Shown in pieces: positions 1-64,000 of a stretch of DNA of 64,000 bases (the first letter of the stretch is position 1; the number at the start of each line of letters is the position of its first letter). Both the position numbers and the translations under genes were made by a program. The notes under the pieces are model-generated. The model ran no database searches. It saw nothing but the letters and a program-made list of their open reading frames with translations, and was not told the origin of the DNA. This DNA is from Pseudomonadota bacterium (GTDB taxonomy: Bacteria > Pseudomonadota > Gammaproteobacteria > JAKAQQ01): assembly GCA_021810635.1 (NCBI GenBank), contig JAJZIH010000001.1, positions 124,001 to 188,000 on the forward strand, in the 5' to 3' direction.

Positions 1-611
1 AGGACCGACGAGGCTGGACAGTGGAAAAACGCGTGCTCCGGACTGTGTCCACCTCCCGTGCCGACGTGCCAGCCCGCCCCGACCGGAATCACCTGCCCGG
101 CTTCGATCCGTCTCAGGGTCATCGGGAGGCGGGGCACCGACCGCACATAAAAGCGGGCCCGCCCCTCGAACGAAGCCTGTTCCCGGTCGCCCGCACCATG
201 CCGGGCGTAGAAACGCTCGAGCGAGGCTCGGTCAGCCGGGGGGGCCCGGCTCTGGATGAGGCATGCCCCCAGATACTCGGCCAAGGTCATCCGGAGCGGA
301 ACCCCGAGCCGCCCGCACAGCCAATGGGCAAGGCCGACATGATCCGGGTGGAGGTGGCTCACGATCACGCCCACGGCCCGGGAATCCGCAAGCGGTCCGT
401 CGAGGAGGCGCGACCAGGCCTCCCGGGTCGGTTCGGTGTCCATCCCGGTATCGAGGAGGACAGAGCGTCCCGTTTCCCCTTCATGGAGGATCCAGACGTT
501 CACGTGGTCGAGGGCCAAAGGAAGCGGCATCCTGACCCAGCTGACGCCGGGCACGATCTCAAGCGCCAACCCGGGTGCCGGGGGCTCCCGGTCGAGCATC
601 TCGAGAACCAT
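1..611 (-). CDS. Metallo-beta-lactamase-fold hydrolase (partial, C-terminus beyond window)
   Basis: I translated this directly because the gene runs off the left edge without a stop. The first 203 residues show the MBL signature HLHPDH at about residues 85-90, preceded by a strand ending in LLDTGMDTEP, as in glyoxalase II-type and SoxH-like MBL hydrolases. The fold binds two metal ions and hydrolyses thioesters, esters or lactams; the substrate cannot be told here. The ATG shares one base with the stop of the upstream dsbG-like gene (TGATG), which implies translational coupling, and no separate strong ribosome-binding site is visible. It is the last visible gene of the minus-strand run that starts with the M20D amidohydrolase. 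No signal peptide is seen, so the protein is probably cytoplasmic. Confidence 0.8.
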   Translation of the reverse strand, partial: MVLEMLDREPPAPGLALEIVPGVSWVRMPLPLALDHVNVWILHEGETGRSVLLDTGMDTEPTREAWSRLLDGPLADSRAVGVIVSHLHPDHVGLAHWLCGRLGVPLRMTLAEYLGACLIQSRAPPADRASLERFYARHGAGDREQASFEGRARFYVRSVPRLPMTLRRIEAGQVIPVGAGWHVGTGGGHSPEHAFFHCPASSV

Positions 612-1423
612 CAGGGCGTTCCGGCCAGGCCGAGGAGATGAGGCAGATCGCCCTCGGGCGGCACCCCGCCCGTGAGGTGCAGACCGCCTTGCGCGGAGCG
701 GACTATGATCCCGGGAGTGCCCTGGAACCCGAGCCAGCCAAACAGGAGGGTGGAATCGCGGATGGCGGCCAGCGTCCGGGGCCGGATCTGGTCCGGCGGC
801 AGGGGCGGCAGGCCACCTTGGGCGTAGTGCGCCTCGAGGGCATTGTAGGTGGCCTCCGGTCGGCGGCTCTGCAGAATTCTCGCCGCCTTGCCGAGGCTGC
901 TTCGGGCCAGAACGGCAACAAACACGTAGCGCATCTGCAGTCCATCCTTGAAGAGGGGTTGCACCCACTGCCACAAGTGATGGCAATAGACGCAATTCGG
1001 ATCGACCATGGCATAGACGATGGTGCGCGGATGGGCGGCGCCTTCGGCCACCCACGGCAGATGGGCCAGCCGGTTCCAGACCCCACCCTGGACGAGATAG
1101 CGGTCGAGGAACCGGCTCGTGAGATTAACGCCATGGGCATTGATCAGGTTGCCCGTGAGGATCCCCCGGCCGCCACCTACCGAGTAGACGATGGCCCGAT
1201 GCATCCCAGACCCGATCACGTAACCCTCGATCCCAAGCCCGGTCGGGAAACGGCGGATGACCCGGACTCCCATCCGATTGAACAGCCTGAGCGTCCGCGC
1301 CGGCGAAGCAGCCCATGCCGCGGAACCGGCAAGCGCGAGCCCCACAAGCAGGACCACCAAGGTCCGGCACCGGCCGGCCGGAAGGGCAACAGGACGGCTC
1401 GGGTCAGTCGGCATCCAGATCAC
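611..1423 (-). CDS. dsbG: DsbG/DsbC-like periplasmic thiol:disulfide interchange protein
   Basis: A 270-residue protein with an N-terminal signal segment (hydrophobic stretch about residues 21-38, ending near AWAA). A DsbC/DsbG-type N-terminal domain is followed by a thioredoxin fold with the redox motif CVYC (Cys144 and Cys147, in DPNCVYC) and a cis-proline loop (GTPGI, near residue 237). It lines up along its length with E. coli DsbG, including the conserved IVYxxxDPxCxYC region. DsbG family proteins keep single cysteines reduced or isomerise disulfides in the periplasm. The start chosen is GTG; an ATG three codons later is an alternative. It ends in a TGATG overlap with the MBL gene and lies 48 bases after the gamma-glutamyltransferase, so a partner role for that exported run is possible but unproven. 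Confidence 0.85.
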   Translation of the reverse strand: MIWMPTDPSRPVALPAGRCRTLVVLLVGLALAGSAAWAASPARTLRLFNRMGVRVIRRFPTGLGIEGYVIGSGMHRAIVYSVGGGRGILTGNLINAHGVNLTSRFLDRYLVQGGVWNRLAHLPWVAEGAAHPRTIVYAMVDPNCVYCHHLWQWVQPLFKDGLQMRYVFVAVLARSSLGKAARILQSRRPEATYNALEAHYAQGGLPPLPPDQIRPRTLAAIRDSTLLFGWLGFQGTPGIIVRSAQGGLHLTGGVPPEGDLPHLLGLAGTP

Positions 1424-1471
1424 CGGATCGGGGAGGTGGCCAGTATACGACAGTGCCCAACGGCGGGCCGG

Positions 1472-3010
1472 CTACCAGCCGGCGGCACGCCCATCGGCAC
1501 GTGAATCGGATCCGGCTACAAAGCCTCCGTCCGCCGTTCGCAGGATGAGTTGGGCCCGCCCGAAGCCATCCGCTGATCCCGCCCGGACGATCTCGTGCCC
1601 CCGTTGAGCGAGAGCACGCCGGATTTCTTCCGAAAAGTCGGGCTCGACCAAAACGCGCACTCCGCCATCCCACCGCCAACGCGGCCGGTCGACCGCCTCC
1701 TGGGGGTGCGAACCCTGGTCGATGAGAGCCTGGACCAGCTGGAGATGCCCCTGCGGCTGCATGAATCCGCCCATGACCCCAAAGGGACCCCATGGCCGTC
1801 CCCCGCGCATGAGGAATCCGGGCATGAGCGTGTGATAGCTGCGCCGGCCACCACCGGCCCGGTTGGGATGTCCATCGTTCCGGCTGAAACAGAGCGCCCG
1901 GTTGGAAAGGGCGATCCCGGTTCCCGGAACCACGATCCCGGATCCGAAGCCCATGTAATTCGACTGGATGAAACTCACCATGAGTCCCGACCGGTCAGCC
2001 GCCGCGAGAAAGACCGTGCCGCCGAGGAACGGCTCTTCCGGCCGAAAAGGGCGTGCCGTGGGTCGGATTCCGGCTGCGCGCTCCCGGAGATAGCCCGGGT
2101 CGAGAAGCGCGGCAATGGCCGGACAGTCGCGCGGGTCGCCGACCCGCTCTAGGGCATCGGCAAAGGCGAACTTGACCGCCTCGATGCTCTCGTGCAGCGC
2201 CTCGACGGGATCCGCGGGCGTTCTCCCCGACAAGATTCCCAGCGCTTCGAGCGCCACGATACCTTGGCTGTTCGGCGGCAGTTCGCAGACCTCGCAACCG
2301 TGGTAGGAAATGGACAGAGGGTCCACCCAAAGGCTCCGGTGGCCGGCTAGGTCAGATGCCCGGAGCGGCCCGCTGTCTGCTTCCGCCGCCTGATCAATCG
2401 CCTGTGCGATCGACCCCTCGTAGAAATCTTCCGCCCGGGTTTCAGCGATCCGCTCGAGCGTGCGGGCCAGCGCCGGGGAACGCCAGATCGCCCCCGCCCG
2501 GGGCACAAACCCGGCCGGGAGAAAGGTGTCCTGCCAGGCGGAAAAGGCCGGGCCGGCAAAGCGGTCGGCTGCCCTCCGCCAAAAACGGGCCACCACGGGA
2601 GACAGCGGAAAACCGTCACGCGCATAGCCCACCGCCGGCGCAAACAGTTTTGGAAAGGGCAGCCGTCCGAACCGTTCATGGAGATCGGCCCAGGCCCGCG
2701 GCGCACCCGGCACCATGACCGGCAGCCAGCCGGTTTCCGGCCACGGCTGTTGCGCCCTGGGCAGGGATGAGGCCGCAGGCAATGCCCCCGATCCGTTCAA
2801 CCCCCAAAGTCGTTCCCCGTCGGAGACCAGGGCAAAGGCGTCGGAACCCAGGCCATTGCTGGTCGGTTCGACCACCGTGAGGGTGATGGCGGTGGCCAGC
2901 GCCGCATCGACGGCATTGCCTCCCTCCCGGAGGATGAAGAGCCCGGCTTCCGCAGCCAGCGGTTGGGACGTCGCCACGATCCCCCGGCTGGCGTAAACGC
3001 TGGACCGCAT
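1472..3010 (-). CDS. Gamma-glutamyltransferase family protein (Ntn hydrolase)
   Basis: The 512-residue protein belongs to the gamma-glutamyltranspeptidase family. It has the N-terminal block SNGLGSDAF and the autoprocessing/catalytic threonine in GGTVFLAAAD (Thr332), followed by SFIQSNYMGFGSGIVVPGTG, a block typical of the YwrD-like branch. Cleavage before Thr332 should give a large and a small subunit. Family members cleave or transfer gamma-glutamyl groups of glutathione and related compounds. No signal peptide is apparent, so it may be cytoplasmic, unlike E. coli Ggt. The ATG at 3010 is preceded by GAGGG at good spacing; the open frame continues upstream only through the antisense of the neighbouring symporter sequence. 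It starts 8 bases after the symporter stop, which suggests that uptake and cleavage are coupled. Confidence 0.88.
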   Translation of the reverse strand: MRSSVYASRGIVATSQPLAAEAGLFILREGGNAVDAALATAITLTVVEPTSNGLGSDAFALVSDGERLWGLNGSGALPAASSLPRAQQPWPETGWLPVMVPGAPRAWADLHERFGRLPFPKLFAPAVGYARDGFPLSPVVARFWRRAADRFAGPAFSAWQDTFLPAGFVPRAGAIWRSPALARTLERIAETRAEDFYEGSIAQAIDQAAEADSGPLRASDLAGHRSLWVDPLSISYHGCEVCELPPNSQGIVALEALGILSGRTPADPVEALHESIEAVKFAFADALERVGDPRDCPAIAALLDPGYLRERAAGIRPTARPFRPEEPFLGGTVFLAAADRSGLMVSFIQSNYMGFGSGIVVPGTGIALSNRALCFSRNDGHPNRAGGGRRSYHTLMPGFLMRGGRPWGPFGVMGGFMQPQGHLQLVQALIDQGSHPQEAVDRPRWRWDGGVRVLVEPDFSEEIRRALAQRGHEIVRAGSADGFGRAQLILRTADGGFVAGSDSRADGRAAGW

Positions 3011-3018
3011 GGCGTCCC

Positions 3019-4500
3019 TCAACAGTCCGCCACCGATCCGCCGACCGGACGGCCCGCAAACGGCCAGCGCGTCCGGACCGCTCCGGTCACAAGGAGCAGG
3101 ACCCCCACATTCAGGGCGAGGGCCAAAAGGCCGGTGTTGACGTCGGCGAGGGGCTGCGGCAGGATTTCCTGCTCCCAGCGCAGCGGGGCACCACCGAAGG
3201 AAAGCAGGGTGAGAGCGGTCACGCCCACCGCTCCACCCGCCCAGACCGCACACTTGGGGACGGGATTCCGGGTCAGGAGGCTCGCCCAGAGCGCCGGCGC
3301 AAGCTGGGTCACATAGCCGTAACCCAAGAGAAGGAGCAGCACGATGCCCTGCCCGCTCAGCCTCTCGAACAGGATGGCCGCCCCCGCGATCAGCGGCACG
3401 AGCGCACGAGCCAAGAGGTTGAGCCGTTCCTCGTTCCACTGCGGTAGACAGGGGCCGGCCACGTTGCGCGCGAGCTGGGTGGCGATTGCGAGGAGCAGCA
3501 TGGAGCCCGGCACCAGGGCCGAAAGCAGGCCGGCTCCGCCGATCAGGCCAAGCATCCAGCCGGGCAGCGTGCGCGCCGCGGCGGCCAGCAGCGCGAGATC
3601 ATGGTTGGACAGCCCGGGCAGGATCACGAGCGCCGCGAATCCAGCCAGGAGGGCAAACAGCAGCACGAGCTGGTAGAGCGGCAGGAAGATTGCGTTCCTG
3701 CGGAACAGGTTGTCGTCCCGGGCCGCATAGATCGAGCCGAAGGTATGGGGCCAGAGATAGAAGCCCAGCACCGAGAGCAGGACCGTTGACCCAAACCAGA
3801 CCGGATCGAGTCCGGTACCCGGGAGCTTGAGAAAGCCCGGGTGATCGTGGGCAATCGTATGGAACAGGGGAGCGATGCCCCCGCTGGCATGCCAGGGAAG
3901 GTAGAGCCCCAGAAAGGCCACGGCTGCAAGCAGGACGAGATCCTTGATGGCTGCGGTCCAGGCCGCGGCCCGGATGCCGGAAGCCATGACGTAGACCGTG
4001 AGGGCAAAGGTACCGAGCAGGACCGCCGCAAACGATCCAATTTGCCCGGCGGTCGTCACTTCCACGATGAGCCCGAGCCCTTCGAGCTGGAGGGCCAGGT
4101 AGGGGAACATGGCGAGAATCCCCACGATCGCCACACCGAATCCGAGCGCACGGCTGTCGTATTTGGCCACGAAGAAATCGGTTTGGGAATAAAGTTTCCG
4201 AGTTCGCGCGAAACGCCAGATGGGGGGAAGGAGCCAGTAGCCGAGACCGTAGGCCAGAGCCCCATAGGCAATGATGTAATAGGAGGGCCCGCCGTACCCG
4301 TAGGCCCAGCCACTCGCCCCGAGAAAGGTAAAGGTGGTGTAGATCTCTCCCGCCAGGAGGAAAAAGATCAGGAATCCGCCGAAACCGCGACGGCCGACCG
4401 TCCACTGCTCGAGATTCATGATGCGGCCGCGGCGAGCCGCAAGGCCGAGGCCCATGACCCCGAGCCAAGCCGCCATCAGAATGACGCTGGCGATGTTCAC
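3019..4500 (-). CDS. Sodium:solute symporter (SSS family permease)
   Basis: A 493-residue, highly hydrophobic protein with about 13 predicted membrane segments. It carries the SSS family features: an N-terminal helix followed by the RRGFGG loop, the conserved GEIYTTFTFLGASGWAYGYG region and QTDFFVAKYDSRALG. The closest style is the monocarboxylate/amino-acid permease branch that often pairs with a DUF3311 peptide. The start is GTG, overlapping the stop of the DUF3311 gene (GTGA). The substrate is unknown; next to an amidohydrolase and a gamma-glutamyltransferase, an amino-acid or gamma-glutamyl compound is a reasonable guess. It acts in the inner membrane and is probably driven by sodium or protons. 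Confidence 0.85.
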   Translation of the reverse strand: MNIASVILMAAWLGVMGLGLAARRGRIMNLEQWTVGRRGFGGFLIFFLLAGEIYTTFTFLGASGWAYGYGGPSYYIIAYGALAYGLGYWLLPPIWRFARTRKLYSQTDFFVAKYDSRALGFGVAIVGILAMFPYLALQLEGLGLIVEVTTAGQIGSFAAVLLGTFALTVYVMASGIRAAAWTAAIKDLVLLAAVAFLGLYLPWHASGGIAPLFHTIAHDHPGFLKLPGTGLDPVWFGSTVLLSVLGFYLWPHTFGSIYAARDDNLFRRNAIFLPLYQLVLLFALLAGFAALVILPGLSNHDLALLAAAARTLPGWMLGLIGGAGLLSALVPGSMLLLAIATQLARNVAGPCLPQWNEERLNLLARALVPLIAGAAILFERLSGQGIVLLLLLGYGYVTQLAPALWASLLTRNPVPKCAVWAGGAVGVTALTLLSFGGAPLRWEQEILPQPLADVNTGLLALALNVGVLLLVTGAVRTRWPFAGRPVGGSVADC

Positions 4501-4721
4501 CGAGAGACGCGCCCGCTCCGTTCCAACCAGTAGACGAGCCCGGTGAATCCTGCCGCCAGGACAGTCCAGACGAGGACCCAGAACAGCAGAAAGGGCAGGC
4601 CCCAGATCCAGGGGCGGACCTGATTCAGGAAGAACGGTCCGCCGATGATGGCGACCGGGGCGGGAAGCGAGAGTGCAATGGCGGCGATGCGCCGCCAGCG
4701 GAACCGGTGGCGGGTTCTCAG
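4497..4721 (-). CDS. DUF3311-type small membrane protein, probable symporter partner
   Basis: A 74-residue frame found by reading the gap between the amidohydrolase and the symporter. It has a basic N-terminus (RTRHRFRWRR), then two membrane helices (about residues 12-33 and 39-62) with the pattern GGPFFLNQVRPWIWGLPFLL typical of DUF3311 proteins, which are encoded just before SSS symporters. There is no in-frame ATG, GTG or TTG before the first helix. The best start is a CTG at 4721 whose last two bases overlap the amidohydrolase stop (CTGA), with GAGGAGGG only 3 bases before it. The 3' end overlaps the symporter start as GTGA. Identity is well supported by length, position and hydrophobicity; the start codon is not. 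Confidence 0.75.
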   Translation of the reverse strand: MRTRHRFRWRRIAAIALSLPAPVAIIGGPFFLNQVRPWIWGLPFLLFWVLVWTVLAAGFTGLVYWLERSGRVSR

Positions 4722-5932
4722 AAGCCCTCCTCGAGCAGGTGCCTTCCCGCCGTCAGGAACATCCCGACCCCGTTCACGAGCGCCCCTTCATCGATCGTGA
4801 AACGGGCGTGATGGTGGGGATAGACGGTTTCCGCCCCCGGGCGGCCGGCGCCCACGTAAAAGAAGGCGCCCGGTGCCTTCTCCTGGAAGGCGGAGAAATC
4901 CTCCCCACCCATGTTCCGTTGGTCATAATCGACCGCCTTCGACCCGAGGAGCGCCGTGGCCGAGGCCTCGACCACCCGGTTCACGCCCTCATGGTTGACG
5001 ACGGGCCGATATCCCCGCTCGTAGCGGAACTCGTAGCTCGCCCGATGGGCCGCCACAAGTCCAGCCAGGATGGTTTCCATCCGCTCGGGGATGCGCCGGC
5101 GCAGCTCGGCATTGCAGGTCCGGACCGTGCCGTTCAGTTCAACGGTGCCGGGCAGGACGTTGTGCGCCGTCCCGGCATGGAACTGCGTCACGGAAACCAC
5201 GAGGCTGTCCAGAGGGTCCGTTTCCCGCGAGACCAGCATCTGGAAGTTCTGGACCACCTGGCTCGCCAGCACGATCACATCGACCGAGGACTGGGGACGG
5301 GCGGCATGCCCGCCCCGGCCGGTGATCCGGATGTGGAAAACATCGGGCGCCGCCATCATGGGGCCGTAGGTCACGGCGATCCGGCCAGCCGGCACGTGCG
5401 CCCAGAGATGGGTTCCGATCACGGCATCGACCCCGTCCATCACGCCGGCCTGCACCATGTCCTCGCCCCCGCCCGGGAACAGCTCCTCGGCATGCTGGAA
5501 CAGGAAGCGAATTTCGCCCGGCCATTCCTTGCGGAGGGCGCCAAAAATCCGGGCGGTGGCGAGCAGCATCGCGGTATGTCCGTCGTGACCGCAGGCGTGC
5601 ATCGCACCGGGACGCAACGAACGGAAGGGTTCCTCGTTTTCCTCGGTGATTGGGAGTGCGTCCATGTCGGCCCGGATCGCGAGGATGCGTCCGGCGCGTC
5701 CGCCCTTGAGGACACCCACCACGCTCGTGGCGGCGGGGTGGCTGATTTCCATGCCGGGAATCTCGGCAAGCCGTTCGGTCACGAAACGGGAGGTTTCGTG
5801 TTCCTCGAAGGAAAGCTCGGGGTTCTGGTGGAGATGGCGCCGCCAGCGGATGAGATCGGGTTCGACGGCCCGGGCCTGCTGGCGGGCGGAATCATGGAGG
5901 CGAACGGATGGCAGCTCGGTGGAACGTCCCAT
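4718..5932 (-). CDS. M20D family amidohydrolase (hippurate hydrolase/N-acyl-amino-acid amidohydrolase type)
   Basis: A 404-residue metallopeptidase of the M20D branch. Expected metal ligands are visible: Cys114 and His116 in MHACGHDGHT, Glu149/Glu150 in FQHAEE, His175 in IGTHLW and the late histidine in YPHHHARF (about residues 368-371). The lid domain carries the GRGGHAARPQ motif. These enzymes hydrolyse N-acyl or amide-linked amino acids (hippurate, N-acetyl-amino acids, IAA conjugates). The ATG is preceded by GAGGGGAG at good spacing. It is the first gene of the minus-strand run and overlaps the DUF3311 frame downstream. The exact substrate cannot be read from sequence. Confidence 0.88.
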   Translation of the reverse strand: MGRSTELPSVRLHDSARQQARAVEPDLIRWRRHLHQNPELSFEEHETSRFVTERLAEIPGMEISHPAATSVVGVLKGGRAGRILAIRADMDALPITEENEEPFRSLRPGAMHACGHDGHTAMLLATARIFGALRKEWPGEIRFLFQHAEELFPGGGEDMVQAGVMDGVDAVIGTHLWAHVPAGRIAVTYGPMMAAPDVFHIRITGRGGHAARPQSSVDVIVLASQVVQNFQMLVSRETDPLDSLVVSVTQFHAGTAHNVLPGTVELNGTVRTCNAELRRRIPERMETILAGLVAAHRASYEFRYERGYRPVVNHEGVNRVVEASATALLGSKAVDYDQRNMGGEDFSAFQEKAPGAFFYVGAGRPGAETVYPHHHARFTIDEGALVNGVGMFLTAGRHLLEEGF

Positions 5933-5955
5933 GGCACACTCCCCTCGGGTGAAAG

Positions 5956-5984
5956 GTAAAACACGGGTTTCCAGTTTCTTTCAA
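5956..5984 (-). promoter_or_regulatory. Possible sigma-70 promoter for the M20D-symporter-GGT run
   Basis: On the minus strand a -35-like TTGAAA (5984 to 5979) is followed after 17 bases by TTTTAC (5961 to 5956), preceded by TG, giving an extended -10 look. It lies about 24 bases before the M20D start. A perfect TTGACA exists at 6011 to 6006 but has no matching -10 at proper spacing. Only position and partial consensus support this. Confidence 0.3.
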
Positions 5985-6086
5985 CCTGTCACACTTCGCC
6001 GGGACTGTCAAGCTGGCTGCAGGCCCGATTCAGGACAGGCGGCGCGGGCCGTATCCAGGGGATCAATGTCTGCCCCCTCCAGCGGA

Positions 6087-7376
6087 TCAGCGGGGCGGTC
6101 CCTCTTCCGGCGGATCCGTGAGAGCGGACGGAATCCGGGGGCTGGCATCGACCGGTGCGGGCGCATCGAGATTCGAGCCCGGCGGCGCGGCACCGAGATC
6201 TTCGAAGCGCCGAAGCGTCACGAGGAAACGCCCGTCGAGGGAGGCCACCGACTCGTTATAGGCCCGCACTACCCGGCCGAGCCCCTCTCCGACCCCGCGC
6301 CAGTGCTGGACGAGCACCGAAGCGCGATCGTGGAGCGTACGGGCGAGAGCTGCCACCTCTTCGGCATGCCGGGTCATGGCCTCCTGGCGCCAGCCATAAG
6401 CCATGACCTTGAGCAGCGAAAGCAGGGTCGTGGGATTGGCGACAATCACCTTGCGCTCGAAGCCATACTCGATGAGGCCCGGATCCGCACGCAAGGCAGC
6501 GCTGAACAGCATCTCCCCCGGCAGAAACAGGACCACAAACTCAGGCGAGGGCTGGAAATGCTGCCAGTAGGATTTGGCGGCCAGCGCATCGATGTGGGTA
6601 CGGATCTGACGGGCATGGTCGTGCAGAGCCCGCTCGGCGGCCTCCCCCGTGCTGTCCAGGAACTGGAAGTAGGCCTCGATCGGGGCCTTGGCATCGACCA
6701 CCACCTGCTGGCCGCCGGGCAGGCGGACAATGAGATCCGGCCTGCGGCGCCCCTCCTCCGTGGGCGTGCTCGGCTGTTCCACGAAGTCGCAGTAGTCGAC
6801 CATGCCGGCCATCTCAATGAGGTTTCGCAGCTGCATCTCGCCCCAGCGGCCACGGGCCATCGGCTGATGGAGCACGCGCGACAGTTCATGGGTTTCGTTC
6901 GAAAGCTGGGGCAGCTGGACTTCAGACAGCGACCGCAACTGTTCGAGAAGCGTGGCCTGGCCCTGGACCCGCTCCTGCTCGAAACGCTCGACCTTGCTCT
7001 CGAAACGGCCCAAGGACTCGGCGAGAGGCTTGATCCAAGACTGGATGGCTTCCGCCCGCTGGCTGAAACCGCTTTCGTTTTCCTCGCGGTAGCGGTCAAA
7101 GAGCCCGCGGGCCAGCTCGATAAACCGCTGGTTGTTCTGCGCCAGAGCTTCGGCGGAATGCATCCGGAAGACTTCGGACAGGCGTCCTTCGGCCTCGCGG
7201 AGAAGGACCTCCTTCTCGGCCGAGAGGCACTGCAGCTGCCGGATCCGTTCCTCGAGCGTGGCCACTTCACGGTTGAGGTCGAGCTCGCCCGCCCGGGCGC
7301 GGAGCCGGGCCCCAAGCCATCCGATCGCCAGCCCGAGAGCGAGGCCGATCGGACCCAACGCAAGTGCCCATGCCAT
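6087..7376 (-). CDS. rmuC: RmuC family DNA recombination protein
   Basis: A 429-residue protein with one N-terminal membrane anchor (about residues 2-19), a coiled-coil region rich in Glu/Arg/Leu (about 28-175) and the C-terminal RmuC domain. The domain shows the conserved blocks [28 protein letters not shown] and [11 protein letters not shown], as in PD-(D/E)xK-like nuclease folds. RmuC limits recombination at inverted repeats in E. coli and is widely conserved; its exact activity is unsettled. The ATG was chosen where the anchor begins; the frame is open further upstream but lies opposite typA. It is divergent from typA with 85 bases between starts. The C-terminal tail after about residue 385 is Pro/Ala-rich and probably disordered. 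Confidence 0.9.
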
Positions 7377-7425
7377 GACCCGGCGACCCCCCGACCCGAG
7401 CGGAACCCGCCGGGTTTCAACCGTG

Positions 7426-7431
7426 TATACT
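7426..7431 (+). promoter_or_regulatory. Probable -10 element of typA
   Basis: TATACT lies 30 bases before the typA GTG in the 85-base gap between divergent rmuC and typA. The expected -35 region (about 7403-7408) is a poor match, so this is a candidate only. Confidence 0.35.
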
Positions 7432-7461
7432 AGCGCCCCGCGCGTCCCTCCGGTAGCCGCC

Positions 7462-9288
7462 GTGTCCCTCTCCCTGCGCAACGTGGCCATCGTCGCCCAT
7501 GTCGACCATGGCAAGACGACGCTCGTCGACCAGCTCCTCCGGCAGTCCGAAACCCTGGCCGCGCGCGAGATCCTACCCGACCGGGCGATGGATTCCAACG
7601 AGCTCGAGCGGGAGCGGGGAATCACGATCCTCGCCAAGAACACGGCCATTCGTTGGCACAACCACCGCATCAACATCGTGGACACCCCGGGCCACGCCGA
7701 TTTCGGCGGCGAGGTCGAGCGGGCGCTCGCCATGGTGGATTCGGTCCTCCTCCTCGTGGACGCCCTGGACGGGCCGATGCCCCAGACCCGCTTCGTCACC
7801 CAGAAGGCCCTGGCCCGCGGCCTGCGCCCGATCGTCGTGGTGAACAAGATGGATCGCCCCGGGGCCCGCGCGGAGTGGGTCGTGAACCAGGTCTTCGATC
7901 TGTTCGACCGGTTGGGCGCCAGCGAAAGCCAACTGGACTTCAAGGTGCTCTACACCTCGGCCCTGGTCGGCTGGGCCGCGTACACGGCGGAGCGGCCCGG
8001 TACCGATCTCACGCCGTTGTTTGAAACCCTGGTGGCGAGTTGTCCTCCCCCGGCGGTGAGCCTGGAGGGACCGTTCCAGCTCCAGATTGCGGCCCTCGAC
8101 TATTCGAGTTACGTGGGGGCGATCGGGATCGGCCGGATCAACCGCGGTATCGCCCGCCGGGGCATGAACGTCGTCCAGATCGACCGTGACGGCAACCGCA
8201 GGCCCGGCCGGATCATCCAGATCCTGGGCTTTCTCGGGCTTGAGCGGGTCGAGGTCGAAAGCGCCGAGGCGGGCGACATCATCGCCTTCGCCGGGCTCGA
8301 GGAACCCCGGATCTCCGACACGATCACGGCCCCCGAGCGGCCCGAGGCCCTGCCCTCCCTCAGCATCGACGAACCCACGATCAGCATGTCCTTCGAGGTC
8401 AACACCTCGCCGTTCGCCGGGCACGAAGGACGGTTCGTCACGAGCCGGGAACTCCGGGCACGGCTCATGCGCGAAATCCGCCACAACGTGGCGCTCCGCG
8501 TCCAGGAAACCCCGGATCCCGACCGCTTTGAGGTCTCGGGCCGGGGCGAGCTCCATCTCGGCATCCTGATCGAGACCATGCGGCGGGAAGGCTACGAACT
8601 CGCGGTATCCCGGCCCCGTCCGCTCTTCCGCGAGGGGCCTCATGGGCGCGAGGAACCCTACGAAACCCTGATCGTCGACATTCCGGAAAACCACCAGGGG
8701 ATCGTCCTCGAATCAATGGGCCTCCGCGGCGGTGAACTCGAGGATCTCCTGCCGGACGGGCACGGGCGCCTGCGCCTGAGCTACCGGATCCCCTCACGGG
8801 GCCTGATCGGCTTCCAGACCGAGTTCCGCATGGCGACGGGCGGCACCGGCATTCTCCACCGGGTATTCGAGGGTTACGGCCCCGACAAGCCGCTCCGGGT
8901 CCTGCAGCGTGCCAACGGCGCCCTGATCTCGAACGGCACCGGCGAGGCGGTTCCCTTCGCCCTGTTCAACCTGCAGGAACGGGGCCGTCTCTTCGTGGGT
9001 CCCGGCGACCGGATCTACGCTGGCGAAATCGTGGGGCTGCACACCCGCGAAAACGATCTCACCGTGAACCCCCTCAAGGCCAAGGCCCTGACCAACGTCC
9101 GGGCCGCGAGCCGCGACGAGAACGTGCTCCTCACCCCACCCCTGCGCATCACCCTGGAACGGGCGCTGGAACTCATCAAGGACGATGAGCTCGTGGAAGT
9201 GACGCCCGCCAACATCCGCCTGCGCAAGCGCCTGCTTGAGGAGGGGGAGCGCCGGCGCGCCCAGCGCCGGGCGGAACCTCAGGCCTGA
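7462..9288 (+). CDS. typA: Ribosome-associated translational GTPase TypA/BipA
   Basis: A 608-residue GTPase, matching the usual TypA length of about 607. The G motifs are visible: G1 AHVDHGKTT, the switch region RGITIL, G3 [14 protein letters not shown] and G4 NKMDR. Domains II, III, V and the TypA-specific C-terminal domain (GLIGFQTEF, then [14 protein letters not shown]) follow in order. TypA binds the ribosome and supports 50S assembly and growth under stress or cold. The start is GTG at [11 protein letters not shown], which fits the family N-terminus; the frame is open upstream but only opposite rmuC. Transcription probably starts from its own promoter in the divergent gap. Confidence 0.95.
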
Positions 9289-9471
9289 CCCAGCGACAGC
9301 GCGCCCGCAAGTCAACCCGAGGTCGAAGGCCGCAACCGCCAGAGCCGCCCCGCTGTTCATCCAGTCGGCGGGGGGCGGGCCTTCTGCCCGACACGATCCG
9401 GGCGCATCTGGAAAATCCGGGAGGATGGATTCGGGGCTAGACTGAAGCTCAGACCGTCATCAAAGGTACTC

Positions 9472-11025
9472 ATGGCCATAACCGACGGACCGGATTTCAC
9501 TACCGGCGTTGCCGTGAACGAAGTCCGGGCAGGGGCGCCGCTGCGGGGCCACGTGGGCCGGGACGCGGTATTACTCGTCAAGCTCAAAAACGGCTTTTCC
9601 GCTGTGAGTGCAGTTTGCACCCATTATCACGGCCCCCTGGACCAGGGGCTCGTGGTGGGTGAGACCATCCGTTGCCCCTGGCACCACGCCTGCTTCAGCC
9701 TGAGGGACGGCGAGGTTCTCGCGGCCCCGGGATTGGACCCGCTCCCCTGCTGGAACGTGGAACTCCAGGACAGGAGGCTTTTCGTGCGCGAGAAACTCCC
9801 GCCTCTCACCCACTCCCGCCAGCAGCCTCCCACCGGCGCCAGATCTCCCCGGTCCGTGCTCATCGTCGGCGGCGGAGCGGCAGGCGAAGCGGCCGCCACC
9901 ACGCTCCGCTTCCACGGGTACGAGGGTCCGGTCCGCATCCTGAGCGCCGAGCACGATTTGCCGCCCGATCGCCCCAATCTCTCCAAGGACTACCTCGCAG
10001 GTACCGCACCCGCCGAATGGGTCCCCATCCGCAGCGCATCCTATTATCGGCAGCACGGCATCGAACTTCTGCTGGACACGCCCGTCGCAGCTCTCGATAC
10101 TGCTTCCCAAAAAATCCGCACGGCCGACGGCCGGGAGTTCGCCTACGGTGCGCTTCTGCTCGCCACCGGCGCTGAACCCGTGAGACTCCCCATTCCCGGT
10201 GCCGATCTTCCACACGTGCATTACCTGCGGACCCGGTCCGACAGCGAAGCCATCATCCGCGCCGTCGACGCGGGTGCGGCTTGCACCGTCGTCATCGGTG
10301 CCAGCTTCATCGGCCTCGAAGTCGCCGCGGCGCTGCGCACTCGGGGCGGCAGCGAGGTCCACCTGATCGGGCCCGAAGCCCGCCCCCTCGAACGGGTTCT
10401 CGGCCCGCAACTGGGGGATTTCATCCGCTCCCTGCACGAATCCCAGGGCATCATCTTCCACCTGGGCCAGACCGTGACCCGGATCGAGGCAACGCGGGTC
10501 ATTCTGAGCGGAGGACACACGCTCACCGCCCACTTGGTCGTCATCGGCGCCGGCGTGCAGCCCGCCACCACGCTTGCGCAACAGGCGGGCCTTGCCCTGG
10601 ATCGGGGGGTCCGCGTGAATGAGTACCTCGAGACCAGCGCTCCCGGCGTCTTCGCCGCGGGAGACCTGGCCCGCTGGCCCGATCGCCGAAGCGGTACGGC
10701 CATTCGCGTCGAACACTGGGCCGTGGCCCAACGTCAGGGACAGGCTGCCGCACGCAACATGCTGGGCTACCGGGAACCGTATACGGCCGTGCCTTACTTC
10801 TGGAGCCAGCACTATGATGTGGCCGTGAACTACGTCGGCCATGCCGAAAAATGGGATTGCCTGGAATTGGACGGTGATCCCGCCCGTCGCGACTGTGCCG
10901 TGACCTACAAACGGGACGGTCAGATCGTGGCCCAGGCCACGATCTCCCGCGACCAGCTCAACCTCAAAACCGAAGCCGCAATGGAGAAAGAGCTGAACCG
11001 CCCGTTGCCTCCCGCCCTCCCGTGA
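9472..11025 (+). CDS. Rieske [2Fe-2S]-FAD pyridine nucleotide-disulfide oxidoreductase (AIFM3-like)
   Basis: A 517-residue fusion. An N-terminal Rieske domain (about residues 8-108) has both ligand pairs: Cys49-x-His51 and Cys68-x2-His71. A FAD/NAD(P)H-dependent reductase follows, with the FAD motif GGGAAG (133-138), a second dinucleotide motif VVIGASFIGLEV near 270-280 and the late FAD motif GVFAAGDLA. This architecture is that of AIF-like proteins (AIFM3) and ferredoxin reductases fused to a Rieske centre, which move electrons between NAD(P)H and an iron-sulfur partner. The start ATG follows AAAGG. It stands alone between typA and umuD, so its partner is unknown. There is no signal peptide or membrane segment. 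Confidence 0.88.
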   Translation: MAITDGPDFTTGVAVNEVRAGAPLRGHVGRDAVLLVKLKNGFSAVSAVCTHYHGPLDQGLVVGETIRCPWHHACFSLRDGEVLAAPGLDPLPCWNVELQDRRLFVREKLPPLTHSRQQPPTGARSPRSVLIVGGGAAGEAAATTLRFHGYEGPVRILSAEHDLPPDRPNLSKDYLAGTAPAEWVPIRSASYYRQHGIELLLDTPVAALDTASQKIRTADGREFAYGALLLATGAEPVRLPIPGADLPHVHYLRTRSDSEAIIRAVDAGAACTVVIGASFIGLEVAAALRTRGGSEVHLIGPEARPLERVLGPQLGDFIRSLHESQGIIFHLGQTVTRIEATRVILSGGHTLTAHLVVIGAGVQPATTLAQQAGLALDRGVRVNEYLETSAPGVFAAGDLARWPDRRSGTAIRVEHWAVAQRQGQAAARNMLGYREPYTAVPYFWSQHYDVAVNYVGHAEKWDCLELDGDPARRDCAVTYKRDGQIVAQATISRDQLNLKTEAAMEKELNRPLPPALP

Positions 11026-11349
11026 GGGCGGATTCAAGCGGTCCTCTCAACCGTTCCACTCCGCTTGCCCAGCCACCCGGAATGCCCACCGGTGGTTTTT
11101 ATGGCCTCGAGCTTAGGTGGTTTCCGAGAAATCCGTACATGCTTCGCCTCCTGCAACATCACCCATCTATTGATAGTGATCCGAGTTTAAGAGGTCAACG
11201 ATCAGAACATTGGAATCGGCACTGAGATAGAGCCCGAGACAGGGCGGCCGACAGAGGTGATCTCGAGGCTGATCGATCGGCGCGGCTGATGGCGTTGGGA
11301 CATGATATATTTGATTCCAGTTCATGAATCAAAGATGAGGATACCGGAC
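11026..11349 (+). other. 324-base intergenic region upstream of umuD
   Basis: No convincing gene is seen here. About 60 bases after the reductase stop there is a weak hairpin (CCACC at 11073-11077 with GGTGG at 11091-11095) followed by five T, a possible weak terminator. The stretch from about 11130 to 11340 is visibly more AT-rich than its neighbours. It ends with TATATT (11306-11311), which may be the umuD -10, and with the inverted repeat annotated separately at 11310-11333. Reading frames on either strand in this stretch have no recognisable product. Confidence 0.5.
11310..11333. promoter_or_regulatory. Perfect inverted repeat at the umuD promoter (candidate operator)
   Basis: TTTGATTC (11310-11317) and its exact reverse complement GAATCAAA (11326-11333) are separated by 8 bases. 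The repeat overlaps the right edge of the candidate -10 TATATT (11306-11311) and ends 16 bases before the chosen umuD ATG. It is not the enterobacterial LexA box (CTGT-N8-ACAG). Its position over the promoter suggests a repressor site. Confidence 0.5.
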
Positions 11350-11931
11350 ATGGCTTCCCGTGGTGGCCAACGAGCAGGTGCCGGACGCAAACCCGGTAGC
11401 GGGCGCTACGGCGAGCCCACCCGCCCGTGGCGGATTCCGCAGAGTCTCGAACCGGCCCTGGCGGCCTGGCTCGCGACCCACGCCGACCGGGCACGCGGGC
11501 TGCCCGGCGCCCTAACCCCCCTGAAACCCGTCGGCGTGCGACGCACCCTCTTCCATCCGGCGAGCCGGGTACCGGCAGGTTTCCCTTCCCCGGCCGATGA
11601 TTTCTTCGAGGCCGGCATCGATCTCAACGAACACCTCATCGTAGCCGGACACGAGGCCCAGACGTTTGTCGTCCGGGTCACCGGCTGGTCGATGGTCGGC
11701 GCGGGCATCCATGACGGAGATGAGGTTCTGGTCGACCGGGCAATCGAACCACGCGACGGAACGGTGGTGGTCGTCGCCCGCAACGGTGAACTGTCCATCA
11801 AGCGCCTCCGGCTTTCAGGGGGCCAGGTCACCCTGGTCTCCGAAAACCCGGACTATCCACCGGTCGTCTGGCGCGAGGGCGAAGACTGGCACTTCTGGGG
11901 CGTGGCGATCCGTGTCCTCCACCGCCTCTAG
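11350..11931 (+). CDS. umuD: UmuD-like S24 self-cleaving protein with extended basic N-terminus
   Basis: A 193-residue S24/LexA-family protein. The C-terminal part matches UmuD: an Ala-Gly cleavage site just before FPSPADDF (about residue 77), the catalytic serine in [10 protein letters not shown] and the catalytic lysine in LSIKRLRL. The N-terminal part of about 77 residues is much longer than the 24 residues of E. coli UmuD. It starts with a Gly/Arg-rich stretch ([13 protein letters not shown]), then a strand-helix pattern (TRPWRIP, then [11 protein letters not shown]) that looks like a ribbon-helix-helix DNA-binding unit. RecA-stimulated cleavage would release the polymerase-active form and remove the N-terminal part. 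The ATG at 11350 was chosen; ATGs at 11335 and 11302 are in frame but lie within or before the inverted repeat. It overlaps umuC by 20 bases. Confidence 0.88.
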
Positions 11932-13213
11932 CCCCTCGCTGCTCGCCTTGATCGATGTCAACAATTTTTACGTTTCCTGCGAGCGCCTCTTCGATCCGGC
12001 GCTGGCCCGGCGGCCGGTGGTGGTCCTGTCCAACAACGACGGGTGCATCGTGGCGCGTTCGGATGAAGCCAAGGCACTGGGCTTCCCCATGGGGGCCCCG
12101 TGGTTCCGCTGGCGTGCGCTTGCCCGCCGTTCGAGAACCGTCGTGCTGAGCAGCAACTACGAACTCTACGGCGACATGAGCCGACGCATCATGCGCCTGG
12201 CCGCAGACTTTGCCGACGACCAGGACATCTACTCGATCGACGAATGCTTCCTCGGCTGGCACCCGCTCCCATCCGACCGTACAGCAGGCGTCACCGGCCG
12301 GGAAATCCGCGCCTGCCTCGAACGGTGGACCGGGCTACCGGTCAAAATCGGCCTGGCCGGAACCCGGACACTGGCCAAACTGGCTGCCCATTGGGCCAAA
12401 ACCCGTCCCGGGGCCGTGGTGGCCTGGGCTGAATTGCCGCCGGACGAGCAGGCCGGGATCCTGCGCCGGACACCCGCCGCCGCGCTCTGGGGAATCGGCC
12501 CGAACCGGGCCCGCCGCCTCGGCCTGGACGGGATCCTGAGCGCGGCGGATCTCGTCCGCTGCAACCCCGGCTGGATCGCCGATCGTTTCGACCGGCCTCT
12601 CGCACAAACCGTCCACGAACTGCGCGGCACTCCCATCTTCGGTGGTTCCCGCCCCTCCCCACCGGCGCGCCAGAGCATGCTCTCGAGCCGCTCCTTCGGA
12701 ACCCCGGTGACGGATTTCGCCGCCCTGGCTGACAGCCTGTGCATCTACATGGGCCGGGCCGCGGACCGGCTGCGTCGCGCGGGGGCATCCGCTCTCACGG
12801 TTGGCGTCTGGTTGGAAACCCGGCATCGGGGCGCTTCCTGCGCCGAGCGGCGATGGCGCGTCCAGGGACTCCCCCGTCCGACCTCCGACTCCCGGTCCCT
12901 GATCACCACGGCGCTCGCACTGCTTGCGTCCCTCCACGAACCCGCTCTCCGCTACACCAAATCCGGCGTCTATCTCGGCGATCTCGTACCGGACGGTGCC
13001 GGCAGCGGCAACCTGTTCGAACCTCCAGGCGCCACCGGACGCGAGGACCGCCTATCCCGGCTCATCGACGAAGTCCACCGACGCTTTGGCCCACACGGTC
13101 TGGGCTACGGCGCCGCCGGCCTCGCCCATCCCCCCGCCTTCAGCCACAAACGGGACTTCCGCTCGCCGGCCTATACCACCGACTGGCATCATCTGCCCAT
13201 CGTCCACGCTTGA
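11912..13213 (+). CDS. umuC: Error-prone Y-family DNA polymerase V catalytic subunit
   Basis: A 433-residue Y-family polymerase. The palm motifs are clear: [10 protein letters not shown] (first catalytic Asp) and SIDECF (second carboxylates). They are joined by [15 protein letters not shown] and [13 protein letters not shown], which are diagnostic for UmuC. Length is close to E. coli UmuC (422). The GTG at 11912 lies inside the end of umuD in another frame, so the two are translationally coupled. With cleaved UmuD it forms Pol V for translesion synthesis after DNA damage. Expression should follow the umuD promoter and its inverted repeat. Confidence 0.93.
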
Positions 13214-13234
13214 GCGCACACCGGCCGGAGCCGG

Positions 13235-13951
13235 TCACCGGATGCGCACCACCTCGAGATCGTGGACATCCGCTCCCCGCCGCCGGGCCCGCCGCTCGAA
13301 GCGGGTGGGCAGACGGAAAGGGGCCGGATCGTTCCGGCGCACCGATACCAGGCCAAACCGGGGATCGGAGGCAAAGCAGTCCGCCATGGCCGCCGCGTAG
13401 CCGCCATCGTCGGTGGCGAGATAGATCTGCCCCTCCTCCCGCAGTACACGGGCCAGGCGTTCCAGCAAGGCGGGGGCCACAAGCCGCCTCTTGTGGTGGC
13501 GCCGCTTGGGCCAGGGATCCGCGAAGAAGATCAGCACCCGGTCGAGGGAGGCTTCCGGCAGGGCCGTATCCAGGACATCGAGGACATCGGCGGCATAAAG
13601 GCGGAGATTGGTGAGCGGGGTTTCCGTCAAACGCCCAAGCAGGGCTCCCAGGCCCGGCCGGTAGACATCCACCCCGATAAAATCCTCATCGGGGAAACGG
13701 CCGGCCAGGGTCTCGAGATTGACGCCATCCCCGCAACCAATTTCGAGTGTCAGGGGAGCCCGGCGGCCGAAAACGGAGCAGGCGTCGAACGGTTCGTGCG
13801 CATCGAGCCCATAGCGGGACCAGAACGTGGCCAGGGCATGGCGCTGGGCGGGCGTGAAGCGCCCCTCCCGCCGGACGTAGCTCCGGACCGGCCGCACGCC
13901 GGATCCGGTCTCAGGCCGCCGTGTCGCGTCGGGGAGAGGAGGCCGAGGCAT
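13235..13951 (-). CDS. trmB: tRNA (guanine-N7-)-methyltransferase
   Basis: A 238-residue SAM-dependent enzyme, the usual TrmB length. Motif I is [11 protein letters not shown], then GVDVYRPG, and the family-specific [15 protein letters not shown] block with the catalytic Asp is present, as is the C-terminal TRFERRARR. It makes m7G46 in tRNA. The ATG at 13951 overlaps the 3' end of thiG by 41 bases and has a GGGGGG site before it; a GTG at 13897 would avoid the overlap but lacks a site. It ends 21 bases from umuC, tail to tail. Confidence 0.92.
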
Positions 13952-14717
13952 GGTCCCCCCGCGCCATCCGACCGGCACGATAGGCCCGTCGGCCGGCGAT
14001 GACCGCATCCCGCATGGCCCGCGCCATGAGCACCGGGTCACGCGCGGAGGCGATCGCCGTGTTCATGAGAACGGCCTCACATCCGAGTTCCATCGCGATG
14101 GCGGCATCCGAGGCCGTGCCGACCCCGGCATCGACGAGCACAGGGATCTGGGACTGTTCGACGATGAGCCGGATGTTGTGGGGATTCAGGATACCGAGCC
14201 CGGAGCCGATCGGGGCGGCAAGCGGCATGACCGCATGGGCGCCGGCTTCGGCCAGTCGGTGGGCTAGAACCGGGTCGTCCGTGGTATAGACAAGCACCTG
14301 AAACCCCTCTGCGGCCAGCCGTTCGGTTGCCCGCAGGGTTTCAAGCCCGTCCGGATAGAGCGACCGCTCATCCCCGATCACTTCCAGCTTGACGAGTGGC
14401 TCGCCATCAAGCAGCTCGCGGGCCTGGCGGGCGAACCGGACCGCTTCTTCCGCCGTCCGGCACCCGGCCGTATTCGGCAGGATCGTGTAACGGTCGGGCG
14501 GCAGGAAATCGAGCAGGTTAGGCTGGTTCCGGTCCTGCCCGATATTGGTGCGCCGGATGGCCACCGTCACGATCTCCGCGCCGCTCGCCTCCACCGCCTC
14601 CCGCATCTCGGCGAAATCCCGGTACTTGCCGGTCCCGACGAGGAGGCGCGAACGATACCGCCGGCCGGCCAGCGCCCAGCCATCCTCCTCTCCGTCCAAG
14701 GGTTCCGCCGCCTCCAC
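13911..14717 (-). CDS. thiG: Thiazole synthase
   Basis: A 268-residue TIM-barrel protein. It has the ThiG start block [13 protein letters not shown], the Schiff-base lysine region [18 protein letters not shown] and the phosphate-binding blocks [12 protein letters not shown] and [13 protein letters not shown] with [11 protein letters not shown]. ThiG makes the thiazole phosphate of thiamine from deoxyxylulose phosphate, an imine source and ThiS thiocarboxylate. The GTG start at 14717 lies 4 bases after the thiS stop, with GGAGG inside the end of thiS at ideal spacing. It overlaps trmB at its 3' end. Confidence 0.93.
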
Positions 14718-14721
14718 CGCC

Positions 14722-14922
14722 CTAGCCTCCGCCCACAGCCTGGATGATCTCGATGACATCGCCTTCGCCCAGCCGGTATTCAGGGTACTGACTGCCCGGG
14801 ATCATCCGCCCGTTGCATTCGACCGCCCGCTTGCCCGGCCCGAGAGCCAGACCGGCCAGAAGATCCGCCACCGTGAGGGCGGTGTTCACCTCGCGGGGCT
14901 CACCATTCACGACAATGTGCAT
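14722..14922 (-). CDS. thiS: Sulfur carrier protein ThiS
   Basis: A 66-residue ubiquitin-fold protein with the diagnostic C-terminal Gly-Gly (AVGGG) that is adenylated and thiocarboxylated. The internal pattern [31 protein letters not shown] fits ThiS. It has one Gly beyond the usual GG end, which may need trimming or be tolerated; other ThiS proteins end exactly at GG. It is followed directly by thiG. A TAAAAT element ends 6 bases before the ATG, so the transcript may be leaderless. The ThiF-type E1 at 23451 could activate it. Confidence 0.9.
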
Positions 14923-14928
14923 GACGGC

Positions 14929-14934
14929 ATTTTA
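14929..14934 (-). promoter_or_regulatory. -10 element of thiS-thiG-trmB, close enough for a leaderless mRNA
   Basis: On the minus strand TAAAAT occupies 14934 to 14929 and is followed by 6 bases and then the thiS ATG, so transcription would begin at or beside the start codon. No good -35 is visible. No TPP riboswitch could fit between this element and thiS. Confidence 0.4.
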
Positions 14935-15011
14935 CCCCCCTGCCCGGTTGCGATCCATCCCGGGACCCATCTGCCCCCCGTCTCCGACCGGGGCGAAGAC
15001 GGAGGTTCTGG

Positions 15012-15017
15012 TAAAAT
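15012..15017 (+). promoter_or_regulatory. -10 element upstream of the hemA leader frame
   Basis: TAAAAT at 15012-15017 lies 9 bases before the ATG of the 13-codon frame at 15027 and 47 bases before hemA. No convincing -35 is visible upstream. Confidence 0.4.
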
Positions 15018-15026
15018 TCCCGGGTC

Positions 15027-15068
15027 ATGCACGATCCGCCGGCCGCATCCCCCACCACCCTTCCATGA
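15027..15068 (+). CDS. Possible 13-codon leader peptide coupled to hemA
   Basis: A short frame reads MHDPPAASPTTLP and stops with TGA at 15066-15068, overlapping the hemA ATG (15065-15067) as ATGA. hemA itself has no Shine-Dalgarno sequence: the 18 bases before it are pyrimidine-rich. With the TAAAAT element 9 bases upstream, a transcript could begin almost at this ATG. Ribosomes finishing the peptide would be placed on the hemA start. The peptide has four Pro and two Thr in 13 codons, so ribosome stalling is conceivable. Nothing beyond position supports translation. Confidence 0.4.
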   Translation: MHDPPAASPTTLP

Positions 15069-16357
15069 CCCTTGCGCTCATCGGCATCAGTCATGCGAGC
15101 GCTCCGCTGCGGCTCCGTGAGCCTTTGGTCATTCCTCCGGAACGGCTGGTCACCGAACTGCAGCGGGCACGGACGGATCCCGAACTGCGCGAAGCCGTCA
15201 TCCTGTCCACCTGCAACCGGACGGAGCTCTACTACCGCTCGGAACAGGACGCCGCCCCGGCGCTTGAATCCGGGCGCCGCTGGCTCGCCGGGCTCAATCC
15301 GGATGCCGCCAGCGAGCTCGTCCCCCACTTCTACGGACACGAGGCCCTGAACGTGGTCCGCCACCTGCTCCGGGTCGCCTCCGGCCTCGACTCCCAGGTG
15401 GTGGGCGAGCCGCAGATCCTGGGCCAGGTCAAGGAGGCCTATGAAAGGGCCCATGAAAACGGCTTTGTCGGATCCGAACTCAACCGGCTGTTCCAGTTTG
15501 TCTTCCTCACGGCCAAACAGGTCCGCCAGGATTCCGGGATCGGCCTGAAACCGGTTTCCGTGGCCTCCCTCGGCGTCCGCCTGGCCGAAGAGATTTTCGA
15601 CGATTTCCCCTCCCGGACGGCCCTCCTCATCGGCGCCGGGGAGACCATCGAGCTGTCCCTGCAGCACCTCTCCCGCCTGCCGATTTCGCGCTTCATCGTC
15701 GCCAACCGTTCACTGGAGCGGGCCCGCCGGCTGGCCCAGCCCCGGGGGGGGTATGCCATCACGCTCGACGAAATCCCGGACCACCTGGCGGAAGCGGATC
15801 TCATCTTCACCGCCGTGCAGTCACCGGAGCCGCTTCTCGCCCCCCGGGACATCCAGGCGGCACTCGTCAAGCGGCGTCGGTCCCCTGTGTTCATCATGGA
15901 TCTCGGCCTGCCCCGCAATGTAGATCCAAAGGTCGGCCAGCTGCCCGGCGTCTTCCTCTATACCCTCGAGCACCTCGAATCGCTGGCCCGGCAAAATCGC
16001 CATGAGCGCAGGCGGGCAGCCGAAACCGCAGAGGGCGTCATCGACGGGGCGATTTGCGAATATGCCACAAGCCTCAGGGGTCGCCAGGCGATCCCCACCA
16101 TCTGCGCACTCCGCGAACAGGTCCAGCGAAGCCGTCTTGAGGCCTTGGCCCAGGCCCGACAACTCCTCGAACGGGGTGAGTCTCCCCACGCGGTCCTCGA
16201 GCACCTCGCCCACAGTCTGACCAACCGCTTCCTGCACACCCCAACCGTCCAGCTGCGGGAAGCGGCCGAGGAAGGCCGTGACACCCTGATCCTGGCTGCC
16301 CGCGACCTCTTCGGCCTAGGCGAGCCCCCTCCTCCGGAAAAACCTGCGAAGTCCTGA
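15065..16357 (+). CDS. hemA: Glutamyl-tRNA reductase
   Basis: A 430-residue enzyme that reduces glutamyl-tRNA(Glu) to glutamate-1-semialdehyde, the first step of tetrapyrrole synthesis by the C5 route. The catalytic cysteine is Cys50 in LSTCNRTE. The substrate-binding block VASGLDSQVVGEPQILGQVK, the NADPH motif LIGAGETIELS and the C-terminal dimerisation helix (from about residue 300) are all present. The start ATG aligns with the family N-terminus (MTLALIGISHASAP). It is followed after one base by prfA. Translation may depend on the upstream leader frame. Confidence 0.95.
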   Translation: MTLALIGISHASAPLRLREPLVIPPERLVTELQRARTDPELREAVILSTCNRTELYYRSEQDAAPALESGRRWLAGLNPDAASELVPHFYGHEALNVVRHLLRVASGLDSQVVGEPQILGQVKEAYERAHENGFVGSELNRLFQFVFLTAKQVRQDSGIGLKPVSVASLGVRLAEEIFDDFPSRTALLIGAGETIELSLQHLSRLPISRFIVANRSLERARRLAQPRGGYAITLDEIPDHLAEADLIFTAVQSPEPLLAPRDIQAALVKRRRSPVFIMDLGLPRNVDPKVGQLPGVFLYTLEHLESLARQNRHERRRAAETAEGVIDGAICEYATSLRGRQAIPTICALREQVQRSRLEALAQARQLLERGESPHAVLEHLAHSLTNRFLHTPTVQLREAAEEGRDTLILAARDLFGLGEPPPPEKPAKS

Positions 16358-16358
16358 C

Positions 16359-17462
16359 ATGGATCCGACCGACCCCCTGCTGGAACGCCTGCGTCCGCTC
16401 GCCGAACGCCACGCCGAACTCGCCCGTCACCTGACCCAAAGCGAGATCATCGCCGACCGCGAGCAGTTCCAGACCTTGAGCCAGGAATGGGCACGGCTCG
16501 ACCCGGTGGTGCGGGAAGGAGCCGAGCTCGCGCGTCTTCTCCACGAACGCGAGGAGACCGAGCTCCTGATCCGGTCGGCACCCGACCGTGATCTCGGGAC
16601 CCTGGCGCGTGAAGAGCAGTCCCGGCTTGACGCGCTGATCGATGCCTGTCGCTTGCATCTGGCCGAACTCACGGCACCACGCGACCCCGTCGAGAGCCTG
16701 AGCTGCTTCCTCGAAATCCGGGCGGGGACGGGCGGACTCGAGGCGGCGCTCTTTGCCGGCAGCCTGTTCCGGATGTACAGCCGCTACGCGGAACACCGTG
16801 GCTGGACGGTCGACGCACTGAGCCAGCATCCCGGGGAACAAGGGGGTTACAAGGAAATCATCGCCCGCATGACCGGCTCCGGCACCTATGCTGCGCTCCG
16901 TTACGAGGGCGGGACGCACCGGGTCCAGCGGGTTCCCAAGACCGAATCCCAGGGCCGGATCCACACCTCGACCGCCACGGTGGCCGTTCTGCCCGAAGCA
17001 CCCGAGGGCCCGGGGCGGATTGAGATCCCGAGCCAGGACCTGCGCGTCGATACCTTCCGTGCATCGGGAGCCGGCGGGCAGCACGTCAACAAGACCGAAT
17101 CCGCCGTCCGCCTGACCCACCTGCCGACCGGTCTCGCGGTGGAATGCCAGGACGAGCGTTCCCAGCACAAGAACCGCGCCCGCGCACTGTCCCTCCTCAC
17201 GGCCCGCCTCGCGGCGCTCCGTCAGGCGGAGGAGGACCGGCAGGTCCATGCCCGGAGACGGGACATGATCGGCAGCGGAGAGCGCGCCGAAAGGATCCGC
17301 ACCTACAACTTTCCCCAGAACCGGGTCACCGACCACCGCATCGGTCTCAGCCTCTACTCGCTCGATGCCTTCCTTGAGGGCGATCTCACACCGCTGATCA
17401 CCGCGCTACAGGCGGCCCAAGTCCAGGGCGCCTCATCCACTGGCGGGAGGTCCTCCGGCTGA
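16359..17462 (+). CDS. prfA: Peptide chain release factor 1
   Basis: A 367-residue class I release factor. The GGQ motif that triggers peptide release is in GAGGQHVNKTES. The stop-codon recognition tripeptide in RVPKTESQGR is Pro-Lys-Thr instead of the Pro-Ala-Thr of E. coli RF1; PxT still marks RF1, which reads UAG and UAA. It follows hemA with a single base between stop and start, the common hemA-prfA order. The usual next gene, prmC, is not here but at 21939. Its last 30 bases overlap the end of a convergent membrane-protein gene. Confidence 0.95.
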   Translation: MDPTDPLLERLRPLAERHAELARHLTQSEIIADREQFQTLSQEWARLDPVVREGAELARLLHEREETELLIRSAPDRDLGTLAREEQSRLDALIDACRLHLAELTAPRDPVESLSCFLEIRAGTGGLEAALFAGSLFRMYSRYAEHRGWTVDALSQHPGEQGGYKEIIARMTGSGTYAALRYEGGTHRVQRVPKTESQGRIHTSTATVAVLPEAPEGPGRIEIPSQDLRVDTFRASGAGGQHVNKTESAVRLTHLPTGLAVECQDERSQHKNRARALSLLTARLAALRQAEEDRQVHARRRDMIGSGERAERIRTYNFPQNRVTDHRIGLSLYSLDAFLEGDLTPLITALQAAQVQGASSTGGRSSG

Positions 17463-18341
17463 ACGGGAGAACAAGTCGCGCCGCGCCTTGAGATCGCGAT
17501 AGAGCACCCACAGGTTTGCGATCACATAGAGGACCGCGAGCCCCTCGAGCAGGGGCCCGATCCCCCACCGGTACCAGTCCGGTAAACGGGCCGCGTGCTG
17601 GACCCCCAGCATCCAGTGCGAGAATGCCCGTCCCCAGCGGCTGACCCCACTCAACGAGGCACCGACCGAACCGAGCGCCGGCATCCGGTTCCAGCGCCGG
17701 CGTACGGCCTCCCAGAGGGCAATGGTGGTCGGCACCCAGTCGATCAAAAACAGGAGGGTATAGGGCACGGTGACGAGTGCTCCGGTCAGTTTCCAGTCGA
17801 CGCGGGCCAGGTTGAAGCTCTCGACAATCGACGCCACGGCACCCTGCCCGTCCAAGACCGCCGCCAGCCCGAACAAGACCCCGCCCACGCTGATGATGAC
17901 AAGGGGAGTGAGAAGGAGACCGATGCCGAGCACCACGGAAAGGGCCCCGGGCCAACCGGGAACCAGCCCCAGGAGCGCCCCCACGACGAAGGCAACCAGG
18001 AGGGCCACGAAGGAGGAGACCAGGAGGAGACCGTCGAGCAGGAGGGCGGCCATGAAATAACGGCCGCTCCGCCGGAACCCCGTCATCCAGCCGAGCGATG
18101 CCCCCCCCGGCTCCAGCCGGCTGAGGTAGACCAGGACGCCCGCATGGTAGGCACAGGAAAGCCAGAGGGCGGCCAGCCACCAGATCAATCCGCCCGGCCA
18201 GTGATCCTCGAGCAGGCGGTAGGCCACCGCCGTGAGGCACAGGACCGGGGCCACCCGGAGCCAGAGCTGCCCGGCCTGAGCGAGCAGGCGGCGGAGCGGC
18301 ACACTTGCAGTTTTCGTTGAAGAGGAATAATGTATAGTCAT
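17433..18341 (-). CDS. Uncharacterised multi-pass membrane protein
   Basis: A 302-residue protein that I do not recognise. It has about six hydrophobic segments: near residues 22-41, 52-71, 93-117, 120-152, 190-210 and 265-283. A conserved-looking motif is absent. The general look (GGVLFGLAAVLDGQGAVASIVESFNLARVDWKLTGAL) resembles DUF-type inner-membrane proteins with repeated glycerophosphoryl/YciC-like segments, but that is a guess. The ATG at 18341 was chosen; the frame extends 8 codons further. It overlaps prfA by 30 bases tail to tail and is divergent from the small lipoprotein gene. Confidence 0.7.
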   Translation of the reverse strand: MTIHYSSSTKTASVPLRRLLAQAGQLWLRVAPVLCLTAVAYRLLEDHWPGGLIWWLAALWLSCAYHAGVLVYLSRLEPGGASLGWMTGFRRSGRYFMAALLLDGLLLVSSFVALLVAFVVGALLGLVPGWPGALSVVLGIGLLLTPLVIISVGGVLFGLAAVLDGQGAVASIVESFNLARVDWKLTGALVTVPYTLLFLIDWVPTTIALWEAVRRRWNRMPALGSVGASLSGVSRWGRAFSHWMLGVQHAARLPDWYRWGIGPLLEGLAVLYVIANLWVLYRDLKARRDLFSRSAGGPPASG

Positions 18342-18442
18342 TCTCGATACGCGTTTTGGCAGCATTGCTGAACCCGTATGGACGATACTCAGTCGTTTGT
18401 GATCCCGTTCAATATATCAGACCCCACTGGAGGAATGATTCG

Positions 18443-18667
18443 ATGAAAAAAGCCTTACTGCTCAGCGCAGGGGTAGTGATTCTTGCCTTGGCTGCTTGCA
18501 GCAAGACACCTGCTCCTACCCCGAAGACCTCTTCTGCCGCGTCTAGCACCAGCATGATGGCGCCCGCCGCAGCTCCCACGATGGCCACGACCACGAAGAC
18601 TCCGGGCATGGCCACCAAGGCCAAGGCAACGAAAGTCCCCTCGTCCGCAACCCACTCGGGTTCGTAA
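18443..18667 (+). CDS. Small Ala/Thr/Lys-rich lipoprotein
   Basis: A 74-residue protein with a clear lipoprotein signal: MKKALLLSAG, a hydrophobic core and a lipobox ending at Cys19 (LALAAC). The mature part is low-complexity, rich in Ala, Thr, Ser, Pro and Met, ending with Lys/Thr repeats (TKAKATK). Its job is unknown; it could be a spacer or an envelope-stress lipoprotein. GGAGGA sits 8 bases before the ATG, one of the best ribosome-binding sites in the window, and a strong terminator follows, so it is probably a monocistronic, well-expressed gene. Confidence 0.8.
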   Translation: MKKALLLSAGVVILALAACSKTPAPTPKTSSAASSTSMMAPAAAPTMATTTKTPGMATKAKATKVPSSATHSGS

Positions 18668-18678
18668 GGCGAGCTGGC

Positions 18679-18708
18679 GATCGGTCCGATCTCAAGCTTC
18701 TTGAGATC
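18679..18708. repeat. Two overlapping hairpins before the lipoprotein terminator
   Basis: GATCG (18679-18683) pairs with CGATC (18687-18691) across a 3-base loop. GATCTCAAG (18688-18696) pairs perfectly with CTTGAGATC (18700-18708) across a 3-base loop. They share bases 18688-18691, so only one can form at a time. They lie in the 3' untranslated part of the lipoprotein mRNA and could protect it from 3' exonucleases. Confidence 0.6.
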
Positions 18709-18713
18709 ACGGG

Positions 18714-18743
18714 AAAGGCGGACCTAGGTCCGCCTTTCTTTTT
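18714..18743 (+). terminator. Rho-independent terminator of the lipoprotein gene
   Basis: An 11-base perfect stem, AAAGGCGGACC (18714-18724) with its complement at 18727-18737, is separated by TA and followed by CTTTTT. It is the clearest terminator in the window and lies 47 bases after the lipoprotein stop. The cbs-cgl-SseB-like genes converge on it from the other side. Confidence 0.88.
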
Positions 18744-18803
18744 GTTGGGTCAACGCGACGATCAAGGGGCCGCCTGGGCCCCTCCAAGAACTGTTTTCCG
18801 AGC

Positions 18804-19301
18804 CTACTGGAGCCGTGTCCCGGGCGGGGGGTAGCCGCCGGGCTCCGGTCCCGTCGCCGGCTCATTCTGCGGCGGCGGCAGGGCAATGCCGAAATCGCGG
18901 CGCAGCTTCTCGAGACCCGCTCCGGTGAGCCGGAAACCGCCGGTGGCATTGCCGGGATTGACAATGACGCCAACCCCGGAGGGCAATCCGGCCATCACCA
19001 GTCCAGCCAGGACTTTCTGGGCGGTGTGGCGACCTTCCAGTTTTTCGGCATGCCGCATCGCCTCCTCTTCGTTCAGGAAAAACGCGAGGTGCCGGCCACT
19101 GTCCGGCAGGTCCAAGACGAAGGCTTCGAGGCGGCGGGCCTCGGACGGGGCCTGCGCTCCGGGCTCGCGGGCCCGGTTGAGCGTATAGAGGGTGGCGCGG
19201 CACAAGGCTTCGTAACAGGTGACCGGCGAGACGATGCCGTTTTTGAGGCCTTCGAGCAGGTAGCGCATTTCCTGTTCGGAATCGAAGTCGACCGGGCTCA
19301 T
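18804..19301 (-). CDS. SseB-like protein of the transsulfuration operon
   Basis: A 165-residue soluble protein. The middle (RHLAFFLNEEEAMRHA, then LAGLVMAGLPSGVGVIVNPG) resembles the SseB fold, in which a PFFTSLEAL-like strand-helix is followed by a LPxGxxxxxNP turn. The family name comes from E. coli SseB (enhanced serine sensitivity); its biochemical role is unknown. The N-terminal 60 residues and the Pro-rich tail are not recognised. It overlaps the cystathionine lyase stop by four bases (ATGA), so it is co-translated with the transsulfuration genes, which fits a link to serine or sulfur metabolism. The assignment is tentative. Confidence 0.6.
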   Translation of the reverse strand: MSPVDFDSEQEMRYLLEGLKNGIVSPVTCYEALCRATLYTLNRAREPGAQAPSEARRLEAFVLDLPDSGRHLAFFLNEEEAMRHAEKLEGRHTAQKVLAGLVMAGLPSGVGVIVNPGNATGGFRLTGAGLEKLRRDFGIALPPPQNEPATGPEPGGYPPPGTRLQ

Positions 19302-20482
19302 GGATGTTTCTCCAGGGAGGCTTCAAAGGCCTGCTCGAGATCCGCCACGAGGTCTTCGAGATCCTCGATGCCGACCGACAGGCGGATCAGACCATCATCG
19401 ATGCCCAAAGCCGCCCGCTCCTCCGGCGGCACGCTCGCGTGGGTCATGAGGGCCGGATGCTCGATCAGGCTCTCGACCCCGCCCAGGCTTTCGGCCAGCG
19501 TGAAGCACCGGACCCGCTCGAGGATCCGGCGGGCGGCCGGGAGCCCTCCCCGGATCACGATTGAAAGCATCCCGCCTCCGGTTCTCATCTGACGGCGCGC
19601 AAGGACGAAGTCCGGATGGCTCGGCAGTCCGGGATAGATCACCCGCTCGACCACGGGATGAGAGGCCAGCCAGCGGGCCAGTTCGAGGGCCTGGGCGCAG
19701 TGGCGCTCCATGCGCAGTGCCAGCGAATGGATCCCGCGCACGACGAGAAAACAGTCGAACGGACTCGGGACGGCACCGGTACTGTTCTGCAGGTAGGCCA
19801 GTCGTTCCTCGAGGTCCGCCCGGTCGGGATGAACCACGACGCACCCGCCGATCACATCCGAATGGCCATTCAGGTACTTGGTCGTGGAATGCACGACCAG
19901 ATCGAAGCCCCGCTCAAGGGGACGCTGGTTCCAAGGCGTGGCGAAGGTGTTGTCCGCCACGGTGAGCACGCCCCGGGCCCGGGCCTCGCGCGCGACGGCC
20001 TCCAGATCCACGATGCGCAGCAGCGGGTTCGTGGGGCTCTCGATCCAGACGAGATCCGGTTTCTCGGCCAAGGCGGCCGCCCGCCGGTCCGGCTGGCGCA
20101 GATCGCAGTAACGGACACGCAGGCCGGCGCCCGGCGTGCGCACCTGGCTCAGGAGCCGCCTTGTTCCCCCATAGAGGTCATCCATCGCGAGCACCCGGCC
20201 CCCGGCGGCCAGGAGATCGAGGACGGCAGCCGAAGCCGCAAGGCCGGAAGCGAAGGCAAACGCCCGCCGCCCCCCCTCAAGATCGGCGAGTACCCGTTCG
20301 AGGACCTCACGGGTGGGATTGCCCGTCCGCGAATACTCGTAGCCCTGATGGATGCCGGGGCTCTGCTGCCGGTAGGTGGAGGTGGCGTAGATCGGGACAT
20401 TGACAGCCCCGGTGAGCGGATCAGCCTTCTGCCCGGCGTGAAGCGCCCGCGTGGCAAATCCCGGCTGGCGTTCCCCGTTCAC
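19298..20482 (-). CDS. Cystathionine gamma-lyase/synthase family PLP enzyme
   Basis: A 394-residue fold-type I PLP enzyme of the Cys/Met metabolism family. The PLP-binding lysine is Lys202 in HSTTKYLNGHSDVIGG. Other family blocks are YEYSRTGNPTR, FASGLAASAAV, WIESPTNPLL and VADNTFATPW. It overlaps cbs upstream by ATGA. Next to a cystathionine beta-synthase the best reading is cystathionine gamma-lyase, completing reverse transsulfuration (homocysteine to cysteine). Gamma-synthase or beta-lyase activity cannot be excluded from sequence alone. Confidence 0.9.
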   Translation of the reverse strand: MNGERQPGFATRALHAGQKADPLTGAVNVPIYATSTYRQQSPGIHQGYEYSRTGNPTREVLERVLADLEGGRRAFAFASGLAASAAVLDLLAAGGRVLAMDDLYGGTRRLLSQVRTPGAGLRVRYCDLRQPDRRAAALAEKPDLVWIESPTNPLLRIVDLEAVAREARARGVLTVADNTFATPWNQRPLERGFDLVVHSTTKYLNGHSDVIGGCVVVHPDRADLEERLAYLQNSTGAVPSPFDCFLVVRGIHSLALRMERHCAQALELARWLASHPVVERVIYPGLPSHPDFVLARRQMRTGGGMLSIVIRGGLPAARRILERVRCFTLAESLGGVESLIEHPALMTHASVPPEERAALGIDDGLIRLSVGIEDLEDLVADLEQAFEASLEKHP

Positions 20483-21861
20483 GGACTGCTCTCCACGGCC
20501 TTGGCCATCCGGCGGAATTGGATGATGACGTCACTGTGCGTGACCAGGCCGTAGAACTGGCCGCCCTGCAGGATGGCGACCGTGGGCTCGGTCTCGAGTT
20601 TCATGACCAGATCGTTGAGCGGGCTACGGGAATCCAGGGTCACGAGATCGTGCTTGGACACACTTTTCACCGTGCTGGAAAACAGCCGGCAGTCCTTGGC
20701 CAGGGCGCTCATGACGTCGGTTTCGGTCAGCAGGCCGACCAGTCGTCCCCCGGACATGACCGGGAGCTGCGAAAACTCGCCCTGCCGCATGCGGCGGTAG
20801 GCCACCTCGAGACTGTCCTCCGGGGCGACCGTGACGACCTCACCGTCCGCCTGTCGGCGCGAAACGAAATCCCGCAGGTCGCCCAGGCGCCGCTGGGGAA
20901 CCAGCCCCTGTTCATAGAGCCAGCCGGCGTTGAAGACTTTCGACAGGTAGCGGGTCCCGGTATCGCAGGCCAAGGTCAGGATCCGCTTGGGAGCCGTCTG
21001 CTCGTGGGCATAACGCAGGGCCGCCGACATCAGGGTGCCCGTCGAGGTTCCGGCCAGGACGCCGGTGGTCCGCAACAGTTCGCGGACCATCGCAAAAGAC
21101 TCGGCATCCGGAATCGTGAACGCCCGGTCGACAAGGCTGAGGTCTCCGATCGGCGGAATGTAATCCTCCCCGATGCCTTCCACGAGCCAGCTCCCCTTCT
21201 TCGCCACCCGACCGGTCTCGAGATAGCCGGCGACCACCGAGCCGACAGGATCGGCCAGGATGATTTCGATGGCCGGATTCTGTCGCTTGAGATAGCGGCC
21301 GACCCCGGTCACCGTGCCCGTCGTCCCGGCCCCGAGGACGACCGCATCGAGATCACCGGCCATCTGCTCCCAGATTTCAGGACCGGTGGTCTGCTCGTGA
21401 ACCCGGGGATTGTCGGGGCTGCCGAACTGGTTGATATAGTAGCCGCCCTGCTCGCGGGCCATCCGTTCCGCGAGATCCTGATAATACTCCGGGTGCCCGC
21501 GGCTCACGTCCGAGCGCGTGATCCGAATTTCAACCCCCATGGCCCGCAACTGGGCGATTTTCTCACTGCTCATCTTGTCTGGCACAACGAGCAACAGGGG
21601 ATAGCCTTTCCGGAGGGCCACCAAGGCCAGTCCGATGCCGGTGTTTCCCGCCGTGGCTTCGACGAGCAGCCGCGGCGGGCTGATGTCCCCGCGGGTCTCC
21701 GCGGACTCGATGAGCCCGACCGCCACCCGATCCTTGATCGAGCCGCCCGGGTTCATGAGTTCAAGCTTGAGGAAAAGGCGGCACGGCCCGAGGTCGAATC
21801 CATGCACTTCCATGATCGGCGTCCTGCCGATCATGTCCAAAAGGCTTTGATAGACTGCCAC
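20479..21861 (-). CDS. Cystathionine beta-synthase with C-terminal CBS pair
   Basis: A 460-residue protein. The N-terminal fold-type II PLP domain has Lys43 in GGSIKDRVA, the substrate loop EATAGNTGIGLA and a GAGTTGTVTGVGRYLK phosphate-binding region. Two CBS (Bateman) domains follow from about residue 335 to 455, the usual site of S-adenosylmethionine regulation in this family. It makes cystathionine from serine and homocysteine. The GTG at 21861 was chosen because it gives the family N-terminus (YQSLLDMIGRTP) and has GGGGA before it; the ATG at 21900 abuts a TAGAAT -10 and would lie upstream of the transcript start. It overlaps the lyase gene as ATGA. Confidence 0.92.
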   Translation of the reverse strand: MAVYQSLLDMIGRTPIMEVHGFDLGPCRLFLKLELMNPGGSIKDRVAVGLIESAETRGDISPPRLLVEATAGNTGIGLALVALRKGYPLLLVVPDKMSSEKIAQLRAMGVEIRITRSDVSRGHPEYYQDLAERMAREQGGYYINQFGSPDNPRVHEQTTGPEIWEQMAGDLDAVVLGAGTTGTVTGVGRYLKRQNPAIEIILADPVGSVVAGYLETGRVAKKGSWLVEGIGEDYIPPIGDLSLVDRAFTIPDAESFAMVRELLRTTGVLAGTSTGTLMSAALRYAHEQTAPKRILTLACDTGTRYLSKVFNAGWLYEQGLVPQRRLGDLRDFVSRRQADGEVVTVAPEDSLEVAYRRMRQGEFSQLPVMSGGRLVGLLTETDVMSALAKDCRLFSSTVKSVSKHDLVTLDSRSPLNDLVMKLETEPTVAILQGGQFYGLVTHSDVIIQFRRMAKAVESSP

Positions 21862-21899
21862 GGTTCCCCAAACCCGGTTTGACGGGCACGAAAGTGTCA

Positions 21900-21906
21900 T
21901 ATTCTA
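21900..21906. promoter_or_regulatory. Overlapping divergent -10 elements for cbs and prmC
   Basis: On the minus strand TAGAAT (21906 to 21901) lies about 40 bases before the cbs GTG; on the plus strand TATTCT (21900-21905) lies about 34 bases before the prmC GTG. The same bases could serve both divergent genes. -35 elements are not convincing on either side. Confidence 0.35.
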
Positions 21907-21938
21907 GCAAAATTGGCTCCCGCCTCCCGCCCGCCACG

Positions 21939-22790
21939 GTGGCCAGCGCCTGCCGGGACGGCGCCACCCGGCTTCCCCCCGGACCGGGTGCCCGGCCGGA
22001 GAGCGAGTACCTCATGGCTCTCGCCCTCAAAACCACCCGGGAACGGATCCTGGCCGAGCCGGACCGCCCGCTCACCCCAGACGCCAGTCAGCGTTTCGAC
22101 GCCCTCGTGTCGCGGCGGGCGGCCGGCTGGCCGCTCGCCTACCTCAGTGGACGCCGTGAGTTCTGGTCCCTTGACTTCCACGTGACCCGGGCCACCCTGG
22201 TCCCCCGTCCCGAGACCGAAGCTCTGGTTGCCGCCGTCTGCACGCTCATTCCGGCCGGATCGTCCGGCCGCCTGCTCGATCTCGGCACCGGCAGCGGCGC
22301 CATTGCCGTGGCCTTGGCCCACGAGCGGCCGTGTCTCGAGATCTGGGCGACCGACCTCGATCTGGAGGTGCTCCGGATCGCCCGTGCCAATGCCCGGCGC
22401 CTCGGCCGGTGCCCGATCCGGTTCCGTGCCGGCGCCTGGTTCGAAGCCTTGCCCCGGTCACTGACCTTCGATGCGGTCGTGAGCAACCCGCCCTATCTCG
22501 CTGCAACCGATCCTCACCTGGCTGGTGACGGCCTCCGGTTTGAGCCGCGCCGGAGCCTGGTCGCAGGACCCACGGGCCTCGAGGCCCTGTTCGACATCAT
22601 CCGAGAGGCCCCCTCCCGTCTTTCTGCCGACGGCTTCCTGGCACTCGAGCACGCCCCGGCGCAACGGGCGGCGGTTCACGCGGCCTTTCAGGCCGGTGGA
22701 TGGGTGCGCGTGCGGTCCTATACCGACATCGGCGGACAGATTCAGGGCAGCGTCGGTTTCAGGCCGGGGACAGTCAGCCGTGGCTCATGA
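21939..22790 (+). CDS. prmC: Peptide chain release factor N5-glutamine methyltransferase
   Basis: A 283-residue SAM-dependent enzyme. It carries motif I LLDLGTGSGAIAVAL, the preceding REFWSLDF and PRPETE blocks, and the catalytic NPPY motif in VSNPPYLAATDPHL, with RFEPRRSLVAG after it. It methylates the GGQ glutamine of release factors. The GTG at 21939 gives an N-terminus in register with E. coli PrmC, although no ribosome-binding site precedes it; GTG 21894 is an alternative. It is separated from prfA by about 4.5 kb, unlike the usual hemA-prfA-prmC order. Its end overlaps marC by 17 bases. Confidence 0.92.
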   Translation: MASACRDGATRLPPGPGARPESEYLMALALKTTRERILAEPDRPLTPDASQRFDALVSRRAAGWPLAYLSGRREFWSLDFHVTRATLVPRPETEALVAAVCTLIPAGSSGRLLDLGTGSGAIAVALAHERPCLEIWATDLDLEVLRIARANARRLGRCPIRFRAGAWFEALPRSLTFDAVVSNPPYLAATDPHLAGDGLRFEPRRSLVAGPTGLEALFDIIREAPSRLSADGFLALEHAPAQRAAVHAAFQAGGWVRVRSYTDIGGQIQGSVGFRPGTVSRGS

Positions 22791-23409
22791 GCAGTGGAAA
22801 GAGGGTCTGGATCCCCTTCGCGATGAACTCGACGCCAATCGCCGCCATGATGAGCCCCATGATCCGGGTAAACACGTTGATCCCGGTCTTGCCGAGCCAG
22901 CGGGCGAGATAGGGCGCCCCGCGCAGGCACAACCAGGTTATGAGAACGCTGAGCGCGATCACGGCGGCCTCGACCAGATCGTAGACAAACGACGAATGCT
23001 TCTGCGCATACAGGATGACGGTGCTGATGGCGCCGGGTCCGGCCAGGAGGGGAATTCCCAGGGGAACGACCGCCACGTTCTCGCGCAGTGACGAATCCTC
23101 GATTTCCTCGTCGGTCTGCTTGACCGCGCTGGGCTTGGCCTGGAGCATGGCCAGCGCGATCAGGAGGATGAGAAGCCCTCCCGCGATCTGGAACGAAGCA
23201 ATGCTGATGCCGAAAAAAGACAGCAGTGCGCTGCCGGTGAAAAAGCTCACCCAGAGGACGGTCAGTACCGTGAACGCGGCGTTGCGAGCGGTCCGGCGCC
23301 TCTGGTTTTCAATCTGGCTCTGGGTGAGATTGATGAAGATCGGGATGGCGCCGATGGGATTGAGCAGGGCGATCAATGCCGTAAAGGACTTGAGATAGAT
23401 CTCCAGCAT
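22774..23409 (-). CDS. MarC family integral membrane protein
   Basis: A 211-residue inner-membrane protein with about six helices. The MarC family patterns are LLNPIGAIPIFINLT near the N-terminus and AVVPLGIPLLAGPGAISTVI in the middle, followed by a GVEFIAKG C-terminal helix. Family members were once linked to multiple antibiotic resistance, but that link has been withdrawn and the function is unknown. The ATG at 23409 has GGATGG at good spacing; a GTG two codons earlier is possible. It converges on prmC with a 17-base overlap. Confidence 0.9.
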   Translation of the reverse strand: MLEIYLKSFTALIALLNPIGAIPIFINLTQSQIENQRRRTARNAAFTVLTVLWVSFFTGSALLSFFGISIASFQIAGGLLILLIALAMLQAKPSAVKQTDEEIEDSSLRENVAVVPLGIPLLAGPGAISTVILYAQKHSSFVYDLVEAAVIALSVLITWLCLRGAPYLARWLGKTGINVFTRIMGLIMAAIGVEFIAKGIQTLFPLLMSHG

Positions 23410-23437
23410 GATCACCCATCCGCCTGCGCCGACCTGA

Positions 23438-23443
23438 CATAAT
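23438..23443 (+). promoter_or_regulatory. Extended -10 of the ThiF/MoeB gene, leaderless spacing
   Basis: CATAAT at 23438-23443 is preceded by TGA (an extended -10 TGn pattern) and is followed by only 7 bases before the ATG at 23451. No -35 is seen. Transcription would start at the start codon. Confidence 0.4.
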
Positions 23444-23450
23444 AACAGGC

Positions 23451-24230
23451 ATGGACACGCCTCCGATGCGTTACCTGCGCCAGAGCGTGCTGCCCGGCTG
23501 GGGAGCCGGGGGTCAGGCGCGCCTCACCCGCTCCCGCGTCCTTCTGGTCGGCCTCGGCGGACTGGGCTCAATCGCCTCGCTTTACCTGGCCGCAGCGGGC
23601 ATCGGCACGCTCGTGATCAACGATTTCGACACGGTCGACGAGACCAATCTCCATCGCCAGCTCCTCTATGGCGAAAGGGACGTGGGACAGTCCAAGACGG
23701 AGGTTGCCCGCACCCGGCTCCTCGCCCTGAACTCCGGCATCCGGGTCGAGGCGCTCCCACAGCGTCTCACGGCGCCCGAACTCGAGGACGAGGTCCGCCG
23801 GGCGGATCTCGTCCTCGACACGACGGACCACTACCCCACCCGCTATGACATCAACCGGCTGTGCGTGCGGCACCGACGGCGGCTCGTCGGTGGCTCCTGC
23901 ATCGGCTATGGCGGGCAGCTGCTCGCGTTCGATTTCCGGCAGGTCTCGGCCCCGTGTTACGCCTGCCTCTACCCCGAAGAGATGGCCGAGGACCCGATGC
24001 GATGCGGCACAAACGGCGTTTCGGGTCCTGTGACGGGGGTCCTGGGCAGTCTGGCCGCGCAGGCCGTGCTCGACCTCCTGATCGACCGCGACAGCCCGTG
24101 GCCGGGTTTTCTCTGGCGGTGGGACGCCCGCACCGGCGGGCTCCGGGCCGGTCGTCTGAGCCGGGATCCGGCCTGCCCCGTCTGCCGGACGGTGGGCTCC
24201 CGCGCGCGGGTGGAAGGATCGCGGGCCTAG
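23451..24230 (+). CDS. ThiF/MoeB/HesA family E1-like adenylyltransferase
   Basis: A 259-residue enzyme with the ATP/Rossmann motif [20 protein letters not shown] (GLGGLG at 34-39), the arginine-finger region [15 protein letters not shown] and the [13 protein letters not shown] block. Two Cys pairs (CYAC near residue 169 and CPVC near residue 243) should bind zinc. It adenylates the Gly-Gly C-terminus of a sulfur carrier: ThiS for thiamine or MoaD for molybdopterin. ThiS is encoded 8.5 kb away in this window and is the only carrier seen, so a ThiF role is plausible but not settled. Its stop overlaps that of gatB tail to tail. Confidence 0.88.
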
Positions 24231-25669
24231 CTCGAGCCGTCCCGCCGCTTGCGGATCAGAGCATTCAGGGTCTGGGGATTGGCCCGGCCACGGGTGGCCT
24301 GCATGACCTGACCCACGAAGAAGCCGAGCAGCTTGTCGCGGCCCGCACAATATTCGCGCCATTGCGGTCCGTGGGAGGCAATGGTCTCCTCGATCACCTG
24401 CTCGAGAGCCGCGGTATCGCTCACTTGGCGCAGCCCACGCGCGTCGACGATCGCATCCACCGTCCCCTCTCCGGCCCAGAGGGCCTCGAAAACCGTCTTG
24501 GCCAGCGGACCCGACAGGGTTCCGTCCGCGATGCGGATGAGCAACTGGGCCAGCGCGGACGGCGGAACCGGGGCGGCGTCGATCTCGAGATGGTCTCGGT
24601 TGAGCTTGGCCAGAACCTCGCTCAGGATCCAGTTGGCGAGCAGCTTGGGATCGGGAGCGCCGGCCTGGCGGGCCGATTCGTAATAGTCGGCGAGCTCGCG
24701 GGACTGCGTGAGGACGGCGGCGTCATAGGGACCGAGACCGTAGGCGGAACGGAACCGCTCGCGTTTGGCTGTCGGTAGTTCCGGCAGCGCCGAACGGATC
24801 CGTTCGATGAATGACTCCTCGAGCACGAGCGGCAGGAGGTCCGGATCGGGGAAATAGCGGTAATCGTGCGCCTCCTCCTTGCTGCGCAGCGGGCGGGTCT
24901 CCCGCCGGTCAGGATCGTACAGGCGGGTTTCCTGGACCACGAGGCCTCCCGCCTCCAGCACTCCAGCCTGTCGGTCCGCCTCATGGCGGAGGGCCTGTTC
25001 GACGAAGCGGAAGGAGTTCAAATTCTTGATTTCGGTGCGGGTCCCGAGTCGGGTCTCACCCTCCGGCCGGACCGAGAGGTTGGCGTCGCAGCGGAAGGAA
25101 CCTTCCTGCAGATTGCCGTCGGAGATGCCCAGGTAGCGGACGAGGGTATGCAGGCTCTTGAGATAAGCAACGGCTTCCGCCGGCGAACGGAGGTCCGGTT
25201 CGGAGACGATCTCAAGGAGGGGCGTTCCTGCGCGGTTCAGGTCGATCCCCGTCGCATCCGGGAATCGGTCGTGAACCGATTTCCCGGCATCTTCCTCGAG
25301 ATGGGCCCGGGTGATGCCGATGCGCTTCACGATTCCCTCCGGAAGCGGAATTTCGAGAGCTCCACCCTGGACGATCGGCCGGTCATACTGGCTGATCTGG
25401 TATCCCTTGGGCAGATCCGGATAAAAATAGTTCTTGCGGGCAAAAACCGACCGCCGGGACACCGTGGCCCCGATGGCCAGGCCCAGGCGGACGGCCAGCT
25501 CGACCGCGCGCCGGTTAAGCACCGGCAGGACGCCGGGATAGCCCAGATCGATGAGACCGGCCTGCGTATTCGGAGGGGCCCCATAACGGGTGGGCGTTGC
25601 GGAAAAAATCTTGCTCTCGGTCAGGAGCTGGACATGCACTTCGAGGCCGATCACGGTCTCCCACTTCAT
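24227..25669 (-). CDS. gatB: Aspartyl/glutamyl-tRNA amidotransferase subunit B
   Basis: A 480-residue protein. The family opening [13 protein letters not shown] is present with the zinc/kinase cradle sequence [19 protein letters not shown] and the [16 protein letters not shown] block, and a GatB/YqeY tail domain ends the protein. It activates the misacylated Glu-tRNA(Gln) or Asp-tRNA(Asn) by phosphorylation so that ammonia from GatA can amidate it. Its start overlaps the gatA stop as ATGA. Presence of GatCAB means the organism makes Gln-tRNA or Asn-tRNA indirectly. Confidence 0.96.
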
Positions 25670-27090
25670 CCGGACACATCCTCAAAGCCGGGAGGCTCGG
25701 CGCGATGCCACTCGGTCCGTCGCTGAAAGTCCGCCGCCGCAGCGAACAGGGTCTCCTCGTCGAAATCGCGACCGATCAACTGTAAACCGACCGGCAAGCC
25801 GTCCACCAGTCCCGCCGGCACGGAGAGCGCCGGCAGCCCGGCGAGATTCACACCGATCGTGTAGATGTCATTGAGATACATCGTGAGCGGATCCGCGGTC
25901 TTCTCGCCGAGCCGGAACGCCGGGGTCGGCGTCGTCGGCCCGGCCAGAAGGTCCACCGACTCGAAGGCCCGTAGGAAATCGTTCCGGATGAGGCGGCGAA
26001 CCCGTTGGGCCTTGAGGTAATAGGCATCATAGTAGCCATGCGACAGCACGTAGGTCCCGATCAGGATCCGTCTTTGCACTTCCTCGCCGAACCCTTCGCT
26101 GCGCGAACGGCAGTAGAGGTCGAAGAGATCCTCCGGCCGGTCCGCTCGGTGGCCGAAACGGACCCCGTCGTAGCGAGCCAGGTTCGAGGAGCATTCCGCC
26201 GGGGCCAGCACGTAGTAGACCGGCACGGAAAGAGACAGGTTGGGCAAAGTCACGTCCGTGAGGCGGGCTCCGGCCGCCTCGAGGACGGCCAGGGCGGCCT
26301 GGATCCGGTCGGCCACGGTAGGCCAGAGCCCATCGTCGAAAAAGTTCCGGACGATGCCGATCCGGAGTCCGCGGATCCCGCGGGTGAGCGCCGCCACATA
26401 ATCCGGTACCGGCCGGTCGACGCTGGTCGAATCCCGGGGATCATGCCCAGCCATCCCCCGAAGCACCCAGGCCACGTCCTCGGCCGAGCGGGCCAGGACA
26501 CCGGCCTGATCCATGCTCGATGCAAAAGCGATCATGCCGAAGCGGGAGACCCGACCATAGCTCGGCTTGAACCCGGTCACCCCGCACAGGGCGGCCGGCT
26601 GGCGGATGGACCCTCCGGTATCGGTGCCGGTCGCCACCGGCACCAGCCCGGCCGCCACCGCGGCGGCGGAACCCCCCGATGAGCCGCCCGGCACCCGCTC
26701 CGGATCCCACGGATTCCGCACCGGACCGAAGGCGCTCGTTTCATTCGAGGAGCCCATGGCAAACTCGTCCATGTTGGTTTTTCCGACGAGGATGCAGCCC
26801 GCCCGGGCCAGCCGCTCCACGACGGTGGCATCATAGGGTGGAATAAAATCGGCGAGCATGCGCGACCCGCACGTGGTACGGATGCCCCGGGTCACGAAAA
26901 TATCCTTGTGGGCGATGGGAACGCCCGCAAGAGGACCGGCGGCGGGTGGCACCTCCGGATCCACCTGGGTGATGAAGGCATTGAGGCGGGGATTGTGGAC
27001 ACGGATCCGTTCGCGGTAACGGTCGGCCGCGGAACGGGCGTGGCGGGGATCCGCCGCAACGAGTTCCGGAACCCGGAGGCGGGATTTCAT
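25666..27090 (-). CDS. gatA: Aspartyl/glutamyl-tRNA amidotransferase subunit A
   Basis: A 474-residue amidase-signature protein. The Ser-cisSer-Lys triad is visible: the lysine in [12 protein letters not shown], and the serines in the [14 protein letters not shown] signature. It releases ammonia from glutamine or asparagine for transfer to the tRNA-bound amino acid. The order gatC-gatA-gatB, with 13 bases after gatC and an ATGA overlap with gatB, is the usual one. Confidence 0.96.
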
Positions 27091-27103
27091 GACGGGTCGG
27101 CGC

Positions 27104-27388
27104 TCACTCGATCACGCGCGGCACGCGGTAGTACCCTTCCGCCACGTCGGGCGCTCCCCGTTCAATCGTCTCGCAATCCACCTGCTCGCGGACCTCGTCG
27201 TCGCGGAGGGGCTGGGCCAGGTCCAGGGGATGCACCAAGGGCTCAATCTCCCCGGCCGGCGCCGCCTCGAGCTGGCGGACGAACCCGAGGATCCGGTCGA
27301 GTTCCCGGGCCAGACGGTCCCCGTCCTCGGGGCGCACCTCAAGGCGCGCCAGCATCGACAGTCGTTTGACTTCCGCGGCGGAGAGCAT
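27104..27388 (-). CDS. gatC: Aspartyl/glutamyl-tRNA amidotransferase subunit C
   Basis: A 94-residue protein of typical GatC length. The family pattern is seen in [11 protein letters not shown] near the start, then [11 protein letters not shown], ending [34 protein letters not shown]. It stabilises GatA and bridges it to GatB. No Shine-Dalgarno site is obvious before the ATG. It is the first gene of the operon and divergent from mreB. Confidence 0.94.
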
Positions 27389-27415
27389 GGAAACCCCGGG
27401 GGGAACCCGGATGGC

Positions 27416-27421
27416 ATTTTA
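27416..27421 (-). promoter_or_regulatory. Probable -10 of gatCAB
   Basis: TAAAAT on the minus strand (27421 to 27416) lies 27 bases before the gatC ATG. The -35 region is weak. Confidence 0.35.
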
Positions 27422-27428
27422 CCAACTC

Positions 27429-27457
27429 TTGCGTCCCTGCGTAGCGGTTGCTAGAGT
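27429..27457 (+). promoter_or_regulatory. Sigma-70-type promoter of the mreBCD cluster
   Basis: TTGCGT (27429-27434) and TAGAGT (27452-27457) are separated by 17 bases, and the mreB ATG is 29 bases further on. The -10 overlaps the inverted repeat annotated at 27453-27469. Confidence 0.5.
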
Positions 27458-27469
27458 ATCGCATACTCT
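27453..27469. promoter_or_regulatory. Inverted repeat over the mreB -10 and start site
   Basis: AGAGTAT (27453-27459) and ATACTCT (27463-27469) are exact complements with a 3-base centre. The repeat begins within the -10 hexamer and covers the expected transcription start. It could be an operator or a hairpin at the very 5' end of the mreB mRNA. Confidence 0.45.
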
Positions 27470-27486
27470 CTGATGAACAAAACCCC

Positions 27487-28539
27487 ATGTTTTCCCGCCT
27501 GACGCGCTATTTTTCGACTGACCTCTCCATTGACCTCGGAACGGCCAATACCCTGATCTACGTGCGCGGGCAGGGTATCATCCTCAACGAGCCGTCCGTG
27601 GTGGCCGTCCGCGAGGAGTCCGATCACGGTAACCGCAAGATCGAGGCCTATGGGGTCGAGGCCAAGATGATGCTCGGACGTACCCCCGGGCACATCTCGG
27701 CCATCCGCCCTCTCAAGAACGGCGTCATCTCCGACTTCACGCTGACGGAACAGATGCTGAAACACTTCATTCGCAAGGCACAAAGCCAGCAGTGGTTGCC
27801 GCTGAGCCCGCGGGTCGTGGTCTGCGTGCCATTCGGATCGAACCCGGTGGAACGCCGGGCGATCCTGGATTCCGCCCATGGTGCCGGCGCCCGTCAGGTG
27901 TACCTCCTCGAGGAACCGGTGGCGGCAGCACTGGGTGCGGGGCTGGCCATCCACGAAGCCAAGGGGGCCATGGTGCTCGACATCGGCGGCGGGACCTCCG
28001 AGGCGGCCGTCATCTCGCTCAACGGGATCGTGTACGCCCAGTCGGTGCGCCTCGGTGGCGACCGTTTCGACGAGGCCATCCAGCAGTACATCCGCCGCAA
28101 CTATAACCTCTTGATCGGCGAATCCACCGCCGAACGGATCAAGATCGAGATCGGCTGCGCCTTCCCGACCCAGCAGGTGCGCGATTTCGAGGTCCGCGGC
28201 CGCAGTCTCTCCGAGGGGGTTCCGCGCAGCCTCACCATCAACAGCAACGAGATCCTGGAAGCGCTCCAGGAACCCCTGAGTGGCATCATCGACGCCATCC
28301 GCCAGACACTGGAACAGACACCACCCGAGCTTGCCGCCGACATCTCGGAACGCGGGATCGTCCTGAGCGGGGGTGGCGCGCTCCTGCGCGACATGGACAA
28401 GCTGATCACCGAGGAAACCGGAATTCCCGTGATTGTGGCCGAGGATCCCATGACCTGCGTAGCCCGCGGTGGCGGTCGCGTCCTCGAGATGCTGGAGACG
28501 TCCGGCCGGATTCCGATTCCGCTGTCCCACGTCCGCTGA
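27487..28539 (+). CDS. mreB: Rod shape-determining protein MreB
   Basis: A 350-residue bacterial actin. The ATP-binding blocks are seen as [18 protein letters not shown] (phosphate 1), [13 protein letters not shown] (phosphate 2) and [15 protein letters not shown] (adenosine region). Its near-N-terminal FSRLTRYF is the usual membrane-contacting stretch. MreB filaments guide lateral wall synthesis through MreC, MreD, RodA and PBP2, all encoded just downstream. The ATG lacks a purine-rich site; the in-frame upstream extension lies before the transcript start. Confidence 0.97.
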
Positions 28540-28542
28540 GCC

Positions 28543-29427
28543 ATGCGGTTCGGACCGTCGCGCAATCCGTCCCAAAGCAGCCTCTTCCACCGCCAGTCTT
28601 TTCTGGCCCTGCGCCTTGCCTGCGCCGTCACCGGCTCGGTCGCCCTCCTCGTGCTCTCCCGCGGGGAACCCGCCGGGACACCGCTCTCCGCCTTCGCGTC
28701 CCGCCTCGGGTCGGTCATCGAACGGCCGATCGCCTTTTCGGTCTCGACCATCGCCTCGATCGGACCGACGTTCACCCGTCACGAGATCCTGGAACGGCGG
28801 ATCGGCATCCTCGAACACCGCCTCCTTCGGCTGCGGGCCCGCCTGGCCCGGGACCATTCCCTGGTATTCGAGAATGAGCGGCTGAAAGCCTTGCTGGGCC
28901 GGGCCCGTACTCTGAAACAGGCCTACCGGATCGTGCACGTGCTCCGCGTCGACCTCGACCCCTACCGCCAGGAACTTCTCCTCGGAGCCGGGCAGACCGC
29001 GGCCCTGCGACCAGGCGATGCCGTGGTCGACGCCCGCGGACTCGTGGGGCAGATCGTGACCACAACGGCCCATACGGCCCGGGTCCTGCTCATTACCGAC
29101 CCCGGCCAGATGGTCCCGGTCGAGGTGGCGGAGACCGGTCTTTTGACCTTCAGCGTCGGCACGGGCTCGCCCTCACGTCTCCGGCTGCCCTTCATCGCCA
29201 ACCAGCCGACCGGAATCCGTCCCGGACAACTGCTCATCTCGTCCGGCCTGGGGGGACATTACCCGCACGGATTCCCGGTCGCCGTGGTCACCCGCGTCGA
29301 ATCCCGGCCGGACCGTTCCTTCGCTTATGTCACGGCACGTCCGCTCGCCGCCCTGTCCGAGGACCGTGAACTCCTGGTCCTGACCGGCAGCGCCGGGCGA
29401 CCGCCTTCCCGCACCCCCGCCCGGTGA
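28543..29427 (+). CDS. mreC: Rod shape-determining protein MreC
   Basis: A 294-residue protein with a cytoplasmic basic N-terminus, one membrane helix (about residues 21-41), a coiled coil (about 78-118) and the two-barrel periplasmic domain (VLRVDLDPYRQELLLGAG, DARGLVGQIV, LLITDPGQMVPVEV). It bridges MreB to the periplasmic wall enzymes. It begins 3 bases after mreB and its stop overlaps the mreD GTG (GTGA). Confidence 0.94.
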   Translation: MRFGPSRNPSQSSLFHRQSFLALRLACAVTGSVALLVLSRGEPAGTPLSAFASRLGSVIERPIAFSVSTIASIGPTFTRHEILERRIGILEHRLLRLRARLARDHSLVFENERLKALLGRARTLKQAYRIVHVLRVDLDPYRQELLLGAGQTAALRPGDAVVDARGLVGQIVTTTAHTARVLLITDPGQMVPVEVAETGLLTFSVGTGSPSRLRLPFIANQPTGIRPGQLLISSGLGGHYPHGFPVAVVTRVESRPDRSFAYVTARPLAALSEDRELLVLTGSAGRPPSRTPAR

Positions 29428-29906
29428 CGGGACTGCGCTCCTACGCCATCATCGCGGCCACGCTGCTCGCGGCCATCCTCCTGTCGGTCCTGCCTCTCCC
29501 CCACGCCGACCTCCTCGCCCGGCCACTCTGGTTGCCGCTCGTCGCCGGTTACTGGTGCCTGGCCGCCCCCCGCCGGATGGGCATTTTCACCGCTTGGGGA
29601 GCCGGGCTCCTGTTCGACGCGGCGGTGGCGAGCCCGTTCGGGGAACATGCGCTCGCCCTGTCGGTCTTTGCCTATATGATGTCCCGCTATCACCTGCGGA
29701 TCCGCAACTTGCCAATCGGGCTCCAGATGCTGTTCGTGGCCGCCAATCTCCTGCTCTACGAATTTTTGATCTTCTGGATCAATGGCCTGACGTCCAAAAC
29801 GGGCCCGATCCTGTTTTACGGGCTGCCGATTCTGGTCAGTACGGCCCTCTGGCCCGCGGTCTTTTTTCTCTTGCGCCGGCTGCGCCGGCGATACCGGATA
29901 CACTGA
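29424..29906 (+). CDS. mreD: Rod shape-determining protein MreD
   Basis: A 160-residue membrane protein with five to six helices. The MreD look is in LARPLWLPLVAGYWCLAAPRRMGIFTAWGAGLLFDA and the C-terminal basic RRLRRRYRIH. It is part of the elongasome. The start is a GTG overlapping the mreC stop; mrdA follows after 4 bases. Confidence 0.92.
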   Translation: MTGLRSYAIIAATLLAAILLSVLPLPHADLLARPLWLPLVAGYWCLAAPRRMGIFTAWGAGLLFDAAVASPFGEHALALSVFAYMMSRYHLRIRNLPIGLQMLFVAANLLLYEFLIFWINGLTSKTGPILFYGLPILVSTALWPAVFFLLRRLRRRYRIH

Positions 29907-29910
29907 GCCC

Positions 29911-31821
29911 ATGGATCCCGCCGTCCCCATCCCCGACCCCCCGCGGGAATACCGGCTGTTCCGCCGGCGCCTGCTCGTGGCCCTTCTCGTGGGGGGCCTG
30001 ATGGTCGGGGCGGTGGTGATCCGGCTCATCGCGCTCCAGCTCCTCGACCACCGGCATTTCGATGCCCTGGCCCGCGGCAATCGCATCCGGACGCTGCCCA
30101 TTGATCCTCCACGCGGTCTCATCACCGACCGCCACGGCATCATCCTCGCGGAAAACATCCCGAGTTACGAACTCGTGATCAACCGGGACGAGGTCCAAAA
30201 CCTGCACCGGACCATCCGGCGGATCCGCGCCATTGTGCCCCTCAGGCCTGAGGACCTCCGCCTGTTCTGGCAGCTGGTCCGGGTGGAACCACCCTATGAA
30301 CCGGTCCCGATCCGCCGCGACTTGAGTTCCCGGGCGGCCGCCCGGCTCGCCGTCAACCTGCCCAGCCTGCCGGGGGTCAGCATCGAAGCCCATCTCAAGC
30401 GGTTCTACCCGCTCGGACCCATCGCGGCGCACCTTTTGGGCTACGTGGGGCCCATTCACTCACGCGAACTGCGGCAGAACCCGGGCCGGCTCTATAACGC
30501 CGGCTCGGACATCGGCCAGGAAGGGCTCGAACTCAGCTACGAAAACCTGCTCTATGGCATCCCCGGGCGAAGGACCGTCGAGATCAACGTGGGGGGAGGC
30601 CTGGTCCGGGTCCTCAGGACGCGTCCGCCCGTGCCCGGGGACTCCCTCATCCTCACAATTGATGCCCGCCTCGAAGCCATCGCCCACGCAGCGCTCGGCC
30701 AGAACGCCGGGGCGGTCGTGGCCATCGATCCCAAAACCGGCGGCATCCTCGCCATGGCCAGTACGCCGAGCTACAACCCGAATCGCTTCGTGAACGGGAT
30801 CAGCAACGCGGACTATGCCCGTCTCGCCGACAATCCGCTCCGCCCCCTGTTCAACCGCGCCCTCCAAGGAGAGTACGCACCCGCCTCCACCATCAAGCCG
30901 TTCATCAGCCTGGCCGTCCTGAACGACCGGGTGATCACCCCGGAAACCACCATTTACTGTCCGGGCACCTTCGTCCTACCGGGCACGACCCATGTCTATC
31001 ATGACTGGCAACCCTGGGGACACGGGGTCACCGATCTGCGCAAGGCCATCACCCAGTCGGTCGACGTGTTTTTCTATCACATGGCGGTCGACCTGGGGAT
31101 CCGGCGGCTCGACACCTTCGTCCGCCAGTTCGGCTTCGGCCGAAGCCCTCCGATCGATCTCATCGGCGCCCGCGCCGGAGTCCTGCCCTCCCCGGCGTGG
31201 AAGCTCGCCCATACCGGCAAACCGTGGTACGAGGGGGATACCGTCATCTCCGGAATCGGCGAGGGATTCTGGCTCGTCACCCCGTTGCAGATGGCTACGG
31301 CGCTGGCGACGCTGGCCACCCATGGCCACCGGTTCCGCCCCCGGGTCCTCCACGCCATCCTCGATCCCATGAACCACCGCATCGATCGCATGGCGCCGGA
31401 AGCCGAGACGCCGATCCGCCTCGACGCCCCGGGACTCTGGAGCATCGTCATTCGGGATATGGAAAGCGTGATCAAGAACCCGACGGGAACCGCGCACGGC
31501 ATCGACTACGGCCTTCGCTACCCGCTCGCCGCCAAGACCGGGACGGCCCAGGTCAGCAACTTGGACCGCAACGATTTCGGGAACTACCACCTGCTTCCCA
31601 AGGATGAACGGGACAACGCGATCTTCATCGCCTTCGGCCCGATCCCCCATCCGCGGATTGCGGTGGCGGTTTTCGTCGAACATGGCGTCGCCGGCGCGCT
31701 GACCGGTGCGCCGATCGCTCGCCGCCTCATCGACGCCGACCTTTCCTCCCTGGGCCTGCCACCCGAGCGCCAGCCCTACGCCTCGCTCGCGGATCCCGCG
31801 CCGCCCGCCACCCGCCGCTGA
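29911..31821 (+). CDS. mrdA: Penicillin-binding protein 2 (elongasome transpeptidase)
   Basis: A 636-residue class B PBP with an N-terminal anchor (about residues 24-44), a pedestal domain and a transpeptidase domain. The active-site motifs are Ser326-x-x-Lys329 in ASTIKP, SVD in QSVDVFF, and KTGTAQ. PBP2 cross-links lateral-wall peptidoglycan with RodA, the next gene. It is preceded by mreD with 4 bases between. Confidence 0.96.
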   Translation: MDPAVPIPDPPREYRLFRRRLLVALLVGGLMVGAVVIRLIALQLLDHRHFDALARGNRIRTLPIDPPRGLITDRHGIILAENIPSYELVINRDEVQNLHRTIRRIRAIVPLRPEDLRLFWQLVRVEPPYEPVPIRRDLSSRAAARLAVNLPSLPGVSIEAHLKRFYPLGPIAAHLLGYVGPIHSRELRQNPGRLYNAGSDIGQEGLELSYENLLYGIPGRRTVEINVGGGLVRVLRTRPPVPGDSLILTIDARLEAIAHAALGQNAGAVVAIDPKTGGILAMASTPSYNPNRFVNGISNADYARLADNPLRPLFNRALQGEYAPASTIKPFISLAVLNDRVITPETTIYCPGTFVLPGTTHVYHDWQPWGHGVTDLRKAITQSVDVFFYHMAVDLGIRRLDTFVRQFGFGRSPPIDLIGARAGVLPSPAWKLAHTGKPWYEGDTVISGIGEGFWLVTPLQMATALATLATHGHRFRPRVLHAILDPMNHRIDRMAPEAETPIRLDAPGLWSIVIRDMESVIKNPTGTAHGIDYGLRYPLAAKTGTAQVSNLDRNDFGNYHLLPKDERDNAIFIAFGPIPHPRIAVAVFVEHGVAGALTGAPIARRLIDADLSSLGLPPERQPYASLADPAPPATRR

Positions 31822-31842
31822 TCTTCCGCTCCCAGTCCGGAT

Positions 31843-33033
31843 GTGGCACACTGGGAGGGTCTCCAGCGTGCATCCGACGTGGCCAGCCGTATCGCTCTTC
31901 CGATCTCTGATGCGAGCGCCCGCGACCGGGACTCCGGGAGCTTCGGACCCGGATGGACCGGGTACCTGCACCTCGACGGCATCCTCCTGAGCGAACTGGC
32001 CCTGCTTTCTCTCTTCGGCCTGGTCTCCCTGTACGGTGCCGGACACGGCCATTTCACACTGGTCGAAAAACAGCTCATCCGGGTGCTCTTGGGCTTCGCC
32101 GTCCTGGTGGCGGTGGCCCAGGTCCCGCCCGTCTACTACCGCCTGGCGGCCCCTTGGTTCTACGCCGCCTCGCTCCTGCTTCTGACCGCCGTGCTGGTCT
32201 ATGGGCACACCCGGCTCGGTGCACAGCGCTGGCTCGATCTCGGTTTCGTGCGGCTCGAACCCACCGAGCTCATGCTCTTGGCCCTGCCCCTCATGCTGAC
32301 CCGCCATCTCTCCGCCGCCCCCCCTCCCCCGGACTGGAAACGCATCGGGGCCAGCCTGATCCTGATCGGTCTCCCCCTGGCGCTCATCCTGAAGCAGCCC
32401 GATCTGGGTTCCGCTCTCCTCATCGGGCTGATCGGCGTGTTCTGCCTGTTCCTGTCCGGAATCCGCTGGCGCTATCTCGTTATCGGACTGCTCCTGGTCG
32501 CCGCCTCGACCCCCGTCGCGTGGCATTTCATGCACCAGTACCAGCGGGAGCGGATCCTCATCTTCCTCAATCCGGAGCGCGATCCCTTGGGGGCTGGCTA
32601 CCACATCATCCAGTCCCAGATCGCGCTGGGCTCGGGCGGACTGTTCGGCCGCGGACTGCTTCACGGCAGCCAGACCCAACTCGACTTCCTGCCGGAAAGC
32701 ACCACCGACTTCATCTTCGCCGTCATCGGCGAGCAGTTCGGACTGCTGGGCGCTTTCGCCCTCATTTTCCTGTTCCTGTTGCTCGTCCAGAGAACCCTCT
32801 GGCTGGCCACGCGGATGGACGCCCGCTTCGGGCGACTGTGGACGGTCACCCTGGCCTTCATCATCTTCCTCTATCTCGTCGTCAATGTCGGCATGGTGTC
32901 CGGACTGCTGCCGGTGGTGGGCGAACCGCTCCCGTTCATCAGTTTCGGAGGATCCTCCATCGTCACGCTCATGGCCGGGTTCGGCAGCATCATGAACCTG
33001 TCCCGCGAGCCCCGGCTGACGCACTCCCGCTGA
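31843..33033 (+). CDS. rodA: Peptidoglycan glycosyltransferase RodA (SEDS)
   Basis: A SEDS protein of 396 residues from this GTG, with about ten membrane helices. Diagnostic blocks are GAQRWLDLG, KQPDLGSALL, DPLGAGYHIIQSQIALGSGGL (which holds the SEDS catalytic Asp region), FLPESTTDFIFAV and PLPFISFGGSSI. It polymerises glycan strands with PBP2. Neither this GTG nor the one at 31879 (384 residues) has a ribosome-binding site; alignment with E. coli RodA favours the shorter form, so the first 12 codons are doubtful. Confidence 0.94.
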   Translation: MAHWEGLQRASDVASRIALPISDASARDRDSGSFGPGWTGYLHLDGILLSELALLSLFGLVSLYGAGHGHFTLVEKQLIRVLLGFAVLVAVAQVPPVYYRLAAPWFYAASLLLLTAVLVYGHTRLGAQRWLDLGFVRLEPTELMLLALPLMLTRHLSAAPPPPDWKRIGASLILIGLPLALILKQPDLGSALLIGLIGVFCLFLSGIRWRYLVIGLLLVAASTPVAWHFMHQYQRERILIFLNPERDPLGAGYHIIQSQIALGSGGLFGRGLLHGSQTQLDFLPESTTDFIFAVIGEQFGLLGAFALIFLFLLLVQRTLWLATRMDARFGRLWTVTLAFIIFLYLVVNVGMVSGLLPVVGEPLPFISFGGSSIVTLMAGFGSIMNLSREPRLTHSR

Positions 33034-33034
33034 C

Positions 33035-34015
33035 ATGCGCCCGCGGATCCTGATCCTGGTCTGCCTCTGCTGCCTCGGATGCCCAGCGGCGGCCGCCCAG
33101 AGCCCGCCGATGTCCTTCTCCGCCCGGGCCGTCCAGGGTTTCATCCATCACATGGTCCGGGCCCACCATTTCCCTGCGGCGCAGCTCGTCGCCCTGTTTC
33201 ACCAGGCCAGACCCCTTGCGGGCGTGCTGTCCATGATCCACCATCCCTACGAGGCCCTGCCTTGGCGAAGCTACCGTCGGCTGTTTGTCAACCCGGAGAA
33301 GATCCGGAACGGACAGGCTTGGCTCCTCGCCCATGCCCATGCCATCCGCCAGGAGGAACGGCGCTTCGGGGTCCCCGGCGCCATCATCGCCGCCATCCTC
33401 GGCGTCGAGACCGATTACGGCCGGGTCACCGGACAGATCCCGGCCCTGGACAGCCTGAGCACGCTGGCCTTCGAGGATCCCGGCCGGGGCGCGTTCTTCC
33501 GTCACGAACTGAGCGGCTACCTCCGGCTCTGCCGACGAGAGCATTTCAATCCGACGGCGATCCGCGGATCCTATGCCGGCGCGCTCGGCATCCCCCAGTT
33601 CATGCCGACCGCCTATCTGCGCTACGCCATCGGTCGATCCCCGGGGCGGCGCGCCAACCTTTTCGCCAGCATGGACGATGCCATCAACAGCGTGGCCCGG
33701 TACCTGCTGGCCAAAGGCTGGCAGCCCGGCCAGCCCGTCGCCATCGAAGTCGCCCTCGCACCCGACCGCCCCCCACCCCCCCCGGGCCTCATCGAAACCC
33801 CGACCCATGTCCGGGCCCTGCGCCGGGCCGGATTCCTCATCCCCCATCGCCTGTCCAACCAGCTGACCGTGGAGCTCGTGACACGGCCGGGCCTCGCCAG
33901 CACCCACTACTGGCTGACCCTCCACAACTTCCAAAGCCTCATGGCCTACAACCCGAGCGTCAACTACACGATGGCGGTCTTCGAACTTGCGCTGCGCCTG
34001 TCGGAACCGTCCTGA
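33035..34015 (+). CDS. mltB: Membrane-bound lytic murein transglycosylase B
   Basis: A 326-residue lytic transglycosylase. The catalytic glutamate is Glu125 in ILGVETDYGR, and the family block GSYAGALGIPQFMPT follows. The N-terminal signal could be a lipoprotein type ending at Cys16 (CLGC) or an AAA-Q type I cleavage. It cuts glycan strands to give anhydro-muropeptides. Its ATG comes one base after the rodA stop. Confidence 0.92.
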   Translation: MRPRILILVCLCCLGCPAAAAQSPPMSFSARAVQGFIHHMVRAHHFPAAQLVALFHQARPLAGVLSMIHHPYEALPWRSYRRLFVNPEKIRNGQAWLLAHAHAIRQEERRFGVPGAIIAAILGVETDYGRVTGQIPALDSLSTLAFEDPGRGAFFRHELSGYLRLCRREHFNPTAIRGSYAGALGIPQFMPTAYLRYAIGRSPGRRANLFASMDDAINSVARYLLAKGWQPGQPVAIEVALAPDRPPPPPGLIETPTHVRALRRAGFLIPHRLSNQLTVELVTRPGLASTHYWLTLHNFQSLMAYNPSVNYTMAVFELALRLSEPS

Positions 34016-34775
34016 GGGACGGCGGGGGCTCCGGATTCTCGCCGGGCTGGGCGTCCTGCTCCTCGCCGCCTGCGCCCCGTTCCCCCGGCGAGGGGTGCCG
34101 CCGCGCAACCTGCGTGCCCCCGGAGGCGCTTATGTGGTCGATGGCCGCCGGTACTATGTGCTCAAGGATGCCCAGGACTACAACCAGCGCGGGATCGCCT
34201 CCTGGTACGGGCTGCATTCGATCGGCAGGCCCACGGCCAGCGGCATCCCCTATAACCCCCGCTCGCTCACGGCGGCGAGCAAAGTTTTGCCCTTGGGCAC
34301 CTGGGTCCGGGTCACCAATCTCGTGAACGGCCGCCGGGTGAACGTCCGCATCGACGATCGCGGCCCCTTCGTCCGGCACCGCATCATCGACCTGTCCTAC
34401 GCCGCAGCCCGCAAGATCGGCATGATCGCCCGCGGTACGGCCCTCGTCGACGTCCGGGCCATCGCGGGACCGATCTTGCCCGCGGCCCAGCGCTTCACCC
34501 TTGCCCCGCCGCCCCTGCCCCGCAATCCGCTCGGCCACTCCCCCCGCATGTACCTCCAGGTGGGTGCCTATACCCAGCGGAGCCAGGCCCTCAGGCTCGA
34601 ACTCGGGTTCATGAAGAAGGGCATCCACCCGCTCCGCCTGTTCCCGATCCGGCACCACCGGCAGATCCTCTACGTCCTCCAGGTCGGCCCCCTCGGGCAG
34701 GTCAGGGAACTCGACCGCCTGGCCAGGCGTCTCACAGTTCTGGGCTACCCGAACACGGAAGTGATCATCCGTTGA
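33987..34775 (+). CDS. rlpA: RlpA-like septal lipoprotein with SPOR domain
   Basis: A 262-residue protein read from a TTG start. The signal ends in a lipobox at Cys29 (LLLAAC). A double-psi beta-barrel RlpA domain follows (QRGIASWYGLHSIGRPTASG, then VNVRIDDRGPF with the conserved Asp, then DLSYAAARKIG), and a C-terminal SPOR-like domain (about 185-262) begins MYLQVGAYTQRSQAL. RlpA proteins bind or cleave denuded glycan. The start lies 29 bases inside mltB; no ATG exists before the lipobox, so TTG is the best choice. Confidence 0.88.
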   Translation: MRCACRNRPEGRRGLRILAGLGVLLLAACAPFPRRGVPPRNLRAPGGAYVVDGRRYYVLKDAQDYNQRGIASWYGLHSIGRPTASGIPYNPRSLTAASKVLPLGTWVRVTNLVNGRRVNVRIDDRGPFVRHRIIDLSYAAARKIGMIARGTALVDVRAIAGPILPAAQRFTLAPPPLPRNPLGHSPRMYLQVGAYTQRSQALRLELGFMKKGIHPLRLFPIRHHRQILYVLQVGPLGQVRELDRLARRLTVLGYPNTEVIIR

Positions 34776-34804
34776 TCGGCCCAGGACCCGGACCGCGGCC
34801 GGGT

Positions 34805-34810
34805 TAGAAT
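34805..34810 (+). promoter_or_regulatory. Possible -10 of dacA
   Basis: TAGAAT lies 33 bases before the dacA TTG, after a GC hairpin (CCCGG at 34787-34791 with CCGGG at 34799-34803). No -35 is found at proper spacing. Confidence 0.3.
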
Positions 34811-34843
34811 AGCCGCCTCACCGCCTGCCAGACGGAGCCTTCC

Positions 34844-35995
34844 TTGAAACTCCAGACCCGCCTCCTCGGATTCATGATCATAGGCTCGGTCCTGTGTACC
34901 TTGGCCCCTTCCACCTACGCCAGCTTCCCGATCCCGCCCGCCCCGACCTTCAACGCCAAGAGCTGGGTACTCCTGGATGGCCGTACCGGCCAGATGCTAG
35001 CCCAGCATGACGCCACCCAACACCTGGCGCCCGCCAGTCTCACCAAGCTCATGGTGGCCTACATCACCTTTGCCGCCCTCAAGGCCGGCGCCATTCACCC
35101 CGACGAGCGTTTTACCATCTCGACCACCGCCTGGCGCACGGGCGGCTCGCGCATGTTCCTCCTGCCGGGCAGCCACGTCACCGTGAACGATCTCCTCAAG
35201 GGGCTCATCGTCGACTCCGGCAATGACGCTGCCGTCGCCCTGAGTCAGGCGGTCGCCGGAACCCGGGCGGCAATGGTCACCCTCATGAACCGCTACGTTC
35301 ACAAGCTCGGACTCAACAATACCCACTACGAAGACGTCGATGGATTGCCGGTACCGGACCATTACAGCAGCGCACTCGACATCGCTCGCCTGTCCCGCGA
35401 CATCATCCGGACCTTTCCCGCCGAGTATCACCGCTACTTCGCCATCAAATCTTTCACGTGGGACCACATCACCCAGGAGAACCGCGTGAGCCTCCTCTGG
35501 ATGGACTCCTGGGTCGACGGGATCAAGACCGGCTATACCGACCAGGCGGGATACTGCATGGACGCCTCCGGCGTCCAGAACGGCATGCGTCTCATCGCCG
35601 TGGTCATGGGCGCCCCGTCCTGGGACGCACGGGTCAACGATGCCCAGGCGCTCCTCGACTGGGGGTTCAATTTCTTCCACGATCACGAACTCTACCGGAA
35701 AGGAGTCCCGCTCGGGAAGGTCCGGGTCGCGATGGGCACCCGGGGATCGGTTCCGTTGGGTTTGGCCCACTCGCTCTGGGTCACCGTCCCCCGGCTGGAC
35801 TACCGGTCGCTCAAAGCCGTCCTGGTCGTGCCCAAACACCTCAAGGCTCCGGTCGGAACCACCCATCCGGTGGGCACACTGCGCGTCATGCTCAGACATC
35901 GCCTGCTGCTCACCCGCCCGCTTTACCCTCTCGCCCCTGTCAAGCGCGGCAACTGGTTCGAACAACTGATGGACGCGATCGGACAGCTCTTCTAA
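34844..35995 (+). CDS. dacA: D-alanyl-D-alanine carboxypeptidase (PBP5/6 type)
   Basis: A 383-residue low-molecular-mass PBP. A signal peptide of about 27 residues precedes the mature start ASFPIP. The active-site motifs are Ser65-x-x-Lys68 (SLTK), Ser125-Gly-Asn127 and Lys228-Thr-Gly230. The C-terminus (NWFEQLMDAIGQLF) is an amphipathic membrane anchor like that of PBP5. It trims the terminal D-Ala of stem peptides. The start is TTG after GGAG. The D-amino-acid aminotransferase gene begins 2 bases after its stop. Confidence 0.94.
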   Translation: MKLQTRLLGFMIIGSVLCTLAPSTYASFPIPPAPTFNAKSWVLLDGRTGQMLAQHDATQHLAPASLTKLMVAYITFAALKAGAIHPDERFTISTTAWRTGGSRMFLLPGSHVTVNDLLKGLIVDSGNDAAVALSQAVAGTRAAMVTLMNRYVHKLGLNNTHYEDVDGLPVPDHYSSALDIARLSRDIIRTFPAEYHRYFAIKSFTWDHITQENRVSLLWMDSWVDGIKTGYTDQAGYCMDASGVQNGMRLIAVVMGAPSWDARVNDAQALLDWGFNFFHDHELYRKGVPLGKVRVAMGTRGSVPLGLAHSLWVTVPRLDYRSLKAVLVVPKHLKAPVGTTHPVGTLRVMLRHRLLLTRPLYPLAPVKRGNWFEQLMDAIGQLF

Positions 35996-35997
35996 CC

Positions 35998-36864
35998 GTG
36001 GAGACCGTGTTTTTGAATGGGGCTTTCCTGCCATCGGCGGAAGCGCGCATTTCGCCGTTCGATCGCGGCTTCCTGTTTGCCGACGCCGTCTACGAAGTGA
36101 TCCCGGCATACGCTTCGAGGCTTTTCCTCTGGTCGCCCCACTATGCCCGCCTGAAGCGCAGTCTGGCCGCACTCGGCCTGGCCGATCCCTACCCGGAGCG
36201 GGAGTGGCGCACCCTCCTCGGCCGGCTGATTGAGGCCAACGGCGGCGGCGACCGGTCAGTCTACCTGCAGGTCAGCCGGGGCGTCGAGCCCGTGCGCGAC
36301 CACCGGATTCCGGTGGGGCTCCAGCCAACCGTTTTCGCCATGACCCAGCCGGCCCTACCGACCGATCCCGCCATGGAGCGCGCGGGCCTGGCCGTGGTCC
36401 TGCGTCCGGACTTCCGCTGGCAGCATTGCGACATCAAGTCGACAGCCCTCCTCGCCAACGTTCTGTTGCGGGAATCGGCACGCGAGGCCGGTGCGGACGA
36501 GGCGTTGCTCGTGCGCGACGGAGCCGTCCTCGAGGGCACTTCGAGCAATGTCTTGGCCGTTCGTGGAAACACCGTCTCGAGTCCGCCGGACGGGCCGCTT
36601 CTCCTGGCCGGGGTCACCCGGGATCTCGTCCTCGAACTGGCGGGCCAGGCCGGCTTCCGCGCCGTCCGCGAGAGGCTGTCCCCCGATGACCTCCGCGCCG
36701 CCGATGAAATCTGGCTGACGAGCACCCGGCGGATCCTGGCTCCCGTGACCCGGGTTGATGGACACCCCGTCGGCAGCGGCCGGCCGGGTCCCGGCTACGG
36801 ACGCGTGCGCCAGGCGTTTCAGGAACGGCTCAAGGCCTTCCTCGACGCCCCCACCGCACCCTGA
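35998..36864 (+). CDS. dat: D-amino-acid aminotransferase (fold type IV)
   Basis: A 288-residue PLP enzyme. The catalytic lysine is Lys147 in HCDIKSTALLANVL, with RGFLFADAVYEV near the start and the phosphate-binding EGTSSNVLAV, as in D-alanine aminotransferases. It would interconvert D-Ala and D-Glu, both wall precursors, which fits its place after dacA. The GTG at 35998 was chosen; the next GTG at 36007 is also possible. It converges on lipB with a 46-base overlap. Confidence 0.9.
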   Translation: METVFLNGAFLPSAEARISPFDRGFLFADAVYEVIPAYASRLFLWSPHYARLKRSLAALGLADPYPEREWRTLLGRLIEANGGGDRSVYLQVSRGVEPVRDHRIPVGLQPTVFAMTQPALPTDPAMERAGLAVVLRPDFRWQHCDIKSTALLANVLLRESAREAGADEALLVRDGAVLEGTSSNVLAVRGNTVSSPPDGPLLLAGVTRDLVLELAGQAGFRAVRERLSPDDLRAADEIWLTSTRRILAPVTRVDGHPVGSGRPGPGYGRVRQAFQERLKAFLDAPTAP

Positions 36865-37517
36865 ACCGGGTCAGTCACGGCAGGTGCCGCCCGCAACCGG
36901 GCCAGCAGGTGCGCTTCGAGACGGCGGGTTACCTCCGCCACCGCCCCCGGGCCCCCGCAATCGACGATCCGGGTCATCTCGAGCCCCCGAAACCCGCAGG
37001 GATCGATGCCGCGGAATGGGGCGAGATCGTTGTCGACGTTGAGCGCGAGCCCGTGATAGCTCGCCCCGCGCCGAATGCGCAGGCCGATCGAGGCGATCTT
37101 GCAAGACTCCACGTAGACTCCGGGTGCTTCGGCCCGCGAGTGGGCGGCAATGCCGAAATCGGCGAGGCAGTCGACCGTGGATTGCTCGAGGAGGCGGACC
37201 AGTCGGCGCGGGCCGAATCCCCGGCGTGCCAGGTCGATCAAGGGGTAGACCACGAGCTGGCCAGGTCCGTGATAGGTGACCTGCCCGCCCCGATCCGTCC
37301 GGACCACCGGAATCGAACCGGGCGCGAGGAGATGCTCGGGCCGGCCATTCAGGCCTAGGGTATAGACTGGTGGATGCTCGAGAAACCAGATCTCGTCCGC
37401 CGTTTGGGGGCTCCGCCGGTCGGTGAAATCCCTCATGTCCTGCCAGGCCGTCTGGTAATCGACGAGTCCGAGTCTCCGGCAGACGACGGGGCCGGCGGGG
37501 GCCGTGGATGCTGTCAC
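36819..37517 (-). CDS. lipB: Octanoyl-[ACP]:protein N-octanoyltransferase
   Basis: A 232-residue enzyme of the LipB family. Visible blocks are the ligand loop RGGQVTYHGPGQLVVYPLIDL, KIASIGLRIRRGASYHGLALNV (with the conserved Lys) and GIDPCGF, which holds the catalytic Cys. It transfers octanoate to lipoyl domains such as GcvH, and LipA then inserts sulfur. GcvH is encoded upstream in the same run. The GTG start overlaps the kynU stop. LipA, often the next gene, is not here. Confidence 0.95.
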   Translation of the reverse strand: MTASTAPAGPVVCRRLGLVDYQTAWQDMRDFTDRRSPQTADEIWFLEHPPVYTLGLNGRPEHLLAPGSIPVVRTDRGGQVTYHGPGQLVVYPLIDLARRGFGPRRLVRLLEQSTVDCLADFGIAAHSRAEAPGVYVESCKIASIGLRIRRGASYHGLALNVDNDLAPFRGIDPCGFRGLEMTRIVDCGGPGAVAEVTRRLEAHLLARLRAAPAVTDPVQGAVGASRKALSRS

Positions 37518-38788
37518 CGCCCGCTCCCGCCGGACAGGCGGATCATCGCCGTGTGCCAGCGCACCGCGTCTTCGAAACCATTGTAAAGGGGGGCGAAGGC
37601 GATCCGGTGGATGTTGGGCTCCCGCCAGTCCCCGACGATTCCGAACGCCCCGAGCGCCCGGATGAGATCCGCTCCCTCAGGCAGCGGAGGGCCCACCCGG
37701 AAGGACAACTGGGCGCCGCGTTCGGCTGCGGCCTCCGGCGTGATGCACGAAAGCCCGGCCACCGGGCGGGCGGCGAGCCGCCCTTCGAGAAAGGTGATCA
37801 CGGCCTCGCGACGTGCGGCCAGCCGTTGCATGGGATACTCGGAGAACAGGGGCAACGTGGCCCAGAGCGGGGCGGTCGCGAGTACGGGCACGTTGCTCAC
37901 GGCGAAACCGAGGGCCCCGGCCTCACGGCGGAAGTCCGGACCCATGAGAAAGCGCGTCGTCTCTTCGTGCCCCCACCAGCCCGTGAGCATGGGTTCCGGA
38001 GCCCCGTCCGGCGTGGCGGCGCGGACATGGAGCCCGCCCACGGCGCCCGGCCCTCCGTTCAGGTACTTGTAGGAACACCAGACCGCAAAATCGACCCCAT
38101 CCCGGTCGAGCGCGAGGGGAACGTTGCCGATGGCATGGGCGAGGTCGACCCCGAACGGGGCCCCCACGGCATGTGCGGCACGGGCCAGGGGAGCCAGAGG
38201 GAGGTTTTGCCCCGTGAGATAGTTCACCCCGCCCACCCAGACCAGGGCGAGACATTCACCCGCCGCCGCAATCGCCTGCGTGAGTGCTTCGGGATCGAGC
38301 CGGTGGCGTCCGGGCTCGGGGCCGATCTCGATCAGGTCACTCGCGGGATCACCGCCATGCCAGCGGATCTGCGAGACCAAGGCATGGCGGTCGGAAGGGA
38401 AGACCGGGCGGTCGATCAGGATCTTCCGGCGCGCTCCGACGGGGTGGTAAAAACGGGCGAGCAGGAAATGGAGGTTCGCGGTGAGCGAGTTCAGGATCGC
38501 CACTTCGTCCGGTCGGACGCCGAGCAGAGGGGCCAGGAGGGGGCGGAGGTCATGGGCATAGCGCAGCCAGGAGGGGGTAGACTCCTGGTAGCCCAGAATG
38601 CCGAGCCGTCCCCAGGCGTCCAGTTCCCGTCCGACACACGCTCCGACCCCGCGGTGGAGCAACCCCAGGGAGTGGCCGGCCAAGTAGGCGAGCGGACGGC
38701 CAGTGTCATCCTGCGGACGGATGAACGACCCGGCGAGCGTCGCCCAGGGTTCCTCGAGATCCTCTGCAGGCCGGTCCGCCGACTCCAC
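37514..38788 (-). CDS. kynU: Kynureninase
   Basis: A 424-residue PLP enzyme. The PLP lysine is Lys241 in WCSYKYLNGGPGAVGG, and the Asp-Ala-His block DLAHAIGNVPL is just before it. LAGHSLGLL near the start and VVGDWREP-like GIVGDWREPNIHRIAF near the end are also kynureninase features. It cleaves kynurenine or 3-hydroxykynurenine to anthranilate or 3-hydroxyanthranilate plus alanine. The GTG at 38788 was chosen: it lies 10 bases after the thyA stop, with AGGGG before it. No other kynurenine-pathway gene is in this window. Confidence 0.88.
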   Translation of the reverse strand: MESADRPAEDLEEPWATLAGSFIRPQDDTGRPLAYLAGHSLGLLHRGVGACVGRELDAWGRLGILGYQESTPSWLRYAHDLRPLLAPLLGVRPDEVAILNSLTANLHFLLARFYHPVGARRKILIDRPVFPSDRHALVSQIRWHGGDPASDLIEIGPEPGRHRLDPEALTQAIAAAGECLALVWVGGVNYLTGQNLPLAPLARAAHAVGAPFGVDLAHAIGNVPLALDRDGVDFAVWCSYKYLNGGPGAVGGLHVRAATPDGAPEPMLTGWWGHEETTRFLMGPDFRREAGALGFAVSNVPVLATAPLWATLPLFSEYPMQRLAARREAVITFLEGRLAARPVAGLSCITPEAAAERGAQLSFRVGPPLPEGADLIRALGAFGIVGDWREPNIHRIAFAPLYNGFEDAVRWHTAMIRLSGGSGR

Positions 38789-38798
38789 GCCCCGTCCC

Positions 38799-39590
38799 CT
38801 AGACCGCCACCGGAGCGGGAAGTGCCGGATGGTGACGGTAGCCCTCGAGCCGGAAATCCCCGTAGACATAGTCGGCCAGATGATCCCGCCGCCTTTCGAT
38901 CACGAGACGAGGGAGGGGGTAAGGGTCCCGCCCGATCTGGATCCGGACCACCTCGAGGTGATTCCGGTAGAGATGGCAGTCCCCCCCCGTCCAGACCAAC
39001 TCTCCGACCCCGAGGCCGACCGCCATCGCCATGAGGTGGGTGAGAAGCGCGTAGGAGGCGAGGTTGAAGGGCACGCCAAGGAACAGGTCGGCACTGCGCT
39101 GGTAGACCTGGCAGGACAGGCGGCCGTCCGCCACGTAGAACTGGAAGAGGAGATGGCAGGGTGCCAGAGCCATTTTCGGCAACTCCGCGACATTCCAGGC
39201 GGAAACCACGTGGCGCCGAGAGTCGGGATCGCGGCGGAGTCCTTCCAGCACGTTCTCGATCTGGTCGATGTCGCCTCCGGGGGCCGGCCAGCGTCGCCAC
39301 TGCGCGCCGTAGATGGGTCCGAGTTCCCCGCTCTCGTCCGCCCATTCGTCCCAGATCGTCACCCCGCGCTCGTGAAGTGACCGCACATTGGTCTCCCCGC
39401 GCAGGAACCAGAGCAGCTCTTCGGCCACGGATCGGAAATGCAGCCGCTTGGTCGTGACTGCGGGGAAGCCCTGGCGGAGATCGAAACGAAGCTGGCGGCC
39501 GAACACCGAGAGGGTTCCGACCCCGGTCCGGTCGGTCTTGGCCGTACCCTGCTCCAGGATCTCGCGGAGCAGGTCGAGATAGGCACGCAC
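38799..39590 (-). CDS. thyA: Thymidylate synthase
   Basis: A 263-residue enzyme. The catalytic cysteine is in [12 protein letters not shown], and the folate/dUMP-binding sequences [22 protein letters not shown] and [13 protein letters not shown] are present. It makes dTMP from dUMP using 5,10-methylene-THF, the product of the glycine cleavage system encoded at the head of the same gene run. It begins 7 bases after lgt. Confidence 0.97.
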
Positions 39591-39597
39591 CGAGCTC

Positions 39598-40440
39598 TCA
39601 GACCACCGGTGGGGCTGCGGCGGGACCCCGGTAGGCCAGGTAAAGCATGAGGGCGCCCACGACGATCATGGGAATCGACAGGACCTGGCCCATGGTCATC
39701 CAGCCGAACGCGAGGTAGCCGAGCTGGGGATCGGGCAGCCGGACGAACTCCGCAAGGGTACGGAACACGCCATAGAGAAGGGCAAACAGGCCGGAAACCG
39801 CCATGCGCGGGCGGGAGCGTGCGGAGAAGACGAAGAGCACGACAAACAGCACGAGTCCCTCGAGCAGGAGCTCCAGGAGTTGGGAGGGCAAGTGGGGCGG
39901 GCTCCAGCCGGGACCCACATAGCCGCAATAGGCATAGAAGCGCGGGTTCGCGCACGGCAGCCGCATCGCCCAGGGAGCCCGGCTCACGCGTCCCCACAGT
40001 TCGCCGTTGATGAAGTTGCCGGCCCGTCCGGCCATGAGTCCAAGCGGCACGACCGGCGCAATGAAATCGGTCAGGTCGAAGAGGTTACGGCCGGTTTTCC
40101 GCGCATAGAGCGCCATCGCTGCAATGACGCCGAGCAACCCGCCATGGAAGGACATGCCTCCGTCCCAGACCTGGAACACTCGCAGCGGAGCGGCCCAGTA
40201 ATAAGGCAGGTTGTAGAGCAAGACGTAGCCGATGCGTCCGCCCACGATCACCCCGAGAGCGGCGTAAAAGATGAGATCGATGAGCTGGTCATCATTCCAG
40301 CCCGTGATCCGGCGGTGGATCCGCCGGTGCAGCAGCCACCAGCCGGTCACAATGCCCAGAAGATACATGAGGCCATACCAGTGGATGGCCAGGGGGCCGA
40401 GCTGGAGCGCCACCGGATTGAAAGTCGGATAACGCAGCAT
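39598..40440 (-). CDS. lgt: Prolipoprotein diacylglyceryl transferase
   Basis: A 280-residue membrane enzyme with seven helices. The Lgt signature [14 protein letters not shown] is present with the conserved HGGLLGV and [15 protein letters not shown] blocks. It adds diacylglycerol to the lipobox cysteine, so it would act on the lipoproteins of this window. Its ATG overlaps the rlmI stop as TAATG. Confidence 0.96.
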
Positions 40441-41630
40441 TATCCCTCCTCGATCACGCCGTAGAGAACCTGGAGATAGCTAGTCTCGGGAATCCAAGGA
40501 TGGATCGGATGATCCGGGCCCTGGCCACCCACGGACACTATTCTGGCCTCTCTGCCCGCCCGCCGCACGCCCCGGGCGAAAACCCCCCGGAAATCCCGGG
40601 CTTCGAGATGGCTGGAACAACTGGCGAAGACCAGCCAGCCGCCGCTGGCGACGAGGCGTGCCGCGCGGGTCACCAGTCGCTCGTAGGCCAGAAGCCCCTC
40701 GCGCTGGTCCTTGCGGCGCTTGATGAACGCCGGCGGATCCACGATCACGAGTTCGAAACGCTCCTCGTCCTCGCCGAGCGCCCGCAGGATCTCGAAGGCG
40801 TCTCCGGCGAGCGTGCGCGGTGCGGGAAGGCCGTTCGCGGCCGCATTCGACCGTGCCCGCTCCAGTGCCTCCTCCGACTGGTCGATGAGCACCGCCTCCT
40901 GGCTCCCGCCAGCCAGGGCGCTGATCCCGAAACCGCCGACGTAGGAAAAGACATCGAGGACACGGCCCCGCGGTGCCTCACGGGCGATCCGGAGACGGTG
41001 CTCGCGCTGGTCGTAGTACCATCCGGTCTTCTGGCCCCGCCAGGGGGAAACCGCAAAGACGCGGCCACCTTCCTCGACCGTGACGGACTGGGGTACCGTG
41101 CCCCAGGCCTCCTCCACGCCGGCCGGAAGCCCCTCGAGCTTCCGGGCGTCGGAATCATTGCGGTAGAGGATACCCCGCGGCGCACAGCTGCCGACCAGGG
41201 CATCCCGGATCACCTCCCGCCACCGTTCCATGCCGGCCGTCGTGATCTGGACAACCAGGTAATCGCCGTACCGGTCAACGACCAGACCCGGTAGGCGGTC
41301 GGACTCGCCGAAGACCAGCCGCCCGAACCGCTCAATGCCGAACGGCCGCCGGACCGCGAAGGCGCGTTCAAACCGGTCGTGGAAGAAGCGGGCATCGATC
41401 TCAGAGCCGGGATCGCGCGAGAGCAGACGCACCGTAATCAGCGAATGCGGGTTGATGTAACCCATGCCGAGGCGGCGGCCGCGCGCGTCCGCCAAAACGA
41501 CGGGATCGCCTGGCGCGAAACTCCCGAGAGGACTGCGGTGGGTGTCGATTTCATTGCTGAACACCCAGAGATGGCCGGCCCCGAGCCGCCGGTCCTCATG
41601 GGGCAGAAGGTAGACGACCGGCCGGCTCAT
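40440..41630 (-). CDS. rlmI: 23S rRNA (cytosine-C5)-methyltransferase RlmI family
   Basis: A 396-residue protein with an N-terminal PUA domain ([21 protein letters not shown]) and a C-terminal Rossmann methyltransferase. The latter shows [17 protein letters not shown] (motif I), the catalytic region [13 protein letters not shown] and FASCSSHL. RlmI makes m5C1962 in E. coli 23S rRNA. The ATG overlaps the stop of the PfkB kinase gene (ATGA). Confidence 0.92.
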
Positions 41631-42601
41631 CGGATCGTCGACGGGGACGAGCCGTCCGGTCCGGGAGCGGGAGGAAGGGAGCCGAAAACCTCGGCATAGC
41701 GTTCCCAGAACTCCGGGCGGGTAAAGCGGTGGTTCTGAGTTCCTGGATGGGCGATCTTGAAACTGCCGAGGAGGCTCGCGATACGGCCGGAGACCGCCCA
41801 GTCGTAGCCGTGAACCCAGCCCCAGGCCAGCCCGGCGCGGTAGGCATCCCCGCACCCGGTCGGATCGACCTCCGCCGCAGGCGGGACGGGGGGGATCACG
41901 ATCTGGCGGGTGCCGACCCTGATCTCGGAGCCGTCCCGGCCATGGGTCACAATCACCGCCGCGACCCGGGCGGCCAGCCGGGCGGCGTCATCCCCGAAAC
42001 GCTCGCGGACCAGGGCGGCTTCATAGGCATTGAGGGCGATGGCGGCGGCCCCCTCGAGCATCTCCTCGAAATCCCCGGCATCCAGGATGCCCAGAGCTTG
42101 ACCGGGGTCGAACAGATAGGGGATCTGCCGTTCGTGCAGTGCCCGAGCGTGGGCCCGCATGCCGTCCCGGCTGTCGGGTGCCACGACGCCAAGCCGGACC
42201 CGGCCTTCGAGCCCGGCCGGAAACGGGGCCTCGCCCGAATGGGCCATGGCCCCGGGATGGAACGCGGTAATCTGGTTGTCATCCCGGTCCGTCATGATGT
42301 AGGCCTGTGCCGTGAGCGCTTCCACCAAGTGGAGTCCGTCGGGCGGGATGGCCTGGCGTTCGAACCAGGCGCGGTACGGTTCGAAATCCCGTCCGACCGC
42401 CCCCCACGGGCAGGCCCGTTCGCCCAGGAGCGCCAAGGAGTAGCAGATGTTCCCGGCGCATCCGCCGAAATCGCGGCGCAGCTCTCCCACCTCGAATGCC
42501 ACGCTGAGCGCGGCCAGGCGGTCGGCCAGGAGATGGTCGGCGAAGCGGCCGTCAAATCGCATGACGGTATCAAAGGCGAGTGAACCCGAAACGAGGATCA
42601 T
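41627..42601 (-). CDS. PfkB/ribokinase family carbohydrate (adenosine-type) kinase
   Basis: A 324-residue kinase of the PfkB family. It has the N-terminal substrate block GGCAGNICYSLALLG and the C-terminal ATP/catalytic signature DPTGCGDAYRAGLAWG, with Asp as general base. The opening ILVSGSLAFDTVMRFDGRF is like adenosine-kinase-type members. The substrate is unknown: adenosine, ribose or fructose phosphate are possible. It overlaps gcvPB and rlmI by four bases on each side (ATGA). Confidence 0.88.
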   Translation of the reverse strand: MILVSGSLAFDTVMRFDGRFADHLLADRLAALSVAFEVGELRRDFGGCAGNICYSLALLGERACPWGAVGRDFEPYRAWFERQAIPPDGLHLVEALTAQAYIMTDRDDNQITAFHPGAMAHSGEAPFPAGLEGRVRLGVVAPDSRDGMRAHARALHERQIPYLFDPGQALGILDAGDFEEMLEGAAAIALNAYEAALVRERFGDDAARLAARVAAVIVTHGRDGSEIRVGTRQIVIPPVPPAAEVDPTGCGDAYRAGLAWGWVHGYDWAVSGRIASLLGSFKIAHPGTQNHRFTRPEFWERYAEVFGSLPPAPGPDGSSPSTIR

Positions 42602-44079
42602 GCGCCGGGGGCGAGTTCCCGTCCCGGCGGACGCCAGGCGAGGTCGGGTTCGCGCGCGGCCCGCACGTCGTCGAGCCGACGGACCGGCGTCGTCCACGGG
42701 GCAGCGCGGACCCGTCCCGGGTCGGTGACCGCCTCGTTCCGGATCTGGACCATGGCTTCGACGAAGGCATCGAGGGTGTCCCGCGATTCCGTCTCGGTGG
42801 GCTCGATGAGCAGGCACTCGGGGATGAGCATCGGAAAATAGGTCGTGGGCGCGTGCATGCCGTGGTCCAGAAGCCGTTTCGCGAAGTCCATGGCGGTCAC
42901 GCCGTACTCCCGGGCCTCCCGGCGCAGGGTCACGATGCATTCATGGCTGGCCCGGCGGCGCGGAAAGGCGAGTTCGAAGCCAGCGGCTTCGAGCCGACGC
43001 GCCAGGTAGTTGGCGTTGAGCGCGGCGAAGGCGCTGACCCGCCGCAACCCCTCGCGCCCGAGCAGACGCGTGTAGGCATAGGCCCGGAGGAGCACGCCGG
43101 CGTTGCCCATGAATGCCGACAGCCGGCCGATGCTGTCCGGCCGCTCGGCCTCTCCGATCCAGCGCAGGCCTCCCGTCGGGTCGCGGCCCACGAACGGGAT
43201 CGGCAGAAACGGCTCAAGACGCGCGCTCACCCCGAGGGCCGCAGCCCCAGGACCGCCCCCGCCGTGGGGGGTGGAGAAGGTCTTGTGCAGGTTGAGATGC
43301 AGGATGTCGAAGCGCATGTCGCCGGGGCGGACCCGGCCGAGGATGGCATTGAGATTGGCGCCGTCGTAATAGAGCAGTCCACCCGCCCCGTGGACGAGGG
43401 TCGCAATGTCGGTGATTCGCCGCTCGAAGACCCCGAGGGTGGAGGGATTCGTCAGCATGATGCCGGCCGTGGCCGGCCCGACGGCTGCCTTCAGGGCGCC
43501 CAGGTCGACGTCCCCTTCGCGGTCGGTCGGAATCTCGCGCACCTTGAACCCGCCCATGATGGCACTGGCCGGGTTGGTTCCGTGGGCCGCATCCGGAACG
43601 AGGATTTCCGTGCGGCCAGCATCCCCGCGCGACCGGTGGTAGCGGCGCATCATGGCAATGCCGGCAAACTCTCCCTGGGCGCCAGCCATGGGGCTCAGGA
43701 CCACGGTGCTCATGCCGGTCACCGACTGAAGAATCTCCTGCAGTTCGAAGACGCACTCGAGAAAACCCTGCTTGAAACGAACGGGAGCGAGCGGATGCCC
43801 GGACAGGAATCCCTCGAGCATCGCCAGGCGGTTCGCGGCCCGGGGGTTGTATTTCATGGTGCAGGAGCCGAGCGGATAGAAATGGGTATCGATCGAAAAA
43901 TTTTTCTGCGACAGCCGCGTGTAGTGGCGCACGACGTCAAGCTCGGAGACCTCGGGCAGCAGCGGCGGGCTTTTCCGAAGGCAGGAAGCGGGCAGGTCGG
44001 CCGCCGATTCCTCGGAATCGGGCGCAAGACCGCCGGCCCGCCGCCCCGGACGGGAGCGGTTGAAAATGAGTTCGCTCAT
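42598..44079 (-). CDS. gcvPB: Glycine dehydrogenase (decarboxylating) subunit 2
   Basis: A 493-residue P-protein beta subunit. The PLP lysine is in HLNLHKTFSTPHGGGGPG, and the family opening FSIDTHFYPLGSCTMKYNP and the block VPDAAHGTNPASA are present. With GcvPA it decarboxylates glycine and passes the aminomethyl group to GcvH. Unlike the usual direct gcvPA-gcvPB order, tpx lies between them. Its start overlaps the tpx stop as ATGA. Confidence 0.95.
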   Translation of the reverse strand: MSELIFNRSRPGRRAGGLAPDSEESAADLPASCLRKSPPLLPEVSELDVVRHYTRLSQKNFSIDTHFYPLGSCTMKYNPRAANRLAMLEGFLSGHPLAPVRFKQGFLECVFELQEILQSVTGMSTVVLSPMAGAQGEFAGIAMMRRYHRSRGDAGRTEILVPDAAHGTNPASAIMGGFKVREIPTDREGDVDLGALKAAVGPATAGIMLTNPSTLGVFERRITDIATLVHGAGGLLYYDGANLNAILGRVRPGDMRFDILHLNLHKTFSTPHGGGGPGAAALGVSARLEPFLPIPFVGRDPTGGLRWIGEAERPDSIGRLSAFMGNAGVLLRAYAYTRLLGREGLRRVSAFAALNANYLARRLEAAGFELAFPRRRASHECIVTLRREAREYGVTAMDFAKRLLDHGMHAPTTYFPMLIPECLLIEPTETESRDTLDAFVEAMVQIRNEAVTDPGRVRAAPWTTPVRRLDDVRAAREPDLAWRPPGRELAPGA

Positions 44080-44579
44080 CCGCCGAGTGCCCCGATCGCC
44101 CGTCCGTAATCCGGCTCTTGTCCGATCTCGGGCACGAGTTCGCGGTAGCGAACCCGCCCGTCAGGACCGAGCACGACCACCGCACGCGCCGCCAGCCCGG
44201 CCAGGGGGCCATCGACGATGAGTACGCCGTAGTCGCGGGCAAAATCCCGGTCCCGCATCATGGACAAGGGAATGACGTTGTCCAGCCCGGCCTGGGCGCA
44301 GAAGCGCTGGTGGGCAAAGGGCAAGTCGGCGGAGATCATGAGAAAGGCCTGCTGGGGATGCGTTTGGGCGTGGTCGTTGAACTTCCGGGTGGACAACGCG
44401 CAGACCGGCGTGTCGACGCTGGGGAAGATGTTGAGCAGGACCATGCGTCCGGCATAGTCGCCAAGCGTCCGGAGGCCGAGGTCGGTCGCGACCAGCCGGA
44501 AGTCGGGAGCATGATCCTGAAGCGACGGCAGTTCGCCGTTGGTATGGATGGTCGAGCCTTTCAGGGTGATGGTGGCCAT
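44076..44579 (-). CDS. tpx: Thiol peroxidase (Tpx-type atypical 2-Cys peroxiredoxin)
   Basis: A 167-residue peroxiredoxin. The peroxidatic cysteine is Cys60 in DTPVCALSTRKFN, and the resolving cysteine is Cys94 in AHQRFCAQAG. The block ISADLPFAHQRFC and the tail YGVLIVDGPLAGLAARAVVV match E. coli Tpx closely. It reduces H2O2 and alkyl hydroperoxides with thioredoxin. An excellent AAGGAGG precedes the ATG. It sits inside the glycine cleavage genes, with 11 bases after gcvPA. Confidence 0.95.
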   Translation of the reverse strand: MATITLKGSTIHTNGELPSLQDHAPDFRLVATDLGLRTLGDYAGRMVLLNIFPSVDTPVCALSTRKFNDHAQTHPQQAFLMISADLPFAHQRFCAQAGLDNVIPLSMMRDRDFARDYGVLIVDGPLAGLAARAVVVLGPDGRVRYRELVPEIGQEPDYGRAIGALGG

Positions 44580-44590
44580 GGCAATCCTCC

Positions 44591-46003
44591 TTAGGAAATT
44601 ACGGGAGCCGAACGGTGGGAATGCCCCCGCCCCGCCTTGAGCACGCGCTCCAGGGTCTCGCGATAACGGGCGATCTCCGGGGCGGTGCGCATCTCGGTGG
44701 CGCAGACCAGCCAGCCCGAGCCTTGCGGCAGGTCGAATCCGCCGAGGTCATAACCGCCGAGGATGCCCTGGTCCGCAAGGGCCTCGAGCAGGTACGGGGC
44801 CGGTTGGTCGGCGGTGAGCGCACATTCGTGGAAGAAGGGGGTCCCGTCGAACAGGCGACGCACGCCGGGCAGCCCGGTCAGGGCTTCGACCAGTTCGCGC
44901 GTACGCGCATGGGAGGCGGCGGCGACGTGGCGCAGTCCCGTGGGGCCGAGCAAGGACAGGTACAGCGTTGCGGCCGTGACCAGAAGCCCCTGGTTGGTGC
45001 AGATGTTGGAAGTGGCACGGGCCCGGCGGATATGCTGCTCGCGCGCCTGCAGGGTGAGAGTGTAGCCGGGCCGTCCGTCCGCATCGACGGTGCGGCCGAC
45101 GATCCGACCCGGCATCTGGCGCACGCAGTCAAACCGGGTCGTCATGAAACCGAGATAGGGGCCGCCTGAAGACAGGGGGGCCCCCAAAGGCTGGCCTTCG
45201 CCGCAGGCAATGTCGGCACCCCGGCTCCCCCACCGCCCGGGAGGCTCAAGGAGCGCGAGCGCGGTCGGGTTGACCAGTCCCACCACCCGGAGTCCCCGGG
45301 CCTGCGCCGCCTCCGTCCACTCCGTGACCGACTCGATCAGTCCGAAAAAATTGGGTTGGGGAAGAACCAGGACACCGGCCTTGAGAGCCGCGAGGCGGGG
45401 CTCCAGCCAGCGGGCGTCGAGGAGTCCGGTCCGGCGGTCGAAGGGGACGGTCTCGATCGGGATCGACTGGGGAGCCAAAACCGTCCGCACCACAGCGCGG
45501 TAGGCCGGATGCACCGCCTCGGGCAGGAGGACCACCGGGCTGTCCGTGTCCCATCCCGCGAGCCGACAGGCCATGAGGCAGGCCTCGGCCAGAGCGCTGG
45601 CCCCGTCATAGAGGGAGGCGTTCGAAACCTCAAGCCCGGTCAACTCCACCATCATCGACTGGAATTCGTAGATGAGCTGGAGGGTGCCCTGGCTGGCCTC
45701 GGCCTGGTAGGGGGTGTAGGCGCTGTAAAACTCGCCACGGGTCACGATGTCCCAGACGGCTGCCGGAATGAAATGTTCATAGGCCCCGGCACCGAGAAAA
45801 CAGAGCGGTGGATCGTCGCGGCGAGCCCGTTCCCGCATGATCCGGCCGAGCGCGAGTTCCCCCACGCCCTCAGGAACGGACTCCGGCAGGGATTCGATCT
45901 GGAGAGCCGCGGGGATCTCGTCGAACAACGCCTCGAGACTGGATAGCCCGAGTGTTCCGAGCATGGCCTCGGTTTCAGGGGGCGTATGCGGAATGAACGG
46001 CAT
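44591..46003 (-). CDS. gcvPA: Glycine dehydrogenase (decarboxylating) subunit 1
   Basis: A 470-residue P-protein alpha subunit. Family blocks are [15 protein letters not shown] at the start, [31 protein letters not shown] and [23 protein letters not shown] [18 protein letters not shown]. It pairs with GcvPB as the split form of glycine decarboxylase. It follows gcvH by 9 bases. Confidence 0.95.
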
Positions 46004-46012
46004 GGCAGGGAC

Positions 46013-46408
46013 TCAGCTTCCTTCCTTGAGCAGGCGTTCGTAGGCGGCCGCGTCCAGAAGACCGGCCAGGTCGCTGCCGGATTCCATACGGATCCGGACC
46101 AGCCAGCCCGCCCCGTATGGATCCCGGTTGATGACTTCAGGCGTCTTGGCCAGAACGGGGTTGCCGGCCACGAGAGTGCCCGGGACCGGCGCGTAGACAT
46201 CCGAGGCCGCCTTGACCGACTCGACCACCGCGCAGGGGTCACCGACCTCGAGCCGCTTGCCGACGGGGTAGGTCTCAGCATAGACGAGGTCACCCAAAGC
46301 CTCCTGGGCATGGTCGGTCACGCCCAGTGTGATTTCGCCGTTGGGTTCCTGGCGGACCCACTCGTGGCTCGGGGTGTAGCGGAGATCGTGCGGATTGTTG
46401 TGACTCAT
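46013..46408 (-). CDS. gcvH: Glycine cleavage system H protein
   Basis: A 131-residue lipoyl-carrier protein. The lipoylation lysine is in AVVESVKAASDVYAP, and YTPSHEWVRQEPNG is the family opening. It shuttles the aminomethyl group from P-protein to GcvT. Octanoylation needs LipB, encoded at the end of the same gene run. Confidence 0.96.
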   Translation of the reverse strand: MSHNNPHDLRYTPSHEWVRQEPNGEITLGVTDHAQEALGDLVYAETYPVGKRLEVGDPCAVVESVKAASDVYAPVPGTLVAGNPVLAKTPEVINRDPYGAGWLVRIRMESGSDLAGLLDAAAYERLLKEGS

Positions 46409-46436
46409 GGGATCTAAATCCTCCCGGAGAAAAAAA

Positions 46437-47540
46437 TCAGCGCCCGGCCGCCGCCGGGACGAGGATGTGCCCCCGCTTGACGAACGGCGGGTGATGCCAG
46501 CGGATGGGATGGCGGCGATCGCGGATCACGGCCCAGGCCTCGGCCGGCCGCTCTCCGGCCAGGCGGGCCAGGCCGATGGAAAAACCGAGGCTGGGCGCGT
46601 AGCTCCCGCTCGTCACGGAACCGACCGTCCGTCCGTCCGCATCCACCAGATCCTGATGGGCCCGGAGCACGCCGGGTCCCGGTAGATAGACGCCCACCAG
46701 CGTCCGTCGTATACCCCGCCGCCGCTCCTCCTCGAGAGCGGAGCGGCCAACGAAATCGCGGTCAGCCGGATCCCAGGCCACGGTCCAGCTCAGGTTGGAC
46801 TCGAGCGGGGAGGTGGTTTCATCCATGTCCTGACCGTAGAGGTTGAGGCCCGCCTCGAGCCGCAGGGTATCGCGAGCGCCGAGCCCGGCCGGACGCACCC
46901 CGGATCCGACCCACACGCTGAACGCCTGCCTGAGAAGGTCGGCCGGCAGCGCAATCTCGAAGCCGTCCTCTCCCGTGTACCCGGTCCGCCCGACAAAGCC
47001 CTTCTCCGTCTCGAGCGCGGCGAACGGTCGGAGGGCGCCCAGCCGCCCGGCGAGCCCGTCACCGAAAAACGCAGCCAGGGCCCGCACCGCCTCTGGTCCC
47101 TGCAGTGCCAGGAGCCCCAGATCCGGACGGGGCGTCAGGGTGACCTGGTAGGGGGCGGCGAGTCCGGCCAGCCGGACCTGATCGACCCCCTTGCGCGCGG
47201 CATTGAGCACCACCCGATAACGCTCCGCTCCCAGCGCGTAAACCACGAGATCATCGACCACGCCGCCCCGCTCATTGAGGAGACAGCTGTAGAGGGCACG
47301 GCCAGGGCCAATCCGTCCCACGTCGTTGGCGAGTGCCCGGCGCAGAAACGCCATGGCCTCGGGGCCTTCCACATCAAGAAGACCCATGTGCGAGACGTCG
47401 AACAGTCCGGCCCTCTGGCGCACCGCGAGATGCTCCTCGATCTGGGAACCGTAGTGAACCGGCATGAGATATCCTGCAAAATCGACGAAACGGGCGCCGG
47501 CCTTTTGGTGGAGATCGTAAAGCGGGGTAGTCTCGGCCAC
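46437..47540 (-). CDS. gcvT: Aminomethyltransferase (glycine cleavage T protein)
   Basis: A 367-residue THF-dependent enzyme. Visible blocks are AGARFVDFAGYLMPVHYG, FDVSHMGLLDV, GYTGEDGFEIALP and LGARDTLRLEAGLNLYGQDMDE. It releases ammonia and forms 5,10-methylene-THF. The GTG at 47540 aligns with the E. coli start (VAETTPLYDLH); a TTG two codons earlier is in frame. It is first in the eleven-gene run. A TATGAT -10 candidate lies 43 bases upstream. The 124-base divergent gap to phhA is too short for a tandem glycine riboswitch. Confidence 0.95.
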   Translation of the reverse strand: MAETTPLYDLHQKAGARFVDFAGYLMPVHYGSQIEEHLAVRQRAGLFDVSHMGLLDVEGPEAMAFLRRALANDVGRIGPGRALYSCLLNERGGVVDDLVVYALGAERYRVVLNAARKGVDQVRLAGLAAPYQVTLTPRPDLGLLALQGPEAVRALAAFFGDGLAGRLGALRPFAALETEKGFVGRTGYTGEDGFEIALPADLLRQAFSVWVGSGVRPAGLGARDTLRLEAGLNLYGQDMDETTSPLESNLSWTVAWDPADRDFVGRSALEEERRRGIRRTLVGVYLPGPGVLRAHQDLVDADGRTVGSVTSGSYAPSLGFSIGLARLAGERPAEAWAVIRDRRHPIRWHHPPFVKRGHILVPAAAGR

Positions 47541-47582
47541 GGTCAACGGACACTCTGGGGCGGGGTACCGGGGAAGGCGGTC

Positions 47583-47588
47583 ATCATA
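47583..47588 (-). promoter_or_regulatory. Possible -10 of the gcv operon
   Basis: TATGAT on the minus strand (47588 to 47583), 43 bases before the gcvT GTG, is the only AT-rich hexamer in this very GC-rich gap on that strand. No matching -35. Confidence 0.3.
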
Positions 47589-47639
47589 ACCGATAAAGGC
47601 CGGGGCCGCGGAAACGGCGGGGGCGGGGGGCGGGCATGT

Positions 47640-47645
47640 TAAAAT
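47640..47645 (+). promoter_or_regulatory. Possible -10 of phhAB
   Basis: TAAAAT lies 19 bases before the phhA ATG, with GGAGG (47653-47657) between. No matching -35 is visible in the GC-rich DNA upstream. Confidence 0.35.
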
Positions 47646-47664
47646 CTCCAGCGGAGGTATCGAG

Positions 47665-48495
47665 ATGGGGCACGGGCATACCTACGTGGCCAAGATCCCG
47701 GAGCCGGACGGCCGGATCCGTTACACCCCCGAGGAGGAGGCCACCTGGAAACTCCTGTTCGACCGCCAAATGGGGATTCTCCCGGGGCGGGCCTGCCAGG
47801 AGTACCTGGACGCACTCATCGGCGTCGGCCTCCCGTCCGACCACATTCCACAGTGCCGGGACCTCACGGAACGCCTGCGCGCCTCGACCGGCGTCATCAT
47901 CGTTCCCGTCCCGGCCCTCATCTCCAATGAACGCTTCTTCGAACTGCTGGCCCAGGGATCGTTTCCCTGCGCAACCTTCATCCGCACCCGGGACGAACTC
48001 GAGTATCTCGAGGAACCGGACGTGTTTCACGAGGTCTTCGGACACGTCCCCCTGCTCTCCGAACGGCGCTTCGCCGATTTCACCCGCGCCTACGGCCGGG
48101 CCGGCCTGTCCTGTCAGACCCCCGCTGAACAGGAAATCCTGGCCCGCCTGTACTGGTTCACGGTCGAGTTCGGACTGATCCGGACCCCGGCTGGCATCCG
48201 CACGTACGGTGCCGGAGTCATCTCGTCGATCGGGGAGACCGTCTATGCCACGGAAAGTCCCATCCCGATCCGCCGTCCCTTCGACGCACTCGAGGTCCTT
48301 CGGACCCCGTACCGGATCGACGTTTTCCAGCCCCTTTACTTTGTTCTGGAAAGTTTTGATGAACTATTCCGTGTGGCACAAAGCGACATTGTGGGGCTCG
48401 TGAGGAATGCCCAGGCGCTCGGCGACCTGCCGGCGCCCCGCCTTGCCACCATCCAGCCGGCCGAATCCTTCCATCCGCCAGGAGACCCGACATGA
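47665..48495 (+). CDS. phhA: Phenylalanine 4-monooxygenase
   Basis: A 276-residue aromatic amino-acid hydroxylase of bacterial size. The iron ligands are His122 and His127 (FHEVFGHVPLL) and Glu168, with exactly the 5- and 41-residue spacing of characterised bacterial enzymes. It turns phenylalanine into tyrosine with O2 and tetrahydropterin. GGAGG precedes the ATG. The dehydratase that recycles the pterin overlaps its stop (ATGA). Confidence 0.95.
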   Translation: MGHGHTYVAKIPEPDGRIRYTPEEEATWKLLFDRQMGILPGRACQEYLDALIGVGLPSDHIPQCRDLTERLRASTGVIIVPVPALISNERFFELLAQGSFPCATFIRTRDELEYLEEPDVFHEVFGHVPLLSERRFADFTRAYGRAGLSCQTPAEQEILARLYWFTVEFGLIRTPAGIRTYGAGVISSIGETVYATESPIPIRRPFDALEVLRTPYRIDVFQPLYFVLESFDELFRVAQSDIVGLVRNAQALGDLPAPRLATIQPAESFHPPGDPT

Positions 48496-48827
48496 ACGAA
48501 CTCAGCGAGAAACGTTGTCTGCCCTGTGAGGGCGGGATCGCCCCACTGACGCGCCCCGAGATCGAACGCGACCTCAAGAAACTCCACCACAACTGGAAGG
48601 TCAATCCCGCCGCGACCGAAATCGAGCGCACCTACACCTTTCCCGGTTTCCACGACACGATGGCGTTCGTCAACGCCGTCGCCTGGATCGCGCACCAGGA
48701 GAACCATCATCCGGACCTCGAAGTCGGTTACAGCCGGTGCCGGGTCCGTTATTCGACCCACGCCATCGGCGGACTGTCGGAAAACGACTTCATCTGCGCC
48801 GCCAAGATCGACCGGCTGGGCTCCTGA
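48492..48827 (+). CDS. phhB: Pterin-4a-carbinolamine dehydratase
   Basis: A 111-residue protein with the family motif AHQENHHPDLEVGYSRCRVRYSTH and a C-terminal GGLSENDFICAAKID. It dehydrates the 4a-carbinolamine pterin made by PhhA, so that a reductase can regenerate the cofactor. It overlaps phhA by four bases, the common pairing. It ends 10 bases from the convergent ugd. Confidence 0.95.
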   Translation: MNELSEKRCLPCEGGIAPLTRPEIERDLKKLHHNWKVNPAATEIERTYTFPGFHDTMAFVNAVAWIAHQENHHPDLEVGYSRCRVRYSTHAIGGLSENDFICAAKIDRLGS

Positions 48828-48837
48828 CGAGCCGCGC

Positions 48838-50172
48838 TCAGCCCGGCGGCGAGCGGCCGATCCCGTAGTAGCGGAAACCCGCGTGTACCAGGCGCGCGGG
48901 GTCGTAGAGGTTGCGTCCATCGAAAACGACCGGAGCCGCCAAACTCTGGCGCAGTTGATCGAGATCGGGACTGCGGTAGACCGGCCATTCGGTCACGAGA
49001 ACGAGCGCATCGGCCCCGGCGGTGGCTTCCAACGGCGCGTTGCACCATACGATGCCTGGGTTGCCGCCCAACTGTTGCCGGGCCCGTCCGAGTGCCGCCG
49101 GATCGTGCACGCGCAACTTCGCCCCGGCACCGAGCAGGCGTTCGATGAGGACGAGGCTCGGCGCCTCCCGGAGATCATCCGTCTGGGGCTTGTAGGACAG
49201 ACCCCACAAGGCCAGCGTCCGTCCGGCCAGTCCACCCGAGGCAAAATGCCCGCGGATCTTGCGGAACAACACCTCCTTCTGGTCCTCGTTGCGCCGTTCC
49301 ACGGCATCGACGATCCAGGAGTCGAGGCCCCGTTTCCGCATGAGATGGCCGAGCGCCCGGACATCCTTCGGAAAACAGGAGCCACCATAGCCGGCTCCGG
49401 CGTAGAGGAAATGGTGGCCGATGCGGGGATCGAGTCCCATGCCCTGGCGGACGAGCTCGATATCAGCCCCGACGGAGTCGGCCAGGCCGGCCATCTCGTT
49501 CATGAAGCTGATCTTGGTGGCAAGGAAGGCATTCGCGGCGTACTTGGTGAGTTCCGACGAGACGATGTCCATGAACAGGAGACGATCGTGATTGCGGTTG
49601 AACGGGCCGTAGGCCTCCCTGAGTAGCTCCCGAGCGCGCAAGCCCTCGGTGCCGATCAGGATCCGGTCCGGCCGCATGAAGTCGGCGACGGCCGCGCCTT
49701 CCTTCAGGAATTCGGGGTTGGACACCACATCAAACCCGACCGGGCTGCGCCGCCGTTCGAGGGCGGAACGGATCACAGCCTGCACCTGGGCGGTGGTCCC
49801 GACGGGAACGGTGGACTTGGTGATGATCACGCGGTAGTCCGCGAGGTGCGTCCCTATGGTTTCCGCCACCTCAAGCACATGACGCACATCCGCGGCCCCA
49901 TCCCGACCCGGCGGAGTCCCGACCGCAATGAAGAGCAGAAGGCCGTGGGCCACACCGGCCTCCCCCTCCGTGTCGAACCGGAGTTGGCCCCGTCCGAGAT
50001 TGTTGCGGACCAGCGTCTCCAGTCCCGGCTCATAAATCGGAATCTCGCCCTTCTGGAGTCTCTTGACCTTGTCAGGATCAAGGTCGATGCAGAGCACCTC
50101 GTGTCCGTTTTCGGCGAAACACGCACCGGTCACGAGTCCGACATAGCCGGTTCCGAAAATCGTAATCCGCAT
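48838..50172 (-). CDS. ugd: UDP-glucose 6-dehydrogenase
   Basis: A 444-residue enzyme. NAD binding is by GTGYVGLVTGACFAENG at the N-terminus, and the catalytic cysteine is in GYGGSCFPKDVRALGH. The ALWGLSYKPQTDDLREAPS block is the C-terminal nucleotide-binding region. It oxidises UDP-glucose to UDP-glucuronate for polysaccharide or lipid A sugar synthesis. GGGAGGAG precedes the ATG. It lies 41 bases downstream of the outer-membrane barrel gene. Confidence 0.95.
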   Translation of the reverse strand: MRITIFGTGYVGLVTGACFAENGHEVLCIDLDPDKVKRLQKGEIPIYEPGLETLVRNNLGRGQLRFDTEGEAGVAHGLLLFIAVGTPPGRDGAADVRHVLEVAETIGTHLADYRVIITKSTVPVGTTAQVQAVIRSALERRRSPVGFDVVSNPEFLKEGAAVADFMRPDRILIGTEGLRARELLREAYGPFNRNHDRLLFMDIVSSELTKYAANAFLATKISFMNEMAGLADSVGADIELVRQGMGLDPRIGHHFLYAGAGYGGSCFPKDVRALGHLMRKRGLDSWIVDAVERRNEDQKEVLFRKIRGHFASGGLAGRTLALWGLSYKPQTDDLREAPSLVLIERLLGAGAKLRVHDPAALGRARQQLGGNPGIVWCNAPLEATAGADALVLVTEWPVYRSPDLDQLRQSLAAPVVFDGRNLYDPARLVHAGFRYYGIGRSPPG

Positions 50173-50213
50173 CGGTTGGGACTCCTCCCAGAAGGCGACC
50201 CGGACGCCCCAGG

Positions 50214-50825
50214 TCAGAAGAAACAGCGCAGCCGGAACTCGAGCGCATTCACGTCCGAGTTGTGATCATAGTCCGCATCCAGCTGGAATGGGCCGGCATT
50301 GACGCCGAATCCCAGAAAGGCCCCAAGCCGGCGTGGCCCGAAGTGCTGGTTGACCTCGCCATAAAGCCCGAAGTCGAGTTCGAGGTAGCGTTCGATGTTC
50401 TGCCGGATACCATAACTCATTTTCCAGTAATCGTCGACGCGGGCGGAGCCCGGGGGATGCAGGGTCGAGCGGACAAATTCCATCGAGAGGTACGCGGAGG
50501 CCGCGCCCGTCGGGTCGGTCGCGTAACCGACCCCGAGCGCCGCCCGGTGCTCCAGGGTCCCCGTACCCAGAACCTCCAGCCGGCGATAGGAGGCCATCAG
50601 GAACCCGTTCCGGGTGAAGGCCCAATCCAGCTTGACGCCGGGACCCCGGAGCTCGTGGCCGAAATAGCGCGAATAGCCGCCCACGTACTCACTCAGGCTG
50701 AGGTAGGTCTGACCCAGGTTGGGGGCAGCCGCAGCCTGGGCCGCGGAAGCGGCCCAGGCCTTCGGGAAACAGCAGCCCACCAGACAGCAGACAAACAGAA
50801 GGAGGGCCCGTCGGGCGTGATTCAT
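50214..50825 (-). CDS. Predicted outer-membrane beta-barrel protein, unknown family
   Basis: A 203-residue protein with a Cys-rich signal peptide (MNHARRALLLFVCCLVGCC, cleavage near KAWA-AS). The mature part has alternating hydrophobic strands (LGAFLGFGVNAGPFQLDADYDH, for example) and ends in a terminal Phe, both typical of outer-membrane barrels; eight to ten strands would fit. I see no lipid A deacylase motif. Its ATG overlaps the stop of the CPA1 antiporter (ATGA), so the two are co-translated. Function is unknown; ugd follows. Confidence 0.7.
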   Translation of the reverse strand: MNHARRALLLFVCCLVGCCFPKAWAASAAQAAAAPNLGQTYLSLSEYVGGYSRYFGHELRGPGVKLDWAFTRNGFLMASYRRLEVLGTGTLEHRAALGVGYATDPTGAASAYLSMEFVRSTLHPPGSARVDDYWKMSYGIRQNIERYLELDFGLYGEVNQHFGPRRLGAFLGFGVNAGPFQLDADYDHNSDVNALEFRLRCFF

Positions 50826-52078
50826 AGATGGTTCTCCGGACATGGCGCGGGGTTGGGGGACTGCGGGTGGAGGCTCGAGAGACCGAGAGAGCGGGCCCAG
50901 AGGGCGGAAGTCGGTACCTGGACCACGATGGTCAGGATGATGACGGCGAAGACAGTGGCGGCCATCCGGGGCGCGTGAGGCAGTCCCGAGGCCAGCCACA
51001 GGCCGGCCAGTGAGGCCGGCACGACCCCGGTCTCGCGGACCCAGCTCAGAAACCACAGTTCGCGTGCGCGCCAGCGGGCACGCGGGTCCCAAGCCGCGGT
51101 GAGCCAGACGACCATCGGGCGGATCAGAAACATGAGCAGGAAGCCTAGCAGGAGGAGGGATCCGGCGTGGGCCCAGAGCTCGGGAAGCAGCGTGCTGGCC
51201 AGAGCACCCAGCAGGATGAACAGAGCCAAGCGCACGACCGTGAGCGTGGTGGCCCCGAAATGTTCCATCTCCTGCTGGCGCAAGCCGGTCCGGGCATTCC
51301 CGCTGCCCCCAGAAATCAGGCCCGCCACGAACACGGCGAGGAAACCGCTGCCGGAAAATTCGTGTGCACTCTCGAAGGCCGCGAGTGCGACCACGAAGCC
51401 GAGAAGCACGGCATAACGGGACAGGAACCCGAAACGCTCGTGGATCACGAAGAAACGGAACAGGAGCCCGGCCGCGACGCCGGCTCCGAGCCCGACGCCG
51501 AACTGGATGGCGAGAAAGTCGAGACCGCCTCCCCAGGAGGGGCTCGAGGAGGCCAAAAGATGCATCCCCTCGAAAACCAGAAGGGCCGAAAACACGTCAT
51601 TCAGCGCGGCCTCGGCCACGAGGGTTTCCCTGAGGAGGTCGGGTAGGCGAAGACGGTCCGCCAGGGGGATCAGGACCGCCGGATCCGTCGAGGCCAGGGC
51701 GCCGCCCAAGATGAGGCTCAGGGGCCAGCCGATGTGCCACCAGGCCTGGCTCCAGGCCGCGATGAGCACGGAAGTCACAACCACGCCCACGGTGGCCAGC
51801 ATCGCAACGCTCACGCCGACCCGTTTCAAGACCGGCACCCGCAGGGTACGGCCGCCTTCATAGAGGACCAGGCAGACCCCCAGGATGAAAAAATCCCGCA
51901 CCCAGGGCAGGTGGGCAGCCGGATTCACGAAACCGAGCATACGGGGACCGATCAGGACGCCTCCCAAGAGGCACATCACGACTTCCGGCAGATGGAGCCA
52001 CTCGGAGGCAGCCAGGGCACCAATGGCGACACAGAGGACAGCCGCCGTCGCGGCCAGGAGGCCGATCGAACCCGTCAT
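50822..52078 (-). CDS. CPA1-type sodium/proton antiporter
   Basis: A 418-residue membrane protein with about 12-13 helices. The ion-binding region GGALASTDPAVLIPLADRLRL and the later AEAALNDVFSALLVFEG match CPA1 (NhaP-like) exchangers, where the ND pair carries the transported ions. It probably moves Na+ or K+ against H+ in the inner membrane. The ATG at 52078 was chosen at the first helix. It overlaps the outer-membrane barrel gene by four bases. Confidence 0.88.
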   Translation of the reverse strand: MTGSIGLLAATAAVLCVAIGALAASEWLHLPEVVMCLLGGVLIGPRMLGFVNPAAHLPWVRDFFILGVCLVLYEGGRTLRVPVLKRVGVSVAMLATVGVVVTSVLIAAWSQAWWHIGWPLSLILGGALASTDPAVLIPLADRLRLPDLLRETLVAEAALNDVFSALLVFEGMHLLASSSPSWGGGLDFLAIQFGVGLGAGVAAGLLFRFFVIHERFGFLSRYAVLLGFVVALAAFESAHEFSGSGFLAVFVAGLISGGSGNARTGLRQQEMEHFGATTLTVVRLALFILLGALASTLLPELWAHAGSLLLLGFLLMFLIRPMVVWLTAAWDPRARWRARELWFLSWVRETGVVPASLAGLWLASGLPHAPRMAATVFAVIILTIVVQVPTSALWARSLGLSSLHPQSPNPAPCPENHL

Positions 52079-52127
52079 GGCCCGAATCCGGGGCAGCCGT
52101 CCGCCAAAAGCGGGCGGCAGCGCGTGA

Positions 52128-52853
52128 TCATGCCGACCCCGTCTCGAGGTCCGCACGCCAGACCAGTCGGCCCCCGCTCTGCTCGTCGATGCGTTTCAGG
52201 AAGGCACGATGTTGGGTCCAGTCGGCCGGATCCACTCCGACCCGCGCGGAGGGGCGGGGCGTGCCGGCCATCGATGCGGTCTGACGTCCGTCCTCCGGAA
52301 GACCCGCAACGTCAGTTCCAAAGCCGAGCGCCGCCTGCCCTTTCGTCATGGCCCGGTAGACCTCGGCCAGAAGAGAGGCATCGAGGCGGGCCCCATGATA
52401 GCGGCGACTCGAAGCATCCACCCCAAAGCGCTGGCAGAGGGCCTCGAGGCTGTTGTTCTGCCCCGGGTACCGGCGGCGGGCAAGCGGCAGCGTATCGAGC
52501 ACCGAACAGAGGCTTTCGATGACCGTCACGCGGGCCCGCACTCGCTCCAGTTCATGGTTGAGAAAAGCCAGATCGAACGGGGCGTTGTGGATGATGAGCT
52601 GGCTCCCGTCCACGAAATCGAGAAGGGCATCGGCAATTTCGGCAAAACCCGGCTTGCCCACGAGATCCTCGTTGCGCAAGCCGTGCACGGCGGTGGCCCC
52701 GGGGTCGATCGGGCGACCCGGATCGAGGTAGTGCCAGAAGTCATGGCCCGTGGGCTGACGGTTGACCAGTTCGATGGCCGCGATCTCGATGATGCGGTGA
52801 TCCGCGCCCGGGAGGAGTCCGGTCGTTTCCGTATCGAGGACGATCTGCCGCAT
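52128..52853 (-). CDS. dnaQ: DNA polymerase III epsilon subunit (3'-5' exonuclease)
   Basis: A 241-residue DEDDh exonuclease. ExoI is LDTETTGL, ExoII HNAPFDLAFLNHEL, and ExoIII YHGARLDASLLAEVY. The C-terminal extension that binds the polymerase alpha subunit is present after about residue 180. It proofreads replication. The start follows GGAG; it lies 4 bases after rnhA, the conserved rnhA-dnaQ neighbourhood (convergent in E. coli, co-directional here). Confidence 0.93.
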   Translation of the reverse strand: MRQIVLDTETTGLLPGADHRIIEIAAIELVNRQPTGHDFWHYLDPGRPIDPGATAVHGLRNEDLVGKPGFAEIADALLDFVDGSQLIIHNAPFDLAFLNHELERVRARVTVIESLCSVLDTLPLARRRYPGQNNSLEALCQRFGVDASSRRYHGARLDASLLAEVYRAMTKGQAALGFGTDVAGLPEDGRQTASMAGTPRPSARVGVDPADWTQHRAFLKRIDEQSGGRLVWRADLETGSA

Positions 52854-52857
52854 CGCG

Positions 52858-53319
52858 TCAACTCCGAGCCGATGAACCCCCGGAACCCTGGATGGCGCAC
52901 CGGGCCAGCCGGTCCACGCGTTCATTATAGCCGATGCCTTCGTGTCCCCGGACCCACCGCCAGTCGATTTCCCGGGTCACGAGCAGCACTTCGAGCCGCT
53001 CCCAGAGATCTCGGTTGCGCACCGCCCGGCCCGCTGCCGTCCGCCAGCCCCGGCGCTTCCAGTCGGCCAACCAGTGGATCACGCCGTCGCGGACATAGCG
53101 GGAATCGGTGTAAATCACAACCGGAGCCGTTCCCCGGAGTGCCTCCAGCCCGGCGATGGCGGCCGACAGCTCCATGCGGTTGTTCGTGGTCAGTGCCTCG
53201 TGTCCCGTGAGGATCCGTTCGTGGTTTCGCCACTTGAGCAGGGCCGCCCACCCTCCTGGTCCCGGGTTGCCGCTGCAGGCTCCATCCGTCCAGATCTCCA
53301 CCGGTTCGTTGGGCACCAT
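52858..53319 (-). CDS. rnhA: Ribonuclease HI
   Basis: A 153-residue enzyme. The catalytic residues are visible: Asp in IWTDGACSGNPGPGG, Glu in NRMELSAAI, Asp in IYTDSRYV and Asp in NERVDRLAR. It cuts RNA in RNA-DNA hybrids. The ATG overlaps the methyltransferase stop by one base (TGATG). Confidence 0.97.
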   Translation of the reverse strand: MVPNEPVEIWTDGACSGNPGPGGWAALLKWRNHERILTGHEALTTNNRMELSAAIAGLEALRGTAPVVIYTDSRYVRDGVIHWLADWKRRGWRTAAGRAVRNRDLWERLEVLLVTREIDWRWVRGHEGIGYNERVDRLARCAIQGSGGSSARS

Positions 53320-53921
53320 CAGGCCACCCGGCGCGTGGGCCAGGACAGGGCATTCGGCGGGAGACGGTGCCAGTGGACTCCGGTCGGCCGCAGGATTACG
53401 CCCGGCGGGGTCCGGCTCCGGAGTTCGCAGGACAGCAGGGGCAAACCCCAACCGTCCACCCCGGTCTGCCGGACCGGCACCCGTTGCGCTTCAAAACCCA
53501 GTCGGCAGAGTTCGGCGCCCAGGGCACGCGGTGGCACGCGCAGTGGCGGAAGATCGAAGCCGAGCAGACGGCAGAGCCAGTGTCCAAGCGGGCGGAACCC
53601 CAGAATGAGGAGCTGTCCGTCGGGGCCGAGAATCCGGTCGGTCTCACCGACGAGGCTTGCCGGCAGCGGCCAACATTCGTGGGCATGCCGCCAGAGGACA
53701 ACATCGATGCCGCCACTGGCATAGGGCCAGGCCCGACCGCTGCCCCCGCCTCCGTCCGGCCAGCACTCCGGCGGCAAAACCATGACCTCCGGCAACGGCA
53801 GGGACGGGAACGGCCGTGCGGCCCAAGCGTCGACCACGACGGCCGTGCGGCCGCGCAGACGGCAACCGAAGTGTTCGACGAGCCGACGCTCGTGAACCGC
53901 GAGTCGCTGTTCAAAATCCAA
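53319..53921 (-). CDS. SAM-dependent methyltransferase-like protein (YafS position)
   Basis: A 200-residue protein located between gloB and rnhA, where a YafS-type methyltransferase is usual. It has a degenerate class I methyltransferase look (a GGIDVVLWRHAHECWPLPASLV block where the post-motif region is expected), but the glycine-rich motif I is not clear. The TTG at 53921 was chosen: GGAGGAGGGGG just before it is a very strong site. The in-frame ATG at 53978 would overlap the gloB ATG on the other strand. Its substrate is unknown. Confidence 0.75.
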   Translation of the reverse strand: MDFEQRLAVHERRLVEHFGCRLRGRTAVVVDAWAARPFPSLPLPEVMVLPPECWPDGGGGSGRAWPYASGGIDVVLWRHAHECWPLPASLVGETDRILGPDGQLLILGFRPLGHWLCRLLGFDLPPLRVPPRALGAELCRLGFEAQRVPVRQTGVDGWGLPLLSCELRSRTPPGVILRPTGVHWHRLPPNALSWPTRRVA

Positions 53922-53963
53922 ACCCCCTCCTCCGCCGGCCGGCCTCTTGGGAACCCGTTCTGG

Positions 53964-53969
53964 TAGGAT
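53964..53969 (+). promoter_or_regulatory. Extended -10 of gloB with leaderless spacing
   Basis: TGG immediately precedes TAGGAT at 53964-53969, matching the extended -10 pattern TGnTAnnnT. Seven bases separate it from the gloB ATG at 53977. No Shine-Dalgarno site exists before the ATG, which fits a leaderless transcript. Confidence 0.45.
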
Positions 53970-53976
53970 CGTCGTC

Positions 53977-54780
53977 ATGATCGAAGTCACGGCCATCCCG
54001 GCACTCCGGGACAACTATATCTGGCTCCTCGCCCACGGTCCGCAGGCCGTTGTGGTTGACCCAGGGGAAGCCGAACCGGTCCGTCGCCATCTCATGCACG
54101 GGCATTATCATCTCGACGCTATTCTACTCACCCACCACCATACCGATCATACCGGCGGCGTCGCAGAACTGCTAGCGTCCCACGCCGGCCCGCCCCCGGT
54201 CGTCTACGGGCCTCCCGGCGTCCTCCCGGACCTCCCCGTCCGGACGGTCGGGGAGGCCGACCGCATCCGGCTCTGGCCCGCCCTCGAACTCACGGTTCTC
54301 GCCGTCCCCGGCCATACGCTCGACCATCTCGCCTACCGGGGTTCCGGCCTCCTCTTTCCGGGCGACACCCTGTTCAGCGCCGGTTGCGGGCGGCTCTTCG
54401 AGGGCACGATGGAGCAGCTCTTCGCCGCGGTTGAACGCCTGGGGTGCCTGCCCGCCTCCACCCGGACCTACCCGGCCCACGAGTACACCCTCGCCAACCT
54501 CGCTTTTGCGGCAGGGCTTGAACCGGACAATGCCTTGATTGCACAATACGCTGACCGGGCCACAAACGCACAAATGCGCCAGCAACCGACCTTGCCGACC
54601 TCCATCCAACTCGAGCACGACGTCAACCCGTTCCTGAGGACGCGCGAGCCGACGGTGCGGACTGCGGCCGAACGGCACGCCGGGCGGACCCTTGGCGACC
54701 CCCTCGAGATCTTCTCGGTCCTGAGACAATGGAAGGACACCTCCACCTGCACCCTCACCCTGCACCGGGGACCCCCATGA
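53977..54780 (+). CDS. gloB: Hydroxyacylglutathione hydrolase (glyoxalase II)
   Basis: A 267-residue MBL-fold enzyme. The metal motif is LTHHHTDHTGG, then VPGHTLDHLAY, FPGDTLFSAGCGRLFEGT with the bridging Asp, and YPAHEYTLANLAFA. It hydrolyses S-lactoylglutathione to glutathione and lactate in methylglyoxal detoxification. It ends in an ATGA overlap with mltD. It is divergent from the methyltransferase-rnhA genes, a conserved arrangement. Confidence 0.95.
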   Translation: MIEVTAIPALRDNYIWLLAHGPQAVVVDPGEAEPVRRHLMHGHYHLDAILLTHHHTDHTGGVAELLASHAGPPPVVYGPPGVLPDLPVRTVGEADRIRLWPALELTVLAVPGHTLDHLAYRGSGLLFPGDTLFSAGCGRLFEGTMEQLFAAVERLGCLPASTRTYPAHEYTLANLAFAAGLEPDNALIAQYADRATNAQMRQQPTLPTSIQLEHDVNPFLRTREPTVRTAAERHAGRTLGDPLEIFSVLRQWKDTSTCTLTLHRGPP

Positions 54781-56786
54781 AGTTCCGATCCCTTTTGATG
54801 CTGGTTGCCTTGGGCATGGCCCTCGACGGCTGTGCACTGGTTCCCGGCCTCTCCCCTTCGCGGGGCCACCCGCTGGCGGTCCGGCGGCTCGCGGCCCCGG
54901 TCTCCCCGACTCTGGCGGGGCTGCCGCCGGGAGAGCCACCGCCCCCCGACTATGGGAACACCCAGCCTCCCCTCGTCCACTGGAAGGAACTGGTCTTCAA
55001 GCCCCGCCCGGGCATCCGGAACGTGTGGCAGGTGATCCGTAGCGGATTCCGGCTGCCCGACATCATGAATGAGCGCGTACGGGTCGAACTCAACTGGTAC
55101 GCCCACCATCCGGGCTACATGGAACGGACCGCGAACCGCGCCAAACCCTATCTCTACTACATCCTCAAGGCGGTCCAGAAACGGCATCTGCCGACCGAGA
55201 TCACCCTGCTGCCGATCGTCGAAAGTGCTTTCGACCCCTACGCGGATTCCTGGGCGCATGCCGCGGGACTCTGGCAGTTCATCCCCAGCACGGCCCTGCA
55301 CTTCGGCATCCGCATCAACTGGTGGTTCGATGGCCGCCGCGACCTCATCGAGTCCACCCGCTCGGCTTTGGATTTCCTGTCCCAGCTGCACACCCAGTTC
55401 GGCAGTTGGCTGTTGGCGCTCGCGGCCTACAACTCGGGGGCTGTCACGGTTGAGAACGCCATTCGGGAGAACCAAAGGCTCGGACGGCCCACCGACTTCT
55501 GGAACCTCAACCTGCCCCGGGCCACCGAAGCCTATGTCCCGCGGCTGCTCGCGGTACGTGACATCATCGCGCACCCCCGCCGCTACGGCGTGCGGCTACC
55601 CAGTGTTTCAGACGTCCCCTACCTCAGTGTGGTCAAGCTCAAGGGGCAGATCGATCTCGGCCTCGCCGCCCATCTGCTCGGCATGAGCCTACACAAGCTC
55701 TACCTGCTCAACCCGGGCTTCAACCGCTGGGCCACGGACCCCCTCGGGCCCAACCGGCTGCTTGTGCCGCAGGACCGCTTGGCCCGTTTCCTGGCGGGCC
55801 TGCACCGACTTGGCACGCGACAGCTGGTGGCGTGGGTCCCGTACCGGGTGGAACCCGGCAACACCCTGTCCGGCCTTGCGGCCCGGTTCGGAACGACCAT
55901 CAACCAGCTGCGCGAAAGAAACCGGCTCGGCTCCGACGTGATCGTCGCCGGACGGCGCATCCTCGTGCCGTCCTCGATGAACCACCTCTCCCAGTACGTT
56001 CCATTCGGAGCGCCGACGGCTCCCGCCGATTCCGTGGCCCTGACTTCATGGCACGGGAACGGATACACGGTGGAGCCCGGCGATTCGCTGTGGACGATCG
56101 CCCAGCGCTATCACGTCACGGTCTCGGATCTGGTGCGCTGGAACCACCTCAATCCCGCGGGATGGATCCAGCCGGGTGAGCGGCTGGTGCTCGGGGATGG
56201 CACGGCATCCGGCCCCGCCGCCCTACCCGCCGGCGGATACTACACCGTCCAGCCGGGCGATTCGCTGTGGACGATCGCCAACCGGTTCGGTGTCCCGATG
56301 GCGTCCATTTTGCGCTGGAACCGCCTCTCTTCACTGTCCGTCCTGCAACCCGGGGAACACCTTCGGCTCGCCCAGACGGCCCCGGCAGCGATTCCGGCCA
56401 CGGCCACTGGCATCGTGGACCGTGCCGTTACCTACACCGTCCAGCCGGGCGATTCGCTGTGGACGATCGCCCAGCGCTATCACGTTCCGGTTGCTTCGCT
56501 GGCCCAATGGAACCATCTCACATCGGGGAGCTTCCTGCATCCCGGACAGCGCCTAGTCCTCGAGTCGGATGCTTCGCCAACCCCGGCGACGCAGGAAGAT
56601 GCTCTGGTGCGGCGTATCACCTATGTCGTAAGACCCGGCGACTCCCTATCCCAGATCTCCGCGCGCTTCAACGTCACGACCGCGCAACTCAGTGCCTGGA
56701 ATCACGTCTCCCCGGGCCAGTTCATCTATCCGGGCGAACTGCTCGCGGTCTACGTGCAAAGTCCGCGGGCTGGGAGAGGCGGCTAG
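54777..56786 (+). CDS. mltD: Membrane-bound lytic murein transglycosylase D with five LysM domains
   Basis: A 669-residue lipoprotein (lipobox ending at Cys19, LDGC). The lytic transglycosylase domain (about 110-290) has the catalytic Glu in [14 protein letters not shown] and [14 protein letters not shown]. Five LysM domains follow, starting near residues 355, 430, 488, 552 and 619, each with the pattern [13 protein letters not shown]. coli MltD has fewer LysM units. The later repeats are nearly identical in DNA. It overlaps gloB by four bases. Confidence 0.93.
56079..56485 (+). repeat. Near-identical direct repeats encoding LysM cores in mltD
   Basis: A 38-base block at 56079-56116 recurs exactly at 56448-56485. 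A 39-base block at 56241-56279 recurs exactly at 56433-56471. All encode the [13 protein letters not shown] core. Identity at silent positions points to recent duplication or gene conversion among LysM units. Confidence 0.85.
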
Positions 56787-56802
56787 CCCGTCACCGGATC
56801 GG

Positions 56803-57606
56803 ATGGCCATGGGATTCCTCGACGGCAAACGGGCACTCATCGTCGGAGTTGCAAGCGAGCGCTCCTTGGCTTGGGGGATCGCCCGGGCCATGCACCGCGA
56901 GGGGGCCGAACTGGCCTTCTCCTACCAGGGGGAACGGCTTGGTGAGCGTGTCCGGGAACTGGCGAGTCGGGTTGGCACGAGCCGGGTGTATCCATGCGAC
57001 GTTGCCGATGACGGAGCCATCGATGCCCTGTTCCGCAACCTCGAACCGGTCTGGCCAAGCCTCGACATCCTGGTCCACGCCGTCGCCTACGCCCCGCGTC
57101 AGGCCCTCGAAGGCGGCTACCTGGACAGCGTCGACCGCGACAGCTTCCGGATCGCCCACGATATCAGCGCCTACAGTTTCGTTGCTTTGGGCAAACGGGC
57201 GCGTCCCCTGCTCAAAGGACGCTCCGGTGCACTTCTCACACTGAGCTATCTGGGCGCAGTCCAGGCCATTCCGAACTACAACGTCATGGGACCCGCCAAG
57301 GCGAGCCTCGAAGCCAATGTACGCTTCATGGCCCTCGATCTCGGACGGGAAGGTCACCGCGTCAACGCCCTGTCACCCGGCCCGGTCAAGACACTCGCGG
57401 CCAGTGGGGTCACGGGATTCCGGAGGATGCTGGCCGAGGTACAGAGCCGGGCACCACTCAGACGGAACGTCAGTCTTGAGGAGGTGGGTAACGCCGGCGC
57501 CTTCTTGTGCTCGGATCTGGCCAGTGGCATCACCGGCACGGTCCTGTATGTGGACTGCGGCTACCATACCGTCGGCATGTCGCCTCTGGTCGAAGAACCG
57601 TCCTAG
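56803..57606 (+). CDS. fabI: Enoyl-[acyl-carrier-protein] reductase [NADH]
   Basis: A 267-residue SDR enzyme. FabI blocks are the opening [36 protein letters not shown], and the active-site Tyr-x6-Lys in [26 protein letters not shown]. It does the last reduction of fatty-acid elongation and is the triclosan target in other bacteria. ATG 56803 is given; ATG 56809 fits the E. coli start equally well. It is 16 bases after mltD and converges on ppiD. Confidence 0.95.
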
Positions 57607-57643
57607 CTGTCACCCACCCGGTCGTCCGTGGGATCTTTCGGCA

Positions 57644-59575
57644 TCAGAGCGCGCTCTTCTTGAGCGCCTTCGGATTGATGCGGACATGCCCGACCCGTTC
57701 GAGTTCGTTGAGAAAGAGCTGCATCTCGAGCCCGGATTCCGCGCTTTCCGCACTTTTCGTCCAGGACTCCAGAGCCTCTCCGGCCAGCGCCCGGAAGGGA
57801 GGGATCTGCACGGGACCGGCTTCGACGACGGCCTCGCCATGACCCGCCATGGGAACGACATGGATGGTCCACGGCCCTGACGGGGTCGGTGTGTTGGGTA
57901 ACCGGAACACGGTCGGGACCAGAGCAGCCGGGAAACCAGCAGGCGGAGGTTCGCTCCGCATCAGGGTAAAGGGACCCCGGACCGGTTCTCCCTCCACATG
58001 GGTCACGGCCGTCTCGTGCTCGAGAAGCCGTGCCGCCCGGCGGGCGGCGCGGCGGGTGGCCTGGCGGGCGGCCTGAGCCACCAGCTGCCGGGCAATGATC
58101 AGGCGGACCTGGCCGAAGGGTTTCGGCCGGGCCGGTATCCGACTGACGACCCGCAGGACGACAGCCCGGTGCCCGGACAGGCGGATGGGCGCGCTGTTCA
58201 ACCCTCCCTGCAGAACGCTCGGTTTGAAAATGGCATGGATGACGGCGGGTTGCCCGGCCAGTCCCGCTCCGCCCGCTGGCGTGATCCCGGCGATCTCCCG
58301 GACCGGCAGGCCGAGGGTACGACTCACAGGAGTCAGCGTGGTGTCATCCTCGAAGGCGAGGTTGCCCATCTGACGCACCAGACGGCGGTACAGGCGGACT
58401 TCCGCCTGCGCGCGGTAAAGCCGGATGAGCTGGGGCCGGGCTGCCTGGAAGGACATTCGCTGTCCGGCCCGGAGTCCCCGCAGCTTGACGATCTCATATC
58501 CGAACGGGGTGGAGATGGGCCCACGCACGGCACCCACCTTCATGTGCCCGAGCGCACGCGCCATGGCGGAGGGAACTTCCTTGGGAGTGATCCAACCGAG
58601 TGCACCACCATGCGGAGCCGTCTCCGGATCCTCGGAGTCGCGGCGGGCCAGTGCTGCGAAGCGGGCGCCATGGCTGAGCGCGGCCAAGAGCTTCAGGGCC
58701 CGCTCCCGGGCGGCCCGGCGGGTCGCCGCGGTCGTGCCAGACCGGATCAGGATCATCGACACGTTCCACTGGGGGGGCGTCGTGTACCGGGATTCCCGTT
58801 CGGCATACAGGGTCAGGAGGTCATTCAGGGTTGGATGGATGCGATCAGCCAGGGCACTAGCCGTCAGGAGCACATAGGCGACGGTCACCTGCTCGGGGTT
58901 TTCGAAGCGGGACTTTTCCCGGAGGTAGGCCGCATGGAGCGCGGTCGGCGTGACGGCGGCCCGGGCCTGCGCCAAAAACCGCTTCGTAGGAATCTCGACC
59001 CAACGCACCGGGCGGGATTCGTGGGCGTAGCGGTAGCGGTTGCGGATCGAGAGGGGCGGCAGGAAGGCGGTGCCGGCAATGCCCGCCCCGAGACGGGTCA
59101 GGAGCAGTGATTCACGGATCTGGTTTTCAAAGGCGGCCGGGGTGAGGTTCTCCTCGTGCAGGTAATCCTCGTAAAGTCCCATCGAAAAATGATGGTTCTC
59201 GCGGAACGATGGGATGCCCCGGATCGCCCGGGCAATATCGCGGCCGTTCACCCGGATTCCGTCATGCCGGGCCTGGGCCAGAAGCAAGGTCTTCTGGACC
59301 AGGGTTTCAAGCGCCTGCTGTCGGATCACGTTCAGCTCGCCGGTGCTCGGCGTGAAGTGGGGGCCCATGATCGCCGCCAGCCGGGCATACTGGGACTCAA
59401 AGGCCTGCTCAAGCTGGTTGGAGCCGATCGTAATGCCATCGGCCTTGGCTACGTAACTCCCGCCGATGGCGCTCGGGTAGTCCTGTACGCCCCAGAAAAC
59501 GAACGGGATGCCCACGACCACGAGGATGACCCAGAGAACCCACTTGCTCGCTCGTTCACGCAATGAATCCAGCAT
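57644..59575 (-). CDS. ppiD: Peptidyl-prolyl isomerase PpiD (SurA N-terminal type)
   Basis: A 643-residue protein anchored by one N-terminal helix (about residues 12-29). The opening MLDSLRERASKW matches PpiD (MMDSLRTAAN). A SurA-like chaperone domain follows (about 35-260), then a parvulin domain about residues 263-365 (ARRDSEDPETAPHGGALGWI, then GPISTPFGYEIVKL). It helps exported proteins fold at the periplasmic face of the Sec translocon. The ATG at 59575 was chosen; another lies 3 codons upstream. It is downstream of the two tRNA genes. Confidence 0.92.
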   Translation of the reverse strand: MLDSLRERASKWVLWVILVVVGIPFVFWGVQDYPSAIGGSYVAKADGITIGSNQLEQAFESQYARLAAIMGPHFTPSTGELNVIRQQALETLVQKTLLLAQARHDGIRVNGRDIARAIRGIPSFRENHHFSMGLYEDYLHEENLTPAAFENQIRESLLLTRLGAGIAGTAFLPPLSIRNRYRYAHESRPVRWVEIPTKRFLAQARAAVTPTALHAAYLREKSRFENPEQVTVAYVLLTASALADRIHPTLNDLLTLYAERESRYTTPPQWNVSMILIRSGTTAATRRAARERALKLLAALSHGARFAALARRDSEDPETAPHGGALGWITPKEVPSAMARALGHMKVGAVRGPISTPFGYEIVKLRGLRAGQRMSFQAARPQLIRLYRAQAEVRLYRRLVRQMGNLAFEDDTTLTPVSRTLGLPVREIAGITPAGGAGLAGQPAVIHAIFKPSVLQGGLNSAPIRLSGHRAVVLRVVSRIPARPKPFGQVRLIIARQLVAQAARQATRRAARRAARLLEHETAVTHVEGEPVRGPFTLMRSEPPPAGFPAALVPTVFRLPNTPTPSGPWTIHVVPMAGHGEAVVEAGPVQIPPFRALAGEALESWTKSAESAESGLEMQLFLNELERVGHVRINPKALKKSAL

Positions 59576-59644
59576 GACTCTCATCCCGGATGGAGTTGAC
59601 GGCACGGCAACCGGCGGCCGCCGGTTGCCCACAAACCTGACGAA

Positions 59645-59721
59645 TGGCGGAGTGGACGGGACTCGAACCCGCGACCCCCGGCGTGACAAGCCGGTATTCT
59701 AACCAGCTGAACTACCACTCC
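59645..59721 (-). tRNA. tRNA-Asp (GTC)
   Basis: The minus strand folds as a 77-base tRNA: acceptor GGAGTGG (59721 to 59715) with CCACTCC, D-arm TAGTTCAGCTGGTTAGA, anticodon stem CCGGC with loop CTTGTCAC giving anticodon GTC, T-arm GGGTTCGAGTCCC, discriminator G and encoded CCA (59647 to 59645). It closely follows E. coli tRNA-Asp. Confidence 0.97.
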
Positions 59722-59729
59722 GCCCCGAC

Positions 59730-59806
59730 TGGTGGGTGCTGAGGGAATCGAACCCCCGACTTTCGCCGTGTAAAGGCGACGCTCTACCAATCTGAGCTAA
59801 GCACCC
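59730..59806 (-). tRNA. tRNA-Val (TAC)
   Basis: The minus strand folds as a 77-base tRNA: acceptor GGGTGCT (59806 to 59800) with AGCACCC, D-arm TAGCTCAGATTGGTAGAGC, anticodon loop TTTACAC giving TAC, T-arm GGGGGTTCGATTCCC, discriminator A and encoded CCA. It is 8 bases upstream of tRNA-Asp and 14 bases after hupB, so both probably come from the hupB transcript. Confidence 0.97.
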
Positions 59807-59820
59807 TGCAGATCAGCCTA

Positions 59821-60093
59821 TCAGTTTAAGGCATCCTTCATGGGTTTGCTGGGCTTGAAGCCGAGCGAGCGGCTGGCCGGAATGCTGATTATGGCTCCGG
59901 TCTTGGGATTGCGCCCCGTCCGGGCCTTGCGGTTCTTCACGTGGAAAGAGCCGAAGCCGACCAGGGTGACCGCATCGCCCCGACACAGGGCGTCGGTCAG
60001 ACTTTCGATGACCGCATCGAGCACGCGGGCACATTCAGTCTTTGACAGTTCGGTACGACCGGCTACCGCATCGATGAGTTCTGATTTATTCAT
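59821..60093 (-). CDS. hupB: DNA-binding protein HU-beta
   Basis: A 90-residue nucleoid protein, the standard HU length. Family patterns are MNKSELIDAVAGRTELSK, TLVGFGSFHVKNRKARTGRNPKTG (the DNA-clamping arms) and the end KPSKPMKDALN. It bends and compacts DNA. Its promoter at 60195-60223 is the best consensus match in the window. It lies between lon and tRNA-Val, the usual lon-hupB order. Confidence 0.97.
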   Translation of the reverse strand: MNKSELIDAVAGRTELSKTECARVLDAVIESLTDALCRGDAVTLVGFGSFHVKNRKARTGRNPKTGAIISIPASRSLGFKPSKPMKDALN

Positions 60094-60194
60094 GGAGATG
60101 ACAACCTCTCGTCGTAGGGGGACGACTGGGATCGGTCCGACCACCAAGTGCGTCCATTCGCGACCCGGTTCGGTTCCCGAGTCTTGTGCCTAGT

Positions 60195-60223
60195 TTTATA
60201 CTTGGCCCGCCGGATGCTGTCAA
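60195..60223 (-). promoter_or_regulatory. Sigma-70 promoter of hupB-tRNA-Val-tRNA-Asp
   Basis: On the minus strand a perfect TTGACA (60223 to 60218) and TATAAA (60200 to 60195) are separated by 17 bases. It lies 10 bases beyond the lon stop and predicts an hupB leader of about 95 bases, which ends in GAGAGG at long spacing from the ATG. Confidence 0.78.
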
Positions 60224-60233
60224 ATCGCCCGGT

Positions 60234-62699
60234 TCAATGGGCTCGCGGGGATTCCACCGCCTCGGGTGCAGACGGCGCGGGCTCCGGCAGCAACCCAGGG
60301 GGAGCCTCTTCTGGCGGGCGGACCGGGACAGGCAGATCGGTCAGGGCCAGGGTCCAGACCTCGTCGATCCAGTTGACCGGACGAATCTCAAGCCCTTCCT
60401 TGATTGTCTCCGGTATCTCCACAAGATCCTTGATATTTTCCTTTGGGATGAGCACGGTCGTGATGCCCCCCCGGTGGGCGGCCAGGAGTTTTTCCTTGAG
60501 CCCCCCGATGGGCAATACCTCCCCACGTAGGGTGATCTCCCCGGTCATCGCCACACCGGACCGGACGGGAATCCGACTCAGGGCCGAAACCAGCGCGGTG
60601 CACATGGCGACCCCTGCACTGGGCCCATCCTTCGGCGTCGCCCCCTCTGGAACATGGATGTGGAAATCCTGCTTTTGATAAAAAGTGGGTTCGATGCCGA
60701 GGCGATCCGCCCGGCTGCGGACAACCGTGAGCGCCGCCTGGATCGATTCCTGCATGACCTCACCGAGATGTCCGGTCTGGATGAGCTTGCCCCGGCCGGG
60801 CACGATAGCCGCCTCCACCGTGAGGAGATCCCCGCCCATTTCGGTCCACGCGAGCCCCGTCACCTGTCCCACCTGATCCCGCGTCTCCGCCCGGCCGTAG
60901 CGGAAACGCGGCACACCCAGGTAGTCGGCCAGCGTCTCTGGTGTCGGCACGACGGGGTGCGGGGTCGCGGGGTCGACCTGAAGCCGTTTTGCGACCTTGC
61001 GGGTGACCTTGGCAATCTCCCGTTCCAGGTTGCGGACACCGGCCTCCTGGGTATAGCGGCGGATCATCGTCATCAGGATCTCCTCGTCGATCCGGCAATC
61101 GTCCGTGGAAAGCCCGGCATTAGCGAACTCCTTGGGCACGAGGTAGCGGCGGGCAATGTTGAGTTTCTCATCCTCGGTATAACCCGACAGGCGGATCACC
61201 TCCAGACGGTCAAGGAGGGCCGGAGGAATGTTCAGGGTGTTGGCCGTGGCCACAAACAGCACGTGGGAGAGATCGAAGTCGACCTCGAGATAGTGATCGT
61301 TGAAGGTATGGTTCTGCTCGGGATCGAGGACTTCGAGCAGGGCGGACGACGGATCGCCACGGAAATCGACCGACATCTTGTCGATTTCGTCGAGCAAAAA
61401 CAGCGGGTTGCGTACACCCACCTTGCTCAAATTCTGCACGATCTTGCCGGGCATGGAGCCAATGTAGGTGCGGCGATGACCCCGGATCTCGGCCTCGTCC
61501 CGGACCCCTCCGAGCGACATGCGCACGAAGCGCCGACCCGTGGCACGGGCAATGCTGCGCCCCAGCGAGGTCTTACCCACTCCCGGGGGGCCGACTAGGC
61601 AGATGATCGGACCGCGCAGGCGGCCATGCGAAACCCGCTGCTGAACCGCCAAGTACTCGAGGATCCGCTCCTTGACCTTGTCCAGTCCATAGTGGTCCTC
61701 CTCGAGGGTTCGTTCGGCCGCCGTGAGGTCGCGTGAAATCCGCGTCGTCCGCTTCCATGGCAGCCCGAGAAGCGTATCGATGTAGTTGCGGACCACGGTA
61801 GCCTCGGCCGACATCGGGGCCATCTGGCGGAGCTTCTTGAGCTCGGCCTGCGCCTTCGCCAGAGCCTCCTTCGACAGGCCGGCTTTTCCGATCCGCCGTT
61901 CCAATTCGTCGAGATCGCCGCCTCCACCCTCGTCGATCTCGCCAAGTTCGCGCTGGATGGCCTTCATCTGCTCGTTGAGATAGTACTCGCGCTGCCCACG
62001 CTCCATCTGCTGCTTGACGCGTCCGCGGATGCGCCGGTCGATCTGAAGCGCCTCAATTTCACCCTGCATGCACTCGAGCACCTTTTCAAGACGCTCCTTG
62101 AAATCGAGACACTCGAGAATCTGTTGCTTCTGCGTCGGGGGAAGCGACACATGGGCCATCACCGCATCAGCGAGAGGGCCGGGGTCCTCGATGGCCGACA
62201 GGGAGGCCACGACTTCCGGGGGAATCCGGCGGCTGATCTTGACGTAATCCTCGAACAGTCCGATCAGGGTCCGCTTGTAGACCCCGAACTCGCGTTCCTG
62301 GAACGCCTCCACCGATTTCCAGCTGGTATCCCCACCCTCCTCGATCAGTTCAGCCCGTGCCCGCAAGAAAGGTTCGGTGGTCCAGGAACGGACCCGGGCC
62401 CGCTGCCGACCCTCGACCAGAACCTTGACGGTGTTGTCCGGCAGCTTGAGCAACTGGAGGAGGACCGCCACGGTTCCCACGCTGTAAAGCGCTTCCGGGT
62501 CCGGGGTCTCCTCCTCGGCCGAGCGCTGGGCCACGAGCAGGATCCGCTTGTCCCCCTGGAGTGCGTGGTCCAAGGCCCGGATCGATTTTTCGCGTCCCAC
62601 GAAGAGCGAGGTGACCATGTGCGGGAACACCACCACGTCGCGCAGCGGCAGGACCGGAAAATCCTCGGTGGATGCTGGCGGCAGAATCGGTTCGTTCAT
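60234..62699 (-). CDS. lon: ATP-dependent protease Lon
   Basis: An 821-residue protease. The N-terminal substrate domain ([21 protein letters not shown]), Walker [12 protein letters not shown], Walker [10 protein letters not shown], and the serine protease domain with the catalytic Ser in [11 protein letters not shown] and the catalytic Lys in [11 protein letters not shown] are all present. It degrades misfolded and regulatory proteins. It is separated from clpX by 97 bases that contain a heat-shock-type promoter. Confidence 0.97.
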
Positions 62700-62759
62700 G
62701 TGTTCCCCTGGGGCCTCCCGAACGGGGAGACATCGTATGGCGCAAGGCTACCGCTTTGA

Positions 62760-62788
62760 AGATGGGGGCACGGCCCCTCGATCTCAAG
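62760..62788 (-). promoter_or_regulatory. Sigma-32 (RpoH)-type heat-shock promoter of lon
   Basis: On the minus strand CTTGAGA (62788 to 62782), then 14 bases, then CCCCATCT (62767 to 62760). This fits the RpoH consensus CTTGAA-N13-17-CCCCATnT with one mismatch. It lies in the clpX-lon gap, 60 bases before the lon ATG. lon is a known RpoH target in E. coli. Confidence 0.65.
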
Positions 62789-62795
62789 TGCGCCG

Positions 62796-64000
62796 CTAGC
62801 CCTCGTCGGAGGCCGTTTTGCGTTCGCGACCATAGATGACGTAGGGATGCGACTGCCCCGCCACCACGGATTCATCGACCACCACCTTGTTCACCCCCTT
62901 GAGGCTGGGCAGGTCGTACATCACGTCCAGGAGGAGTTGCTCGAGGATCGTCCTGAGCCCGCGGGCCCCGGTCTTGCGCTGGATGGCCTTGTGCACGACC
63001 GCCCGCAGTCCGGAATCGCGGAACTCGAGTTCGGCGCCCTCCATCTCGAACAGTTTCTGGAACTGCTTGACGATGGCGTTTTTGGGCTCGGTGGTGATGC
63101 GGACCAGGGCCTGTTCGTCCAGTTCGTCGAGAATGGCCACCACGGGCAGGCGCCCCACGAACTCCGGAATCAGTCCGTAGCGGATGAGATCCTCGGGTTC
63201 GGTATTGGACAGGAGCTGACTGAGCCCGGTGTCCGCGGACGGGGGTTGGGGCAGTTCCGCGGTGAAGCCGATGCCGCCCCGCTGGATCCTTTTCTCGACG
63301 ATCTTTTCGAGGCCGGAAAAGGCGCCGCCGCAGATGAACAAGATGTTGCGGGTATCCACCTGCAGGAACTCCTGCTGCGGGTGCTTGCGTCCCCCTTGGG
63401 GGGGGACCGAAGCCACGGTTCCCTCAATCAGCTTGAGGAGCGCCTGCTGAACCCCCTCCCCGGACACGTCACGGGTGATGGAGGGATTTTCCGATTTTCT
63501 CGAAATCTTGTCGATCTCGTCAATGTAGACAATCCCGGTCTGGGCCCGTTCGATGTCGTAGTCGCACTTCTGAAGCAGCTTCTGGATGATGTTCTCGACG
63601 TCCTCTCCGACGTATCCGGCCTCCGTCAAGGTGGTCGCATCGGCAATGGTAAAAGGAACGTGAAGCAGCCGGGCCAGGGTCTCTGCGAGGAGGGTCTTAC
63701 CTGATCCGGTGGGTCCGACGAGGAGGATGTTACTCTTGGCGAGTTCCACTTCCTCCCGCTGTGATCCATGCTCCAAACGCTTGTAGTGGTTGTAGACCGC
63801 CACCGATAAAATCTTCTTGGCGTACTCCTGCCCGATCACATACTGGTCGAGAACGGCCTTGATCTCCTGCGGCTTGGGCAGTTTCTCGCTGACCCGCTCG
63901 GACTGTTCCTGGATCTCCTCACGGATGATGTCCTTGCACAGCTCGACGCATTCGTCACAGATGTAGACACCGGGGCCCGCGATGAGCTTCACGACCTCAT
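62796..64000 (-). CDS. clpX: ATP-dependent Clp protease ATP-binding subunit ClpX (partial, N-terminus beyond window)
   Basis: The visible 401 codons, from [17 protein letters not shown] onward, cover the second half of the zinc domain (the Cys pair of ICDECVELC) and the whole AAA+ module. Seen are Walker A GPTGSGKT, the pore loop GYVGE, Walker [10 protein letters not shown], the second pore region [19 protein letters not shown] and sensor [11 protein letters not shown]. About 25-35 N-terminal residues lie outside. ClpX unfolds substrates for ClpP, whose gene usually lies just upstream. Confidence 0.96.

Follow-up and report, generated by a model that had tools for sequence, protein, structure and literature searches.

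Directly upstream of hemA, the gene for glutamyl-tRNA reductase, lies a frame of 13 codons, MHDPPAASPTTLP, whose stop codon overlaps the hemA start, and the question raised by this locus is whether that frame is a translated leader that passes ribosomes to hemA. It lies in a 64,000-nucleotide stretch of the gammaproteobacterial contig JAJZIH010000001.1 (assembly GCA_021810635.1), hereafter the window, and the features concerned are collected in Table 1. The initial annotation had reported the sequence and position of the frame, a TAAAAT element 9 nt ahead of its ATG, the overlap of its TGA with the hemA ATG within ATGA (15065-15068) and the identity of hemA, and we find each of these as described, the hemA product scoring 362 bits against TIGR01035 (cut-off 210). 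The next gene, prfA, is probably part of the same operon. Relatives were taken from the order (nine genomes), in which the window's genus comprises three species: the window's own, G001 and G002.

Table 1. Features of the hemA leader locus, in window coordinates.
Feature	Position	Strand	Details
Leader frame MHDPPAASPTTLP	15027-15068	+	13 codons; ATG 15027-15029; TGA 15066-15068
Extended -10 element TGG-TAAAAT, predicted hemA promoter	15009-15017	+	TAAAAT = 15012-15017
Predicted start of transcription at a G, 3 nt 5' of the leader ATG	15024	+	7th base past the -10; placed by the usual -10-to-start spacing of 6-7 nt
hemA, glutamyl-tRNA reductase, 430 aa	15065-16357	+	TIGR01035; ATG 15065-15067
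prfA, release factor 1, next gene	16359-17462	+	NCBIfam NF001859, 452 bits; TIGR00019, 443 bits
thiS, divergent neighbour of hemA	14722-14922	-	TIGR01683
GUCAUG, predicted partner of CAUGAC (15064-15069) spanning the hemA start	15024-15029	+	pair probability 0.6-0.9

Since hemA is divergent from thiS (start 14922), its promoter must sit in the 142-bp gap between the two genes. The hemA -10 element is of the extended type, with TGG before TAAAAT, and a search upstream of it for a -35 element found none. The -10 region, GGTTCTGGTAAAATTCC, is identical across all three species of the genus; the -10 TAAAATTCC is present in the sister genus g3 as well, and TAGAAT stands at the equivalent position in the sister genus g2. 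Two other genes in the window point to messages that begin at or close to their start codons. At thiS, a TAAAAT lies 6 nt 5' of the ATG and a -10 is kept 6-7 nt before it in G002, and at the gene starting at 53977 (region 53958-53980) a TGG-TAGGAT is kept 7 nt before the ATG in G000 and G002; both messages are probably leaderless, and the conservation of these -10 elements at such a distance indicates that leaderless starts are probably used in this lineage. The pattern GTAAAAT-N4-9-ATG occurs 12 times, against none for the reversed pattern, some of the occurrences being tRNA promoters or chance matches. The divergent thiS and hemA promoters (14917-14936 and 15010-15032) also have in common an imperfect inverted repeat, GGTAAAAT..GTCATGCAC on both strands, and the two messages may both begin near AUGCAC.

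Taken singly, the arrangement is ordinary. HemA has a conserved Met-Thr start (ATG-ACC), so that ATGAC always contains a TGA and the ATGA overlap needs no extra selection. When UTRs were resampled with the composition of the hemA UTR (Markov resampling), about 10% held an ATG frame ending in ATGA. Upstream ATG frames that stop close to the gene start, between 15 nt before and 10 nt past it, also occur at 6 of the window's 29 intergenic genes, and a single upstream frame is thus unremarkable. The claim that hemA lacks a ribosome-binding site of its own holds in the letter, as no Shine-Dalgarno-like match of at least 3 nt precedes it, but this does not make hemA special: 77 of 88 hemA loci from other families likewise have no match of at least 4 nt, and g3 has the same architecture without a leader. 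Among the 59 window genes conserved with G002, which served as background for both Shine-Dalgarno sites and upstream frames, 37 have a match shorter than 4 nt where about 47 were expected by shuffling, with start assignments that are approximate. What is remarkable, judging from the aligned relatives, is the conservation of the frame across the genus.

The orthologous leader in G002 (locus L003) reads MHDPPVASSPIPPPLP and has 16 codons (+9 nt), and that in G001 (L004) reads MHDPPASPPAIPPPLLP and has 17 codons (+12 nt). The frame is therefore open in all three species, at 42, 51 and 54 nt, while the exact 9-nt distance from TAAAAT to the leader ATG and the end of the frame at ATGA are constant in each. 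The first five residues, MHDPP, are encoded with synonymous changes only (CAC/CAT, GAT/GAC, CCG/CCA); across codons 2-5 (HDPP), three of four third positions vary and none of the eight first and second positions do (p = 0.018, in a test picked post hoc). Under simulated neutral drift, about 4.5% of the runs in which the ATG was kept and both lengths changed left the frame intact in the two relatives; over all runs the share was about 1-2%, substitution having been calibrated approximately from neighbouring intergenic DNA. The other upstream frames at intergenic genes of the window served as a control: four of the six, not counting that of hemA, are unmatched in G002; the remaining one, at 58757, had seemed a second conserved case and proved to be a wrongly placed start within a longer open frame. 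These figures favour selection on the frame, three related sequences with shared descent being weak replicates. Not all of the peptide is held equally. Asp-Pro-Pro (codons 3-5) is invariant in the three species and the remainder drifts, with a PPP near the leader end in two of the three. Of the residues suggested initially as sensitive to the state of translation, the Pro-Pro pair is accordingly kept, within Asp-Pro-Pro, but the threonines are peculiar to the window's species.

Outside the genus the picture changes. In g3 (G004, G006 and G008), the -10 and the hemA start stand in the same places, 47-50 nt apart, and hemA is likewise without a Shine-Dalgarno site, but the place of the leader ATG is taken by TCG or TCA and the frame is absent. 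With promoter and hemA present and no leader, g3 shows the leader to be dispensable for hemA in close relatives. Conservation of the frame, proposed at the outset as a test, thus stands within the genus, in three of three species and despite length changes, and fails in g3. The genus g2 has no leader either; there, the HemA that follows TAGAAT is extended in frame at its N terminus by 12 residues, rich in proline. Most simply, the leader would be a gain within one genus. A leader-like frame at another locus, L020, was set aside, as its start falls inside its -10 (TAAAATG) and it is probably not transcribed.

Two further variations at the HemA N terminus were seen. In the g2 loci L045, L046 and L061, just 5' of position 3001, the extension MTDPSLSPAPDA and variants of it precede the usual start. 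In the Rhodocyclaceae loci L038 and L043, a TATAAT is closely followed by an in-frame ATG that lies 18 nt 5' of the conserved hemA start and may be an alternative HemA start. In Salmonella, the proteolysis signal of HemA is its N terminus.

We also considered whether the leader region might act through RNA structure. Folding predicts a GUCAUG-CAUGAC pairing over the hemA start with a probability of 0.6-0.9 in the three species, yet mutating the upstream AUG, and so breaking the 5' side of the pairing, does not ease access: the predicted cost of opening the hemA start is unchanged in two species and raised in the third, and the folding z-scores run from 0.9 to -1.2. The pairing is therefore probably not a lock on the hemA start, and since it does not govern accessibility in these predictions, unfolding is not relied on as a mechanism here. 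Nor does the locus fit the pattern of attenuators or stalling leader peptides, as the threonines are unconserved (though Asp-Pro-Pro is conserved), no terminator-like site was found at the locus, and a search of Rfam gave no significant match, with one sub-threshold and implausible match to ybhL.

We propose that the frame is a genus-specific, nearly leaderless upstream open reading frame (uORF) that would pass ribosomes to hemA by termination-reinitiation, a reading to which we give about an even chance. Transcription from the TAAAAT promoter would begin about 3 nt 5' of the leader AUG, ribosomes would bind this 5'-terminal AUG without help from a Shine-Dalgarno site and read the 13-17 codons as far as the UGA within AUGA, where they would terminate, and some of them would re-initiate at the overlapping hemA AUG. 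The share of hemA expression so gained would add to initiation that hemA can also manage alone. Coupling of leader and hemA is plausible by analogy with systems described below, bearing in mind that a 5' AUG by itself is not always sufficient for translation. Provided that it is translated, the leader would be the first uORF on a glutamyl-tRNA reductase gene found in the literature searched, in which we found no hemA leader peptide, and it would present leaderless loading that feeds an essential gene without a Shine-Dalgarno site in proteobacteria. Sequence analysis of the locus and its relatives found no link of the leader to haem.

The upstream AUG could also be a bystander, a chance triplet in the first transcribed bases that is kept by descent or by promoter constraint and translated weakly or not at all, while hemA initiates independently in its C-rich UTR; we consider this possible, though we are inclined to doubt it. 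Such a frame has roughly a one-in-ten chance of arising in one UTR, 287 of 3456 E. coli transcripts have their 5' end no more than 3 nt from an AUG (PMC4965119), and stops are scarce in all frames of a C-rich UTR, which makes openness cheap; moreover, hemA usually does without a Shine-Dalgarno site and g3 manages without the leader. Against it stand the +9 and +12 nt length changes, which preserve the frame, and the synonymous nature of every change in MHDPP. The same indels tell against constraint at the level of DNA, whereby GTCATGCAYGAYCC, just 3' of the -10, would serve a regulator of thiS and hemA as its operator or as initial-transcribed sequence, and the frame would be incidental, since they lie downstream of the site and are left unexplained by it. 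G001 has a perfect 16-nt palindrome here, GGGTCATGCATGACCC, its counterpart in the window is imperfect, and a mirror-image GTCATGCAC lies at the thiS start. However, the palindrome is imperfect in the two species other than G001, the GTC is not kept at thiS in G002, and the site occurs at up to two mismatches 32 times in the genome against 18 for the reversed control, mostly as scattered two-mismatch matches; a search with GGTCATGCAYGAYCC gave no convincing second site in the genome. We regard an operator as unlikely.

The invariance of Asp-Pro-Pro while the rest of the peptide drifts raises the thought that ribosomes slow at codons 3-5 and that translation of hemA reports the state of EF-P or of proline-tRNA, and Asp before a diprolyl has indeed been reported to favour stalling (PMC4176338), with the PPP added near the end in two of the three species. 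If true, the first step of haem synthesis would, in a single genus of bacteria, be linked to ribosome state. Nevertheless, C-rich sequence favours proline in any case, ribosomes halted only five codons in would chiefly keep others from loading, and the idea has no link to haem, so that we hold it to be quite improbable. Still more remote is descent from an N-terminal HemA extension like the MTDPSLSPAPDA of g2, of which the leader would be a frame-shifted remnant. The two are similar in position and composition and both have Asp-Pro near the start, but g3, which is closer to the leader's genus (g1) than g2 is, has neither leader nor extension, and the triplets opposite the leader ATG in g3 are not start codons, which fits a recent gain better.

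The proposed uORF can be set beside several known systems. In mycobacteria, coupled leaderless small ORFs are common and have been proposed to deliver ribosomes (Shell et al. 2015, PMC4633059); their stops form RTGA with the next gene, a linkage that is kept between species while the peptide changes (PMC4633059). The hemA leader is like them in its RTGA-type overlap (ATGA), found also in G001 and G002, and in the persistence of its linkage in related species (three of three, at differing lengths). It is unlike them in being proteobacterial, in its predicted 3-nt 5' leader and in the conservation of MHDPP, and whereas the mycobacterial cases have start maps and ribosome profiling behind them, the start and translation of the hemA leader are predicted. 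Within proteobacteria, tests of 5'-uAUG ORFs in E. coli found some translation from most of them (Beck et al. 2016, PMC4965119). The hemA leader resembles these in being short and out of frame, and by prediction its AUG would, like theirs, lie no more than 3 nt from the 5' end. The 8-aa 5'-uORF of rhaB, 1 nt from the 5' end, shares the ATGA overlap, and removal of its uAUG left expression unchanged, which counts against the coupling reading, while at ptrB and rcnR expression dropped on uAUG removal, at ptrB to below 8% (PMC4965119). All three of these genes have a Shine-Dalgarno site, which hemA here does not.

Among overlapping gene pairs, strict coupling was found in 13 of 14 tested (Huber et al. 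2019, PMC6728339), and the contribution of the Shine-Dalgarno site to coupling across ATGA overlaps varies from gene to gene (PMC6728339). The four-base ATGA overlap of leader and hemA is of the same kind, but those pairs consist of annotated genes, whereas the frame upstream of hemA has 13-17 codons. In Salmonella, HemA is degraded by proteases in a haem-dependent manner (Wang et al., as cited in PMC5801465); this also sets the amount of glutamyl-tRNA reductase, but acts on the finished protein, and nothing at the hemA leader implies a haem input. Most likely, then, the hemA leader would work like the known coupled short uORFs, in an arrangement already known from other bacteria, and would make a modest addition to what is known of coupling through short leaderless ORFs.
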